The notes below the pieces were generated by a model. It was given only the letters and a program-made list of their open reading frames with translations. It was not told the DNA's origin and ran no database searches. A DNA stretch of 64,000 nucleotides, from NCBI GenBank assembly GCA_947034895.1, contig OX344764.1:6076001-6140000 (forward strand), written 5' to 3'. Source of the stretch: Rhytidiadelphus loreus. Its lineage: Eukaryota > Streptophyta > Bryopsida > Hypnales > Hylocomiaceae. This document shows, piece by piece, positions 1 to 64,000 of this stretch (its first letter is position 1; each line of letters starts with the position of its first letter). The translations under genes were made by a program, and so were the position numbers.

Positions 1-1406
1 TTTCTTTCAATCTGATGTCACTATTTCATTAAAATGACTGAGTTTTACAACTCTGCTACTATTCAAGGAAGGCGTGTAGTGTGGAACATAAATACATAGT
101 AACTAACCTAGACAGTTTGTTTTGATGAACATCTCAATATCTGGCACATGGAACCGTGCAATGACTTTAATGATTTTTTTGACTTTCTGTCTGGTTGCCA
201 ATGAATGAGATTAATTGCAATAATTATCTGAACTTTTGAGCACTGCTTTGGGTAATTATTTGAGTCTAATTCTCACCTCGTAGATCTTTAGACTTACTGA
301 TCGATATTGCTGTTCGGAGTTTTGTGTTCAATCTTTATTTTCTAGCCTCACGTTAATCTGCTATTCATTGGCTTAATTAACAACTTCACTGTATTCCAAA
401 CAGCCTAGCTATATATAATGACGGTGACACTACAACCAACTGTACCATTGGAGACTGGAAGAACTGTTTACACGTCTGCAGTCTGTACCGACTGTATGGA
501 TGCACGGACAGATGGGCTTCGAGACGTACAGACTCTTAGAAAACTTAGACTAAATCACCATTGATACAGTTACTACGAACTGCTCATCCAGCGCTTCTCG
601 TTAAGTCCTTCTCGTCCTGTCCTTCACGTGTGAACGAAATCAACGGAAGCTCCAAGAAGTTTTTAAGGGTTTAGTTTTCAAGGCAAGACTTTCAAACGCC
701 GACAGAGTACAGACTTCTTCCCAAATGCAAACGTGCTCTCCACGTACCTTCCATTGGCCAACTTGTCAATTGATCATCAATGCAGCTTTAATAAAGATCG
801 GTGAAAGATAATTTTTCAGTGACGACTAGCTCGTTGCAAGGTTCAATAATCTGACATAGTTGTCTGCACATGAAACGCTTTTCAATCATTGTAATAGAAA
901 TGTTCCAAATTCTTGCCTACGAGCACCTACTGGTAAGAATAAAGCTTGGAATCCCAATTTTTCCGATACTTAATTAACGGGCACCGTCCTCTAAATGTAG
1001 ACTTTCACGACGACATTGGAACCTTCATACTGGAGTCAGGAAGACTTTTGTAAGACTTGTTCATACGAACTCGATCTGCACAACTTCTATTCTAATGTAT
1101 ACGTGCAAAGTGTCAAGATTTCATCAGTCTTCTTTTGCATCCAATTGTTCTTATAAAACCCGAATGATCAATTTCAGTTCCCCTCACGTCGACATCGACA
1201 TCAATTGGAATTCATTGTTTGCAGTATAGCATGTGTATATATATATAGAGTATACTGTGTCAGTTTAAATCTGTATATATTCGGACATATGTTCGCACGT
1301 ACTGCAGCTCTCTGATTTCGGGTTACGAGTGTTTCAGTGTATATTCACCGCTGCACAATTGCATATATGTCACCAATGGTTTTGCACGCACACTTACATT
1401 TAGACA
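1..1406. other. Upstream region of ankyrin gene A; duplicated elsewhere
   Basis: No gene is supported here. The stretch at about 183-480 recurs in direct orientation at about 13812-14113, upstream of pseudogene B, and parts recur near 17765-17840. The stretch from about 800 to 1406 is related to the region upstream of gene C (about 42545-43160). A TATA-rich tract lies at about 1235-1255 and could serve as a core promoter for gene A, but no start site can be fixed from sequence. Confidence 0.6.
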
Positions 1407-1966
1407 ATGGTGGGACTGAAGCGAGCTGCCCGGCCAAGGTTCGGAGACGGGTCCGATGTGCTTGAGTTGTCCGGAGTGAAACTCAAGCTGATCGATCGAT
1501 TTCCAGAAGTGGAATCTTCAAGGAAATTTGGAGTTTTAACTCTTGAAAGGTACGTATCTTCAGAATCGTTCATTCGGTAAATTTCAGCTAGGTCCGAGAT
1601 CGAACTCAAAAGTAGAAAGTTCGAGTGGATTTGAGTATGTTCTTTACCTGATACCAGCTTCATAGCTGAAAATTTCTAGGATACGTATAGATCTGATATA
1701 TCAGATGCTGTTCTGGCTCGACTGGTAGACTCACTGGCACTTGAACGGCAAGGTTTCATGGTTGAGAGCTCTTTTTCAAAATGTCAAACACTCAAACTCC
1801 GCAAATCTACTGAACGTAAACGTACGTAACCAGAACTTGTCCCATAAGTTTAAGTTTCAATTCAATTTCTTAGAACTTGGAGCTCTAGTTGTTAAGAATT
1901 TGAAATGAGATTCTCAAATGCGACTAACCACATTATATATTTTGCATGTTTCTGCCTGTAGTACAG
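1407..1966 (+). other. Possible upstream coding exon of gene A plus intron
   Basis: An ATG at 1407 opens 47 sense codons ending at an AG|GTACGT donor (exon 1407-1549). The matching acceptor TACAG ends at 1966. Joining the two gives phase 2 plus 1 and reads, with no stop, through nine codons into the ATG at 1995. The protein would gain 57 residues beginning MVGLKRAARP. Genes C and D keep related sequence here, but C has CTG and D ACG in place of the ATG and both carry stops, so at those loci it can only be leader. Alternatively this is a 5' UTR intron in all copies. Confidence 0.5.
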
Positions 1967-1994
1967 AAGTTTCCTTGCCACCCCCGAGCTGATC

Positions 1995-4366
1995 ATGGCG
2001 TCAATAGTAATACCTCCGGATGCAACCCTGGAGGCTTACGTTCACTGTTGCTCGGCGTCCCATGTTGAAGAGCACTTGACACGCACACCTAGGATTGCCA
2101 GGAAGCGGCTCCGAACGCATGGACACATCGCCGTCGCCCGCTCCATGGAGTTCAACAAGGACCCTCTCAGCGTCATGGCTGTGTTGCTGAAGCATCCCCA
2201 AATCCAAGTGAACTTGCCTAAATTCGGTGGTGAAGAAGGGAACACCCTCATGCACTTGGCAGTGTCGATGCACGATGAAGACAAGAACGAGAAGAACCGC
2301 CAGGCCTTACTGTTACTGATTATGAAACGGCCTGACTTGGATCCCAACGTGGGGAATAGCAAAGGAGACACACCACTGCACGACGCTGTGACAGCTTCAT
2401 CTGCACCCTGTGTAGACATCCTCCTGGATGATTCGCGAGTCAACGTAGCGGCCGTGAATTACAACAAGCAAACCTGTCTCCACGTTGTTTGCGACGCTAG
2501 CTCGAAAGAGACCAGTGTTAACGTTCAAATTGCACAAAAGATCATCAAAAAAGTCCCCCAGATTCTCACAAGGCAAGATCGGTTCGGCAATACGGCACTC
2601 CATTACGCAGCAGCAAGGGGTCTTGAGAACGTTGTGGGTGTTTTTTTGGGTAAGAAGCATGAGCTTTCTGTAAAGAAAAACCACCAAGGCAATCTCCCAA
2701 TACACTTAGCAGTGAAAAATGGTCACCATGGAGTCGTAGAAAAAATGTTGGATCTCGTTGACGTGGCTGTCGTCGTCAACATCAAAGACCAGGACGGATT
2801 TGGGTTAATGCAACACGCAGTGCGAAGTGGGTGCCAAGAAATTCTCCAACTTTGCATCCAGCGTCTCCCGAGACCTACCTTCGACCTCTACATGAACCTT
2901 CTAGCTGTGGCCCCTAACAAGGACATCGCCGACATCCTATTCCAAAGTTTGAACGTCGACGAAACCGTGAAGAATTCGAAGCGCAAGGAGGACTATCTAG
3001 CGAATCTCTTGCACTTTGCAGTGTCAAAGGTGAATGAAACTCTAGTCATGCTTATTGTGAAGTGGTATCCCAAGCAAGCCGTGGTCGCCTTTAACGAAGC
3101 CCAGGAGACGGGAAACGAAACCATTCAGGCATTGCTGAGGGACCACCCTGAAGTGCAACGGGACTTGGAGACAAAGCACAAGGCGCTCGCTGTCTACGTG
3201 ACGGCGGCGAATGCGATTCTGGTGGTGTCGGTTTTGATAATAGCGTTGACCTTTGGGCATTGTTTAACGTCGGTCGAAGTGGCGCAACATCGGAAGGACA
3301 TCAGTGAACTGAAGGAGTTCGGAGGGCCACCTGAGGTCATGAAGGTTCATGGGATCGATTTTGTTCTTTTGCCGAGGTGGGCGTTCTTCCAGGCCATGGT
3401 GGCCACCATTCTGGCTGCGTTCGCCTCGCTGCCGTTCTCGTTCCCCTTCTTCTTCCATGAGGCCGTAGATGACATGAAGGTACGGATTGCGGCGCTCAAG
3501 CTTCTTTGTTCTACATGACTTGAATTGGTCCATTTCAGTCCACGCTAGCTGCCTGAAACACAGATATGATGTACACTTGTCCTAGTTATTACTTATTAGA
3601 GCTTGCTTTAGATGAATGTCACGATATGGCGCGCCAAGACTTGGGATATTAAGAAACGCACGTTCTGAAACTCTGAAATGTGTCCGAGAATGGTGTCAAA
3701 GTATAACCACCAGTTTAACGAAATATTGACGTTGCAGAGTTCTAAAAAACTAATATTTATAAGACTGGTGTAGCTAGGTTTGCCTGTTTGAGTTTCCCGA
3801 AGGATAATAGGAATTATAGCTAGAGCCAAATGAATTTTATGAGGTCTTCCCATTTGCATAATTCTACGAAGACATGATCAGTTCTGTTTTCAAAACTATA
3901 GCTTTGGTTCTTTTGTATGTACCCCAAGCATTTACCTTTGCGCAACTACCTTCATTTTGGACAGTTTTTTTCTTACATGTATGTGTGTGACTGACAAACT
4001 TGAATAGCCAGATGTATATTGAAGTATCTAATCGTCCCTAGCCTGGCTGTCGATCTGCTGCAGGTGAAGAGCTTGCTGTTTACGACCCGGGTGCTGATCG
4101 TGTCAGCTTCCTACTTTCTGATGTTGTCCCTCGAGGCGCTGTTCTTCAGCTTCGTGTGCTCGCAGTTCATCGCCCCATACATCGACTACAAGTGCGCTCT
4201 TGCGTGCGAAGTAGCCCTGAGCGTGTTCTTCCTTTGCGCCTCGCTGTTCTTGGGCTTCAACTTCTACCATTACTGGAGGGATAGAAAGAAAGGTGACCAA
4301 CAAGCGGCCATCAAGTTCATGGAGATGTTCGTGCTCAACATAATTAATAAGCTTTTCGCACGATGA
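1995..4366 (+). CDS. Ankyrin-repeat four-helix membrane protein (ACD6/PGG type), gene A
   Basis: Two coding exons, 1995-3479 and 4064-4366, flank a 584-bp intron (AAG|GTACGG to CTGCAG|GTG) in phase 0, giving 595 residues. Residues about 70-390 hold ankyrin repeats, seen as EGNTLMHLAV, KGDTPLHDAV, NKQTCLHVVC, FGNTALHYAA and QGNLPIHLAV. Four hydrophobic helices follow: about 405-425 and 463-490 from exon 1, and about 503-528 and 540-562 from exon 2. Ankyrin repeats followed by a four-helix PGG-like module are the layout of plant ACD6/ITN1-type proteins of the plasma membrane or ER, which act in defence or stress signalling. That role is family knowledge, not shown here. A further upstream in-frame ATG at 1407 is possible through an extra intron. 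Genes C and D and pseudogene B are paralogues. Confidence 0.85.
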
Positions 4367-4388
4367 GGTTACTCATCAGTGATCAATA

Positions 4389-4498
4389 GGGAATTTCATT
4401 AAAACGGCATAGTCCATGTACGCCATTTTCAGACCGTGCGGTTTAAACGGTAAAAGTGTCAAAGTTGCGGAATGGTGCCATTTTAATGAAATTCTCCA
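4389..4498. repeat. MITE of the ATTTCRTTAAAAYGGC family, short copy
   Basis: About 110 bp just 3' of gene A, bounded by inverted ends reading GAATTTCATTAAAACGGC on the left and GCCATTTTAATGAAATTC on the right. The interior contains the family's CAGACCGTGCGGTTTAAAC box. Related copies lie near 9314, 10650, 13610, 14115, 14415, 42350, 50460, 55291 and 57262. No coding capacity. Confidence 0.75.
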
Positions 4499-5029
4499 TA
4501 GATCATAGTGACAATGTATGATAGACTTGTGGAATAGATTTGGTATTTTTGTTAGAGAAGATGAAAATCATCCAGGACATTGTACATTCAAGTACTTGTA
4601 CAATAAGTTAAACTCTATTAATTAAATGGGTTTGTATTTTGGACAAGGGATGGGGAAAATTGGCGGCTACACTCTTCAATCATTCTATTTAGTGTAGTCC
4701 ACACTAAACAGATATCCATTACAATATTTGAGATTAGTGTTGCTCCTATAATTCAAGGAATCTACACTTTTTTAGTGATTGATTGAGTTTTTGTTTTTTG
4801 TTTTAAAATAGTGTTACAATTATTGGTATATAGTGTGGTCTTTGCCATACATGGTGTTTGGAATGTATGGTTTTACAATCCTTAGAAGGTGAATTCGCAC
4901 ACAATCTACAATACCTGATGACAAAAGCTCTATTTACTGTAGTCTTATACATCGACTACAAGTGCGCTCTTGTAATTGAGAATCGCATTTCCATTCTAAA
5001 CAACTGTCCAGAGCTCCAAGTTCTTTTGT

Positions 5030-5891
5030 AAGAAATTGAATTCAAACTAAAAACTAGCCAGCTATCAGAGCTTGGATGTAGATGCATGTCACAATTTTAC
5101 GCCCGAAATCGGTCGAGTGAATTTCTCGAATTTGTTCTTGAGAATCGGGTTTTCAGGGATTAGAGCTAAGTAAACACAGTACTTTGACCCTCATTCAAAT
5201 TATGTCATATAAAACCAAATAGTGGCATTCAACCCGAGTCCTGGACAGATCGATGGTCAAATTTCGTTGAAATGTCAGAATTTGGGCGCCAAAACTCGTT
5301 GCAGAGTTCTACAATTTAACTAATATATAGCTAGGTTTGAGGTTCCCGATGTCCGGATAACAGGAATCAATAGAGCCAAATGAATTTCATGAAGTTTTCC
5401 CATTTAAATCGATCATTCATCAACGACTACATGATGACGATCAGTGTCGTCTTCAATTCACTCAAAGATATTCTTGCTTTGTTTTTTCTTTGGATTTAGA
5501 TGTACCTGAATTAACATTTATATAATTTGCGTGACAAACTTCGTTTAATTTTTAGCAAATAAAACTGACTTTCTGAATATGTGTTTAGCTGACCCCCCTG
5601 CATAGCTGCATCCAGGTGAAGCGGTTGCTGTATAAGACCCGAGTCCTGATCGTGCCAGCTTCGTATTTTCTGATGTTGTCGATCGGGGCGCTGGTCTTCA
5701 AATTCATTCGCTCGCGGTTCTTCGTCCCATACATGGGCTACAAGTGCGCTCTTGCGTGTGGAGTCGCCCTGGGCGTGTTCTTCCTTTGCGCCACGCTGTT
5801 TTTGGGCTTCAACTTCGTCCATTACTGGAGGACGAGAACGGAAGGGGAGCAACAAGGGATGATGAAGAAGCTCACGATAACTACTCAATGA
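5030..5891 (+). pseudogene. Orphan copy of the intron and last exon of an ankyrin-membrane gene
   Basis: A good acceptor (ATCCAG) precedes an open exon at 5616-5891 encoding two membrane helices and ending in TGA, beginning VKRLLYKTRVL like exon 2 of gene A. The 550 bp before it resemble the intron of gene D (shared text around CTGGACAGATCGATGGTCAA). No ankyrin exon lies between 4366 and 5616. It is either the relic of a tandem copy that lost exon 1, or an alternative 3' terminal exon for gene A, since the phase-0 junction would fit. The exon has no stop or frameshift over 91 codons, which is unusual for old debris. Confidence 0.7.
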
Positions 5892-5899
5892 TGAAAAGT

Positions 5900-6560
5900 T
5901 TACTATTTGTGTGATGCACTCGGGGTTTATTAGACTGTAGAATTGAAGTCCTTAACTCGACCATATTTGCCTAAATGTATCATTACATGTGTTCTGGCTG
6001 CTGTGGAGGGTTGTGAGTTCCCAACTCGAAACCCACCTAAAATCTGCCGAAATTTGCCGTTCCTCACTTGCATTGACCTAGCCGAGAGAGACTGCCAGGT
6101 CAATTTTTTCGGGGAAAAAAAAAAAAAAAAAAATCTAACTTTGTTTCTCATTTTAAGGACTTAAAAATTTATTTTTTTATTTTTTTTATTTTTTGAAAAA
6201 GAAAATCTGACACCGGAGTTCGAGAAGACCGGGGGGAATGGAGCTAGGAACAGGCCCGAAACGACCCTCCAGCCCCCCCCCCAATCTCATCTAATGATAT
6301 AGTGACCCAACCTTGGAATTTGTGGAGATAGTGTAACTATGCACATCCCATGTCCTATTGGGTCATTGTAAGAAACACCTATCCTATTTTCTGTCACAAA
6401 TTGAGTGATGTTAAATCTCATCAGTGTTTGTGTTTTCTCTGACAATTTTTCATTTTTTTTCATAGTATTGTTTCAATACTTGCAAGTACTCAATAGTACT
6501 TGCAATGGTACTTTTAGCTATTGATTTTTCCAATCAATGGTTGAGATTGTTTCACTATGT
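5900..6560. other. Intergenic, low complexity
   Basis: Contains a poly-A run at about 6116-6133, a T-rich tract at 6170-6200 and a short C-run near 6272. No gene or recognisable element is supported. Confidence 0.5.
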
Positions 6561-6563
6561 AGT

Positions 6564-7493
6564 CACTAGAAGAAAAACACGTCCGGCACAACCAACTACT
6601 ATGCAACTAGTGCCCTATGCAACTGTCATGCAACTAGTTTCCTCTCTATTTGCACCAAATCTAATGTAGTTGTTTTGTGTCATTGTTTTACAACATTCAT
6701 TCATTGTTTTAGTTGCAAAGTAGTCATTCTGTAGTTGCAAAAAAAGACTAGGAAACAACTAGTGTTCTATGCAACTATTATGCAATTGTAAAATGACCAT
6801 AGTTGTTTCCTAGTTGTACGCTAGTTGTTTCTTAGTTGCTTTCAAAGTTCATTCTCATTCGTGTTATATCAATTGACCCATATCAATTGTAAAGAGTACC
6901 ATTAGATTGAACATATAAGACTTGTAAGTTGTTATAGTCTTATGTAATGAATTCTTTTGATAGAATTCTAAGATTTCTATAATTTGTGAGTTTCTACAAT
7001 TTGTAGATTTTGTATATAAGAATTTAAAAAATAATTAAAATTCAAGAAATTTTATAATCTAGGAAATTGAATTTTGAAATCTAGGAAGAAGGTAGATCTG
7101 AAATTTTGAAATCTAGGAAGAGGGTAGATTTGAAATTTTGAAATCTAGAAAAAGGTAGATTTGAAATTCAAAAATCTAAGAAAAAGGTAGTTCTGAAATT
7201 CTAAAATCTAGAAAGGAGGTAGATCTGAAAATTTGAAATCTACAAATCATTGAGATTTATATTTTAAAATTTACAAATCTACAAGTTGCAAGCAAGTTGC
7301 AAACAAGTTGCACACAAGGATGAAGTTCTTTGTATGGTGTCGGATGACAAAAGACCTTACAACTAGACTGCAACTAATGCGACTTGTCCACTGCAACTAC
7401 GGACTCTGCATTGTCACCTAGTTGCAAACGTCCTATGCAACTACAAAATGAGTTGCATACTGTAGTTGCAAAACCCCTCATTTTCTTCTAGTG
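6564..7493. mobile_element. Non-autonomous CACTA-like element, 930 bp
   Basis: The left end CACTAGAAGAAAA at 6564 and right end TTTTCTTCTAGTG ending at 7493 are inverted repeats. They are flanked by the 3-bp duplication AGT (6561-6563 and 7494-7496). CACTA termini with a 3-bp target duplication define the CACTA/En-Spm superfamily. The subterminal regions are packed with GCAACTA/TAGTTGC hexamer-type repeats, as expected for transposase binding. The middle (about 7080-7260) has about 60-bp imperfect direct repeats of the type GAAATCTAGGAAGAAGGTAG. No transposase is encoded. Confidence 0.88.
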
Positions 7494-7669
7494 AGTACTC
7501 CTAGTATTGTAGGGCTAAAATGCAGATTTTGGCAAAAAAAAATGAGGGTGTTTCTTGCAACTGTTGCAAGGACCCCAATGTCTTGTGACCAATAAATCTT
7601 TTTTTAGTTTCAAATAGATAAGGGGTAAGTAATCATCAGGATCCATGTTTTAGCCATTTACATATATGA

Positions 7670-9215
7670 TCAATTGATGTGGGAATCTGCAAATCACAAG
7701 TCCTTGCTAATCACGTACAGAAGGTAGCAAGTGCTGATAACACTTGGAGGTTCATCGCTTATAAGGTAGAACTACCTATCACCCCCATGATTTGCAATCT
7801 GACTATTTTGGGGTTAATTTCAAGAAGGGCACATATTTTTCAGAGGTGTGTTTTTGTTTCACGGATCAAACCCAAGTGGAATTATAATTTTCCCATTAAA
7901 ATTGTAATTTCTGTGAATTTTTGAAGTGGTCAGTCCTGAAATTACAAAACCATTTATAGAGTGGGGTCAAAATTGTCCCATAAACAACCCATTACCGCCT
8001 AATCAAGTACTAGATATTCTCTATTAATGGAGTGACACATAACCCTTGTTGTCATAAAAATCCCTGATTCTGTCATAGAATTCTCTAATTTTGTCATAAA
8101 AGGAAGGGAATTGGAGGGGATTTTAGGCAGAATTGGGGCCAAAGTTGATGACGGAATTGGGCTGGTCTACTTGATGGAATTGGACTGCAGAACGGTAATG
8201 GGTGTTTTGACCTTAATCATGTTGAAATCTTTATAAGTATTGCGAAACTGCGGGTTAGGATATTTAGTGAATCGAATTACAAAAAAGACTGTACGTTCAC
8301 GTGTTGCCCTAATCCTCTGTTTTTGTTCTCTACGCACATATATATTTCGATTCTGTGAAATTTTTAGTATGGGATTGCACTGTCTCATCTCTGGAGGCGG
8401 AAATGTGCAGCCAGGATGTTATTCGTGGTGAGGTTGGGAAGGGGCGCTGGAATCCACGCACTACAAACGGATGAGGAAAGGCAGAGATTTCGTTTGAAAT
8501 TAATCAGGAACTGATTAGCCTCCACGAAGCCCTCCTGGAGGAAGAGCTGTTGTTATTGCGAGGCACTGAATTCACGAAGGTCAGTACTGCAGCTCTCCAC
8601 TCTGCTTGAAGGAGCTAATTGGTAATCAGGATGTTCCTGTGATTTCTGTATTTAACAGATGCATTGTCTGTTAGCAAGTCACAAAGGACATTAACAAGGA
8701 CTAACGATCATAAGATTCGTGTCGACAGCCGCTGATTCGCTTCAAATGTGGAGAAAATTCGCAGGTTCGGATTCTTCTTTCTTCAATCGTGATTTCGTGA
8801 GTTTTGCACCACCCACTAATTCTGAAATTGGCAAGCAGTATATGAATTTTATTTCTGAAAATTCTTGAAAGAGCTAGATACCTGCCACGGAACTGAAATT
8901 TCTGAATGCATTCAATTCCTTGTTCACGTGCATGAAAATGTTGTCCGGCCCGCTATGATTGTTCACTTCACAGGAGCCTTGGTATTGAAGTAACCTTCAG
9001 TTGGGTTTTGTAGAGGTTTTGGATATACGTACTATGCTGAGACTTGCTGAGCGAGATTTGAAGGAACGTTGGCCGGGTGCTTGTTTTCCAGGGATCCTGT
9101 GCAAAATTCCAAACGCCTTAATTGCAAACTGTCTATTAATTGGGAACAAGTAAGTTCTGCCCAAAACGTATCCATGACTGTGATGATTAATCTCACTCAG
9201 TTGTGTAAATAGACA
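7670..9215 (-). pseudogene. Decayed copy of the unrecognised gene at 52 kb, inverted
   Basis: This stretch is the reverse complement of material found at about 12150-13165 and 51790-52820. The recognisable remains, readable on the plus strand here, include an exon after TTTTTAG at about 8370 whose counterpart reads GGIVQDVIRGKIG at 52.5 kb, the GAGGAAGAGCTGTTGTTATTGCG stretch near 8540 (written here as landmark only), a donor AAG|GTCAGT near 8580 and a later exon near 8660-8790. Insertions and deletions break the frame, so it is non-coding. Homology resumes at about 10003-10060, so about 790 bp were inserted at about 9214. Confidence 0.6.
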
Positions 9216-9313
9216 CAAGTGTCTCTTTTGAGCTCATTGTCATTGTGGCAGTTTGTCCAAAACTCCTTTAATAAAAAAAGTTTCTTCTTATTTACCCCAC
9301 CCCCACCCCCAAA

Positions 9314-9640
9314 TATTTATGGGCAATTTCGTTAAAATGGCAGTATTCCATGTGCCATTTTCAGATCGTCCAATCTGAACTGTAAAAGTAACATCTAGTA
9401 CATGTGTAGATTTTAGAAATCTTTGGTTTATATAGATTTCAGAGATCTAAGACATATATAGATTTCAGATTTCAGGGTCTGAATTTTTTAAGTGACATCT
9501 AGGATATGAGTAGATTTCAGAAATCTAGAAAAGGTATTGATTTCAAACATCTAGGACAGTTGTACATTTCAGACCACCTGGTTTGAACTGTGAAAACTGC
9601 CAAAATAGTGGAATGGTGCCATTTTAACGAAATTGCCCAC
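9314..9640. repeat. MITE of the ATTTCGTTAAAATGGC family, long copy
   Basis: The ends GGGCAATTTCGTTAAAATGG (left) and CCATTTTAACGAAATTGCCC (right) form a 20-bp perfect inverted repeat. The interior of about 290 bp contains repeats of the kind CATCTAGGA...AGATTTCAGA. It sits inside the sequence inserted into the decayed gene copy that ends at about 9215. Confidence 0.85.
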
Positions 9641-9649
9641 ATTTTTAAT

Positions 9650-10150
9650 TAAATTTTTTCTTGAACCTCCCCCCTTCCCTCCCCTTCTTTGTAATTTTCA
9701 GAATTAGGTTCTCTCACAATCACTATGGGATATCCGTTTCCCAAGTACGTATCCATATCATATCGTATCTGTACCACATCTATATCTGTATACATATAGG
9801 TATATATATATATATATATACGTGTATGTATCCATATCAAAGTGCGTATCTATATCAGTATCCAAGTTTTTTTTTGAAATCAACGGTTGGGGGGGGGGGG
9901 GTTGTAATTCTTTTTGCTAAAAAATCAACGGCTCTTGTTTTTTGGAAAGGAGGGGGGCTGTTAATTAATGGACAAATGGCTGGTTCAGTCTTTTCGGTAC
10001 ATTGTTATCTAGAATACTTGTTGTTGAAAGTTGTAGAGCTTTATATTTGTTTTAGGTGTGGAGGCAAGCATCACTGTTAATACAATAATAATTTCCTATT
10101 TTCCATTTAGTTTGCAAAGAATAAAAAGAATTGAAAATTGAAAATTGAAA
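9650..10150. repeat. Simple-sequence tract and short-repeat region
   Basis: Contains a (TA)n tract at about 9800-9822 preceded by degenerate GTATCTATATC-type repeats, a G-run at 9890-9901 and a triplicated AAAATTGA at about 10130-10153. No gene. Confidence 0.6.
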
Positions 10151-10167
10151 ATTGATGTCTCTCTCTT

Positions 10168-10252
10168 GCAACACATGGTTGTGCGCAACACATGGTTGTG
10201 CGCAACACATGGTTGTGCGCAACACATGGTTGTGCGCAACACATGGTTGTGC
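10168..10252. repeat. 17-bp minisatellite, five copies
   Basis: Five perfect head-to-tail copies of GCAACACATGGTTGTGC. The homologous place in the inverted copy near 51010-51050 has a single degenerate unit, so the array expanded in this copy after the duplication. Confidence 0.9.
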
Positions 10253-10259
10253 GCAAGAA

Positions 10260-11910
10260 CATGAAGCCCTAGATTTTCAAGATTATTTTCAATTTCATAT
10301 GAATTTTCTTCTCTTTTCCTTCAATAATTTCAAATTTGTGCAAAAATAGCTATATTGTATATTGTCACAGGCCAATCCTTTTAAGATTAAAGATTGATAG
10401 TCTTACTAACTAAAGGGATGCCTAACTAGTGATGTGTAGTTTTTGAACTCTAATCTTTCAATTTAATTAAATATTAGGCCCCAAGGTGGCAACTCCCTTT
10501 TGATAAGTTTGAACTTATTAGACTTTTATTTGTACTTATTTGTAAACTTGCAATAAAAGAGTAAAATGTATAAAAAAAAATAGTTCAAAATAGCTTGTGT
10601 AGATCTATGTGCATTTTTGAGGTGCAAATGAATACACATCTATTTTCATACATGGAAATTTTTGTTAAAAACTTAAAATGGCATAAGAAATTCGCCATTT
10701 TTCCATTCAATTCCTTCTTTAGCTCTAAAGTCTAGGACTAGTATAGATGTCAAACCACACGATCTAAATTGAAAGGACCCAATTTATGGAATACTACCAT
10801 TTTAATGAAATATTGGTTATATATGGTTCTTTTTTTTGGATTTGATTGAAGTCTTAAAGGTAATAGTTAATTATGATGTGATAATTGGTGGTTATAATAG
10901 AAATTCCTCTCTATTATGGGAGTTTAGGAGTCAATTTGGTATCCAAGTGAACTTAGATTGGTTTTAATCATTCCTTGATTCCTAAAATCAACATATTTTT
11001 CCATTTTATTGAATTATTTATTCCTTGCATACTAAAGATATCATTCTATATACCTTAACTTAATTTCTAGACATGCGTATTATTATTATTATTATTAATG
11101 AAATTATTTACAGAAAACGAAATGACATATTGCATTTCCCTATTTATCATCACTATTTGCACAATTGCACGCGTCAAAAGTACAAAAAATGTCCTAGCTA
11201 GCATTCAAATGATAAAGAGTCAGTACACAATTAGGCAATTATGGTCACCAATTTCTAGTCTACTAAAACACCAAGTCCATCACACAATGAGTGAATTGGT
11301 ATTTTCTTTAATGCCTTGTTCACTCCATGTACAATAAATTGTGTAGTAGAGCAATGGAACTACATGATCATCTCTCCTTTTAATGGAAACTATAACTACT
11401 TTGACAATTCCGAAGACAATTCAAAACTAGTATTTGGAGAGAATTGAAATTGAAAAATTTCAGTAATTACATCATGTCAAACTCCTTATTCTGACCACAA
11501 TGGGTTGGTTTACTTTAGTTAGTTTTGCAATACATCTCGATTGCATTTGTTGTCCTTTTAAATTTCAAAAAGACAATTCTTAGATAATTCTAGTAGATGG
11601 TCAAGACTATTTTGGATGTTGAAGGGGTAGAAACCCATGACTAGCAGAATGACCCTTTTGGACAATTGCAACCAAATTTCCATGCAACTAGATTGTCCTT
11701 TTAGATCTCAATGGATTCAAGCTTGTGTATATAGATGCATGTTGTTTCATTGACATTAAGTTAAAATGTTGATTTCAAGGTGACATGAGAAATATTGCTC
11801 AAATTGTGGCCCATTAGGACGACTTTCAACCGTCTCGCCATACAACAAAGAGTTGTTGGGTTGTACGTAGAGGTTCTGAAATTCTAAATTGTGGTAAAAT
11901 TGAAAGCTTG
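10260..11910. repeat. Dispersed repeat, inverted partner at about 49770-51065
   Basis: The segment is readable as the reverse complement of 49770-51065. Shared landmarks are the TTGGTGGTTATAATAGAAAT stretch at about 10885 (its complement is near 50380) and AGGCCCCAAGGTGGCAACTC near 10470 (complement near 50790). An internal MITE-like unit at about 10650-10815 has ends GTTAAAA...TTTTAATGAAAT. No convincing coding sequence was seen. Confidence 0.7.
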
Positions 11911-12149
11911 AAGATTCTTTCAGTTTTTTTCATTCTCCTACACTTCGTGGAAGAAGTTTTCTTTGCAAAGATTAAAGAGGCTAAGAATTTGTCTCTACAA
12001 CCATTGGTGAATGAGTTAGAACTTAGAAGCTTTATTTTTTATGGACCTCTTTTTAGTGCAAACTTTACATACCTTCCTCAATTAATTAGTAGAGTAGAGA
12101 TATGGAACCTATTATTTTAAGGATGATGCTTATAATATTCACTAGTGAC

Positions 12150-13165
12150 CATCCTATATAAATCAAAATTGGAATGTTAAAGGTATCTGGGAAAAATCCA
12201 TGTCGGAGGTGCGTATGCTACTCCTCGTTGCAGAGTGGTCATTATGTATATGGAAACTAAAGGCAACAAATACTTAATCCCCCACATCAGCTTTCTTAGG
12301 TGAAACAATGACTTGAACATACTAGCTAGTTACCCATTTGCAGCGAAATCTGTCACTGAATTGTGGGAGTCCGATATCAAGGCTGTGACGTGAATATACG
12401 GGACAGCATTTTCCTGCACGAGAACAAGAAGGTATCTCTTTCAAGAATTTTCAGAAATAAAATTCACATATTGTTTGCTAATTTCAGGATTATTGGTGCA
12501 AAACTCACGAAATCACAATTGAAGTAAGAAGAATCCGAACGTGCGAAATCTCTCCCGACATTTGAAGCGAATCAGCGGCTGTCGTCACGAATCTTATGAT
12601 ATATTAATAGTCCTTGTGAATGTCCTTTGTGACTTGCTAACAGACGATGCAATGCATCTGTTAAATACAGAAATCAGGAACATCCTGATTATGAAGCTCC
12701 TTCAAGCAGAGTGGAGAGCTGCAGTACTGACCTTCATGAATTTAGTGCCTCGCAACAACAACAGCTCTTCCTCCAGGAGGGCTTCGTGGAGGCTAATTAA
12801 TTTCCTGATTTCAAACGAAATCTCTGCCTTAAGTTTCCTCATCCGTTTGTAGTGCGTGGATTCCAGCACCCCTTCCCAACCTCACCACGAATAACATCCT
12901 GGCTGCACAATTCCGCCTCCAGAGATGAGACAGTGCAATCCCATACTAAAAACTTCACAAAATCGAAATATGTTCGTAGAGAACAACAACAGAGGAGGAG
13001 GGCCGGGTAACATGTGAACGTTCAGGCTTTTTTGTAATTCGATTCACTAAATACCCTAATCCGCAGTTTCGCAATACTTTTAAAGATTTCAACATGATTA
13101 TAAGCGATTCGATGAACCTCCAAGTGTTATCAACTTGCTACCTTCTGTGATTAGCAAGGACAAGC
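12150..13165 (-). pseudogene. Second decayed copy of the unrecognised gene at 52 kb
   Basis: Same orientation as the 51.7-52.8 kb copy and inverted relative to 7670-9215. The minus strand keeps the exon corresponding to residues SLQMWR...NSDF (about 12520-12640) with its GTGAGT donor, and part of the upstream exon (about 12740-12930). The latter has lost its open frame around TTAATTTCCTGATTTC. Probably non-functional. Confidence 0.6.
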
Positions 13166-14113
13166 ACTGCTACCAGCAGTCCAGCAAATACGTCCTAACT
13201 AACCTAATTAACTAACCTAGTTTGTTTTGATGAACATCACAATATCTGGCAAAATATTGGAATCGTGCCCCTTTGAAGGAATTGATGATTTTCTTGTTAT
13301 GCTCTAAAGGAAATCCGAATTTTACTTTGAACCAGTTGGAAAATATGTTTTAGAACATTCACTAATTCACAAAATTTTGAGGAGAATAATCCTCTTCCTC
13401 TTTATTGTATACAATCGGTTCATTTTTGGTTCCTAAAAGTCCATACTCTCCTAACTAGAGTTTTTTTTTCCAGAATAACTTAGTGAGCCTCATGCCGACC
13501 AGGCCAAAATGTGTCGGTACGTCAAAAGAGCAATCAAATTGCCCTCCAAAATACGTTGCTAACTATTTCATTCATTCTTCCACCATTATCATATCTTGAA
13601 TAAACGGATATTTTGTTAAAATGGCAATAGTCCACAAACTTGGCACTTTGTAGTTTAGACCATGTGGTCTTTGTCATTCTAACAGCTTTCTAAAATTCTC
13701 CACATGATTTCCTCCAATAGGACGATCTTATTGAAATTAAAAATTTGGGTGTAGGTTTGTATATGTGACCCTTTGGTATTCGTCAATCTAGTTTGGTAAT
13801 AAAATATAATTTTCTGTCTGGTTGCCAATGAATGAGATTAATTGCAATAATTATCTGAACTTTTGAGCACTGACTGCTTTGGATAATTATTTGAGTCTAA
13901 TTATCACCTCCTAGATCTTTAGACTTACTGATCGATATTGTTGTTCAAAGTTTTGTGTTCAATCTTTCTTTTCTAGCCTCACGTTAATCTGTTATTCAGT
14001 GGCTTAATTAACATCTTCACTGTCTTCCGAACACCCTATATATATATATTAATGACAGTGACACTACAACCAACTGTACCATTGGAGACTGGAAGAACTG
14101 TTTCTACGTCTAT
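13166..14113. repeat. Duplicate of the region upstream of gene A, interrupted by a MITE relic
   Basis: About 13219-13270 matches 117-165 and about 13812-14113 matches 183-480. Between them lie about 540 bp of other sequence, including a MITE fragment (TTTTGTTAAAATGGCAATAG at about 13612). This is the 5' part of the duplicated block that carries pseudogene B. Confidence 0.75.
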
Positions 14114-14114
14114 A

Positions 14115-14356
14115 GGCAATTTCGTTAAAATGGCGGTATTCCATTAAAATGGCGGTTCAAAGGACCAATTAGGGCATAAGATCTTGCGAAAGAAAATGGT
14201 GGGGGCAATGCCATACATAAATGAGTGGTAATTTGGGCATGCATGGGACACAATTGATGCTTGATATGAGATGAATAGGTGCCTCATTACACCTCAGTCT
14301 CCATTCCTTCATGTACAAATGTCAATGGAATACCGCCATTTTAACGAAATTGCCCA
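14115..14356. repeat. MITE of the ATTTCGTTAAAATGGC family
   Basis: Ends GGCAATTTCGTTAAAATGGC and GCCATTTTAACGAAATTGCC are perfect inverted repeats around about 200 bp of unrelated interior. It is inserted into the duplicated upstream region of pseudogene B. A second, end-truncated family member follows at about 14415-14585. Confidence 0.85.
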
Positions 14357-14414
14357 TGTCTGTAATCTGTACAAATACATCATCAATGGGCAGAAGGGCT
14401 CTGAGACACCATCA

Positions 14415-14585
14415 TTGAAGTGGCATATTCCATACACCATTTTCAAACCACGCGGTCTAAAAGGAAAAGTACAGGTATACATTCCAGATTGGGCGGTCTA
14501 AATTGTGAAAGTGTCATCTAGAACATCTATAGATTTCAGACCGCATTGTCTAAACTGTAAAAATGCCAAAGTTCCGGAATGGTAA
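14415..14585. repeat. Truncated MITE shared between loci B and C
   Basis: Contains GGCATATTCCATACACCATT and the CACGCGGTCTAAA and GCCAAAGTTCCGGAATGG boxes of the family. A close copy lies at about 42350-42540, and in both places it is followed by the same TTCAGTGC...CTACAAGGTTCAC sequence. It therefore pre-dates the B/C duplication. Confidence 0.75.
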
Positions 14586-14685
14586 TGTTTCAGACTTCAA
14601 ATTTCGGTAAAAAATAGTGTTTCAGTGCTAACTCGCTACAAGGTTCACCTAATAGGTGTTATTATTATTATAATGGTTAAATTTT

Positions 14686-16492
14686 CATTGATTTTCAAAA
14701 GCTTCCCCCAGTTTCTCAGAAAGCAAGATCAGTTCGGCAATACGGGACTCCATTACGCAGCAGCAAGGGTTCTTGAGAACGTTGTGGATGCTTTTTTCGA
14801 GGTCGAGAGTTTGGGTAATAGGCATGAGCTTGCTGTGAAGCAAAACCACCACGGCAACCTCGCAATCCACTTGGCAGCGGAAAACGGTCACCATGGCTAG
14901 TCGTTGAAAGAATGTTGGTTCTCGTCGACGACGTCGTCGTCAACTTCAAAAACCAGGACGGATTTGGGTTACTGCATCACGCAGTCCGAAGTGGGTGCAT
15001 AAAAATCCTCCAACTTTGCATCCATCGTCTTCTGAAACCCACCAGACGTACCTTAAGTCTCGACCTCTACATGAAGCTTCTAGCTGTGGCCCGTCACAAG
15101 GACGTCGCCGGCTTCTTTTTCCAAAGTTCGGACGAAATCGTGAAGGATTCGGAGAGCACGGAGGACGACTATCTAGCGAATCTAATGTACTTTGCAGATT
15201 GAAACTCTAGTCGGGCTCATTGTGAAGTGGTATCCCAAGCAAGCCGTGGTCGCCATGCACGAAGCCCTGGAGACGGGAAACGAAACCATTCAGGCAGTAG
15301 TGAGGGACCACCCTGAAGTGCAGCTTGATTTCGTCAAGCTGCACAAGAAGTGCACTTACTATATGACGGCGGCGAATGCGATTCTGGTGGTGTCGGTTTT
15401 GATAATAACGTTGACCTTTGGCCATTGTTTGACGTCGGTCGAAGCGGCGCAATATCGGAAGGACATCATTGACCTGAAGGAGTTCGGAGGGCCGTCTGGG
15501 ATCAAGAAAGTTCATTGGATCGTTTTTTTCTTTTGCCGAGGTGGGCGTTCGTGCAGGCCATGGTGGCCACCATTCTAGCTGCGTTCGCCGCGCTGCCATT
15601 CTCGTTCGCCTCGTTCTTCCATGAGGCCGTAGATGACACGCAGGTACGGCCGGGATCACGACGCTCAAACTTCTTTGTCCTAAGTGACTTGAATTGGTCC
15701 GTTTCAGGCCGCGCTAGCTGCCTTAAACAGCGATCTATACCTGACTTAATTATAACTTATCAGAGCTTGATGTATATGAATGTCACAATTTTTGGCACGA
15801 TTCGGGCGCTAAGACATGTGATATTAATGAACATAAAGGTCTAAAATTTAGGACAATTTATGTATAAGAACGCACGTTCAGAAACTCTGATTCTCTGTAA
15901 GGTGTTAGAGAATTCTGCCAAAGTATTACGTACCACCAATTTAACGAAACTGACGTTGCAGAGTTCTCAACAAACTAATATAAGATTGGTGTTGCTAGGT
16001 TTATAATTTAACTACAGGTTTGAGTTTCCCGATGGATAACAGGAATTGCTATCTAGAGCCAAATGAATTTGATGAGTTTTTCCCATCTGGATAATTCTAC
16101 GAATACATGACGATCGTACGTTTAGTTTTCAAATCTACAGCTTTGTTTTTCTGATGATGTACCCAAACATGCATTTAAATACCTTAGCGTACCTAACTTC
16201 ATTTTAGACAGTTTTTTTTCTTACATGTGTGTCACTAACAAACTTGATGTACATTAAAATATCTCATCGTCCACCTGACTCTCTGCAGGTGAAGCAGTTG
16301 CTATACAGGACCCGGGTGCTGATCGTGTCAGCGTCGTACTTTCTGATTTTGTCCCTCGAGGCGCTGTTCTTCAGCTTCGTGCGCTCGCAGCCCTTCGCCC
16401 CGTGTATCGACAACAAGTGCGCTCTTGCGCGTGAAGTAGCCCCGAGCGTGTTCTTCCTTTGCGCCACGCTGTTCTTGGGCTTCAACTTCTTG
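14686..16492 (+). pseudogene. Ankyrin-membrane pseudogene B
   Basis: Starts abruptly in the middle of the ankyrin domain, at the point matching 44325 in gene C, so the first third of the gene and about 1 kb of upstream sequence are deleted. Relative to C there is a 2-bp insertion near 14895 (ATGGCTAG), a deletion with stop at about 15198-15202 (TTTGCAGATTGA), and a 1-bp deletion at about 15522 (ATCGTTTTTTT). The donor at 15644 and acceptor ending at 16288 are kept. Exon 2 is open to about 16492, where the last helix is cut by a repeat (16500-17760). The frame then runs into foreign sequence and stops at 16618. Not functional as a full-length protein. Confidence 0.88.
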
Positions 16493-16499
16493 TTCAACT

Positions 16500-17760
16500 G
16501 CACAAGGTGTACAATTCCCTTTGACAATTCTTTTAAGGGTAAGAAACATTTTGGGAGTCACTGTAACCTTGTGTGGTTGAAGAAGAAATTATTAGAGTGT
16601 TGCTTCAGTTCCAATTGAAATTACAAATTAAAGCGCTTTGTTTTGTTCAGTCAACATTCTGTTACGTAGCATTCTATTCTTGCGAGACTAGGGGGATGGC
16701 CCAACAGTGTGTTCACGAACGTCAGTTGGGATGTGTCCCAACGAACATCTGCCAAAGAATTGGGGGGGAGGGATGGGTTGTTTGTCGGCACTCCATCCAA
16801 TTTGATAGATGGGCCATCCAAAAAAACATTACAATATTAATAGATGTTGAAGTTGAATCTTGACATTTTGATGGACACTCCTAATGTCTAAACATGACAT
16901 GATGTTGAAAACCTTTTCTGTTTAGATAAAAATACTTTTTATGACATGATGTTGAAAACCTTGATCTATTTAGATAAAAATATTTTTTATGAGGAAAAAA
17001 ATTTGAAAATTTTATTTTGACTTTTTGTGAATTTTTGCACAACCCAATGACCTTGTTTTAAGCTTAGTAGGGAGGGCATAAATTTTGCTTTGGGATACCA
17101 ATTGGAAAAAAATTATATTTCTCAATAGGTGATGTAGTTTCTTATATTAAAAAAAAAATTCAAATAATCATAATGACAATTGAGCCCATAGGAGGAGCCT
17201 ACCCAAAATCCATTTTTTTCCTTGAGGGCACAATGAAACTTTAGGGGTAAAAAATGTGCTTTTCAAGAAAAAGGTGAAACTTTTCCCCTACCTATGCTCA
17301 CCTTTGTAATGATGGCAAAGTTTAGGTAGGTTGCATCCATTGCATGTCTTAGAATATGTATAATACTAAATACTTTATATTTGACAACATTTGCACTCTT
17401 ATTTTACTTGCCTAAATTGAACAAAGAATTCTTATTCTAGTTGGTTGAATTGAACTATGGTTACAATGATGACAATATTTAATTAGCTACATTCACCCTC
17501 TTAATGAAGACAAAGTTTAATTTCCTATTTAGTTTAATAGTACTTGTACTAATATGCTAATGTAACTATGGTTAATATGTACTATATAATGGTCCTCACT
17601 AGCGTTTATCATGGTGTGCACTAACTTTACAAGTTTTTTCAATAAATCAATTCGCACATATTTAGAATAAATTAATAGAATAAAAAATTATAATAAGTTT
17701 TAATAAACTCATACAAGATAGAGATATAATAAAATGGGTCTTAAAAATTGTACTTGTCAT
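16500..17760. repeat. 1.26-kb dispersed repeat, direct partner at 48280-49740
   Basis: The segment begins inside exon 2 of pseudogene B and ends where the duplicated upstream sequence (CTGTTATTCATTGGCTTAAT) resumes. It is alignable over its length with 48280-49740, with shared landmarks TAAGAAACATTTT, GAGCCTACCCAAAATCCATTT and ATATGTACTATATAATGGTC. I see no terminal repeats, target duplication or protein, so the class is unknown. Confidence 0.7.
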
Positions 17761-17852
17761 AGGTCACAATTCCTCACGATAATCTGTTATTCATTGGCTT
17801 AATTATCATCTTCATTGTATTCCAAACACCCTATATAATGACATTGACACCA

Positions 17853-18180
17853 AGGTAGGAGGTCCATACTCCATAAGTGGACTATCTAAGGGTTGGAACT
17901 GAATTTCAGGGAGGTGAAACACCTTGACATATTTTTCAATAAATTTTCCTTGAAAGACAAGGAGAATTGACATCTAACCTAAGTAAGTGATTTCATATTT
18001 TTTGAAGCTTCATGGAATTAGTTATGAAAATTTGAAGTCAAAACACCGTTATAAGGCTCTAAAAGCGACCACCCCTGAAATGTACACCGTTGGTACATTT
18101 TGATAAATTGAAGAAAGCAAAATGTACCTCTCAGGCATGTTCCATTCATAATGCCCGATCTGAGTTCAAGCCTCCTACCT
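17853..18180. mobile_element. TA-flanked TIR element, AGGTAGGAGG ends
   Basis: The inverted ends AGGTAGGAGG and CCTCCTACCT enclose 328 bp. Comparison with the uninterrupted copies (GACACTACAACC at about 428 and 14050) shows the element sits at a TA, now CA on the left and TA on the right. The interior contains CTCTAAAAGCGACC like the larger family member at 40449-41796. No coding capacity. Confidence 0.75.
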
Positions 18181-18302
18181 TACAACCAACTGTACCATTG
18201 GAGACTGGAAGAACTATTTATTTTTGTTTGTCTGCAATCTGTACGGATGCATCATGAATGGGCAGATGGGCTCATGGGCATGGGCTTTGAGAAACCATCA
18301 TC

Positions 18303-18470
18303 ACTACTAGAAATAGAGGGGCTTTGCATCACCCCAGACATTGCTTGATACACTAAAGAAGTGAAGTAGAAGGATCTTTGAAATGTTGTTTGAAGCACAT
18401 TGCAAACGTTGCTCAGGTGAAGCAACGTTTTGGAACATGCATTGAGCAACGTTTTTGAGCAATGTGAGAA
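18303..18470. mobile_element. Solo CACTA-type terminus
   Basis: Begins CACTACTAGAAATAGAGGGG and continues with several AACGTTGCTC / GAGCAACGTT repeats. The same end in opposite orientation (CCCCTTGTTTCTAGTAGTG, ending near 42347) closes a second fragment. No matching second end was found for either, so both look like fragments or badly diverged elements. Confidence 0.5.
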
Positions 18471-21400
18471 CGGGTTCTTTGAAGTTCCCAATTGCTTTGA
18501 TCTACCAAAATTAGAATGCTATTTTTTGCCAGCTTGAGTTTCAAGGTACTTCACTTCCCTTAAATGACACATGGCATTATAACTTTTTATTATTTATAAG
18601 CTTGAATCATATATTACAGTAAGAATTAAAAAATACAGCTTGACACATGGCATTATAGAATAGGTTCCATAAAATTTGTTGTAAACAACACATGGCATAA
18701 AATTTGTTGTAAAGAATGTTCCATAAATACACCAAACTGGTCTGAATTCTGACCAGTTGGAAATCAATCCTAAATGACTTCGGCACTGCTGCCCAGTTTT
18801 CATTTCCAACTGTGTTACCGAGCGAACCTCACAAATCAACCCTATATGACTTAGGCAATGCAGCTCACTGCTAGCATTGTCCAGGTCAGTTTCAAACAAT
18901 GTACATTTTAATTTAATCATGCTAATATATTGAATTGACACCTAAACACCTTGAGGGATGCCGCCTTGAGCTGCCTTGGCATTGGAGGTGATCCTTGATA
19001 CATTGTTGATGTTTTCCTATGATAAACCCGCATTTGTGCCAGTGAGTACATCAAACTCGAGATATAAATGACCATTAGAAGCAGAGACCGGCCAACTGGA
19101 GATAGAAGACACTTTCCTAAAACCGCAGAACATTGATCCAAAGTTTCTCCAATTGGAGAGCAACCCTGGCTATGCAAATTACACTAAAAACAAGAACGGT
19201 GTGACCGTGAGGCCCTGTCCTAGGTAAATATTTTATTGATAGTAGATATAGGGCAAATTAAACAAAAATATTTAGACAGAAGTAAATAGCAAGAAAATTG
19301 ATAAAGATGATTTCAACTATTCACATTAGTTGATTGTAAGTTGTTACTAAAAAATTAGTGAAAAAAATTCAACCATGTGTTATTGTAAAATTTTATGTCA
19401 CTTTGCAAAAAAATGTTTTGAATATTAGTAGTAAAATCATGACTTTTAGGCCATATATTCTATAATTTTGGTATTTTATGATAAGAGCAATTTCTTTATA
19501 TTTTTTCATATCAAGGATGATCAACCAAAATGTTGAAAAATTAAGTTCTTTCACTATGTTTATATTCAAAGATATTTTTAGGATGGTATTCTTCACTAGA
19601 TGCAACAGATAGACCAATATTAGGTAAAAAAGTTTATTGTAGTGAAAGAATTTTTTTTCTAAAACAATTATAATAAAATTCCTACATGTATTGTTAGGTA
19701 CAAAATATGCTAGGATTTTTTTTTTCTTAATTAAATTTAGATATTAATTACAAACATTCAATGACTCATTTATTTATAAGGTAAAATTACATTGTAATAA
19801 AGATTTGATTGTTTTTTGCAATACAAGTGTAAGAGTTAATGGGCTAGAAAGTTTAAAAAATAATAATCTTTGAAATACATAACACATACAAATTTTGTAC
19901 ATCATTTATTTGTTCATTAAAATGAATAGAATGTTTTCTAATTGTTGATGGTAATTTAGAATAAATTTTACTGTCATTTTTATTAACAAATCATTTATTA
20001 ATAAACTTTCATATTTTTTAATTTTTAATTTTTAAGTGTTTCAAAAACAAAAATTGAACCTTTTTAGTTTGTGTAAGACCAATTTCTATATTACATAATA
20101 CTTTTACTAGCAAGATTTGCAAAATCATTTTCATTATTTTTGATAATATGAAAACAATGTTTGTATTAATTCAATTCAATTTTTTAATTTTAATAAATTA
20201 ATATATGTAATTATTTGTTGAATAAAAATATTGAAGTTCTTATATAAAGACTAAAAGACATTCTTGTCTAAAGACCTAAACATCTATACTATTTTTATAT
20301 TAGTTAAACATAGATTTCTCAAAAAAATTGCCATTTTTTCATTCATTTCAATTGACTAATATATCTTTTTAGATTTGATTATTTCATGATTTATACTGTA
20401 TCATTTATTGATTTTAATAGAATTTTTAAATAGAATATAAAATTTGGATTGATTAATTTGCAAAACTGCCTAAACAATTGAATTTGGTATTGATTCTATT
20501 TTTTGTTGTAGATTTTATTCAATTTTCATTTGTTCTTTTGTCAATTCTTTTAAATTTATTGTCTTTATATTGTGAATCCAAATCTATAACATCATTTTAC
20601 ATTGTTTTGGTGTTTTGGTTATATGTAGAACCACCTAAAACTTCAATGGTTCAAAATGAGTATTTTTAGAAGCTATATACAATATTTCATTGCTAAATTT
20701 CCTACCAAATATAATAAATATTATTCTTTTTTTAACTGATTTTTTAAGTAATTAGATATCCATGAAGTTGTAAAAAATCCCCCTTACAATCCAACAGGTC
20801 ATTGACATGCTCTCTATATAGTGATTTGTATTTCAAACCACTCTATTATATAAATCATCCAAAAAAGATTCATGAATTCTATTGATCAAATTTTACATTG
20901 CTAAACATTGTTTAAAAAAATGTATAACATTTATTTATAAATTTAATGATGATTAGATATATTGTAGTAAATATGCAATTAAATCAAATAAACAATCTTC
21001 TACATTATAATATAGCCTATATTGTACAAATAATATAACATTTAATTTCTCATCTAATTTTATTATGTATATATATATGTATATATAATTTTAAAATCAA
21101 TTATTTTAACATATCAAAATTTTCTCATACAAATTTTTCCACAAATTGTACAAACCTATACAAATATACAAATATACAAATAAACCTGCAAAACAAAATA
21201 AAAAATGTTAGATAGATAAAACAAATCATTGAATTGAAATTCAAATATAAGCCAAATTATTGCAAAAGAAATGAATACTCCAAACTACTTCGAAGAACAT
21301 GATAGCTATGATGTTTTCATAAAATTTCCTCCATTTCATATCAACAATCCAACAGGTTTGTTCCATCACACAACATCATGGTCAACTTTTAAGAATCAAA

Positions 21401-21500
21401 GATAATGTACCAAGCATTTAAGTAATAAGGCCCCAATCTTGTATTTCGTGCGTATGGATTTCACATAAACTTTCCTAACAATAGTCTACTAACAAAGGCT
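18471..21500. other. AT-rich gene-free region
   Basis: Very AT-rich (particularly 19.2-21.2 kb). A short minus-strand open segment at 18940-19150 has slightly higher complexity but matches nothing I recognise. No TIR element, tRNA or credible exon chain was identified. Confidence 0.5.
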
Positions 21501-21527
21501 CTCACTTGGCATGTATACATGGTCGGA

Positions 21528-22560
21528 TTAGAGTTTGACAAGAAAGTCTTTACTCACCTCTTTTTTTGAGAGGGCGAACACAGCTAGCATACCAACTGGA
21601 TCCTTAGACCAATTGATGGTCACTTTGAACAACTCATTCAACTCCATCTCCCGCAGCCTCTTCTTCCTTCTTTTGCATGCATACAATATTGATTTAGGGT
21701 TTATGATCCATGACAATGACTGCAACAATCAATCAAAATAGCGAACAATCTCACAATTCACAAATGCAAACCTTTTGAGTCCTCCACCAATTTGGGTCCT
21801 CTGTTCCGCGCTTTGACCCGGTATTTTGTACAATGCAAGCTCTGCACATTTTTACTCTTGTTCTTGTTCTTCAATCTGAACGTCTTGTCCTCCACCAACT
21901 TTTATATCTTCACGAGGTCTATTTTCATACATCTGCTTCACATCTTTCATACATCTACTTCACATCTTTCATACACCTGCTTCACATCAACGGACGGATA
22001 ATTTGAACAAGTTTCAAATAGAATTTGGTCAAAAATACAATTGCGATAAGTTTTAGAGCTCCAAGTTCCTAGTACTAAAATTTAGGGCTTCATGCTTCAA
22101 AACTAAAACCTAGCAGATGAAACTTAAACAAATCTCCAAGTACAGAGCCAAATGATATGTATACCCCAAATAGACGTTTTCAATATTCTCCTTAAAACTG
22201 CATTTGAGCAATCAACTCAAAATTGAACCAAAAAAACTTAATAGCAACCCAAATAGGAAGCGAGTCTGTACCTGAGGTAAATCAAAGACAAGCTTCCATG
22301 AAAGACAGTAATCGGCCTTAGCTTCATCCTCATTGAACTCCATGGTTTTCATGATCAATCCAAAACATAACAAAAGAAACCGCTTGCCTCTGGAAGAAAA
22401 TTTTGGTAGGAAATTCTTTGGTGCAGGTGTGCACCTTTCTGATCTCTCATTGTCAGAACCCTTAGAGGCTAAGCAATGGTTGACAAAAACCCTCGTTTTC
22501 AAAAACCTCGTGAGGCGCAGAGTCTCCGTCCAAGGACAAAGCCAAAAAATTTACAATCAC
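21528..22560 (-). other. Possible orphan exons, minus strand, unrecognised
   Basis: Two open segments have splice-like edges. One runs from an acceptor (GATTGTTGCAG, about 21726) to a donor AAAGAG|GTGAGT near 21560 and contains KKRLREMELNELFKV and DPVGMLAVFALS. The other, about 22500 to 22272, ends CCTCAG|GTACAG and contains MKTMEFNEDEAKADYCLSW. They could be neighbouring exons of one gene, with 22.5 kb upstream, but the joining phases were not resolved and I do not recognise the protein. Confidence 0.3.
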
Positions 22561-22867
22561 AAAGAAACGAAGTACAAGTATAAGAACGAAGCATAAGAAA
22601 CGAAGAAGTACAACAAATCAAGAAACATGAGAGCACGAAATGAAGAAGTTCATGAAACAAGAAAGGTATTCTTCTAGCACTTCTACTCCACCTGTCTATA
22701 TGTCATAAAGTCACCTAACTTAAAAATAGCCTCTCCACGTGAACTAACATCTTTGGCAGATCGTACAGAAAATATGAACTTTACTTAGTAAACTAGAATC
22801 TCCATTATATTATAAAAAAAGGATATTTTTTGGATTTATTACAAAAATCTCACCTAATCTAAAATGT

Positions 22868-22960
22868 CTAATAAGTCTAACCTAGTCTAATAGTCTAATA
22901 GTCTAATAGTCTACAGTCTAATAGTCTAACCTATAAGTCTAATAAGTCTAAATCAATCTA
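22868..22960. repeat. Short tandem repeat TAGTCTAA-type
   Basis: Irregular head-to-tail copies of AGTCTAAT/AGTCTAACCT. Nothing else is seen between 22600 and 23100. Confidence 0.8.
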
Positions 22961-23118
22961 GAATTCTGCAAGTTTAGATAATCTTATCAACTTGCTTTAG
23001 ATCATAGATGATACTAAAAAGATATAAATAAATAAATTAATTAAATTAAAATAAAATTACAGAAAAAGATTAAAAATTAATTTTAAAAAAAATTTTAAAA
23101 AATAAAAGTAACGCCTGT

Positions 23119-23210
23119 TGAACAGGGGTCCGCCCTAGGCAGCCCCTCAACCACCCCCTGCCTGTCCGCCTGGGCGGACTTCCTGCCTGCGGACCCCCCC
23201 CCGTGGGGTC
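23119..23210. repeat. GC-rich block with inverted partner near 36396-36445
   Basis: ACAGGGGTCCGCCCTAGGC here resembles the reverse complement of CCGCCTAGGCGGACCCTGTC at about 36411-36430. Both blocks are GC-rich islands in AT-rich surroundings and both are next to C-runs. They lie outside the TTAA element on each side. Possibly two copies of a small unrelated element. Confidence 0.5.
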
Positions 23211-24661
23211 TCACTCTCAGATAGGTCAAAGTAGGCCAATACTTTAAAGGAATGAAATATGAGGATGAAGACTTCATCTAAGCTCAGTCCGTTAGCAGTG
23301 ATGTAGTCTGTTAGCACTAGGGACTCACGATGTCTTTCAAGTTGCTGAGTAAGTTACTGAGTCCTTAATGCCATTATGTTTGGTTTGGTTGATATTAGCT
23401 TGATTTGTGGCGAAATGTTGGAATGGATGGGTCACTGAGATGATTGGAAAAGTGAGAGTGCATACTCTATGCTTGGGTTGGATTCAATAAAAAAATAATT
23501 TGAAAAATAATTAAATTTGGCATGCAATTTTCAGAAATTTATTACATGGCATAATTGAATGTGTAGAAAATATCAATAAGAATAATTTGAATCCTAAATA
23601 ATCCCGATGAAAAAAATTATTAGAAAAATATTTAACAAGGTGATATACTTAACCCCTAAATGTCCAAGGCATATTTTGAGCTTCTCGGAATTTGCTCTAA
23701 ATTAAACTAAATGCCAACATTTTGATAAGTTGTATCAATTTTTTTGAATTGTAACCATACAAATTCAAACTAGATATGTTAAAGATCTCACAGGAAAAGA
23801 AAATACAACAATATCACTTATGGAGTGAAAGATTATAATGTTTGACCATGAGGGTGTTAAAACTGCAAAAGTGATGTCAAGTCTTTCAATCCTCTTTTCA
23901 CAAGTCAAATCTAAAAAGTTGGTGACCCAAAACATATGAGTTTAAAGGGCCTAACATGTATAACCCCAATCGATTTATGGCTTCTTAAAATCTACTCTAT
24001 AATTTTCTTAAATGAATCTTGAATGTGATTTTTTCTCCAAGATCTAGTGTATTTGAGGCTCATTTCCACATTAGAAGAAAATTCGGGTCTCTGGATGGCC
24101 GGTACTTTGGGCTTGAAAAATAATTTTTTGCTTTTTAGAAAATGGTCAATTCCAACATCATGGGTACTTGGCGCTTGTTGCCATCAAACCTGCACGCCAA
24201 TGAGCTGTGGACGGTACAGGTCGAGTTGTCACTGAAGCACTCAAGTGGCGCCTTGTTGTCAACAGCCGTGCACCAGGACTCTGTACAAACATTTGCCATG
24301 TTGGCAACTCAACACTTGGGGCAATGAGTTTGGCACATAGATTAATATAGTTCGGTGACTATTTTAATGTTGACTGCGAGTACCAAATTGTGGATTATAA
24401 TCTTTTAATCCACGATTTGGAATTCTGATTTGGAAGCCACTATTTCCAATTAGTGTACTCAACATGTACAATCCAGTTGACGAGCGTGTGAATTGGGGGA
24501 TGTGGGGAATGTCAACGTGGAGATGCTCGCAAGTTCTCAATTGTTGGAATTGCTTCCCGCCAAATGAGCTGGCCTCATTGCCGTTGCCAACAGGCTCATT
24601 GGCATCCCTCAACTGGTTTTGGGGTGGCTTTGGCACACGATTTGAGAGATTTCGGTTTAGG

Positions 24662-27600
24662 ATGGCACTTCAGGACATTACCAATGTTGGAAAGGGTAGT
24701 TCGTATACAGCAGCTGTTATATTGGATAGTAAATTCGCCCCTATTGTGAGGAAAGGGGTTCGAATTGATCAGCAAGCCTCAAAAGCAGAGTTTCCAGCGT
24801 TGAGAGATTCTGGAGCCACCAACATTGATTTATGGTTGGATGGCAATTTGTACCCAACAGATCCTGTCACAGGGAAGCCACCACCGTTTCAAACAATCAA
24901 GAGTTGCTTAGAATTTGTGTGTCACGGTGACTCTGGACTCCTAGGATATTCTAGAAACCTTGTTAGCACCTGTGACTCAATAAAAGGCTTGGAAAGGCAA
25001 TTACAGGAGACACAAGCTGATGCAATTCGGAAGAGGGAAGCCTTGCAAAATTCCATTGCGTTACTAACGCAGGATCTGGACGTTGCCAACAGTAGCTGGG
25101 CACAACGTTCAGAGGAACTTGTTGCAAGAAGTAAAGAGGAGATTGACACTTTGAAGAGCGGTTTAGACTTCTTTAGGGCTCGATGTGTAGCAGTCGAAGA
25201 AGAGTTGCACAGGAATGATGACCAACACAACAACTTGCAGTTGGCGAACGAACAAGGACGACAAGGTGTGCATCAGAAGGTCTTGCAGTTGGAGCATGAA
25301 CTCATGGAAGCAAGAAAGTCCATAGTGAAATTCCAAAGGAAAATGGAAAGAATGGTCAGGACTCCAGCAGGACCACAACTAAGACCATCGAAGGGCCTCG
25401 TTGAATTAGCGAAGAGTGGTGGCGCGTCGAGGGCTCGTATAGCCAAAATTCGAAGTTTGTTGCAACCGTAGGTAGTTCAAGCTATACACGCTGGCAACAG
25501 GACGTCTAACAGAAGGAAACGTCTGTGTGGCGACAAGGATACCCAAGATGAGACCGGGCAGGCGATTGGACTATTGATGTCAAAGGGAGAGACGCTGGCG
25601 TTGATATCAAGTTCGCAACATAGTCATGCTGCAACCAGCATGACGAACCACTACCTTGAGAAAATTGGGACGGAGTTGGGAACAGAAGCAATACTAGCAG
25701 CGTGCGATATGACTGGAGTGTCACAGAAAGGATATGGTGAGATCTACAAGACGATCAAAGGGCGAGTGCAGCTCGTTGACAAACGCTTGAAGCCAACATT
25801 CTTGCCAAACCCGCACAAGGTTTGAAGTTATTATTCCCATTCCATGAATTTTGGCTATGCATTGTTGGAAACGAGTTGGGCTTACATTCAAAGTAGAGCG
25901 TATTGCTATGCCTTGTTGGAAACGATGGAAAATTTCAATATAGGACATACTGGAGGGTTCTTGCATTAGCCTAGTCGATCGGAGCATTGGAAAACAGAAT
26001 TATAGCAGGGGCCCCATAAACGCTGCTAGAGGGAGGGTGGTAACGTGTTTGCAGTCACAAAACCTGGTTTAGGGTTCAGGGTTCTGGGCGATTTACATAA
26101 CTTCAATAAGGAAAATCTTGTTTCCAACGGCATGTTAGTGGTGGGTTTAGGCTTACGTGGTGTTCTCACAATATGGACTATGTTGAACAGGTCAGTTTGT
26201 TGCGAACAGAACTCAATTCAAAGTTGACGGATCTTGTTGGCAACTATTACCATATTGACAGTACGCTGGAGTTGGTGGTGCAACCTTCAGTTACCACTGG
26301 AAAAGGAAGAAAGAAGAAATCAGACATATCAAGGGTGGTTCTAACGCCCAAGAATTCTTTGTTTGTTGACATCGAAGTGGTGCAGAGGACTATGGTGAAG
26401 CTATACCAATTCACGACCGAAGGTGAATATCCTTCTTTTCAAAACATTCCTGTTCAAACGGTACTTGTTTCCAACGTGATTTCTTATTGACTTCTGTACA
26501 TCAAGCGGTGTAGGGTGCTCTGACGTTGGAAACTGAACCTGCATGTCCAGAAGTTGGAAACAAGCCTTTAATTTTCGTCTTGAAGATGGACGAAGCAGAG
26601 ATTGTACATGGGAGAAAATTCGAAAGGGTGAGTTTGACGCTCATGAATCGTGCATTAGACACCAGCATACAAAAAACAGATGATAGATATTTTTCAGTCC
26701 AATCGGAAACCGAAATCTGGCCTATCGCATGCTTTGAGGTGGCCAAGGAGTCGTATGAAGTTCTCCACTGGGTGTTCCAACAAACTCAGTTCCCTACACT
26801 CATCAAAGCGCAAGATGAGGGTCAACTGTTAAGAGTTGAGGGTGTTGGAGACTTCAAAGTAGAGTGGCATTTGTCAGCTGACATGAAGACAATTAAGTGT
26901 TTGTATGGGCTGAAGCATGGAGCCAACGCGATACACTCATGCATTTACTGTAACCAACAGCGGACAAAACCAGTGCTGGGAACAGCCGCGTCTGCTGCTA
27001 CAGAGGCTAGGCGGAGAAAACATACATGGCATGGAGGTTTATTTGCTGGCAACGTGCAATGTAAACCGCTCGCCACTGACAGAGAATCACGGTGGAAGCC
27101 TATTCTACCCATTCCACTTGAGAGGGTACATATTTGTACCTTACATGCGTTAACTCGAATGATGGAGAAAATTCTTCACCTCCATTTCATGTTCATTTGG
27201 AACATGAAGAATGAGGAGCGTCAGCAACAAGCCATAGAGAATATGGAGAAGACTCTGTCAACAGCTGGTCTTCACGGTGGAAACGTCCGCATCATGAAGG
27301 ACCCAGTACTCAGTGGCGCTTCCAACAGTGTCCCCATCAAACCCTCCCTCAGTGGTGTGACTGCAACTAGGATGTTCCAACCATCGACTTGGTCAGGGCA
27401 AGATCGAGTATGGAAGGATGTCTTGCGCTCAGAAAATAACACTCTTCAACAAGGGAGGCAATATCTAGACAGGGTGGAAATGTGGCAGGCGTTGGAAACA
27501 GTGTTCCCTTATTTGGTTGGCCTTTCCTTGGATCAAGAGCAAAGGGAGACTTTCAAAGGTAAAATTGAGAGATGGGGGAGCCTCTACTTGAAATGCTTCG

Positions 27601-28206
27601 GGGAAGACCATGTGACTCATTATATGGTGAGTACCGTCTATTGCCAACGTACATCTGCAGTTCAAAGTCAATGTTTGCCGTCATGTGGGAAGTTCATTTG
27701 ACAAGCTTAGGGGGTCCAGGGTGTGATGGTATGTGAACTTGACACATTTCATAGCATCTCGTTTCACGCAGTGCAACATTTTTACACGTACTTCTACTAA
27801 TTCCTTGAATGCTGTGATTTGCTAGCATAATCTGGTGCGCCATGGTCCTTGGTATGTGGAAACGTATGGAAGTCTCGCTGTTTGGAACAACCAGGGCATG
27901 GAAAAATCTCATCACGCAGCTAAGGCTGCTAATCAGCATCACACTCAACATGGAGGCACTAAAGAGAGAACAAGCTCCATTGTTCAGCAATACCAACATT
28001 GGTACAGAAACATACAACACAGGTTTGCCAAGCAGGAACGACTGAAGGACATTGCCAACGCGACATCGATGGAAGATGATGCCCAAAGAACGGCAGCGAC
28101 AACAAGAAAGAGGACGGCCTACAACACGTCAAATGCAATGGATGCAGCTAGAATCTGGAGGGAAGGTAGATCACGAGTAGGCCGTGCTTGGGTGGCGACG
28201 TCTTGA
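24662..28206 (+). CDS. Transposase-like protein with predicted RNase H-fold catalytic core; one in-frame stop
   Basis: Four exons: 24662-25819, 26191-26460, 26514-27626 and 27826-28206, all phase 0, about 973 codons. An in-frame TAG interrupts exon 1 at 25469-25471, after which the same frame stays open to the donor. The reading frame also extends upstream to an ATG at 24464. Residues about 110-230 are coiled coil. Exon 3 holds a candidate catalytic Asp in VLKMDEAEI (26589), a second in LSADMKTIK (26880) with a nearby CxxC (CIYC), and LHALTRMMEKI. Exon 4 holds WNNQGMEKSHH with a candidate Glu (27901). This D...D...E arrangement and the GADxK...CIxC and QGxEK motifs recall DDE transposase-like proteins of animals and fungi. 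That is pattern recognition, not a search. As the largest gene of the TTAA element it is the presumed transposase. Confidence 0.65.
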
Positions 28207-28249
28207 AATGGAGGGTGTAGCAAACAGCGGCACCATTTCCATAGCAACA

Positions 28250-29150
28250 GAGTTTAGGCCGTTGGCAACGACGGTGGCTGAGGTTTATTTAACGAGGCCA
28301 CATACCAATGTACTTAGTGGCGCTTCCATGTGTAGAAGTTAGAAACAAGCCTTTGAATTTACACCATAGTGTTTTTTTACTACAATATCCACTCATGGAA
28401 GGATTCTGCAAGTTTTTTTAGGTATCATTCACTTTTTCGGATAAAATCACTATAAACCACCAATTTTCACAGCAAGCGGAAAAATTTCCACATCAGAAAT
28501 GTAAAGTTTATACTGCCCAAATCTTGTTGCCAACAAATTGTCAAATGTACCCATTTTGATCCCACAGACCTAGGCAATTTTAATGCTTAAGAGGGACCCT
28601 AAACCGAAAACCCTAAACCAAGATTCTAACCCCTAAACCCACGACCCTAGAAATTTGTGATCTCCTGTTGGCACCGTGCTTATAAAATAAAATGACTGGG
28701 TTCCTAGAGAAGTACCAGCTTCTCTTGCTGGGGTCCATGATGTGCCAACAGGAGACACTATGAGGTGATGTGCCCACTCCACAAAATTAGGCCATGATGG
28801 AAACAAGTTGCCATCAGTGGATGAGGGAATCATAAGATACTGACCATAATGTAACGTCCCAAACACTCAATTAGGGCCTAAAGCGACATCTAATCATTAA
28901 GCTCATTGGCTCGTTGGCAACAGGAGGCGGCTGTGCCATCATGGAGCACGTTGGGAGTTACTGGCGTCATAAGCAAGGCACTTGCCCCATAAACCCCCAG
29001 CCTCAGGCACAAGTGAAACTTCAAAGTACTTCTACGTTGCCATTGCTCTCTCTCTCTCTCTCTCTTGTGCGAGTTTCGCGCTGTTGGTTACACATTCCAA
29101 TTGCACTTCTTCTCTCCTGTTGTCTTTGCAGCAGGTCAATTGTAGGTCTC
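28250..29150. other. Spacer between transposase and RING genes
   Basis: Three copies of the 9-bp motif (28261, 28526, 28913) and a CCCTAAACC-rich tract at about 28590-28645 lie here. A (CT)n tract at 29047-29066 precedes an acceptor-like TTTGCAG near 29131, suggesting that the 5' leader of the next gene is spliced. About 28308-28355 resembles fragments of transposase exon 3 (GTGGCGCTTCCA and GAAACAAGCCTTT boxes). Confidence 0.5.
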
Positions 29151-29153
29151 ACC

Positions 29154-31372
29154 ATGAGCGCGTCAAGCAGGAAAGCTCGTTCGAAAAGCCTTGTCAAAGG
29201 CAAAGCTCTCATGGCGGCAGTGTTGGCAGAGTCTGCTCCTCCCCAGAAGCACCAAGTGCTTCTCCCCACCGATCCGGGATGGGGAACGTGGGAGGTTCCA
29301 GCGGATTTAAGCGGGCTTCCACCAGTGTTGCAGAAGAGGCTGGTGACGTTGGCACCGTGCTTGTTGGGGAGGCACAAGGCGGTGTATGACGCAGAGTTCT
29401 TCCACAGGGTTTACGGATTGTGCAAAGAAGGGATCATGCCCAAGGAGGTGACGGAGGCTATGGTTCCCTCCTACATGTACGAGTCCATCTGGGTTCCTGG
29501 CGAGGGGTTGAACAGGACACGGTACTGCTTGGACAAGTGCAGAGACCTCAATTCGCGGGATCTATACCTTCGGATGTACATGAGGGTTTATGGCGATGCA
29601 CCTGACAACAAAGCCTTTAGCCAAACATTCTTGCGCGCGTGTGTGTACTTCTACAAGGAGGGGCGCAGGAACAAGGTGAATTGGGCAGCGGCTGCGGCCC
29701 AATTGACTGAAGAACGACTCGCTCATCCGGGCCTGAATCCCCTGAAATTGGGCCCTCCAGCATTGAGGGAGCAGATGTGGTCCATTCTGAAGGAGTTCCG
29801 GCTGTATTTCCAGAAGGAAGTTGGACTTCGGCCCGCTGGAAGCGAAGTTGGGCGCGAGGAGCAGGAGCAGCGAGAAGTTGAGGCCGTTGGCAACACTGAC
29901 GGCGTTGACAATGTTGGGAACAAGGTGGCCGCGCTGGAGAAGCAGGTGAAAGAGAAGTCGGAAGACGTCAAGGGCAAATCCAAGTGCATTTCCCGATTGC
30001 GAGGTACCTTAAAGGGACTGGAAGGCACAATCTTCACGTTGGAAGCAGAAGACGAACGCCTCAACTCTGTGAAGGATTGCTTGCGGAGGCGGAGTAGAGA
30101 GCTTGCGGCAGCAGGGAACCTGTATGACAAGGCAACGGTGGACAAGGAGCAGCGGGAGGTGTGCAAGGACATCACTGCCAACAACGACAAGTTGGAGGAA
30201 GTTCAAGATTCGGTCCTTGAGAAGTCCAAATGCCTTAAGGAACTGGAGGAAGCCTTCAGGTTGAGCGAGGAAGGACTGGGGGATCTCCAGAAGCAGTTGG
30301 CAACAGAGAGAGCAAGCCAGTATTCCATCAAGCCGAAGAAGTTGGCTGACGACAAGGCGTTGGAAACGGGTGTCAAGCCAGTTCTTGAAGTGGATTCACC
30401 CTGCGGCTTGTGCTCTCAACTGTTTGTTTCCAACGGTGCTGTGCCCTTCTCATGTGGTTGCCTGTTTCACCCATGGTGTTTGTGGTCTGAACTTCTTTCG
30501 GGGAGTCGGGTGTGTCCAAGGTGCAAGAAAGGAGGTGACCGTCAGTGGCTGGAAGCATGGGGCTTTGACGCGTTGGAAACACAGATCCCGACTTGTGTTG
30601 GCGAGAATGAGGTTCCGCGTGAGGGGGCTTCTTATGGTGTCAGCATTCGGAAGAGGGAAGCCTCTGTGATCCCTGAAGGTGAAATAGCTCCGAAGTTGTT
30701 AAAGACACCGCTAGGTGCATCACCCTTGGCTGGTAAGGCCCAGCATTCAGTGCTCTCTCCTGTTGCTCCTAGAGAATACGTTTGGGCACTTCCTTGTTTT
30801 GCATTCAGGCGAAAAGGATCTCCTTATACAGAAGCGGTTGACGCAGCCGTGCGAGACTTAGCCTTTCACAGTACGTTTCTGGTAGCGTAATGTACTATAT
30901 GCACTTAGTTGGTAATTGTCACTCAAATTTATAACACAACATCTGTAGTTCAAACCTTTGCTCTTCTCTTTTGTATTGTTGGAATTCTGTCTTTTCTTTA
31001 CAATGTTGTGGTAATATTCATGTGGGATGTGCTCTGTTTCCAACAGCAAATGAAGCAGTAGCTGCAAGCAGAGGGGAGACGAAGCCCGAAAGAAGACCAC
31101 CTTTGCCGCTCGAGGACAACAACAAAAGCAAAGCTCCCATGCCTTCAGATTCGGGGGCTGCTGCCAACGCGACCCCGTTGGCACCGACAGATGGGGCGGA
31201 GGCGGAGTTGGCAACGTCGCGTGAACCTCCCGCAGTGGGCCCGCCTGCCGCACCAGTGCACGTCGATCTTTCATCTGAGGGTGGATCTGCTGGCAGGCCT
31301 CAGGCAGCGGGTTCGTCATCCATAGATTCGGCGGATGCAGAAGTTTTGGATGCGCTTGTAGACCAAATTTGA
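29154..31372 (+). CDS. Coiled-coil protein with C-terminal RING-type finger, transposon-encoded
   Basis: Exon 1 is 29154-30870 and exon 2 is 31047-31372, joined CACA|GTACGT to AACAG|CA in phase 1, giving 680 residues. I chose the ATG at 29154 (ACCATGAGC), because upstream codons in frame lack an ATG close to the leader. Residues about 40-240 are a globular region I do not recognise. Residues about 255-395 form a charged coiled coil. A RING-type finger lies at 417-457, with CGLC, then SCGCLFHPWC and CPRC, matching C-x2-C...C-x-C-x3-H-x2-C...C-x2-C spacing. The tail is low-complexity and acidic. RING fingers usually give E3 ubiquitin ligase activity; its role in the element is unknown. The exon-2 acceptor overlaps a copy of the 9-bp motif (31036-31044). 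The frame is intact, suggesting selection or recent insertion. Confidence 0.75.
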
Positions 31373-31794
31373 TTTTTTGTCATGTTTAGAAGCGCCTTCT
31401 GTACATCAAGCTAGTGTAGGCAGTAGTAGACGTTGGAAACAGTGGATGTTTAGCAGGCCTACACTTGAAATGGCACTGATGGGTTTTTGAGGACAGTCAT
31501 AGGAAGCAGAAACTTCTTTCCATCATTTTTGTTCACCTGCCTTTCACGAATATGAAAATTCTGCATTTCCGCATATTTTCATTGTGATTTTGCATTCATT
31601 AGTTCTTCAACTCTCTCGCAAGTTTTCGGTACCCATCTCTGTTGTCAACATGTTTTGTATGAATGCAGTTCCCTTCTGTGATTTGCCCTTGTTTACACAC
31701 GCCATATGACTTAGATGGACGTGTACAAAAGAAAGCATTGTTGGAACAGGAAGTCACGAGTCATGATAGAGTTAGAGGAAATGAGAGTCATCTT

Positions 31795-32035
31795 GTTTCC
31801 AACGCAGTCATTGTGAAGTTGTTGCCTCATTTTGTCAAATGTACAATCACCGTGATGTAATGGAACTCCTCTTGTTTCCAACACAGTCACAAACACCATA
31901 AACCGAGTGGCAACCAAGTCTGAAACACGTCCCAAACATGAGGAGTTCTTTTGTTTCCAACACAGTCATTTCTCATCATGAACCGAGTGGCAACCAAGTC
32001 TGAAACACGTCCCAAACACGAAGGTAACTATCAAC
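31795..32035. repeat. 79-bp tandem repeat, about 2.5-3 units, carrying the 9-bp motif
   Basis: The box CTTGTTTCCAAC(G/A)CAGTCA recurs at 31795, 31874 and 31953, exactly 79 bp apart. The second and third units also share CGAGTGGCAACCAAGTCTG. It lies between the convergent genes of the TTAA element and looks like local amplification of motif-bearing DNA. Confidence 0.88.
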
Positions 32036-32244
32036 GTCCAATTTTTTTTTTGATTATCAAAATTCAGCCTTACAGTGTTTCCTATGACGGTCGTTGCTTA
32101 CACATAAGTCCTTATCTAACTCTATATCATCCTAAACCGACTTGTTTCCAACGTGACGTTGAAAGAGGCACCTGTAGGAATGTAAGTGCTAAAATGTCTC
32201 AAAACTGACATTGATAGTTCTCTAAACTAACCATGCTCTACCAC

Positions 32245-34250
32245 TTAGTTGGTAATTGCCACTATCTCCAACGTCCACGGAGGAAGGACATCTGCTACCC
32301 TGTTGGCACCCTCCTGCCTCCGGTTTACAAGGATGTCTGCAAACCCTTGCTGACGGACAGAGAAGCGGAAGTCTTCTGGAACCACACCTCCCAAGGTGAT
32401 ATCCACCTCTCTGCGAATGTGTGCCAACGGCCATGTTCGACCCACCTGGAACCTTGCCACCGTCACACCTTCAAACAAACATGGAAGGACCACCATGTCC
32501 TCCTCCTGCACTTCGTCTATCTGTTGCCAACTAACACCATCTGGCGCCAGACGCTCTCGGCCGTACTTGAAATTTGTGTACAACGTTGCTCGCCCAACAT
32601 GGTATCTACAGCACACCCGACACGTCTAAGAAAGGTTGTTTTCAACGTTCGCAACAATTCACAAGCACCCTACACCCTAAAACACTCTCAATGGCACATG
32701 CAACAGTCTGTTGGCAACAAAAGTCTCCTTACCTGAAGGCTACAGTGTCCATTGAGATTGTGCACCTGACAATGTCCTTGCCGAAGACTACTTTCTGATG
32801 CCAACCTGCGTCCATGAGGCTCGTGAACAACTCGTCGGAGGGGCTGTTGACAACGTACAGGACGGCAGTGCGTCTCATCCTCTCCTCCTCACACGCAAAA
32901 AGATCTACAAATACATGCAAGGGCATAAACCACTGGAGGTGGCCCATGCGGCTTCCAGTGGTGGCCTTGGTGACAGCTTGGAAATCGGCCCGAAGCTTGA
33001 ACCGAAACGCTTCACTGGTGTGCATGTCGGGGAGAGGCCATTCGGGATCAGTGAAAGGTGGCAACGACAGTGGCTCAACTGATCCATATAGAAGCCCTGG
33101 TGTAGGTGGCACATAGACAAGGTTAGAAAAAAATATCCCATTCTCCAGAAGCTCATTGTAGGACCTCCCATTCCGAGTGGCTTCACCAATTTCGCTGTGC
33201 ACAACAACGATGACTCCAAGGATAGAAAGTGGGTCCACCCAGTCTTCAAAAAAGGATTGGTACAGAACTGTTTTCAACAGACAATACCACAAACCAAATT
33301 AGCAAAGCAGTGTAAAGCCCCAGCCACGTTTACTTTGATGGCCATCAAACTTTCAAGAACAACATGGCATCAAAGGTGGAAACAAAGCGCCATCTATTCT
33401 CACAATTGCATGGAACCCGATCGTGGCGAATCTCTGGATCTAAGAGCACTTGATGCCGGTGGTAAGCATGTCTAACCAACACGGACTCCAATTCCGTCTT
33501 GTTGGAAACGGTCTTGCGCCCATCAAACTTGAACCGGAAGTCCATGATTTGAGCCTTGTAAGATCCCCTCATGCTCTCACCTCCATGCCGACGAGCCTCT
33601 CGAGCCCAAGTTCCATTTCTACCAGGGTTCAACCTCACCCACGACAACCTCTCGTATCTCGTTGGAATCCACTCTCCCTGGTCATTGTGTGTGTTGTGGA
33701 GCGTCACTGCTGCCACCTCCGAACGCGGTCTACGATTCTCCATTCCTGATGACGTTGCCAACGCACAATTGATCACCTAACACTTGTTGGAAACGAGTTG
33801 CCAGTGATCACACAATTTGGGCAGCACTCGACAACACTGGCATCCACACAATTCATGGAACTACAATGCATGGAACTGTGACATTGAACGAGTGACGCGT
33901 TTGGACCCATTCTGAAATTGGAGCTCAGCCAATTCCGTGCCAAGTTTGAAATTCCCTCCAAGTTGTCAAACACATCGCATCATTGACAACGATGCGCGGC
34001 TCCACTACCGGTCCGCATGCGGGACTAGTCCCTGCGTTTGGTACGCCCAATTGGAAATTCGTTTTATAACCCTACACACAGGACAGGGGACAACGGTACG
34101 CCAATAAAATATTGTTTCCAACGCGTCACTCCCATTGGTAGCAACGGGTGCTAAATCCCTCGTCATCACCTTATACTCCACGTTGGCAACGTGCAAGGTG
34201 GCATTTTCAGAAATTTCCAAGCACGAAAATTGCGTTGCCAACTTAGGCAT
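32245..34250 (-). CDS. Multi-exon transposon gene, minus strand, with possible beta-grasp domain
   Basis: Open segments in order: 34250 to about 34080 (starting MPKLATQFSC), about 33975-33780, 33776-33351 (acceptor TTAG|GTG, donor AAA|GTTTGA), about 33278-32733 (donor CAG|GTAAGG) and 32605-32245 (acceptor TGTAG|ATACC, phase matching the preceding donor). The last exon contains RFQVGRTWPLAHIRREVD, then PEDFRFSV, RRQEG and LPPWTLEIV, a pattern like a ubiquitin-like beta-grasp domain. The other parts I do not recognise. The splice between 33351 and 33278 is unresolved in phase: the only AG there leaves a frame mismatch, so either an unseen site is used or this copy carries a frameshift. Convergent to the RING gene and starting about 250 bp inside the right end. 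Confidence 0.5.
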
Positions 34251-34505
34251 CTGGAGACCCGAATTTTCTTCTAATGAGAGCTCTCAACACTATGGGAAGT
34301 CCAGATTGCAATGGGTATCTTTGCACAAAATCTTAAATAGAAAATCACTATCATTTATTTTCAAGACCGAATTTTCGATGCTAAAACTAGACTTAAAAAA
34401 AATCTCAAAATATAAAATACTAAAAATACCAACTTGGTTAGGTTTTATTTAACTTCAAAGTTTTGCAAACACCGCATTTTGGTGCCTCGGGCATTTAGGG
34501 GTTAA

Positions 34506-36390
34506 CAAGGTGATTGCTTTATAAATGTTAAAAATCCACGGAATACATAAGCTTACTAAGTTTAGAAGCCTTTTCCTCCATTAAAGAGAGACCACTAAGC
34601 TTAGTGCCACCAATCCTTTTGCAAAATTACTAAGTTGGGAGGATCTTACTAGTAAAAGTCACAAAAGATTTGGTAAAGGGTAAAGCTAGAAGGACCTTGC
34701 TAAAAGCAAGGCTAAAAGTTATGAAATATTCCAAATCTTTTGAAATGAAATCTCAAAAATCTTAAATCAAGTTAATGAAGGATATTCAACCCTCAAAGAA
34801 ATGATTTTGTTTGGGGTCTAATGACTCTGACCACAATTTATGGTAATGAAGTTACTAGAGACCATGAACAATATTCTATTTGACATTAGGTATTCAAATT
34901 CTTTACAAGTACCATGATTAAAATCTATGTATAAGCCTCCATTTGAAGTCAACTTCCAAATCTTAAAGACATTGACTTGGCAATTGTACCATTTCTAGCA
35001 AAAGGCACTCTATATTTTGAAAAAGATATTATGTTGTTTTCATATTTTTTGCATCATCAAAATGAACAAAAACATTTAAAACCAAACAGTGTAGATTTAT
35101 CACATATATAAAACTATGATGCTTTTTATGAAGCATTTGTATTCATTTATGTATGTTCTTATTTGAATACATGTTTTCTTTTGAAAGAAATAAACTGACA
35201 ACTTTTATTGCAATCATTTTATATTTCCTTCACTTTAGTATATGATTTTGTTTATTTTTATTTCATTCACTTATATAGAATTTATAATCAATTTATCATT
35301 ATTGATTTTTTTCAATAATGTTAAATGATTTAATATTTGTTTTTAATTTGAAAATACACTAATTTTTTTAAATAATAATAAAATAAAAATAGTTATCATT
35401 AAATTTAAACATATATAGTGCATTGAACATTGTTTTAGAATATCAAATTTTGGTATTTTTAATTAATGTGCGTTTATCCAAGTGTTTTCCATGATTTACC
35501 TATGCACTCTTTAATTAGTAGTTTTAAGAATAATTTGTCTATAATTTAATTTAATTTATAGAAACAAAAAAAATTCAATTGAAAAACCATAACTTTCACA
35601 ATTAAGAATCCAAAGTGCAAAACAACTTTGGTGCATTTCTACTCATTAAGAGCATTTTGGCGATGCCAAGAATGGCAGCAAAAATTCCTATATTCCATCT
35701 TCCATAATTTAATTTATGGTCTTAAAAATTGTTCATGAATTGATCATTTGTCCAAAGGCAACATTTGATACTACTTTAGTACAACCCTTGTCAAGTCAAA
35801 CTCTCTAATGGTATAAAGAAAATGACTTGAGCGCCTTGAGGTGAGCACACAATTGGAGGTATCTCAGTGTTACATATAAAATAAAATAAAACTATTTATT
35901 TATTTATTTTTATTTTTTACTTTTTACTTTTATTCAACCTTTAATTTGCATACATAAGTAAATAAAGGAGTGCAAAGCCTCTACACTCTTGATTGATAAT
36001 GAATCAAGAGATCAAACTCTCTTGTTTAAAAGATACTAATGTTAGTGTGTTGTGTGCCATTGCCACAATCAAAATGTAATTTAAAATAAAATTTCTAATT
36101 TTCTAATTCATAGAAAAACTTTGAAATTCAATAACTTTCACACTGAAGGTTGAAACGCCACGAAACAAAGCTCGGGCACCTTCCCTAGCCAAGGGCTTTA
36201 AGATGAAATCAAGCATACCACTAGGGGACACACAGTCCAAGAGATCTCAATGTAACAAACAAACAAAACAAAACAAACAACCTAACCTAATAGATGAATT
36301 TCTTCCTCTTCTTTTTCTTTTTTTCCCCTCTCCCCCTCCTTTTTCCTTTTTTTCCTCCCCCTCCCCCTCTTTTTGCCTTTTTATCCAAGA
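34506..36390. other. AT-rich gene-free region
   Basis: Sequence composition drops sharply to AT-rich immediately beyond the right end of the TTAA element. Nothing recognisable is present except a polypyrimidine tract at about 36303-36380. Confidence 0.55.
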
Positions 36391-36395
36391 GTAGG

Positions 36396-36445
36396 TCCCG
36401 GCGGCCCCCCCCGCCTAGGCGGACCCTGTCCACCTCCGCGCCTGG
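36396..36445. repeat. GC-rich block, inverted partner of 23119-23210
   Basis: Contains CCGCCTAGGCGGACCCTGTC, itself including the palindrome CCGCCTAGGCGG. See the partner near 23119. It lies about 90 bp beyond the stop codon of the eIF3m gene. Confidence 0.5.
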
Positions 36446-36530
36446 CCTCCCCACCTCCAAAAAGGCAAAGCTAGTTTCAAATATGATAACTTGTAGTGTG
36501 AATGGGGAAGTAGATAAAATTTGAAAAAGT

Positions 36531-38725
36531 TCACAAACCAAACTCGATGCGAGTCGTTGCCATAGTCTCTGTCCAAAGGACAGAGCCAACAAACCATAGC
36601 ATCGTAACAGAAGAAATCTCTAAGAAACACTCGGCGAGTGAAGTGAAGACCACACGCAGGGATAGCCAAATAACCGGCGTACCTTCCAGCCAGCAAGCCC
36701 TCTCCGCAATTCTTGCCACTGTGCAGGTCCGAACACCCTTTCAGTGCAGCGTCTGGGACAAGCAAAGAGTGTCAAAAGCTTGAGGACTCACGACAGGGAT
36801 TCCAAGACATGTACGACATCGATCATTAGGCTACCAACTATCTCAAAAGTACCAAACAAAAACAGCGACACTTCAACTTCAGCTGCGACACTTTAACTAT
36901 ACTGGTGTATGCAGGGATTGAATCTGGACCTTCGATGAGTCGATGTTTTCAGAAGAGACGAAAATGATACTCTAGCTCATAGCCTGGGTGTTCATTTGAG
37001 GGCAAAAGAAAAATTGTCGAACTTCTGTAGGTTATGAAACCATTTTCCGTAAAAGTTCAAATACATTATTTGATACGTACCCAATGATGACAACTTGTCT
37101 GAGTTGATCCATTTTGGCCTCCAGCAACTTGGCAGCAATAGCCCTCACTATCCAGTACTCAACCTCGTCATCAGCAACCTATTTAAGTATCATACACAGA
37201 ATATTAGAAGTGAAATAAACGAGGAAACTCTACTGGATAAGTATGCTTCACGTGTACACATCTTGAGAAAGAGACAGATAATCGAACCACCGATGCTTGG
37301 CCGAACCAAGCAGGTTGTCTCTTGATGAGAACCAACCATTCGGAACCTTATTTATGCAAGTGTAGTAAAATGGTAACATGACACACAAACAAAAAGAAAT
37401 TTAAGTGATTTTATTAACTCCTAGCAATTTACCTTGAGGGTATCTTGTATGAGTGCATAAGTGATCTCCCCATAACCCGAGGTGGCAAGACCTACTAGCG
37501 ACATTAGCCGCATCTTAGTAACGCATTCATCGTGCACGAGTCCTGCATGCAAATTCGCGTGTTATTAAAACATGTGTTCCACAAGGTGATACGCATGCTC
37601 GAAAAATTCATCAGGAGTTTGTAATCATGAGATGTGTACCATAGTTCTTCAAAGTAGAGGCATCTGCTGCTTGGAACTCGAGGTAGTCAGAAAGACAACC
37701 ACACAAAAAAATCTCAAGCACACGATAAACAGGCGCATATTTGGAATCCTTTCCCAACTGTTTCACGGCTGGCATATCCAAGAGGTCGCACTGTGGGTAA
37801 CGTACAGAGCCCCACCAATCAGTCGAAGCTAACATATTATGTCAATGTATAATTGGAAGAAATTGGATAGTCCAGAGAGTCAAAAACTTCTGGAGAGAAC
37901 AACAGGGCCGAGCACAGATTCAAACAAATGGGTCAGAGTAGAGAGAAAACTATGGACTTACAAGGTAAATGCTCTGATCACCAGACCGATGTTACTGCAA
38001 TAAATACACGAAGTCAGCAAATGTACTGTTCAGGAGTACAACAATAATACTAAAAACAGGCATACAATGTGATCTCAGAAATTGGACGGTCGAAATTGAT
38101 TAGAAGAACCAATAATTTCAAACACAAGAGAAATAAACCTGAAACATATCCGGAGACTTGACAAATTCAATGACAGCTCTGACAGCTTCTTCTTTTGTCT
38201 CGTTAAGTGTGCTTGAATCCTCGCCAGCAAAGGTTGCTAAGTACTTCACCAAAAATGTGTAAGAGTCCTTCGTGTACCTAGACAAATTTCATGTCACAAG
38301 ACATGACGATCAGCCAGAAAACACAAATGAGGTTCAGAAATTTTGACACAAGCGGGATCACTGAAAAAAACAGATGTTCCCGGCAATCCCGAGCAAAATT
38401 GCGTTAACATCTTCACAACTCTTGCATTCACTGCATTTCAGCACGTTGGCTTGTAATAATGAGTGATATGTAACCTCGTTTGGGAGGAACTGCATTTCAG
38501 TTTCAGATTTACCCTTTCTGATCCTTCAGGATGTTCGTTGCAGACAGAAAAATATCACGCTTGTTACTCTCACTAACATTCCATTCCTGTAAGAACGAAT
38601 CCATGCGCTTCAACGTAGCTACGACGAGCCCTGTCACTTTTCCGACGACAGTAAGCTTGAGCACTCTCTTGAAGATCAAAAACCTACCATAGGGGTTCTC
38701 TAGCACATTATACAAATGGAATAAG
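36531..38725 (-). CDS. EIF3M: Eukaryotic translation initiation factor 3 subunit M, 5'-truncated
   Basis: Seven exons on the minus strand: 38725-38513, 38277-38139, 37790-37640, 37542-37433, 37178-37081, 36752-36683 and 36566-36531. All phases agree and give 271 codons plus a stop. Recognisable plant eIF3m segments are NVLENPYGRF, KRMDSFLQEWNV, EEAVRAVIEFVKSPDMFQ, CDLLDMPAV, APVYRVLEIFL, KMRLMSLVGLA, DDEVEYWIVRAIAAKL and CTERVFGPAQWQELR. These cover the PCI domain through the winged-helix end. eIF3m is a PCI subunit of the eIF3 complex that recruits the 43S ribosomal subunit. The first about 150 residues expected for the family were not found upstream (38726-39460). The last exon choice (acceptor CAGAG|ACT) is tentative. 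Either a truncated duplicate or a gene with a distant first exon. Confidence 0.8.
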
Positions 38726-39470
38726 CTGCCAGTCCCACAGGATACAAATTAGGGTGAGGAAATACATTCAGGAAAAGCACGTCTCCGTCACTGAATCACT
38801 GCAATTGCAACCTCAATTCCTAAGACAGGTACACAATTCTATCAAAGAAAGGACTGAAGGTACGTAACACATCGTTGCAGAAATTTGTCTACAAAGATTG
38901 CAGCATTACATGTACTCCTACGATGTTTTTTTCTGGGAACAGAAATGCTTGAGCGAGGAGTGACAGATACGCACCTTCGAGTTGCACTAGTCTATCCACA
39001 ATTGACGGTCACCTGGGCAAAAAAAACAACATGGTGCAAGTGAGGACATAAGACAATTATAACGACACAAAGCTCAAATGCCCGAGGTTCACTTACGATG
39101 ATTACCCGAGGTTCACTGAGCATGATCAGTTTCGTGAAGAAACTAGAGTCTGTCACTTAAACGCCCAAAAAAGAAAACCTTGACGATCAACTGTCGCTCC
39201 GCTGCTTTGCCCTCCAGCAGCACCCTGCCAAAAAGTTTTGCCCTGCTGAAGCACGATATCCTGTCGCTCCTTTGCTTTGCCCTCCAGCAGCACTCTGCCA
39301 AAACGTTTTGCCCTACTGAAGGGCGATCACATGTCGCTCCGCTGGTTCACGAGTTTTGGTCACCGTTTGTTAGGGTGCGCCACCATCACAGGTTCTCGAA
39401 TCGACGAGCGCAGACAGGGAAAACCCAAGAGTGGGAAAATGCGAAACTGATTAGGGTTTAGGAGAACAGG
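38726..39470 (-). other. Region upstream of the truncated eIF3m gene
   Basis: The missing N-terminal exons would be expected here. One candidate with acceptor TTTGCCCAG and donor GAAG|GTGCGT (about 39014-38976, minus strand) is closed in all frames, so at best it is leader. The end near 39460 carries CCTAAACCCTAAT on the minus strand, a telo-box-like element common in promoters of plant translation-machinery genes, suggesting a promoter may be retained. Confidence 0.45.
39191..39345. repeat. 70-bp tandem repeat, about 2.2 units
   Basis: TGTCGCTCC recurs at about 39192, 39262 and 39332, with TTTGCCCTCCAGCAGCAC and GTTTTGCCCT boxes in each full unit. Located in the presumed promoter/leader region of the eIF3m gene. 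Confidence 0.8.
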
Positions 39471-39587
39471 TTGGAATATGTTTCTTTCAAATATCATATA
39501 GAATTTAATTCAATGTCTTCAATTATAAAAAAGTGAGAATAAACTTTAGACATATATGTTAAAAAAATCACATTTGTGAAATATGTG

Positions 39588-39880
39588 TTTACTCCCTACA
39601 TGCTCTAAAAGCGATCATGACACCAGGGTACATTTTGCTTTCTTAAATGTACTGACAATGTACATTTTAGGAAGTGGTTGCTTTTAGTGACCACTGTGTT
39701 TTAACTTAAAAAATTCATAATTAATTTCATGAAGGTCCCAAAATATGAAACAACTTGGGTTAGATGCCGATTCCATTTTTCTTCCTACAAATTTCTTTTG
39801 AATTTTTTTTAAGGAGTTTATCTTCCCTCCAAAGACAATCAAGTATTAAACATAATGGTTGGCCTAAGAGCATACTACCT
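39588..39880. mobile_element. TA-flanked TIR element, degenerate copy
   Basis: The left end is degenerate (CTCCCTACATGCTCTAAAAGCG) and the right end is AAGAGCATACTACCT|TA. About 290 bp, same family as 17853-18180 and 40449-41796. The interior has the inverted pair GTACATTTTGCTTTCTTAAA / TGTACATTTTAGGAAGTGG as degenerate arms. Confidence 0.55.
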
Positions 39881-40448
39881 TATACAAATTTGAAAGGAAT
39901 AAGTTGAGCACCTCTGAATTTTTGTGTTGCGTGGTTCAAAGTTGGTCAATTCATAGGGTTCTTATGTAGAACGAGCCACTTCGAGAATTAATTATACAAA
40001 AAGTGGCTATCACAGCCAAAGTCACATACAATCTGTCTAACTCTGTGTCAACAGTGAGACCTAGTGTGATTATTGTTTGGAAAAAATAGGATGGTTAAGG
40101 CTAAATGATGCCTATTGCCATCTGTAGTCCCAGAGAAATGCATCAAATTAAGCCCATTTGAAATTTAGCTTACAAATGCTGATTCATAGCGATCAAACAA
40201 GGAAAAGCTAGGGCTAACAAGGCAAAAACAAGTAGTGAAATTTTAGCATGAAATTATTTTATGGGATGGGTACTCTTTTTGTAAGGTTGAATGTCAGTGG
40301 GAATGAGGATGCACAAAGGGTTCACTGTTGTGGAAGTCTTGTTATTATCTAAACCTCGGTGAGAGAGTTGGCTACCAATTGGCTATACTCCCTGCGTTGG
40401 AAGTTCAAGGGTAGATCCTTCTGTTGGATACTCTGTTTCTCTGTTTTA

Positions 40449-41796
40449 AGGTAGTATGCTCTAAAAGTGCCCGCCTTCTTCAAACTGCTCCTATTTTTGG
40501 GTGAAGAATGGAGGCAGGCTGACCCTAAACCCTTAAAGGACCGTCACTATACTTTCACCAAAAACGCTCTAAAACTGCCATTTCTACTGCAAGTACCAAA
40601 ATTTTGAAAAAAAACTTTTTTTGACATATCTAACCGTAGAATCTTGTATTTTATAGTATCAAAAACATGTGTTAAAAACTTCAGACATTTCCACCAAGTG
40701 GATTGCAAGATATAAGCATTCAAATAAACTAAAATCATTTTTTTGACCCTACAAAAAGCAAGGCAGCTGCACTTCAGAAGCTCACATTTCTATGAAAAAA
40801 TGACCTAAATGGTGGTGCTTCTTTGGATTTGTTTTCCTAGATGAGTTGGTCACATGCTTGAAAAATTCCAGATCATTTGGAATAGTACAACATATAGGAA
40901 AAAAATAGTAAGTAGGTAGTAGTAGAGAATGATTAAAAATACTAAATTATTTACAATTTACAATTTAAATATGAAATTTAAAATTTTCCAATCCCAATGG
41001 TCGAAATGTTGTAATAATGTATCTACATCCTACGATTTTATTTTTGTCCCAAAATATTGAAAATTGGGTAAGATAAAGGATTTCAAAGTTTATTTTAGAG
41101 TAGGAAATCCAAAACTGCCCGCAAACAAAAAATCCTCATAACTATTGACTCATTGATCAAAATGGAATGATTCAAAGTTTTTCGTGTATATAAAACTTTG
41201 ACTAGGAAATCAATTCCAATTTTATGTTTTTGAAAAAAGTGATTTTTTATGATCTGCCCGAACTGCCCAGCTGGAAAAAAAAGTAACATATTAGGCTATA
41301 ACTTTTTACTCATATTTACAAATGTCATGAAATTTGGTGCATATGAAAGATATTCCTTGCCCCCACATTTTCTTAAAATTTCAGCCCCAAATATGAAAAT
41401 CTCTGCTTGTAGGTACCTGCCCAAAACTTCTATACAACCAAAAAACACAGTTTGGTCTTTTAGGGGTTAAATGGACCACTCTAGCAATTGAATGCATAAA
41501 AAAAATTATTTTTCTATTGCAAGAGCCAATCATGGCCTTTGATCTCTGCACAACTGTTTACAAATTGCAAGTGAACAGATTTTGGAGACCTATGGTCACA
41601 TATAGGTGTCTATGCCCTGAATCTTTGAAAATTCATAAGTAATTCAAAAATGCTTGGAAAAATATAAAACCACTTGTGTTAGTTTCCACATCCATTTTTC
41701 GATCTCTGAAAAATGATCTAAAAATAATTATGTCCACGTAAGCCTATGAAAAACGCGGACCAGCTCTTAAATGATCGCTTTTAGAGCATACTACCT
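40449..41796. mobile_element. TA-flanked TIR element with a nested TTAA element
   Basis: Left end TA|AGGTAGTATGCTCTAAAAG and right end CTTTTAGAGCATACTACCT|TA are inverted over 19 bp. The interior is interrupted by a CCCCTAAA-family element (40530-41466). Removing that leaves about 410 bp, similar to the smaller family members. This gives an insertion order: the TA element first, then the TTAA element. Confidence 0.75.
40530..41466. mobile_element. Small non-autonomous relative of the TTAA element
   Basis: Left end CCCTTAAAGGACC (preceded by TAAA, a damaged TTAA) and right end GGTCTTTTAGGGG followed by TTAA (41467-41470). About 937 bp, no coding sequence. Its ends resemble CCCCTAAATGTCCAAGGC of the 10.85-kb element. 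Part of the interior is shared with 46853-47200 and 55388-55600 (TATCTAACCGTAGAATCTT and related). Confidence 0.6.
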
Positions 41797-41799
41797 TAG

Positions 41800-42350
41800 C
41801 CAAATTTGGAGGCTGACCTCCAAATCTTACAAGCCAGTCATTGTTTGTCTTAACACGTGTGGTGGTAGGCCATTTTTTGTACTGAAGGCGCATGATCCTA
41901 AACCGTTGTGTAATAATATATAACGTTGTACTACACAGGGCAGATTGTAATAAACATGCACGAGGCTCCATTTGTGCAAGTTGTGTTCGACTCCAAGCTA
42001 GGGTAGTCTTGGACGCTCGCGGCGGCAAAAGATATTGGAAGATGCCTCAAGGATGCCAACTCCTGGTCTCCAATTTGTTGTCCAATGTAGATCCCGATGC
42101 ATGTAAATTCCAAGAACATTCTACATCCAAAAATATAAAAGCTCACCAAAAAAAGGGGAGAGGAGGAGTTGTTCCGCATTGGGAACGACGTTCCATGAGC
42201 AAACGTTGCTTAAACGTTGCTTAAACGTTGCTCAATCGCTCTCTTTCTTCCTTGCCACCCTAACCTTGCTCAAACGTTGCTCAAAAACTTGGACCCCACA
42301 AAAATGTTGCTTACAAACGTTGCTAAGCCCCCTTGTTTCTAGTAGTGTAT
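41800..42350. other. Unassigned sequence ending in a CACTA-type terminus
   Basis: From 42195 there are at least six AAACGTTGCT(T/C) repeats, ending in CCCCTTGTTTCTAGTAGTG near 42347, the mirror image of the end at 18303. The part before it (41890-42170) has moderate complexity on the minus strand but no recognised protein. Confidence 0.45.
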
Positions 42351-42545
42351 TGAAATGGCATATTTAGTACACCATTTTCAGACCACGCGGTCTCAAATGA
42401 AAAAGTGACATCTAGGATAGGTGTACATTCCAAACTGCGTGGGACTCTAAACTGCTAAAGTGCCATCTAGGACAGACAGAGCTCTATAGATTTCACACCG
42501 CGCCGTCTAAACTGTAAAAGTGCCAAAGTTCCGGAATGGTAAGAT
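42350..42545. repeat. Truncated MITE shared between loci B and C
   Basis: Copy of the 14415-14585 fragment upstream of pseudogene B, with the GACCACGCGGTCT and GTGCCAAAGTTCCGGAATGG boxes. It is followed by the same leader sequence at both loci. Confidence 0.75.
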
Positions 42546-43769
42546 AGTGATTCAGTGCCGACGTACTAGCTACAAGGTTCACCAATACAGTTGTCTGCAC
42601 ATGGAACGCGTTTCGATCATGCATAGCAATAAAAAAATGTTAAAAAGTCTTGCGTGAGAGTCTTGCGTAAAAGTATTACGTAAAAGTTGCTTCAACGTGT
42701 TGTTGTGGGGCTGCTTCTCAATGTAGACTTTTACGACGACACGTACTGGAGGACTTGGATACTGGAACCAGGAATAATTGTAAGACATGTTCATACGACC
42801 TCGATGTACACAACTTCTGTTCTATATAGTGCATATTGTTCTGATTTCATCAGCGTTATTTCTCACCCGTTTGTGCTTACAAAACCCGAATGACTTCCCC
42901 TCAGCTTCTCATTCAATTACGAAGCTTGGCAGTTCGAGGAAACGATTTTGTTGTCATTGCATGCACTGCAATGAGAATTGTTGTGGTGTAGCATATGTAT
43001 TCTACATACTGTATCAGGTCTAAATCTATACTCGGACAATCATATGATCGCAGTGTATCGTAAATCTTTCATTTCATTAGGTTCTGATTTCAGGTTACGA
43101 GTTTTGCAGTGTATAATTGTAAATTCACCGCTCGCCCACGCGTACATTTCGACACTGGTGGGACTGAAGCGAGCAGCCCGGCCAATGTTCGTAGACCGGT
43201 GCCAACCATCCATCGATGTGCTTGCCAGAAGAAACCAAGACCAAGAGAAGAAAACTAAGTCAAACTGATCGATCGATTTCTGGAAGTGGAAGTTTCAATC
43301 AAAATTTCGAGTTTTGACTTTTGAAAGGAACGTAACTTCATTACCGTTCATCAGGTAAATTTCAGAGAGGTCCGAGAGCAAGTTCCAGTGGATTTTAGTA
43401 CGTTCTTAACTGATACCAGCCTCAGAGCTGAAAAATTTCCAAGGATAGGTATAGATCAGATATTTCAGATGCTTGTCTAAAACAGAATGATGCTCTTCCG
43501 ACTCGAGTGTAGTCTAGCAACTCGAATGGCACGGTTTCATGGAATCATGGTTGAGAACTCTTTTGCAAATATCAAATTAAGCAAATCTACTGAACGTAAC
43601 CAGAACTTGTCCCATAAGTTTAGGTTTCAATTCAATTAATTTCTCAGAACTTGGAGCTCCAGTTGTTTAGAATTTGAAATGAGATTCTCAAATGCGACTA
43701 ACCACATCATATATTTTGTATGTTTCTGCCTGTAATACAGGAGTTTCCTTGCCACCCTGGACCTGATCG
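42546..43769 (+). other. Upstream region of ankyrin gene C
   Basis: Related to 800-1994 upstream of gene A, including the GGACTGAAGCGAGC box (43160) and the acceptor TAATACAG ending at 43740. The sequence equivalent to the 47-codon upstream exon of A is disrupted: CTG replaces the ATG, and a TGA follows the AAGTCAAAC stretch at 43266. One extra G before the ATG at 43770 also shifts the frame. Confidence 0.65.
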
Positions 43770-46231
43770 ATGGCGATACTAATACCTCCGGATGCTACCC
43801 TGGAGGCTTACGTTCACTGTTGCTCGGCGTCCCAAGTTCAAGAGCTCTTGACACGGACACCCAGGGAGCGGCTCCGAACGCATGGACATATCTCCGTCGC
43901 GCGGTCCATGGAGGCCAACAAGGACCCTCTCGGTGTCATGGGCGTGTTGCTGAAAGAGCCAGAAATCCAAGTGAACTTGCCGGAATTCAGTGGTGAAGAA
44001 GGGAACACCCTCCTACACTTGGCAGTATCGATGCACGACGAAGACAACCAGGAGAACTGCAAGGACTCAGTGTCACTGATTCTACAACGGGATGATGTGG
44101 ATCCCAACGTGGGGAATCGAAGACTAGACACTCCGCTGCACTTCGCCTCGAGAGCTACCTCGACAGTGTGTGTAAACATCCTTCTCTCCGATCCACGATC
44201 CAACGTAGCGATCTTGAATAAGAACAAACAAACTTGTTTACACGTTGCGTGCGAAGCTAGCTCGACGAAGACATGCGATCAAATTGCACGCAAGATCATC
44301 GATTCGGCGAGATTGACAGTTAAAAGCTTCCCCCAGTTTCTCAGAAAGCAAGATCAGTTCGGCAATACGGGACTCCATTACGCAGCAGCAAGGGGTCTTG
44401 AGAACGTTGTGGATGCTTTCTCCGAGGCCGAGAGTTTGGGTAACAAGCATGAGCTTGCTGTGAAGCAAAACCACCACGGCAACCTCGCAATCCACTTGGC
44501 AGCGAAAAACGGTCACCATGGAGTCGTGGAAAGAATGTTGGTTCTTGTCGACGACAGTCACGTCGACGACGTCGTCCTCAACTTCAAAGACCAGGACGGA
44601 TTTGGGTTACTGCATCATGCAGTGCTAAGTGGGTGCATAAAAATCCTCCAACTTTGCATCGATCGTCTCTCGAAACCCACCCGACCTACCTTAAGTCTCG
44701 ACCTCTACGTGGAGCTTCTAGCTGTGGCCCGTCACAGGGACGTCGCCGACTCCTTACTAAAAAGTTTAGAGAAAATCGTGAAGGGCAAGGAGGGCAAGGA
44801 GGACGACTATCTAACGAATCTCTTGCACTTTGCAGTGACGTCAGAAAAGGGTGAAACTCTAGTCGGGCTCATTGTGAAGTGGTATCCCAAGCAAGCCGTG
44901 GTCGCCATGCACGAAGCCCTGGAGAAGAAAAATAAAACCATTCAGGCAATGCTGAGGGACCACCCTGAAGTGCAGCTTGATTTCGTCAAGCTGCACCGGA
45001 AGTACACTTACTATGTGACGGCAGCGAATGCGATTCTGGTGGTGTCGGTTTTGATAATAACGTTGACCTTTGGCCATTGTTTGACGTCGGTCGAAGCGGC
45101 GCAATATCGGAAGGACATCATTGACCTGAAGGAGTTCGGAGGGCCGCCTGGGATCAAGAAAGTTCATTGGATCGATTTTTTTCTTTTGCCGAGGTGGGCG
45201 TTCGTGCAGACCATGGTGGCCACCATTCTAGCTGCGTTCGCCGCGCTGCCATTCTCGTTCGCCTCGTTCTTCCATGAGGCCGTAGATGACACGCAGGTAC
45301 GGCCGGGATTACGACGCTCAAACTTCTTTGTCCTACGTGACTTGAATTGGTCCGTTTCAGGCCGCGCTAGCTGCCTTAAACAGCGATCTATACCTGTCTT
45401 AGTTATAGCTTATAAGAGCTTGATTTATATGAATGTCACAATTTTTGGCTTGATTCAGGCACTAAGACATGTGATACATATGAACATGCATAAAGGTCTA
45501 AAAATTAGGACAAATATATTAAGAACGCACGTTCAGAAACTCTGATTCTCTGAAAGGTGTTAATTAGAGAATGTTGTCAAAGTATAACCACCAATTTAAC
45601 GAAACTGACGTTGCAGAGTTCTCAACAAACTAATATAAGATTGGTGTCGCTAGGTTTGACTGTTTGACTTTCCCGATGGATACCAGGAATAGCTAGAGCC
45701 AAATGAATTTGATGAGTTTTTCCCATCTGGATAATTCTACGAATACATGACGATCGTACGTTTAGCTTTGTTATTCTGATGATGTACCCGAACATGCATT
45801 TAATTACCTTAGCTTAAGTAACTTCATTAACTTCATTTTAGACAGTTTTTTTTCTTACATGTGTGTGACTGACAAACTTGATGTATATTGAAGTATCTAA
45901 TCGTCCCCTACCTGGCTGTCTGCAGGTGAAGCAGTTGCTGTGTAGGACCCGGGTGCTGATCGTGTCAGCGTCGTACTTTCTGATGTTGTCCCTCGAGGCG
46001 CTGTTCTTCAGCTTCGTGTGCTCGCAGTTCATCGCCCCATACATCGACTACAAGTGCGCCCTTGCGTGTGAAATAGCCCTGAGCGTGTTCTTGCTTTTCA
46101 CGGCGCTGTTCTTGGGCTTCAACTTCGTCCGTTACTGGAGGACGAGAAAGGACGAGAACACAAGGGATCATGAAGATGCAGGAGAACTGGAGATGCTCAC
46201 GGTTTTGTTGCACAGTGAGAACAGTGTGTGA
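43770..46231 (+). CDS. Ankyrin-repeat four-helix membrane protein, gene C
   Basis: Exons 43770-45296 and 45926-46231 are joined in phase 0 across a 629-bp intron (ACGCAG|GTACGG to CTGCAG|GTG), giving 610 residues. Ankyrin units visible are EGNTLLHLAV, RLDTPLHFAS, NKQTCLHVAC, FGNTGLHYAA, HGNLAIHLAA and DGFGLLHHAV. Hydrophobic helices follow (AANAILVVSVLIITLTF, WAFVQTMVATILAAFAAL, TRVLIVSASYFLMLSLEALF and the LFLGFNFVRYW region). The frame stays open through the intron for another 246 nt after the donor, which is incidental: the next exon matches A and D exactly. The full-length open frame and canonical splice sites suggest a working gene. It is closest to pseudogene B. Membrane anchoring with cytosolic ankyrin repeats is inferred from the family. 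Confidence 0.87.
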
Positions 46232-46239
46232 TAGACGAG

Positions 46240-46852
46240 TGGGAGTTTTGTTAGAGAGGATGAAAATCATCCTCTATGTACATTCTACATCCACATACTT
46301 ATACACTAAGTTAAGCTCGTGTTTTGAACAAGAGATGAGAACTGTCCGCTACACTCTTCAATCATTACAATATTTGAGATAATTTGGTTTAGTGTTGCTC
46401 CTATGATTTAAAGAATCCACACAATTCAATGATTGGGTTTTTCATTTTTACCTTAAAATAGTGTTATAAATATTTGTAAATTATACAGGTCCTTGCCATA
46501 CATGGTGTTTGGAATGTGTGGTTTTGCAATCCTTTGAAGGTAAATTCAAGCACAATTTGCAATAGTTGATGACAAAAGTTGCTCTATTTAGTCATTTTAG
46601 TGTGGTCTTATATATATAGGAATAACACTATTTGAAAAGAAACACTAAATAGAATGAAGAATGTAGTTAGAGATGAGACAATTCATTGTTGTCCCAAATT
46701 GCGTGAAAGCTTTTGAGCAAATTCAACAAACTATAGATCTATAATTAAAAAACAAACCCTAATTCAAGTAAAAATGCATGATATAGTTGAAACACATTAG
46801 GAAATGAATAGACCCTTCAAGCGAGCTTTAAAGAACCCCCCTAACTCTTTAG
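46240..46852. other. Intergenic 3' of gene C
   Basis: Parallels the 3' region of gene A (compare 46480-46520 with 4840-4880, CATACATGGTGTTTGGAATG), so the duplication extended several hundred bases past the stop codon. No gene. Confidence 0.6.
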
Positions 46853-47298
46853 CCCCTAAAGTTCTAGGGCCTTTTTTCATATTTGAATTCTGCTTAAAAC
46901 TACCATTTCTATTGCAAAGTGAAAAAATAACTTTAGAACTTCTTTTTTTGCATATCTAACTATAAGATTTTATACCGGATTCTTATAAGATTGTGTGGAA
47001 GAAATTTTAGAAACTTTGATTGCATGGATTGCAAGATATTTTGTATTCAAAGTGAAAAAAATCAATTTTTTTTGCACCTAGGGAATTCCTTAGATTGAAT
47101 CTTCTTAGCTTACATTTTTTGCACTACTAATGTTGAATTCAAAAAATTTGTGGTGAAGAATTGAATTGAGAGTCTAGAAAAAAAATTCAAAAAACATACA
47201 CTTGTATTTCATTAATTCATTCTTTAAAAAATTGTTAAATAGAACTCAAGTGGGTCCAAAATTGAACAAAAAATTAAATTATTAATATTTCTAACTAA

Positions 47299-47430
47299 CA
47301 CTAGTAGAAAATTAGGCCCAATCTGTTGTTTTAGTTGCGTTGATCATCAACAAATTTTTGTTGATTAACAAAAATTTGTTGATGATCAACGCAACTAAAA
47401 CAACAGATTGGGCCTAATTTTCTACTAGTG
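47299..47430. mobile_element. Hairpin CACTA-like MITE, 132 bp
   Basis: Ends CACTAGTAGAAAATTAGG and CCTAATTTTCTACTAGTG, flanked by the 3-bp duplication TAA (47296-47298 and 47431-47433). Nearly the whole element is one perfect inverted repeat of about 60 bp per arm around a short TTGATTAAC-type centre, so an RNA copy would fold into a long hairpin. It is inserted in the left arm of the composite element. Confidence 0.92.
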
Positions 47431-48279
47431 TAAAGATGGAATTAAAAGTTGAAACATTATAATTCTAATAGTGAGATTCTCATAGCAAGCAAATTGAACC
47501 CTATCTAACAATTTGTTTTGGAAAAATTATAGAAATTGCATTTCAAATGAATCATGTAAGTTATTTTTTTCAAGAAGATGCTTGGATTGTCCAAATAACA
47601 AGATTGTCTATAACTTTCTCATCACTAGGCCAAATAGAATAAAATCTTTCCGTATCAACGTTTTCTATCTTGAGTAACTGACATGTCATTGACTTTTCTT
47701 GTTGATATGTGTGTCAACATCGGTTGGAACACGTTGGAGTCACATCTGCCAATAAAATTAAAATATTTTGTTTTGTTTTTTGAGGACGACTTATTCATCA
47801 GTGCATCGTCCAGCTTGATGGATGGAGCATCTAAATAAATAAATAAAATTATTTTTTAAAAGATGCTAACAAACATTGAGATTGAATCTTGACGTTTTGA
47901 CTGAAATCCTAATGTCTAGACATAACATGATTCTAAAAAACCTTAGATATTGAAACTAAATATAGAAGAACTAACTAGAACTAAGTGCCAACACTTATCT
48001 CTTGCTTGTCTACATATAAAAAATGGATAATATGAATTATATTCAACCATTGGATTAAGCGGACCCCACACGGTCTGCATAGTCACAACTATTGGATCTT
48101 GCAAATGACGAGGTGGACAAGGGCGGACAACCAATGCAGACGCAAATCATCCGCGTCTATAGACTAATAATTTTATTTACTGCATCCAGTAAATTCCCAA
48201 TTTTTGAATATCAAGGGATGTCCGAAGGGTAGTGGATGTTGGACATTAGACGTCGAAACGTAATTCTAGATGTTATGAC

Positions 48280-48817
48280 ACCCTAACAACCTTGCCTTTG
48301 GCAATTCTTTTAGGGATAAGAAACATTTTGAGAATCATTGTAGACCTTGTGCTACTGAACAAAAAATAATTAGAGAATTGCTTCAATTCCAATTGGAATT
48401 ACAAAAGTGCTTTGTTCTGTTATGCCATCGTTACATTTTGCAGTTCTACTCTAAGCCCCCTTGGGTATATCAAAAAGGGCCTTTGAAATACCCTACTAGT
48501 CCCATGGAGAGAGGGGGGTTAAAAAAATAGACTTTGTACGAGACTCATGTTTGTGATGGTCCATCGATGTATTTGTCAATGTTGATTGGAATATGTCCTA
48601 AAATGTTAGAGTCATGCTTGGTAAAGAACTTTTGAAGGGAGGATGGCCTATTTGTTGGTGCTCTATCCAACTTAATGGACATGCCATCCAATAAATTAAA
48701 AAAATTAATTAATTAATTAAATAAAAAATAAAAAATAAAAAATAAAAAATAAAAAATAAAAAAATAAATAAATAAATTAAATAAAAAAAATTAAATTAAA
48801 TTAAATTAAAATAAATA

Positions 48818-48848
<31 letters not shown>

Positions 48849-49740
48849 TTTTAATTTTTTTTTAAGATATTAATAAATGATGGGATTGACTATTGACATT
48901 TTGATGGACATTCCTAACATTTAAACTTGACATGACATTGAAAACCTTGTTCCATATAGACAAAAGTATTTTCTATAGAAAAAAATTTGGAAATTTCTAT
49001 TGACTTTTTGTGATTTTTTGGTGCAACATGCTAGCTTTGTTTTGGCATGAGGGTGGCATAATTAACTTTTGCCTAAGGGCATCAATTGGAATAAAGCTTA
49101 TATTTTTTTTAAAGTGATGTGGTTTCCTATCTTCAAAAAAAGTTTCAAAAAATCATGATGACAATTGAGAGTTTGAGACCATAAGAGCCTACCCAAAATC
49201 CATTTTGTCCCTTAAGGGGGCAATAGGACTTTAGAGGTTAAAATGTACTTCTCAAGAAAATGGTAAAATTTTTTCCCTACCTATGTTCACCCTCGTAATG
49301 ATGACAAAGTTTAGGTAGGTTGCATCCATTGTATAATACTCTATATTTGACAATGCACTCTTATTTTACTTGACTAAATAATACAAAGAATTCTTATTCT
49401 AGTTGATTGAATTGGACTATGATTACAATGATGGCAAAGTTTAGTTACCTACATTCACCCTTGTAATGAAGACAAAGTTTAGTTACCTATTTAGTTTAAT
49501 AGTACTTGTGCCAATATGCTAATATAACTTTGGATTAATATGTACTATATAATGGTCCTCACTAGTGTTTGTCATGGTGTGCACTAGCTTTACATGTTTT
49601 TTCAATAAATCAATTGGTACATATTTAGGATAATTTAATAGAATTAAAAATCATAACAAATTTTGAGAAACTCATACAAGATGAAGACATAAATGGATCA
49701 TAGAAATTGCACTTGTCGTAGGTCATATAGCCTTCATAAT
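48280..49740. repeat. Dispersed repeat, direct partner of 16500-17760
   Basis: Alignable with 16500-17760. This copy has an extra simple-sequence block at about 48695-48860 made of AATTAATT, AAAAAT and (AT)n runs. No protein recognised. Confidence 0.7.
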
Positions 49741-49769
49741 ATAGCCTTGCTTGAGGGCTTCTCAAAGGT

Positions 49770-51065
49770 CTAATTTATTCCTAATGTATTTATGGATAAC
49801 TCCATAGTTGAATAGAAAATTTGAGATTTTGGCTTTTTTGGCTCAAATTTGTCTTTAAACACTAGTTTTGAATTGTCAAAGTAGTTATAGTTGCCATTAA
49901 AAGGAGAGATGATGAAGACAACATGTACCTCCATTGCTTCACTATACTATTGGAATTGTAAACAAGGCATTCAAGTAATACTAATTCACTCATTGTGTGA
50001 TGGACTTAGTGTATGTAATAGTAGACTAGAATTTGGTGACTATTGTTGCCTAAATGTTTAATGACTCTTTATCATTGGAATGCTAGCCATGACATTTTGA
50101 GTACTTTTGACAAATACAATTATACAAATAGTGATGGCAAATAGGGAAATGCAATATTTCATTTCATTTTTTGTAAATAATTTCATTGATAACAATACAC
50201 ATGTCTAGGAATTATTTATGTTGAGGTATAATAGGTTTCTTTAATATGCAAGGTTCAACAAGTAATTCCATAAAATGGGAAAATGTGTTGATTTGGGGAA
50301 TTCACAAATGATCAAAATCAATCTAAGTTAGATACCAAATTGACTCCCAAATTCCCATAATAGAGGAGAATTTCTATTATAACCACCAATTATTACATTA
50401 AAATTGGTTATTACCTTTAAGACTTCAATGAAACCCAAACAAAAGAACCATGTATAACAAATATTTCATTAAAATGGCAATATTCCATAAACTTGGCACT
50501 TTTCAGTTAAGAATGTACAATTTAAAATCTATGCTAGTCCTAGAATTTAGGGCTAAAGAACAAATTGAACGGAAAAATGGAAAATTTTATATGCCATCTT
50601 AACAAAAATTTCCATTTATCAAAATAGTTGTATATTCATTGGCATCTAAAAAATGCACATAGATCTATACAAACTATTTTCAACTATGTTTTTTTAATGT
50701 GTTTTACACTTTTAGTGGAAGTTTATCAATAAGTACAAATAAAAGTATCTAATAAGTTCAAACTTATCAAAACGAAGTTGCCACCTTGGGGCCTAATATT
50801 TATATCAATTGAAAAATTAGAGTTGAAAAACTACATGTCACTAGTTAGGCACCCCTTTAGTAAGACTATTAACCTTTAATCTTAAAAAGATTGGCCTATG
50901 ACAATCTAGCTATTTTTGCACAAAATAATTTCAAATTATTGAAATTATAGAAGGAAAAGAGAAGAAAATTCATATGAAATAGAAAATAAGCTTGAAAACC
51001 TAGGGCTTTGTGTTGCCGCACATAACCATGGATGATTGTGTTGCAAGAGAGCGACATATATTTTA
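49770..51065. repeat. Dispersed repeat, inverted partner of 10260-11910
   Basis: Reverse complement of the 10-12 kb segment, ending near the GCACATAACCATGGATGATTG relic of the 17-bp minisatellite. It contains the MITE-like unit at about 50460-50635. Confidence 0.7.
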
Positions 51066-51719
51066 AATTCTTTTTATTTTCTGCAAAGTAAAAATAAAAC
51101 AGAAACGTCTTATTGTTGACGATTGTCCTTTTAACCCATAAAGTCAAATTGTCCCTACGAGGGACAAAATGGATTTTGAGTAGGCTCCTATGATCTCAAT
51201 TTTTACTGAAACTTCTTGAAACTTTCTCATAAGATAGATAAACTTATGAGATTTCCAAGAATATAATTTTTATTCCAATCGGTGCTTGGGAGCAAAAGTT
51301 ATGCCACAATAACCTCAAAATGGGGGAGACGGGCAGCAAAAGAAATCCACCAAAAATTGAAATAAAAATTTTAATATTTTTTTTCTTGTATATTATATTT
51401 TCTTCTAAATGGGAAGCTTTGATTCATTCCATTTGGATTAGTGATGTGAAAGTTATGGAGTTTCTTGTTTTGCGGGCAATCATAGCAACTTCTTGAAAGA
51501 ATTTTTTTTTTGTCCACTTTGAATGCTAATATCTTTCAATCTACACAGTCAAAAATCACAAATTTTTTGTCACCTGATCTAAGATAAGTGTAGATCAAGA
51601 TTCTATGGTTTGATTCTAAAAATTATTTAAAAAATTCATTTCATAGGTGAACATAGCAAAAGTGGTAGTTTTGAGTGGTTTTGGCAGAAAAATGACCTTG
51701 GGACTTTAGGGGTTACTGA

Positions 51720-53133
51720 CAGTGACGCTTGCCTCCATACGTAAAACAAATATTCCTGCACAAAAGCTCTACAGCTTTCAAACAAGTATTCTAGATAACA
51801 ACTGAGTGAGAATCATCACAGTCATGGATACGTTTTGGGCAGAACTTAATTGTTCCCAATTAATAGTTTGCAATTAAGGCGTTTGGAATTTTGGACAGGA
51901 TCCCTGGAAAACAAACACCCCAACGTTCCTTCAAATCTCAGCAAGTCTCAGCATAGTTGATCCAAAATCTCTACGAAACCCTTACTTCAATAGCAAGGCT
52001 CCTGTGAAGTGAATATACGGGACAACATTTTCATGCACGTGAACAAGGAAGCCAAAAGCAAGCATTCAGTTCTACAGTAGGTATCTCTTTCAAGAATTTC
52101 TGAAATAAAATTCATATTTTGCTTGCTAATTTCAGGATTATTGGTGCAAAACTCACGAAATCACTATTGAAGTAAGAAGAATCCGAACGTGCGAAATCTC
52201 TCCACATTTGAAGCGAATCAGCGGCTGTCGTCGCGAATCTTATGATAGTCCTTGTCCTTTGTGACTTGCTAACAGACAATGCATCTGTTTGCAGAAATCA
52301 GGAACATCCTAATTATGAAGCTCCTTCAAGCAAGCAGAGTAGAGAGTTGCAGTACTGACCTTCGTGAATTTAGTGCCTCGCAACAACAGCAGCTCTTCCT
52401 CCAAGTCCGGGTTCCTGGAGCCAGGAAGGCTTCGTGGAGGGTAATCTCCCGATTTCACACGAAATCTCCGCCTATCCTCATCCGTTAATTTGTAGTACCC
52501 GGATTCCAGCACCTCCAACAGGTCAGTCTTCCCAATCTTACCGCGAATAACATCCTGCACAATTCCGCCTGCAGAGAATGAGTGCAATCCCATGCTAAAA
52601 TTTCACAGAATCAAAATATGTTCGTAGAGAACAAAAACAGAGGATTAGTGAACGTACAGGCTTTTTTGTAATTCGATTCACTAAATATTCTAATCCTCAG
52701 TTTCACAATACTTTTAAGGATTTCAACATGATTATAAGCGATGAACCTCCAAGTGTTATCAACTTACTACCTTCTGTGCTTAGCAAGGACTTGTGATTTG
52801 CAAATTCCCAAATCAATTGATCATATTGTGAAGGATATCATTTAGATGGTGCCAAATTTTAGATAGTGAAGATTGATCCGATTTCTGTAAAAAACAGAAA
52901 GAAGTCTTCATACTCCCCAAAGACATGAGGTTCAATTTGCGCTTCATGATTCTCTAGGGAGTAATCAACCCTAGGTAGCAGAAAATGGCGATTCAGAAAT
53001 CCAAGAACTTGCACAGGCATCAGGCAATCTGTCAATTACAAGAAACAGAAAAATGAACGATGGACGCCATGGTACGAATCGCATACCCGGGCGACGCGAT
53101 TAGAGCGACGCAGCAGACTCCCAGCGCGACCAT
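51720..53133 (-). CDS. Unrecognised multi-exon gene; most intact of three copies
   Basis: Minus-strand open segments with splice-like edges. An ATG at 53133 opens a hydrophobic start (MVALGVCCVALIASPG). A 53-codon frame at 53020-52859 begins MPVQVLGFLNRHF. An exon at 52594-52360 (acceptor TTTTAG, donor ACGAAG|GTCAGT) encodes GGIVQDVIRGKIGKTDLLEV and KLTDEDRRRFR. A last exon at about 52275-52160 encodes TAADSLQMWR and ends before a GTGAGT donor, followed by TTCACAG|GAGCC and a prompt stop near 52000. The order and exact joins are not proven. I do not recognise the protein. Decayed copies lie at 7670-9215 and 12150-13165. The 52820-53133 part is present only here, so this may be the parental gene. 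Confidence 0.45.
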
Positions 53134-53139
53134 TTTCTC

Positions 53140-54200
53140 GATTGCCAATTGGAAAAGCAGAGTCCGCAGCGCATGAAGGGAGTTTCATAATTCAATCAGG
53201 TAAACCCTAGCATAAGTGTACATTGTGTTGCCTAAAATATTATAGTGTAAAAAGCAAAAGTGAAAAAATGCACTACATCAATATTTATTTAAATAAATAT
53301 TTTCTTAAAAAAAAATGCAGTAAAATATCAAAAACTGCCTACTATAAATTTCACTTAATTCCACGATGTCCATATTTTATTAACCTTGAAACATTGCTAA
53401 GATTGTTTAGTGACCTTTGGAGAGACTTCAAGTAGGACTTGGGGATTTAAAAAAGAAAAAGGTTTCTTATAAAAAAATTTAGGGGAATTCCTTGAATGCA
53501 TTTTCACTGAGTAATATTGTATATTCCCTCACTATGGTAGTATTTATTGACTTTTCAAAAGCAGAAGATGCTTCATCTACTAATGAAATCGTCCTTGTAT
53601 TCTATTTGGGCCTCTCACCCTCTCCTTGTTCTTTTATCCAAATTTAAGTTGTACTCATAAAATTTATAACTAGAAAAATTTTGAGCTCAATTGATGAAAT
53701 GAAGATTATCAAGTTTAGTTTCTATTCCAATTCAAAAAATTTGAAAAATTATTTAAAATGACTATTTATTGCAATTTGATCATTAGGTTGGTTTTTAATT
53801 TTAGAGTGATAACTTTAGTTCATAACACAACATTATATACTATAATATACACCAAAGATGAAAATTTCAGATTTCTTTAGCATATTTTGGACATAATATA
53901 AATTTACTTCACTTTTTCTATAAGAAATTCATAGAAATTAAAATTTTTCAAAAAAAGTCTAAAATTTCTATAACTCATAGAAGACATATAATTCCATTTG
54001 TGCAAAATAAAAATAGAAATTCCTTTTTTATATAGTTGCAGAATGGCAACAAATAGAGTGAAAGATTGTAAGGCTTATATTTGTGGCCATGGGCTCATGG
54101 CCTGTCCATCCACAATTAACAAAGCTATTTACATAAAATTAAATGAGAAATTGCATTAATATTTCCCTATCTCCCAATGCTAAACATTTGTGAAAAGCAT
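53140..54200. other. AT-rich gene-free region
   Basis: No element or credible exon chain seen. Confidence 0.5.
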
Positions 54201-54202
54201 TA

Positions 54203-54502
54203 GGGGAGATTTCTACGTTTTAAGAGACTATGAGTTCTCGGACTGCGGGAACGTTGTGGGAACGCTATGGAAAAGCTGATCTGACATGGCCAGGAGACAG
54301 CCACGTCAGATATTATTTTTTAATATATTTTTTATAAAAAATAATATTTTTTTAAAATTTAAAATAATTTTTATTAAAATTTTAATATATATTTTTTAAT
54401 TTTTTAATTTTCTTTTAATATTATTATATTTTGACTGTACAGAACTGGTTCCCAGCAATAGGAACAACCCTGAAACAATCTCCCCAGTGCTGAAATCTCC
54501 CC
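54203..54502. mobile_element. TA-flanked MITE, GGGGAGATTTC ends, 300 bp
   Basis: Inverted ends GGGGAGATTTC and GAAATCTCCCC with TA on each side (54201-54202, 54503-54504). The interior is AT-rich with no coding sequence. Confidence 0.8.
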
Positions 54503-54509
54503 TAATGGA

Positions 54510-55290
54510 TAGAATTACAGAAAATGTCTTTGCTAGAGTTTCAAGCTTATCCCCTTAACGTACAAAGTGTTTTCTAGATTGAATAATGGATTTCAAAAAA
54601 ATCATCATAAAGTATTAGTTGGAAGGATATTTTGGAATTAATATATCAATAAAGGTTGCAGATTTTGAGTTTTAGATTCCACCCGTATGGTTAGATTTAC
54701 CAATGCTATCATCAACATTTTTTTTTATAAATTTTGAAAAGGAAATTTCAAAATTCCCTCAATATTTGATTACAAGCAAAATATTATCATTTTTTGAGTA
54801 AAAATTGTTGTGGAATGGATTTGATATGAGGTGCTCTTTAGTCTTGACATGGTGATTTTTTGAAATTTTTATGTTCTTGAAATCTATGACCTCTTCTTTG
54901 CAAATCTAGTTTTGAACTAGAGTTAATGCAATTTTTGGCTTCATCAACTACTTGACATTTATAATTATGGAAAAATATATATACTCTAATATCACCAAAT
55001 CCAACCATTAGATAGGGCAACAACTTGACAAAGAATCTCTACAAATTAGCCATTCATCTCAACAGTAATGAAAAAGAAAAGTGAGTTTAAATTTGTATTT
55101 TTGGATGATGGAGTGCTCAGGGGTTAAACCACTATCCCCCCTCCCCCCAAAAAAACAAAAAATCTACGGCTGTCCATGTCCCAATTATTCCACTTATACA
55201 TATATAATTATATATAGTGTACATGGATACAAGTACATGGCTATGGATACGTCGGGTACAATGGTATAGATATATACATGGCTAAAATAT
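54510..55290. other. AT-rich gene-free region
   Basis: Contains a short TATATA/ACATGG-rich tract at 55195-55280. No gene is supported. Confidence 0.5.
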
Positions 55291-55383
55291 GGGCAATTTC
55301 ATTAAAATTGCACCATTCCACTAATTTGGCAATTTTTACAATTCAGACTAGGTAGTCTAAAATTTATAAACCTTCTAGATGTC
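55291..55383. repeat. MITE left half interrupted by a TTAA element
   Basis: Begins GGGCAATTTCATTAAAATTG and contains the CAGACTAGGTAGTCTAAA box. It stops exactly where TTAACCCCTAAAGG begins at 55384. The missing right half was not located. Confidence 0.65.
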
Positions 55384-55387
55384 TTAA

Positions 55388-55950
55388 CCCCTAAAGGACC
55401 AAGGCCTTTTTTATACCAGAAAACACTCAAAACTGCCATACCTATAGCAAGGAGTAAAAAAAATTAAAACATTTTTTTTCCATATCTAACCGTAGGATCT
55501 TACACCTAACTAGTATGAGAGTGTGTGGAAAAAATTTCAGAATTTTTGACCGCTCAGATTGCAAGATATCTGCGTTTAAAGTAGAAAAAACAAGTTTTTC
55601 AGCACATTGCGGGACTAGATTTTTTGACTTTGAACATTTTTAACTTAAAATTTTTGCACTACAGAGTTTTGAGCTTTAAATCTTTATAGTGGAGAGTTGA
55701 GAATCTAGGTAAAAAATAAATTCAAAAAAAAATAAATTATCATTCTTAAAAAATTGTTAAGTAGAAGTAGGTATGAGATAGAAGGAAAATCTAAAATATT
55801 CATATATTTTAGATGGAATTAAAATGCACTAACCTCATATTTCTCATATTTCTCATAGATTATATTTTTGTCAAAAAAAAAATGGCAGCCAAAAAAAAAT
55901 GGACATTAGGGCATGGCATGAACATATATAGTTGCACCTTCCTGATGAAG
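55388..55950. mobile_element. CCCCTAAA-family element, one end visible
   Basis: The left end TTAA|CCCCTAAAGGACCAAGGCC at 55384-55406 is the best match to the ends of the 10.85-kb element. The first about 250 bp match the left arm of the element at 46853 (CATATCTAACCGTAGGATC). No right end was found before the next MITE at 55961, so the boundary is approximate. Confidence 0.55.
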
Positions 55951-55960
55951 TTCACAATTA

Positions 55961-56211
55961 GGTCTTATTCATTATAATTGGACAATCGACAGATTTTGAG
56001 ACTTTTGCCCTAAAACAATTTTATGGAGTTATCCTCGAGTCGAGGATAAGTTGAGACTGCAACCTTTTGGCAGTGAAAGATTTTTATATATAGTAATATT
56101 TTAAAGTCTCAAATTTCCAAATAGTCTCAGAATTGAATAGTTATGACTGTTTATCTTCGACTCGAGGATAAAATTGAGACTACCATTTGTCCAAATATAA
56201 CGAATAAGGCC
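55961..56211. mobile_element. PIF/Harbinger-like MITE, 251 bp
   Basis: Ends GGTCTTATTCATTATAATTG and the complement of TATAACGAATAAGGCC, flanked by TTA on both sides (55958-55960, 56212-56214). A 3-bp TWA duplication fits PIF/Harbinger. The interior contains the palindrome TTATCCTCGAGTCGAGGATAA (landmark, split by the reader as TTATCCTCGA/GTCGAGGATAA), echoed at 56153-56171. Confidence 0.8.
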
Positions 56212-56239
56212 TTATTTAGTCTACGAAAACACCACGAGT

Positions 56240-58990
56240 TCATTGTTCTGTAGTTATCGTGCGCATCTCCAGTTCTCCTGCATCTTCATGATCCCTTGTT
56301 GGTCCCCTTCCGTTCTCGTCCTTTCTCGTCCTCCAGTAACGGACGAAGTTGAAGACCAAGAACAGCGTGGCGACAAGCAAGAACACGTTCAGGGCCACTT
56401 CACACGCGCGAGCGCACTTGTAGTTGATGTAAGGGGCGATGTACTGCGAGCACACGAAGCTGAAGACCAGCGCCTCGATCGACAACATCAGGAAATACGA
56501 TGCCGACACGATCAGCACCCGGGTCCTATACAGCAACCGCTTCACCTGGATCGGATCGGATGCACGGGGGGGGGGTCATGCAGCCAAACACATATCCAAA
56601 AAAGTTAGTTGTCAGTTTAGCTAAACTGAAGTTCGATCGTTACGCCAAAATAACAGTGGATTCGGGTACATCAAAATTCAAAGACAAAAAAGAAAAGCAT
56701 TAACATCTTTGAGCGAAGACGACACTGATTTATCGTCATGTAGTCGTTGAATGAATGATTGATGTAAATGGCCAGGGAAAATTTCACGAAATTCATTTGG
56801 CTGTATTCCTGTTATCCGGACATGCATCGGGAACCTCAAACCTAGCTATATTAGTTAACTTGTAGAACTCTTAAACGACAACCTAGCTCTTTGAATTGGT
56901 GATGTTTCAATACTTTGGCACCTCCGGCCCAGAACGTGCGCTCAGATCTGAAGTAGCAGATATAAATCCTTACCTGTCCTAAATTTTAGACATACATATC
57001 ACAATTTCTGACGCCCGAATTGTAACAATTGAACGAAATTTGACCATCGATCTGTCCAGTATATTTAACTCCGGTTGAATGCCACTAATTTATTTTACTT
57101 GACATAATTTAAAGGTAGAACAAGTGTGCTAGCTGCTCTAGTCCATGAAAACACGATTCTCAAGAACGTCATATACTCATATTTTCAATTTCGTTACATT
57201 GACTCGACCGTATAATTGTGACATACATCGACATCCAGGCTCTAATAACTAGTAAAGGCAGGTGTCGTTTTATGTTTCAGGCTGCACGGTCTAAAAGCGG
57301 CCAAAGTTGAACGTTGAGTTAATACCGCCACTTTAACGAAATTAAATCTTGTTTCCAAGAAGAATGAAGAGGTTTGTGGGAAAAAGAAAAAGAGTAAAAG
57401 AATAAGAGGTTCGAGCTAGCGACGAATATATATACATAATCCCGTAAGTACCTGCGTGTCGTCCACGGCCTCATGGAAAAAGAAGGCGAACGAGAACGGC
57501 AACGCGGCGAACGCAGCCAGAATGGTGGCCACAATGGCCTGGAAGAACGCCCACCTCGGCAAAAGAAGAAAATCGATAAAATGAATCTCTCTGCTCCCAG
57601 GCCCCGTCCCAGGCCCCGTCCCAGGCGCAGGCGCAGGCACTCCATTATTCTGCAGGTCATGGATGTCCTTCCGACGTTGCGCCACTTCGAGCGACGTCAA
57701 ACAATGGACAAAGGTGACCGTTACTATCAAAACCGCTACCACGAGAATCGCACCCGCCGCCGACACGTAGTAAGTGTACGCCTTGTGCAGTTTCACAAAC
57801 TCTCGCTGCACTTCAGGGTTGTCCCTCAGCACTGTCTGAATGGTTTCGTTTCGCGTCTCCAGGGCTTCGTGCATGGCGATCACGGCTTGCTTGGGATACC
57901 ACTTCACAATAAGCATGACTAGAGTTTCATGCTCTTTTGACATTGCAAAGTGCAAGAGATTCGCTAGATAGTCATCCTCCTTGCGCTTCAAATTCTTCAA
58001 GAATTCGTTGTGATTTTGGAATAAGAAGTCGGCGATGTCCTTGTGGCGGGCCACAGCGAGAAGCTCCACGTAGAGGTCGAAGGTAGATCTGGTTGTCTTC
58101 GGGAGACGACGGATGCAAAGTTCGAGAATTTCCTGTCGCCCACTTCGCACTGCGTGATGCAGTAACCCAAATCCGTCCTCGTCTTTGATGTTGAAGACGA
58201 CGTCGTCGACGACATTCAGCATTCGTTCCACGACTCCATGGTGACCGTTTTTCGCTGCTAAGTGGATTGCGAGGTTGCCGTGGTGGTTTCGCTTCGCAGC
58301 AAGTACATGCTTGTTACCCAAACTCTCGGCCTCGAAAATCGAATCCACAACGTTCTCAAGACCCCTTGCTGCTGCGTAATGCAGTCCCGTATTGCCGAAC
58401 TGATCTTGCTTTCTGAGAAACTGGGGGAAGCTATTGACTCTCGATCTCGCCGAATCAATGATCTTGCGTGCAATTTGATCACTGGTCTTCGTCGAGCTAG
58501 CTTCGCAAGCAACGTGGAGAGAGGTTTGCTTGTCATAATTCACGGCCGCTACGTTGACTCGAGGATCATCCAGGAGGATGTCTACACAGGGTACAGATGA
58601 CGCTCTCGCGGCGGAGTGCAGTGGAGTGTCTCCTTTGCTATTCTCCACATTGGGATCCAAATCAGGCCGTTTCAAAATTAGTAACAGTGAGCCCTTGCGG
58701 TTCTCCTCCTTCTCGTCTTCATCGTGCATCGACACCGCCGAGTGTAGGAGGGTGTTGCCTTCTTCACCGCCGAATTCAGGCAAGTTCACTTGGATATCGG
58801 GCTGCTCCAGCAACACGCGCACGACACCGAGAGAGTCCTTGTTGAACTCCATGGCGCGCGCGACGGCGATGTGTCCATGCGTTCGGAGCTGGTCCCTGTG
58901 TGTGTGTGTCAAATGCTCTTGAACTTGTAACGCCGTGCAACAGTGCGTTACGCACTGCAGGGGCTCATCTGAATGTAGTACTGACACCAT
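56240..58990 (-). CDS. Ankyrin-repeat four-helix membrane protein, gene D
   Basis: Minus-strand exons 58990-57452 and 56545-56240 are joined in phase 0 across a 906-bp intron (ACGCAG|GTACTT to ATCCAG|GTG), giving 614 residues. The N-terminus (MVSVLHSDEP) differs from A and C. Ankyrin units include EGNTLLHSAV, KGDTPLHSAA, DKQTSLHVAC, FGNTGLHYAA, HGNLAIHLAA and DGFGLLHHAV. Helices include AAGAILVVAVLIVTVTF, WAFFQAIVATILAAFAAL, TRVLIVSASYFLMLSIEALVF and LFLVFNFVRYW. The loop after the first helix has expanded to a Pro/Gly-rich run (PAPGTGPGTGPG) built from 12-bp direct repeats at about 57598-57640. The intron contains a MITE relic at 57262-57345. The orphan exon at 5616-5891 is closest to this gene. 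Open frame and clean splice sites suggest it is functional. Confidence 0.87.
57262..57345. repeat. MITE relic inside the intron of gene D
   Basis: Contains CAGGCTGCACGGTCTAAAAG and CCGCCACTTTAACGAAATT, the interior box and right end of the dispersed MITE family. Confidence 0.6.
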
Positions 58991-60290
58991 CGATCAGTGC
59001 CGGGGTGGCAATGGATCGAAACTCCTATACTACACGCTGAGGACAAGAAATACACATGATATAGTTAGTACGTAACTTTAACTTTTAAGATCTTCATTTC
59101 AAATTCTGAAGTGATGGAGCTGCAAGTTCTAAGAATTTCAAACTTATCCTGTTGTTATGTTCAGTAGATCTATTGGCGTTAGTAAGTTCACATCTAGTAA
59201 AATAGTCCATTTCGTTAAATTGGCACTAACCGCGGAGCCAAAAATTGTGATACATGTACGTAAAGGTTTAAAATCAAGGACAGGACTGAAGTTCTGTTTC
59301 AAATGACAACTTCTGACATGTGCCAAAGTATGGGATCGGATTATAGCCAGTTTTACGAATTGACGTTAAAAGAGCTCTCAAATATGAAATCGAGCGGTTC
59401 AATTGAGACTCCACTCTTGCCAGAACTGGAGCTGTTTCGGTCCTTTCGGACAAACATCTGAAATATCAGACCTATACCGATCCTAGGATTTGTTCAGCTC
59501 TGAGGCAGGTTTCAGTTGAAGGAACTAAAAACCATTCCTATCTAGTTTCGATCAGTACGTACTCAGTAGCACTGGAACTTGCTAATTTTCAGCACGTTCT
59601 TGGACGGACATGCATCGCGCGCTGAATAATTCTGAAGTGATCAACTGAACGAATATGAAGTTACGTACCTCTCAAAAATCAAAGTCAAAACTTCGATAAA
59701 ATGCCAGTGATCGATCAGCTTGACTTAGTTATCCTCTCTTGGCCTTGGTTTACTATACTACGGACAAGAACATCGATCGATGGATGGTTGGCACCCGTCA
59801 GTGAAAATTGGCCAGGCTGCTCGCTTCAGTCGCACCGTATGTTTAATTTGTCCAAATGTGGCTTCAAAATCTTTGGTAACATGCACATGTATACAATTGT
59901 GCAGCGGTGAATATACACGTACTGTCTGCAACGTACACTCTCAACCTTAAGTTTACATCGGAGCCTACTGAAATCGATATCAAAGATCTGCAATACGAAC
60001 TCAGGTCCGATTACGCATTTAGACCTTATATGTTGTCTAGATCGAGGTCGTCGTAAGAATAATACTGTTCCTGGCTATAGTATCAAAGCCACAATGGTCG
60101 TCGGAAATGTCTGTACACATTGAAATAATTGTGGACCGACGTGTGGTGCAAGTTAAGCTAGGATCCGCTAAATTTGGTTCCGAGCTTTGGTCCTACCCGT
60201 GTAAACACATTATATTTGGGCAGCGCTGAAATTAGAAGGTGATCTCTTCATAACATTACATATTGACCAGGCAATGGTCCTCTGGCCAGG
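58991..60290 (-). other. Upstream region of gene D
   Basis: Minus-strand relatives of the gene A leader: donor GAGAG|GTACGT near 59669, acceptor AGTATAG near 59022, and a GACTGAAGCGAGCAGCC box near 59830. The frame corresponding to the possible upstream exon of A is closed, so this is probably a spliced 5' UTR. From 59950 to 60290 nothing was recognised. Confidence 0.55.
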
Positions 60291-60298
60291 GCCCCTTA

Positions 60299-60700
60299 GA
60301 GCATCCCCACCAATGGCTTCCCTATCCCTATCCAAATGATTTTCATCCTGATAGGGAAGAAAACTCCCCCACCAACATTCCCTATCCCTAAAAATTTAGG
60401 GAGGGAGGGTTTGAATTCCCCAAATGGGATGATGGATAGGGATATCAAGTGGAGTAATCCCTAAACCACTTTTCACCTTTCCAACATAAGTTGTGCTTCA
60501 TTGATTTGTGGGAGTACTATTCATTTAACCTTGTTACTATTTCTATAGTTTCCTTTTGACTTCTTGCTACCTCTATTTAGCAATAAGTTGAAATTTTAGA
60601 GAACTACTAGTGGGAGCTTGTCTTCCCTATATATCCCCATCTGTGTTCCCCTTCATCCCGACGGAAATAGGGATAGGGAAGACACTTGGTAGGGATGCTC
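60299..60700. mobile_element. PIF/Harbinger-like MITE, 402 bp
   Basis: Ends GAGCATCCCCACCAA and TTGGTAGGGATGCTC with TTA on both sides (60296-60298, 60701-60703). Sub-terminal CCCTATCCCTA and GGGATAGGGAAG repeats strengthen the match between arms. Confidence 0.88.
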
Positions 60701-60709
60701 TTAAAACTG

Positions 60710-62080
60710 GTCTCCAACTGGGGCACTGGGCACTTAGAGCTCCGACGCCTGGAGAGGGGATGGATGGGTCTGGACAATCGAGTGCTCTCCATTGGCACTA
60801 CTCTTGGAAACCAGAGGAATCAAAGTAAACGGAGCTCCATGAAATGGCGACAAATGCAATTGGTGACTAAGCAAATATGCTACAGTTGTGCTACACGATA
60901 TCGGAGGTCCAGTTGCCTAATGGCAACCAGCTCTTAGGGCCTCCTTAGGGTCTCCTACCAATCTACCATGTGAACCGGGTAGGTCAAATTTGCAAGGGAG
61001 CTACAAGGACCAAGTTTGGAATTGTCTTGTTATGTGGATCCAGAGGGTGGAAGGAGAGATGGAATAAGAATCTTCCACATATTGATTCACTCAAGATTGT
61101 CCAATCTCAACAAATGGAGTTGTCCATCAATTTCGTCAAAACTTGAAATCCTCCTTCTCCGCTCATATAGGCCATCAAGAAAATCAATGTTCACAAGTGC
61201 TTATCTTCTAGTGTTTCTTTTGCCCGCCCAACTCACATAGCAAGAAGCCCTTACATGTATTGATAATCAAGGAACTTTCATAGTGGGTGCTACAAGAGAT
61301 AATAGCCATTGCACTTTCATGTAGACCTGATGGGTGGGGACATGGTTGTCATAGTGGGCGGACATCCGGTTCGTCCGTCCGATAGAGGTCCCACCCGTCC
61401 GATACAATCAACAAATAGTTGACTTTTATATATGGAAAAAATAGGCGACGTGGCGTAGCCATGACATTGGATGTGGATGGAATTGGTAGGGGCACAAACA
61501 GAAACTATGAGCACTGACATAAGACAAAGCGTGAACGTCATTCTAGCAGAGTGCGGACGTCATTCCAATAGGTCGCAGAGATAAAACTGCCCTTTTGAAT
61601 AGGTGAAATTTCCTTGTTGAATGTGGACTCTCGTGTGGACTATAATTATTATATTATGGTAAATAAAATTATGGTTGCATCCTATACAATCCCATTAGAG
61701 CCTACCAATTTTTTGCTTAAAAAATCTAAAACTTCATTTTTGGTGAATTTCTTAAGTCAATTTTCATGCTTTTACAAAGTAGTTTATTGCAAGCAATTGG
61801 TGGTGAATTTTTTAGGTTCAATTGTAGATATATGTATAGAACACCTTCACACAGACACACACAACTTTTCCTTTGCAAACATCTCCAAAATAATTTTACA
61901 ATTTTTTCTATAGAATTTTAATGTTGAGATGACAATACTCAAATGTTATAAAATTAATATTTTTTAATATAATTAGATATTCAATTTGCCCTTCTTGTGG
62001 TGATTAAATTCATACATTTGAGCATCATACTTATATTAGAAATAGCACTTTCAGGGTGTATTGGGTGAAAACATAGTCTT
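60710..62080. other. Intergenic, no gene recognised
   Basis: Low to moderate complexity. An inverted GGACGGACGAACCGGATGTC-like patch lies at about 61360-61385. No credible exon chain. Confidence 0.45.
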
Positions 62081-62084
62081 ATAC

Positions 62085-62345
62085 ATTTATGGTTTAAACT
62101 AACAAAAGATAAAAACAAAAAAGAATCCCTTGTAGGAATTATCTCTTTAAATTCATCGTTGAACATGTATGTAAAAGAATACAACTTGTAATTTCAATTA
62201 AAAAAGAATCCCATGTAGCAATTATCCCCCCAAATTCACCCTTCAACATGTATCCAAAAGAATACAACTTGTAACTTCAATTAAAAGAGAATCCTATGTA
62301 GCAATTATCTCTCCAAATTCAACCTTCAATATGAATGCAAGAAAA
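62085..62345. repeat. 82-bp tandem array, first block
   Basis: About three units of about 82 bp, each with GAATCCC(T/A)(T/G)TAGCAATTAT and AAAAGAATACAACTTGTAA boxes (GAATCC at 62124, 62206 and 62288). Same monomer as the larger block at 63000-63655. Confidence 0.85.
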
Positions 62346-62384
62346 GTGAAATTATACAAACAAAGCCTTCACAAAAAATAACCA

Positions 62385-62670
62385 TTTGCTCTAGTGGAGA
62401 AAAAATATGAACATCAAAGAATTTTGTGTTCAAAGTTTCATTATACAATATATTTTAACGAATGAACTTCCCATGCTTTTGGGATTTTTTTTAGATCAAA
62501 TTAGATTTCAATTTTGAAGTGTTTGAGGAAGTAAAGAATGAGAAGTTCTGCCATAAGAAAGGGAAAATGTTGTTTGATGAAGTCAAGTGCAAATCTTAAA
62601 ACGTAGAGCTCTTAATGTAGGCATTTGACTTTCATGCACTTGAAGATATTCTCCGAATTGAAAATAACAG
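62385..62670. repeat. Flank of the array, first copy of a 1.33-kb duplication
   Basis: The sequence from ATATGAACATCAAAGAATTT to GATATTCTCCGAATTGAAAA recurs at 63715-64000 (offset 1328-1330 bp) at high identity. Confidence 0.88.
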
Positions 62671-62689
62671 CTTGCTGCAATTAATGGTT

Positions 62690-62960
62690 TCTCCCTCTCC
62701 ATAGAATGGAAGAATCCCATGCCCAAGTGCATTCGAAAGGCTTGCCTACTTTGTTGTATGACTGAGGTCCGTGCCCTAACCTTAAGTCCACGCCCTAACG
62801 TCCCTCATTCAAGTGCGCGCCCTAGAGTTCTTGAAGGGTGAATTGTTACTCCTCTCATCCACGCCCTACGTCCACGCCCTGACGGCCCTTATTTAGGACC
62901 GCCAATCGTTTTTCAACCAAAAGATTTTCATGACAATGCGTCCTTGTCTCTCTAGAAATA
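62690..62960. other. GC-richer insert with CCACGCCCTA repeats
   Basis: Contains four to five CC(A/G)(C/T)GCCCTA boxes between the first flank and the second array. No gene recognised. Confidence 0.4.
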
Positions 62961-62999
62961 ACATGAATCCATGAACATTTAGGATGAATCTATAAAAAT

Positions 63000-63655
63000 A
63001 TGCTTTACATATGCATACAAAAGAATATAACTTCTAGGTTGAATTAAAAAAGAATCCCTTGTAGCAATAATCTCTTTAAATTCATCATTGAACATGTATC
63101 CAAAAGAATACAACTTGTAACTTCAATTAAAAAGAATCCCATGTAGCAATTATTGAGAAAATTCAACCTTCAACATGTATCCAAGAGAATACAACTTGTA
63201 ATTTCAATTAAAAAAGAATCCCTTGTACCAATTATCCCCCAAAATTCACCCTTGATTATGTATCCAAAAGAATACAACTTGTCACTTGAATTAAAAAAGA
63301 ATACCTTGTAGCAATTAACCCCCAAATTCACCCTTGAACATATATCCAAAAGAATACAACTTGTAACTTCAATTAAAAAAAATCCCTTGTACCAATTATC
63401 CAAAAAAATTCACCCTTCATCATGAATCCAAGAAAATATAACTTGTAATTTCAATTAAAAAAGAATCCCTTGTACCAATTATCTCAAAAAATTCACCTTT
63501 GAACATCAATCTAAAAGAATATAGCTTGTAACTTCAATTTAAAAAGAATTCCTTGTACTAATTATCCAAAAAAATTCAACCTCCGTCATGTATCCAAAAG
63601 AATATAACTTGTAACTTCAATAAAAAAAGAATCCCTTGTACCAATTATCCCCCTA
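63000..63655. repeat. 82-bp tandem array, second block
   Basis: About eight units of 82-83 bp (GAATCCCTTGTA-type boxes at about 63051, 63134, 63212, 63299, 63381, 63464, 63547 and 63629), diverged by point changes. Short open frames across it are by-products of the repeat. Confidence 0.88.
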
Positions 63656-63710
63656 AATCCTAAACCCTAAAATCCTAAACCCTAAAACTCTAAACCCTAC
63701 ACCCAAAATA
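63656..63710. repeat. Interstitial telomere-like repeats
   Basis: Several CCTAAACCCTAAA-type units with one- or two-base variations. They fit the plant TTTAGGG telomere repeat and sit at the end of the tandem array. Confidence 0.75.
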
Positions 63711-63714
63711 ACCA

Positions 63715-64000
63715 TCCACTCTAGTAGAGAAAAAATATGAACATCAAAGAATTTTGTGTTCAAAGTTTCCATCATTCAATATATTTTAATGAATGAACTT
63801 CCCAAGTTTTTAGTTTTTAGTTTGTTTGAACTAGATTTCATTCCAAGTGTTTGAGGTAGTAAAGAATGAGAAGTTTTGCCACAAGAAAGGAAAAATGTTG
63901 TTCCATGAAGTCAAGTGCAAATCTTAAAACGTAGAGCTCTTAATGTAGGCATTTGACTTTCATGCACTTGAAGATATTCTCCGAATTGAAAATAAAAGCT
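63715..64000. repeat. Second copy of the array flank, running off the window
   Basis: Direct copy of 62385-62670. The duplication probably continues beyond the window, so the array may be larger than seen. Confidence 0.85.

Follow-up and report, generated by a model that had tools for sequence, protein, structure and literature searches.

The window analysed here, a 64-kb stretch of Rhytidiadelphus loreus DNA, contains a transposon with three genes and 34 copies of a nine-base motif, GTTGGMAAC. The features are as follows:

24069..34276, + strand: full transposon, 10,208 bp in length (11 copies end identically and diverge beyond those points; empty paralogous target sites)
24069..24091, + strand: left terminal inverted repeat (TIR), CATTAGAAGAAAATTCGGGTCTC
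34254..34276, - strand: right terminal inverted repeat
24662..25822, + strand: gene 1, N-terminal coding part with a coiled-coil-like stretch (open frame, homologue P0065; inferred model)
26191..26463, + strand: gene 1, second coding piece (inferred splice sites)
26517..27626, + strand: gene 1, transposase core, with D22, D119 and C139xxC142 of the ORF at 26526-27701
27826..28206, + strand: gene 1, last coding piece, with H(4)H and, 20 residues on, E (GMEKSHH); splice site inferred from sequence
29154..30890, + strand: gene 2, with a conserved N-terminal helical region and RING-like cysteines (4 homologues)
31043..31372, + strand: probable last exon of gene 2 (open frame only)
32248..33743, - strand: gene 3, three coding pieces at 33743-33348, 33289-32732 and 32616-32248 (inferred splicing)
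24300..34242, both strands: 34 copies of GTTGGMAAC
Motif starts, + strand: 24300, 25864, 25915, 26236, 26525, 26553, 27491, 28261, 28913, 29886, 30296, 30359, 30572, 31207, 31432, 32710, 33501, 33786, 34182
Motif starts, - strand (low coordinate): 24583, 25082, 26120, 26467, 28526, 30426, 31036, 31795, 31874, 31953, 32144, 32523, 33754, 34114, 34234
31775..31968: 36-nt direct repeat in three units at 79-bp spacing (100, 81 and 67% to the reference), one motif in each

Elsewhere in the window are three related ankyrin-repeat genes (1995-3518, 43770-45545 and 57416-58990), and Pfam confirmed ankyrin repeats in the two that were scanned (1995-3518 and 43770-45545).

The ends of the element follow from a comparison of the window copy and 10 further copies: what they share extends from CATTAGAAGAAAATTCGGGTC to the reverse complement of that sequence, and the ends read CATTAG..CTAATG, i.e., 5'-CA..TG-3', in all 11 copies. 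Five empty paralogues were read across the junction, and all five continue without a gap and with no mismatch closer than some 29 bases; the insertion therefore neither created a target-site duplication nor deleted any sequence. Shared flank bases, two or more of them adjacent, occur in none of the 11 copies. An earlier, sequence-only reading had put the outermost motifs 650 bp inside the left end and 260 bp inside the right end, distances that imply ends at an inverted repeat (TTAACCCC) at 23649/34505. Those ends were misplaced, and the corrected distances are 231 bp and 34 bp. The inner ten bases of that repeat are absent from all 10 other copies (exact search), and it belongs to a host repeat, since the joined flanks (a 479-base query) match 40 genome places along almost their whole length (40 of 42 rows). 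The host repeat surrounds the element (23649-24068 and 34277-34505), has the ends TTAACCCCTAAATG..CATTTAGGGGTTAA and is ~650 bp long when empty.

TIR pairs delimit 24 copies, 22 of which are full length (10.1-10.2 kb) and two shorter (4.4 and 5.3 kb). Eleven copies lie ~0.13% from their own consensus (left 9 kb), with three columns of shared variants, the mark of a recent burst. The TIR CATTAGAAGAGAATTCGGGCC occurs at 255 genome places at up to 2 mismatches. Inverted TIR pairs (CATTAGAAGAGATTTCGGGCC) that are 271-303 bp apart (G000 C2:71807880-71808150, C4:42145168-42145448 and C4:67423048-67423350) are possible MITEs.

Gene 1 encodes the transposase, and its reading frame in the window copy is interrupted by a premature stop (25469-25471) that is absent from the 10 other copies examined. 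D119, C139 and C142 are kept in 47-48 of 49 transposase homologues. H(4)H followed by E in the next exon, scanned for with a window-derived pattern, was present in 9 of 13 sequences, with no match in L028, L051, L052 and L055. Between its second D and its E the transposase has the C(2)C and H(3-4)H of the CMCT clade (CACTA/Mirage/Chapaev/Transib/RAG1), and an RNase H fold of RAG1/Transib type is predicted for it. A profile comparison with solved RAG1 or Transib sequences gave no match, nor did a plasmid collection searched with one homologue.

Gene 2 has long predicted helices, coiled-coil-like, and its RING-like Pfam matches are weak and below the cut-off. Its structure model is also weak (pLDDT 61), and the hits of the predicted fold were mostly coiled coils, all with E of 0.001 or more. 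The middle piece of gene 3 has 25 homologues. Across the gene 2 and gene 3 pieces and their homologues, no Pfam family scored above its cut-off.

An exact count of GTTGGMAAC on both strands bore out the earlier claim of 34 copies at 24300-34242 (19 of the GTTGGAAAC type and 15 of the GTTGGCAAC type, complements included) and none in the remainder of the window. The expected number in the element is 0.35 from its own dinucleotides and ~0.23 from genome-wide density (arithmetic); the excess, put earlier at about 200-fold, is thus about 100- to 150-fold. The whole-genome count that the sequence-only reading had called for (407 Mb) gave 9185 occurrences against 7901 of the reversed control, a modest excess that is partly the transposon family itself, and the density in the element is ~148 times that of the genome (arithmetic).

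The motifs are spread along the element, with 3, 2, 5, 1, 3, 1, 6, 5, 2 and 6 in ten equal bins (p 0.34), a mean spacing of 301 bp and a largest gap of 973 bp. No helical phasing or even spacing was seen in the 33 gaps. The first 500 bp contain one motif and the last 500 bp four (p 0.08 for the latter), so neither end is significantly enriched in motifs. The base before the motif's G is a pyrimidine (Y) in 29 of 34 copies (p = 0.002 for this preference, relative to the element's own GTT context), and the base after its C is a purine (R) in 31 of 34; judging from these bases, the outer positions of the motif are CpG or its deamination products.

Coding sequence does tolerate the motif, as had been claimed: 13 of the 34 sites fall in 6297 inferred coding bases and the other 21 in 3911 non-coding bases, a density ~2.6 times higher in the latter. 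Synonymous codon shuffles gave a mean of 1.1 motifs and a maximum of 6, and none of 5000 reached the observed 13, so the choice of codons has yielded to the word. A codon-order control (8 of 10 coding pieces) did not account for the motif either. The exon motifs thus exceed what the encoded proteins require. At two coding motif sites, six transposase residues that align well were compared with homologues: N12, G11 and T325 are rare (0-10%), V10, L323 and E324 are found in 29-69%, and the mean over columns is 50%.

Other copies of the element are just as rich in the motif, with 34-36 in corresponding places in all 10 other copies examined at full length, a count which the sequence-only reading had also proposed. 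Its expectation that positions are conserved between copies holds (trivially) for these near-identical copies and mostly fails between sister lineages. Seven copies with 83-87% identical transposase have 10, 6, 5, 3, 2, 2 and 2 GTTGGMAAC in 4-kb pieces; 10.6-kb stretches contain 16 in the L024+L056 copy (14 in one orientation) and only 6 in one L025-type copy. When motif site columns were aligned over five lineages (young, L024, L027, L029 and the L025 group), 16 of 24 were private to one lineage and 8 were in more. Where exons can be aligned, a single substitution or a few separate the motif sites from the sister sequences. Persistence of the word, not the position, is the pattern that would be expected of binding-site turnover.

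At greater distances, the word itself changes. Two copies of a family with 63% identical transposase have GTTGGMTCC (7 in 10 kb and 6 in 6 kb) along with two and one GTTGGMAAC, respectively, and among the matches listed, a third copy has at least 5 GTTGGMTCCA within 8 kb. The motif word thus differs between sister families (GTTGGMAAC vs GTTGGMTCC), and word and family change together, as in VANDAL/VANC (in the parts of PMC5735166 covered). In L051, L052 and L055 (56-58% identical transposase), the stretches examined had no GTTGGMAAC and no other dispersed word; words there were clustered, in tandem or in few copies only. The distant transposase copy in L052 has repeat arrays beside it (6135-6721 and 7641-7801), with TAATYTA-rich sequence and with GGGGAGTCCA units ~32 bp apart.

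Substitutions among the 11 copies bear on silencing. C>T/G>A changes amount to 0.43% in CG, 0.64% in CHG and 0.08% in CHH, compared with 0.014% for other changes, and given this excess in CG/CHG, the young copies probably became methylated. C>T rates do not clearly dip around motifs and are similar at a greater distance. Methylation-type changes with no dip near motifs weaken an anti-silencing role for the motif; they do not exclude it, because silencing has been reported for VANDAL copies too. Motif bases were not seen to be conserved beyond others (5/2862 vs 118/96047 other bases), a comparison that uses very young, perhaps silenced copies.

Several explanations of the motif can be weighed against these results. 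Duplication or base composition might have produced it as an unselected by-product: three motifs sit in the 79-bp-spaced repeat (where the L045 copy is without one motif that other copies have), and a few other sites have short similar flanks in common. Most sites have unrelated flanks, though, point changes separate exon sites between lineages, and composition, codon order (in 8 of 10 coding pieces) and synonymous shuffles do not yield the count. The lineage point changes and the shuffles already contradict this explanation, which we consider very improbable. Sites for a host transcription factor, of the MYB type for example, might instead have been gathered as promoters or enhancers. The higher density outside inferred coding sequence would suit such sites, but the motifs cross exons over the full element, the word varies between related families in one host, and the host genome has only a modest excess of it, so we regard this explanation as improbable.

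A better but still unlikely alternative is that the motif serves excision and synapsis, as a site for the transposase or an accessory factor like the TnpA sites of CACTA, and has spread inward. The transposase resembles a broad clade that includes CACTA, a family known for repeated subterminal motifs, which in CACTA diverge fast and are recognised by a second protein (as described in the parts of PMC2613891 covered). The closeness of the last motif to the right end and the four motifs in the last 500 bp leave some room for a role there, and most copies are full length, which recency may also explain. The left end is different, as the nearest motif is 231 bp away and only one lies in the first 500 bp. 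At one locus with a related TIR at its start, the first 1.2 kb are motif-free, although a different transposase may move that element. A pure transposase mark, one of the options raised by the sequence-only reading, is thus less likely, given the lack of a significant enrichment of motifs at the ends and that motif-free 1.2 kb.

Known systems offer partial models. VANDAL elements have a long target-site duplication, whereas this element has none, nor did Pfam MULE transposase or DUF1985 match its proteins or their homologues. In common with VANDAL/VANC, it has three genes and a private motif, nine bases long and with two-way positions, that is dense in the family and rare elsewhere, and its sister families use different motifs. 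In Arabidopsis, VANDAL21 and VANDAL6 encode VANC anti-silencing proteins, whose motifs are mainly non-coding tandem repeats in one orientation (in the parts of PMC5735166 and PMC10398659 covered); here, 13 of 34 motifs are in inferred exons, both orientations occur, and 31 of 34 lie outside the sole tandem repeat seen. CACTA elements (En/Spm, Tgmt*) also end in CA..TG, encode further proteins besides a transposase of a broadly similar clade (judged by predicted fold and motifs) and carry repeated motifs that are specific to the family and bound by a TNPA-type protein (within the covered parts of PMC2613891). Unlike them, the element has motifs beyond subterminal regions, ends in CATTAG rather than CACTA, makes no 3-bp duplication and has no match to the Pfam CACTA (tnp2-type) transposase (window ORFs at E 1, six homologues at E 10).

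The wider CMCT clade matches in its 5'-CA..TG-3' ends, in the arrangement D, D, C(2)C, H(4)H, E and in a fold predicted to be RAG1/Transib-like, but its members make 2-5 bp target-site duplications. Spy transposons (PHIS group) are named as eukaryotic DNA transposons without target-site duplications (in a title that PMC12730594 cites), but their transposase groups them with PIF/Harbinger and ISL2EU (PMC4482050, likewise in part). By analogy, VANC would be the closest working model, with CACTA TNPA second (as far as PMC2613891 was covered). The covered parts of the literature, including PMC12730594, PMC2613891, PMC10398659 and PMC5735166, describe no such element, which is not proof of absence.

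The results support a motif that is private to the family, runs through the whole element and is tolerated in exons. We consider it reasonably probable that the copies are binding sites for an element-encoded protein, VANC-like or TnpA-like; that the motif is bound, by which protein and to what effect are all parts that we infer. Of the options in the sequence-only reading (transposase, anti-silencing factor or another system), a site for an element protein thus stands as the best reading, and the three are not separated. The word should benefit the element, because it recurs in sister lineages at sites that differ, also within exons, and because a host silencing factor should select for its loss. 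A protein bound along the whole element could find its own family within the genome, and binding along 10 kb could act on the whole element rather than its ends. Because the motif is spread over the whole body, an effect on chromatin or transcription is preferred over end synapsis alone. The likeliest effect would be opening or activating silenced copies (VANC-like), with help in mobilising copies (TnpA-like) as a possible further one.

More tentatively, and with doubt about the whole, the element may represent a new lineage near the RAG1/CACTA clade that makes no target-site duplication and carries a self-address in its whole body, with word and reader co-evolving so that every family would activate or mobilise none but its own copies. 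On this view, the outer bases (CpG or TpG) would be a hint that the reader may bind copies which are methylated and silenced. The motif looks like a new form of self-recognition encoded by a TE, and the transposon lineage seems new as well. The RAG1 enzyme clade gave rise to V(D)J recombination, and a transposase with a predicted RAG1 fold that leaves no target-site duplication would bear on how this clade cuts target DNA. Within the literature covered (parts of PMC5735166 and PMC10398659), sequence-specific transposon anti-silencing is documented for the Arabidopsis VANDAL group. If the reading is true, this would be another, unrelated case, with sites in exons, and anti-silencing would have had more than one origin; the co-evolution of word and reader could then be traced over several families in one genome. 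Since the family is recent, this would be testable while its copies are young.
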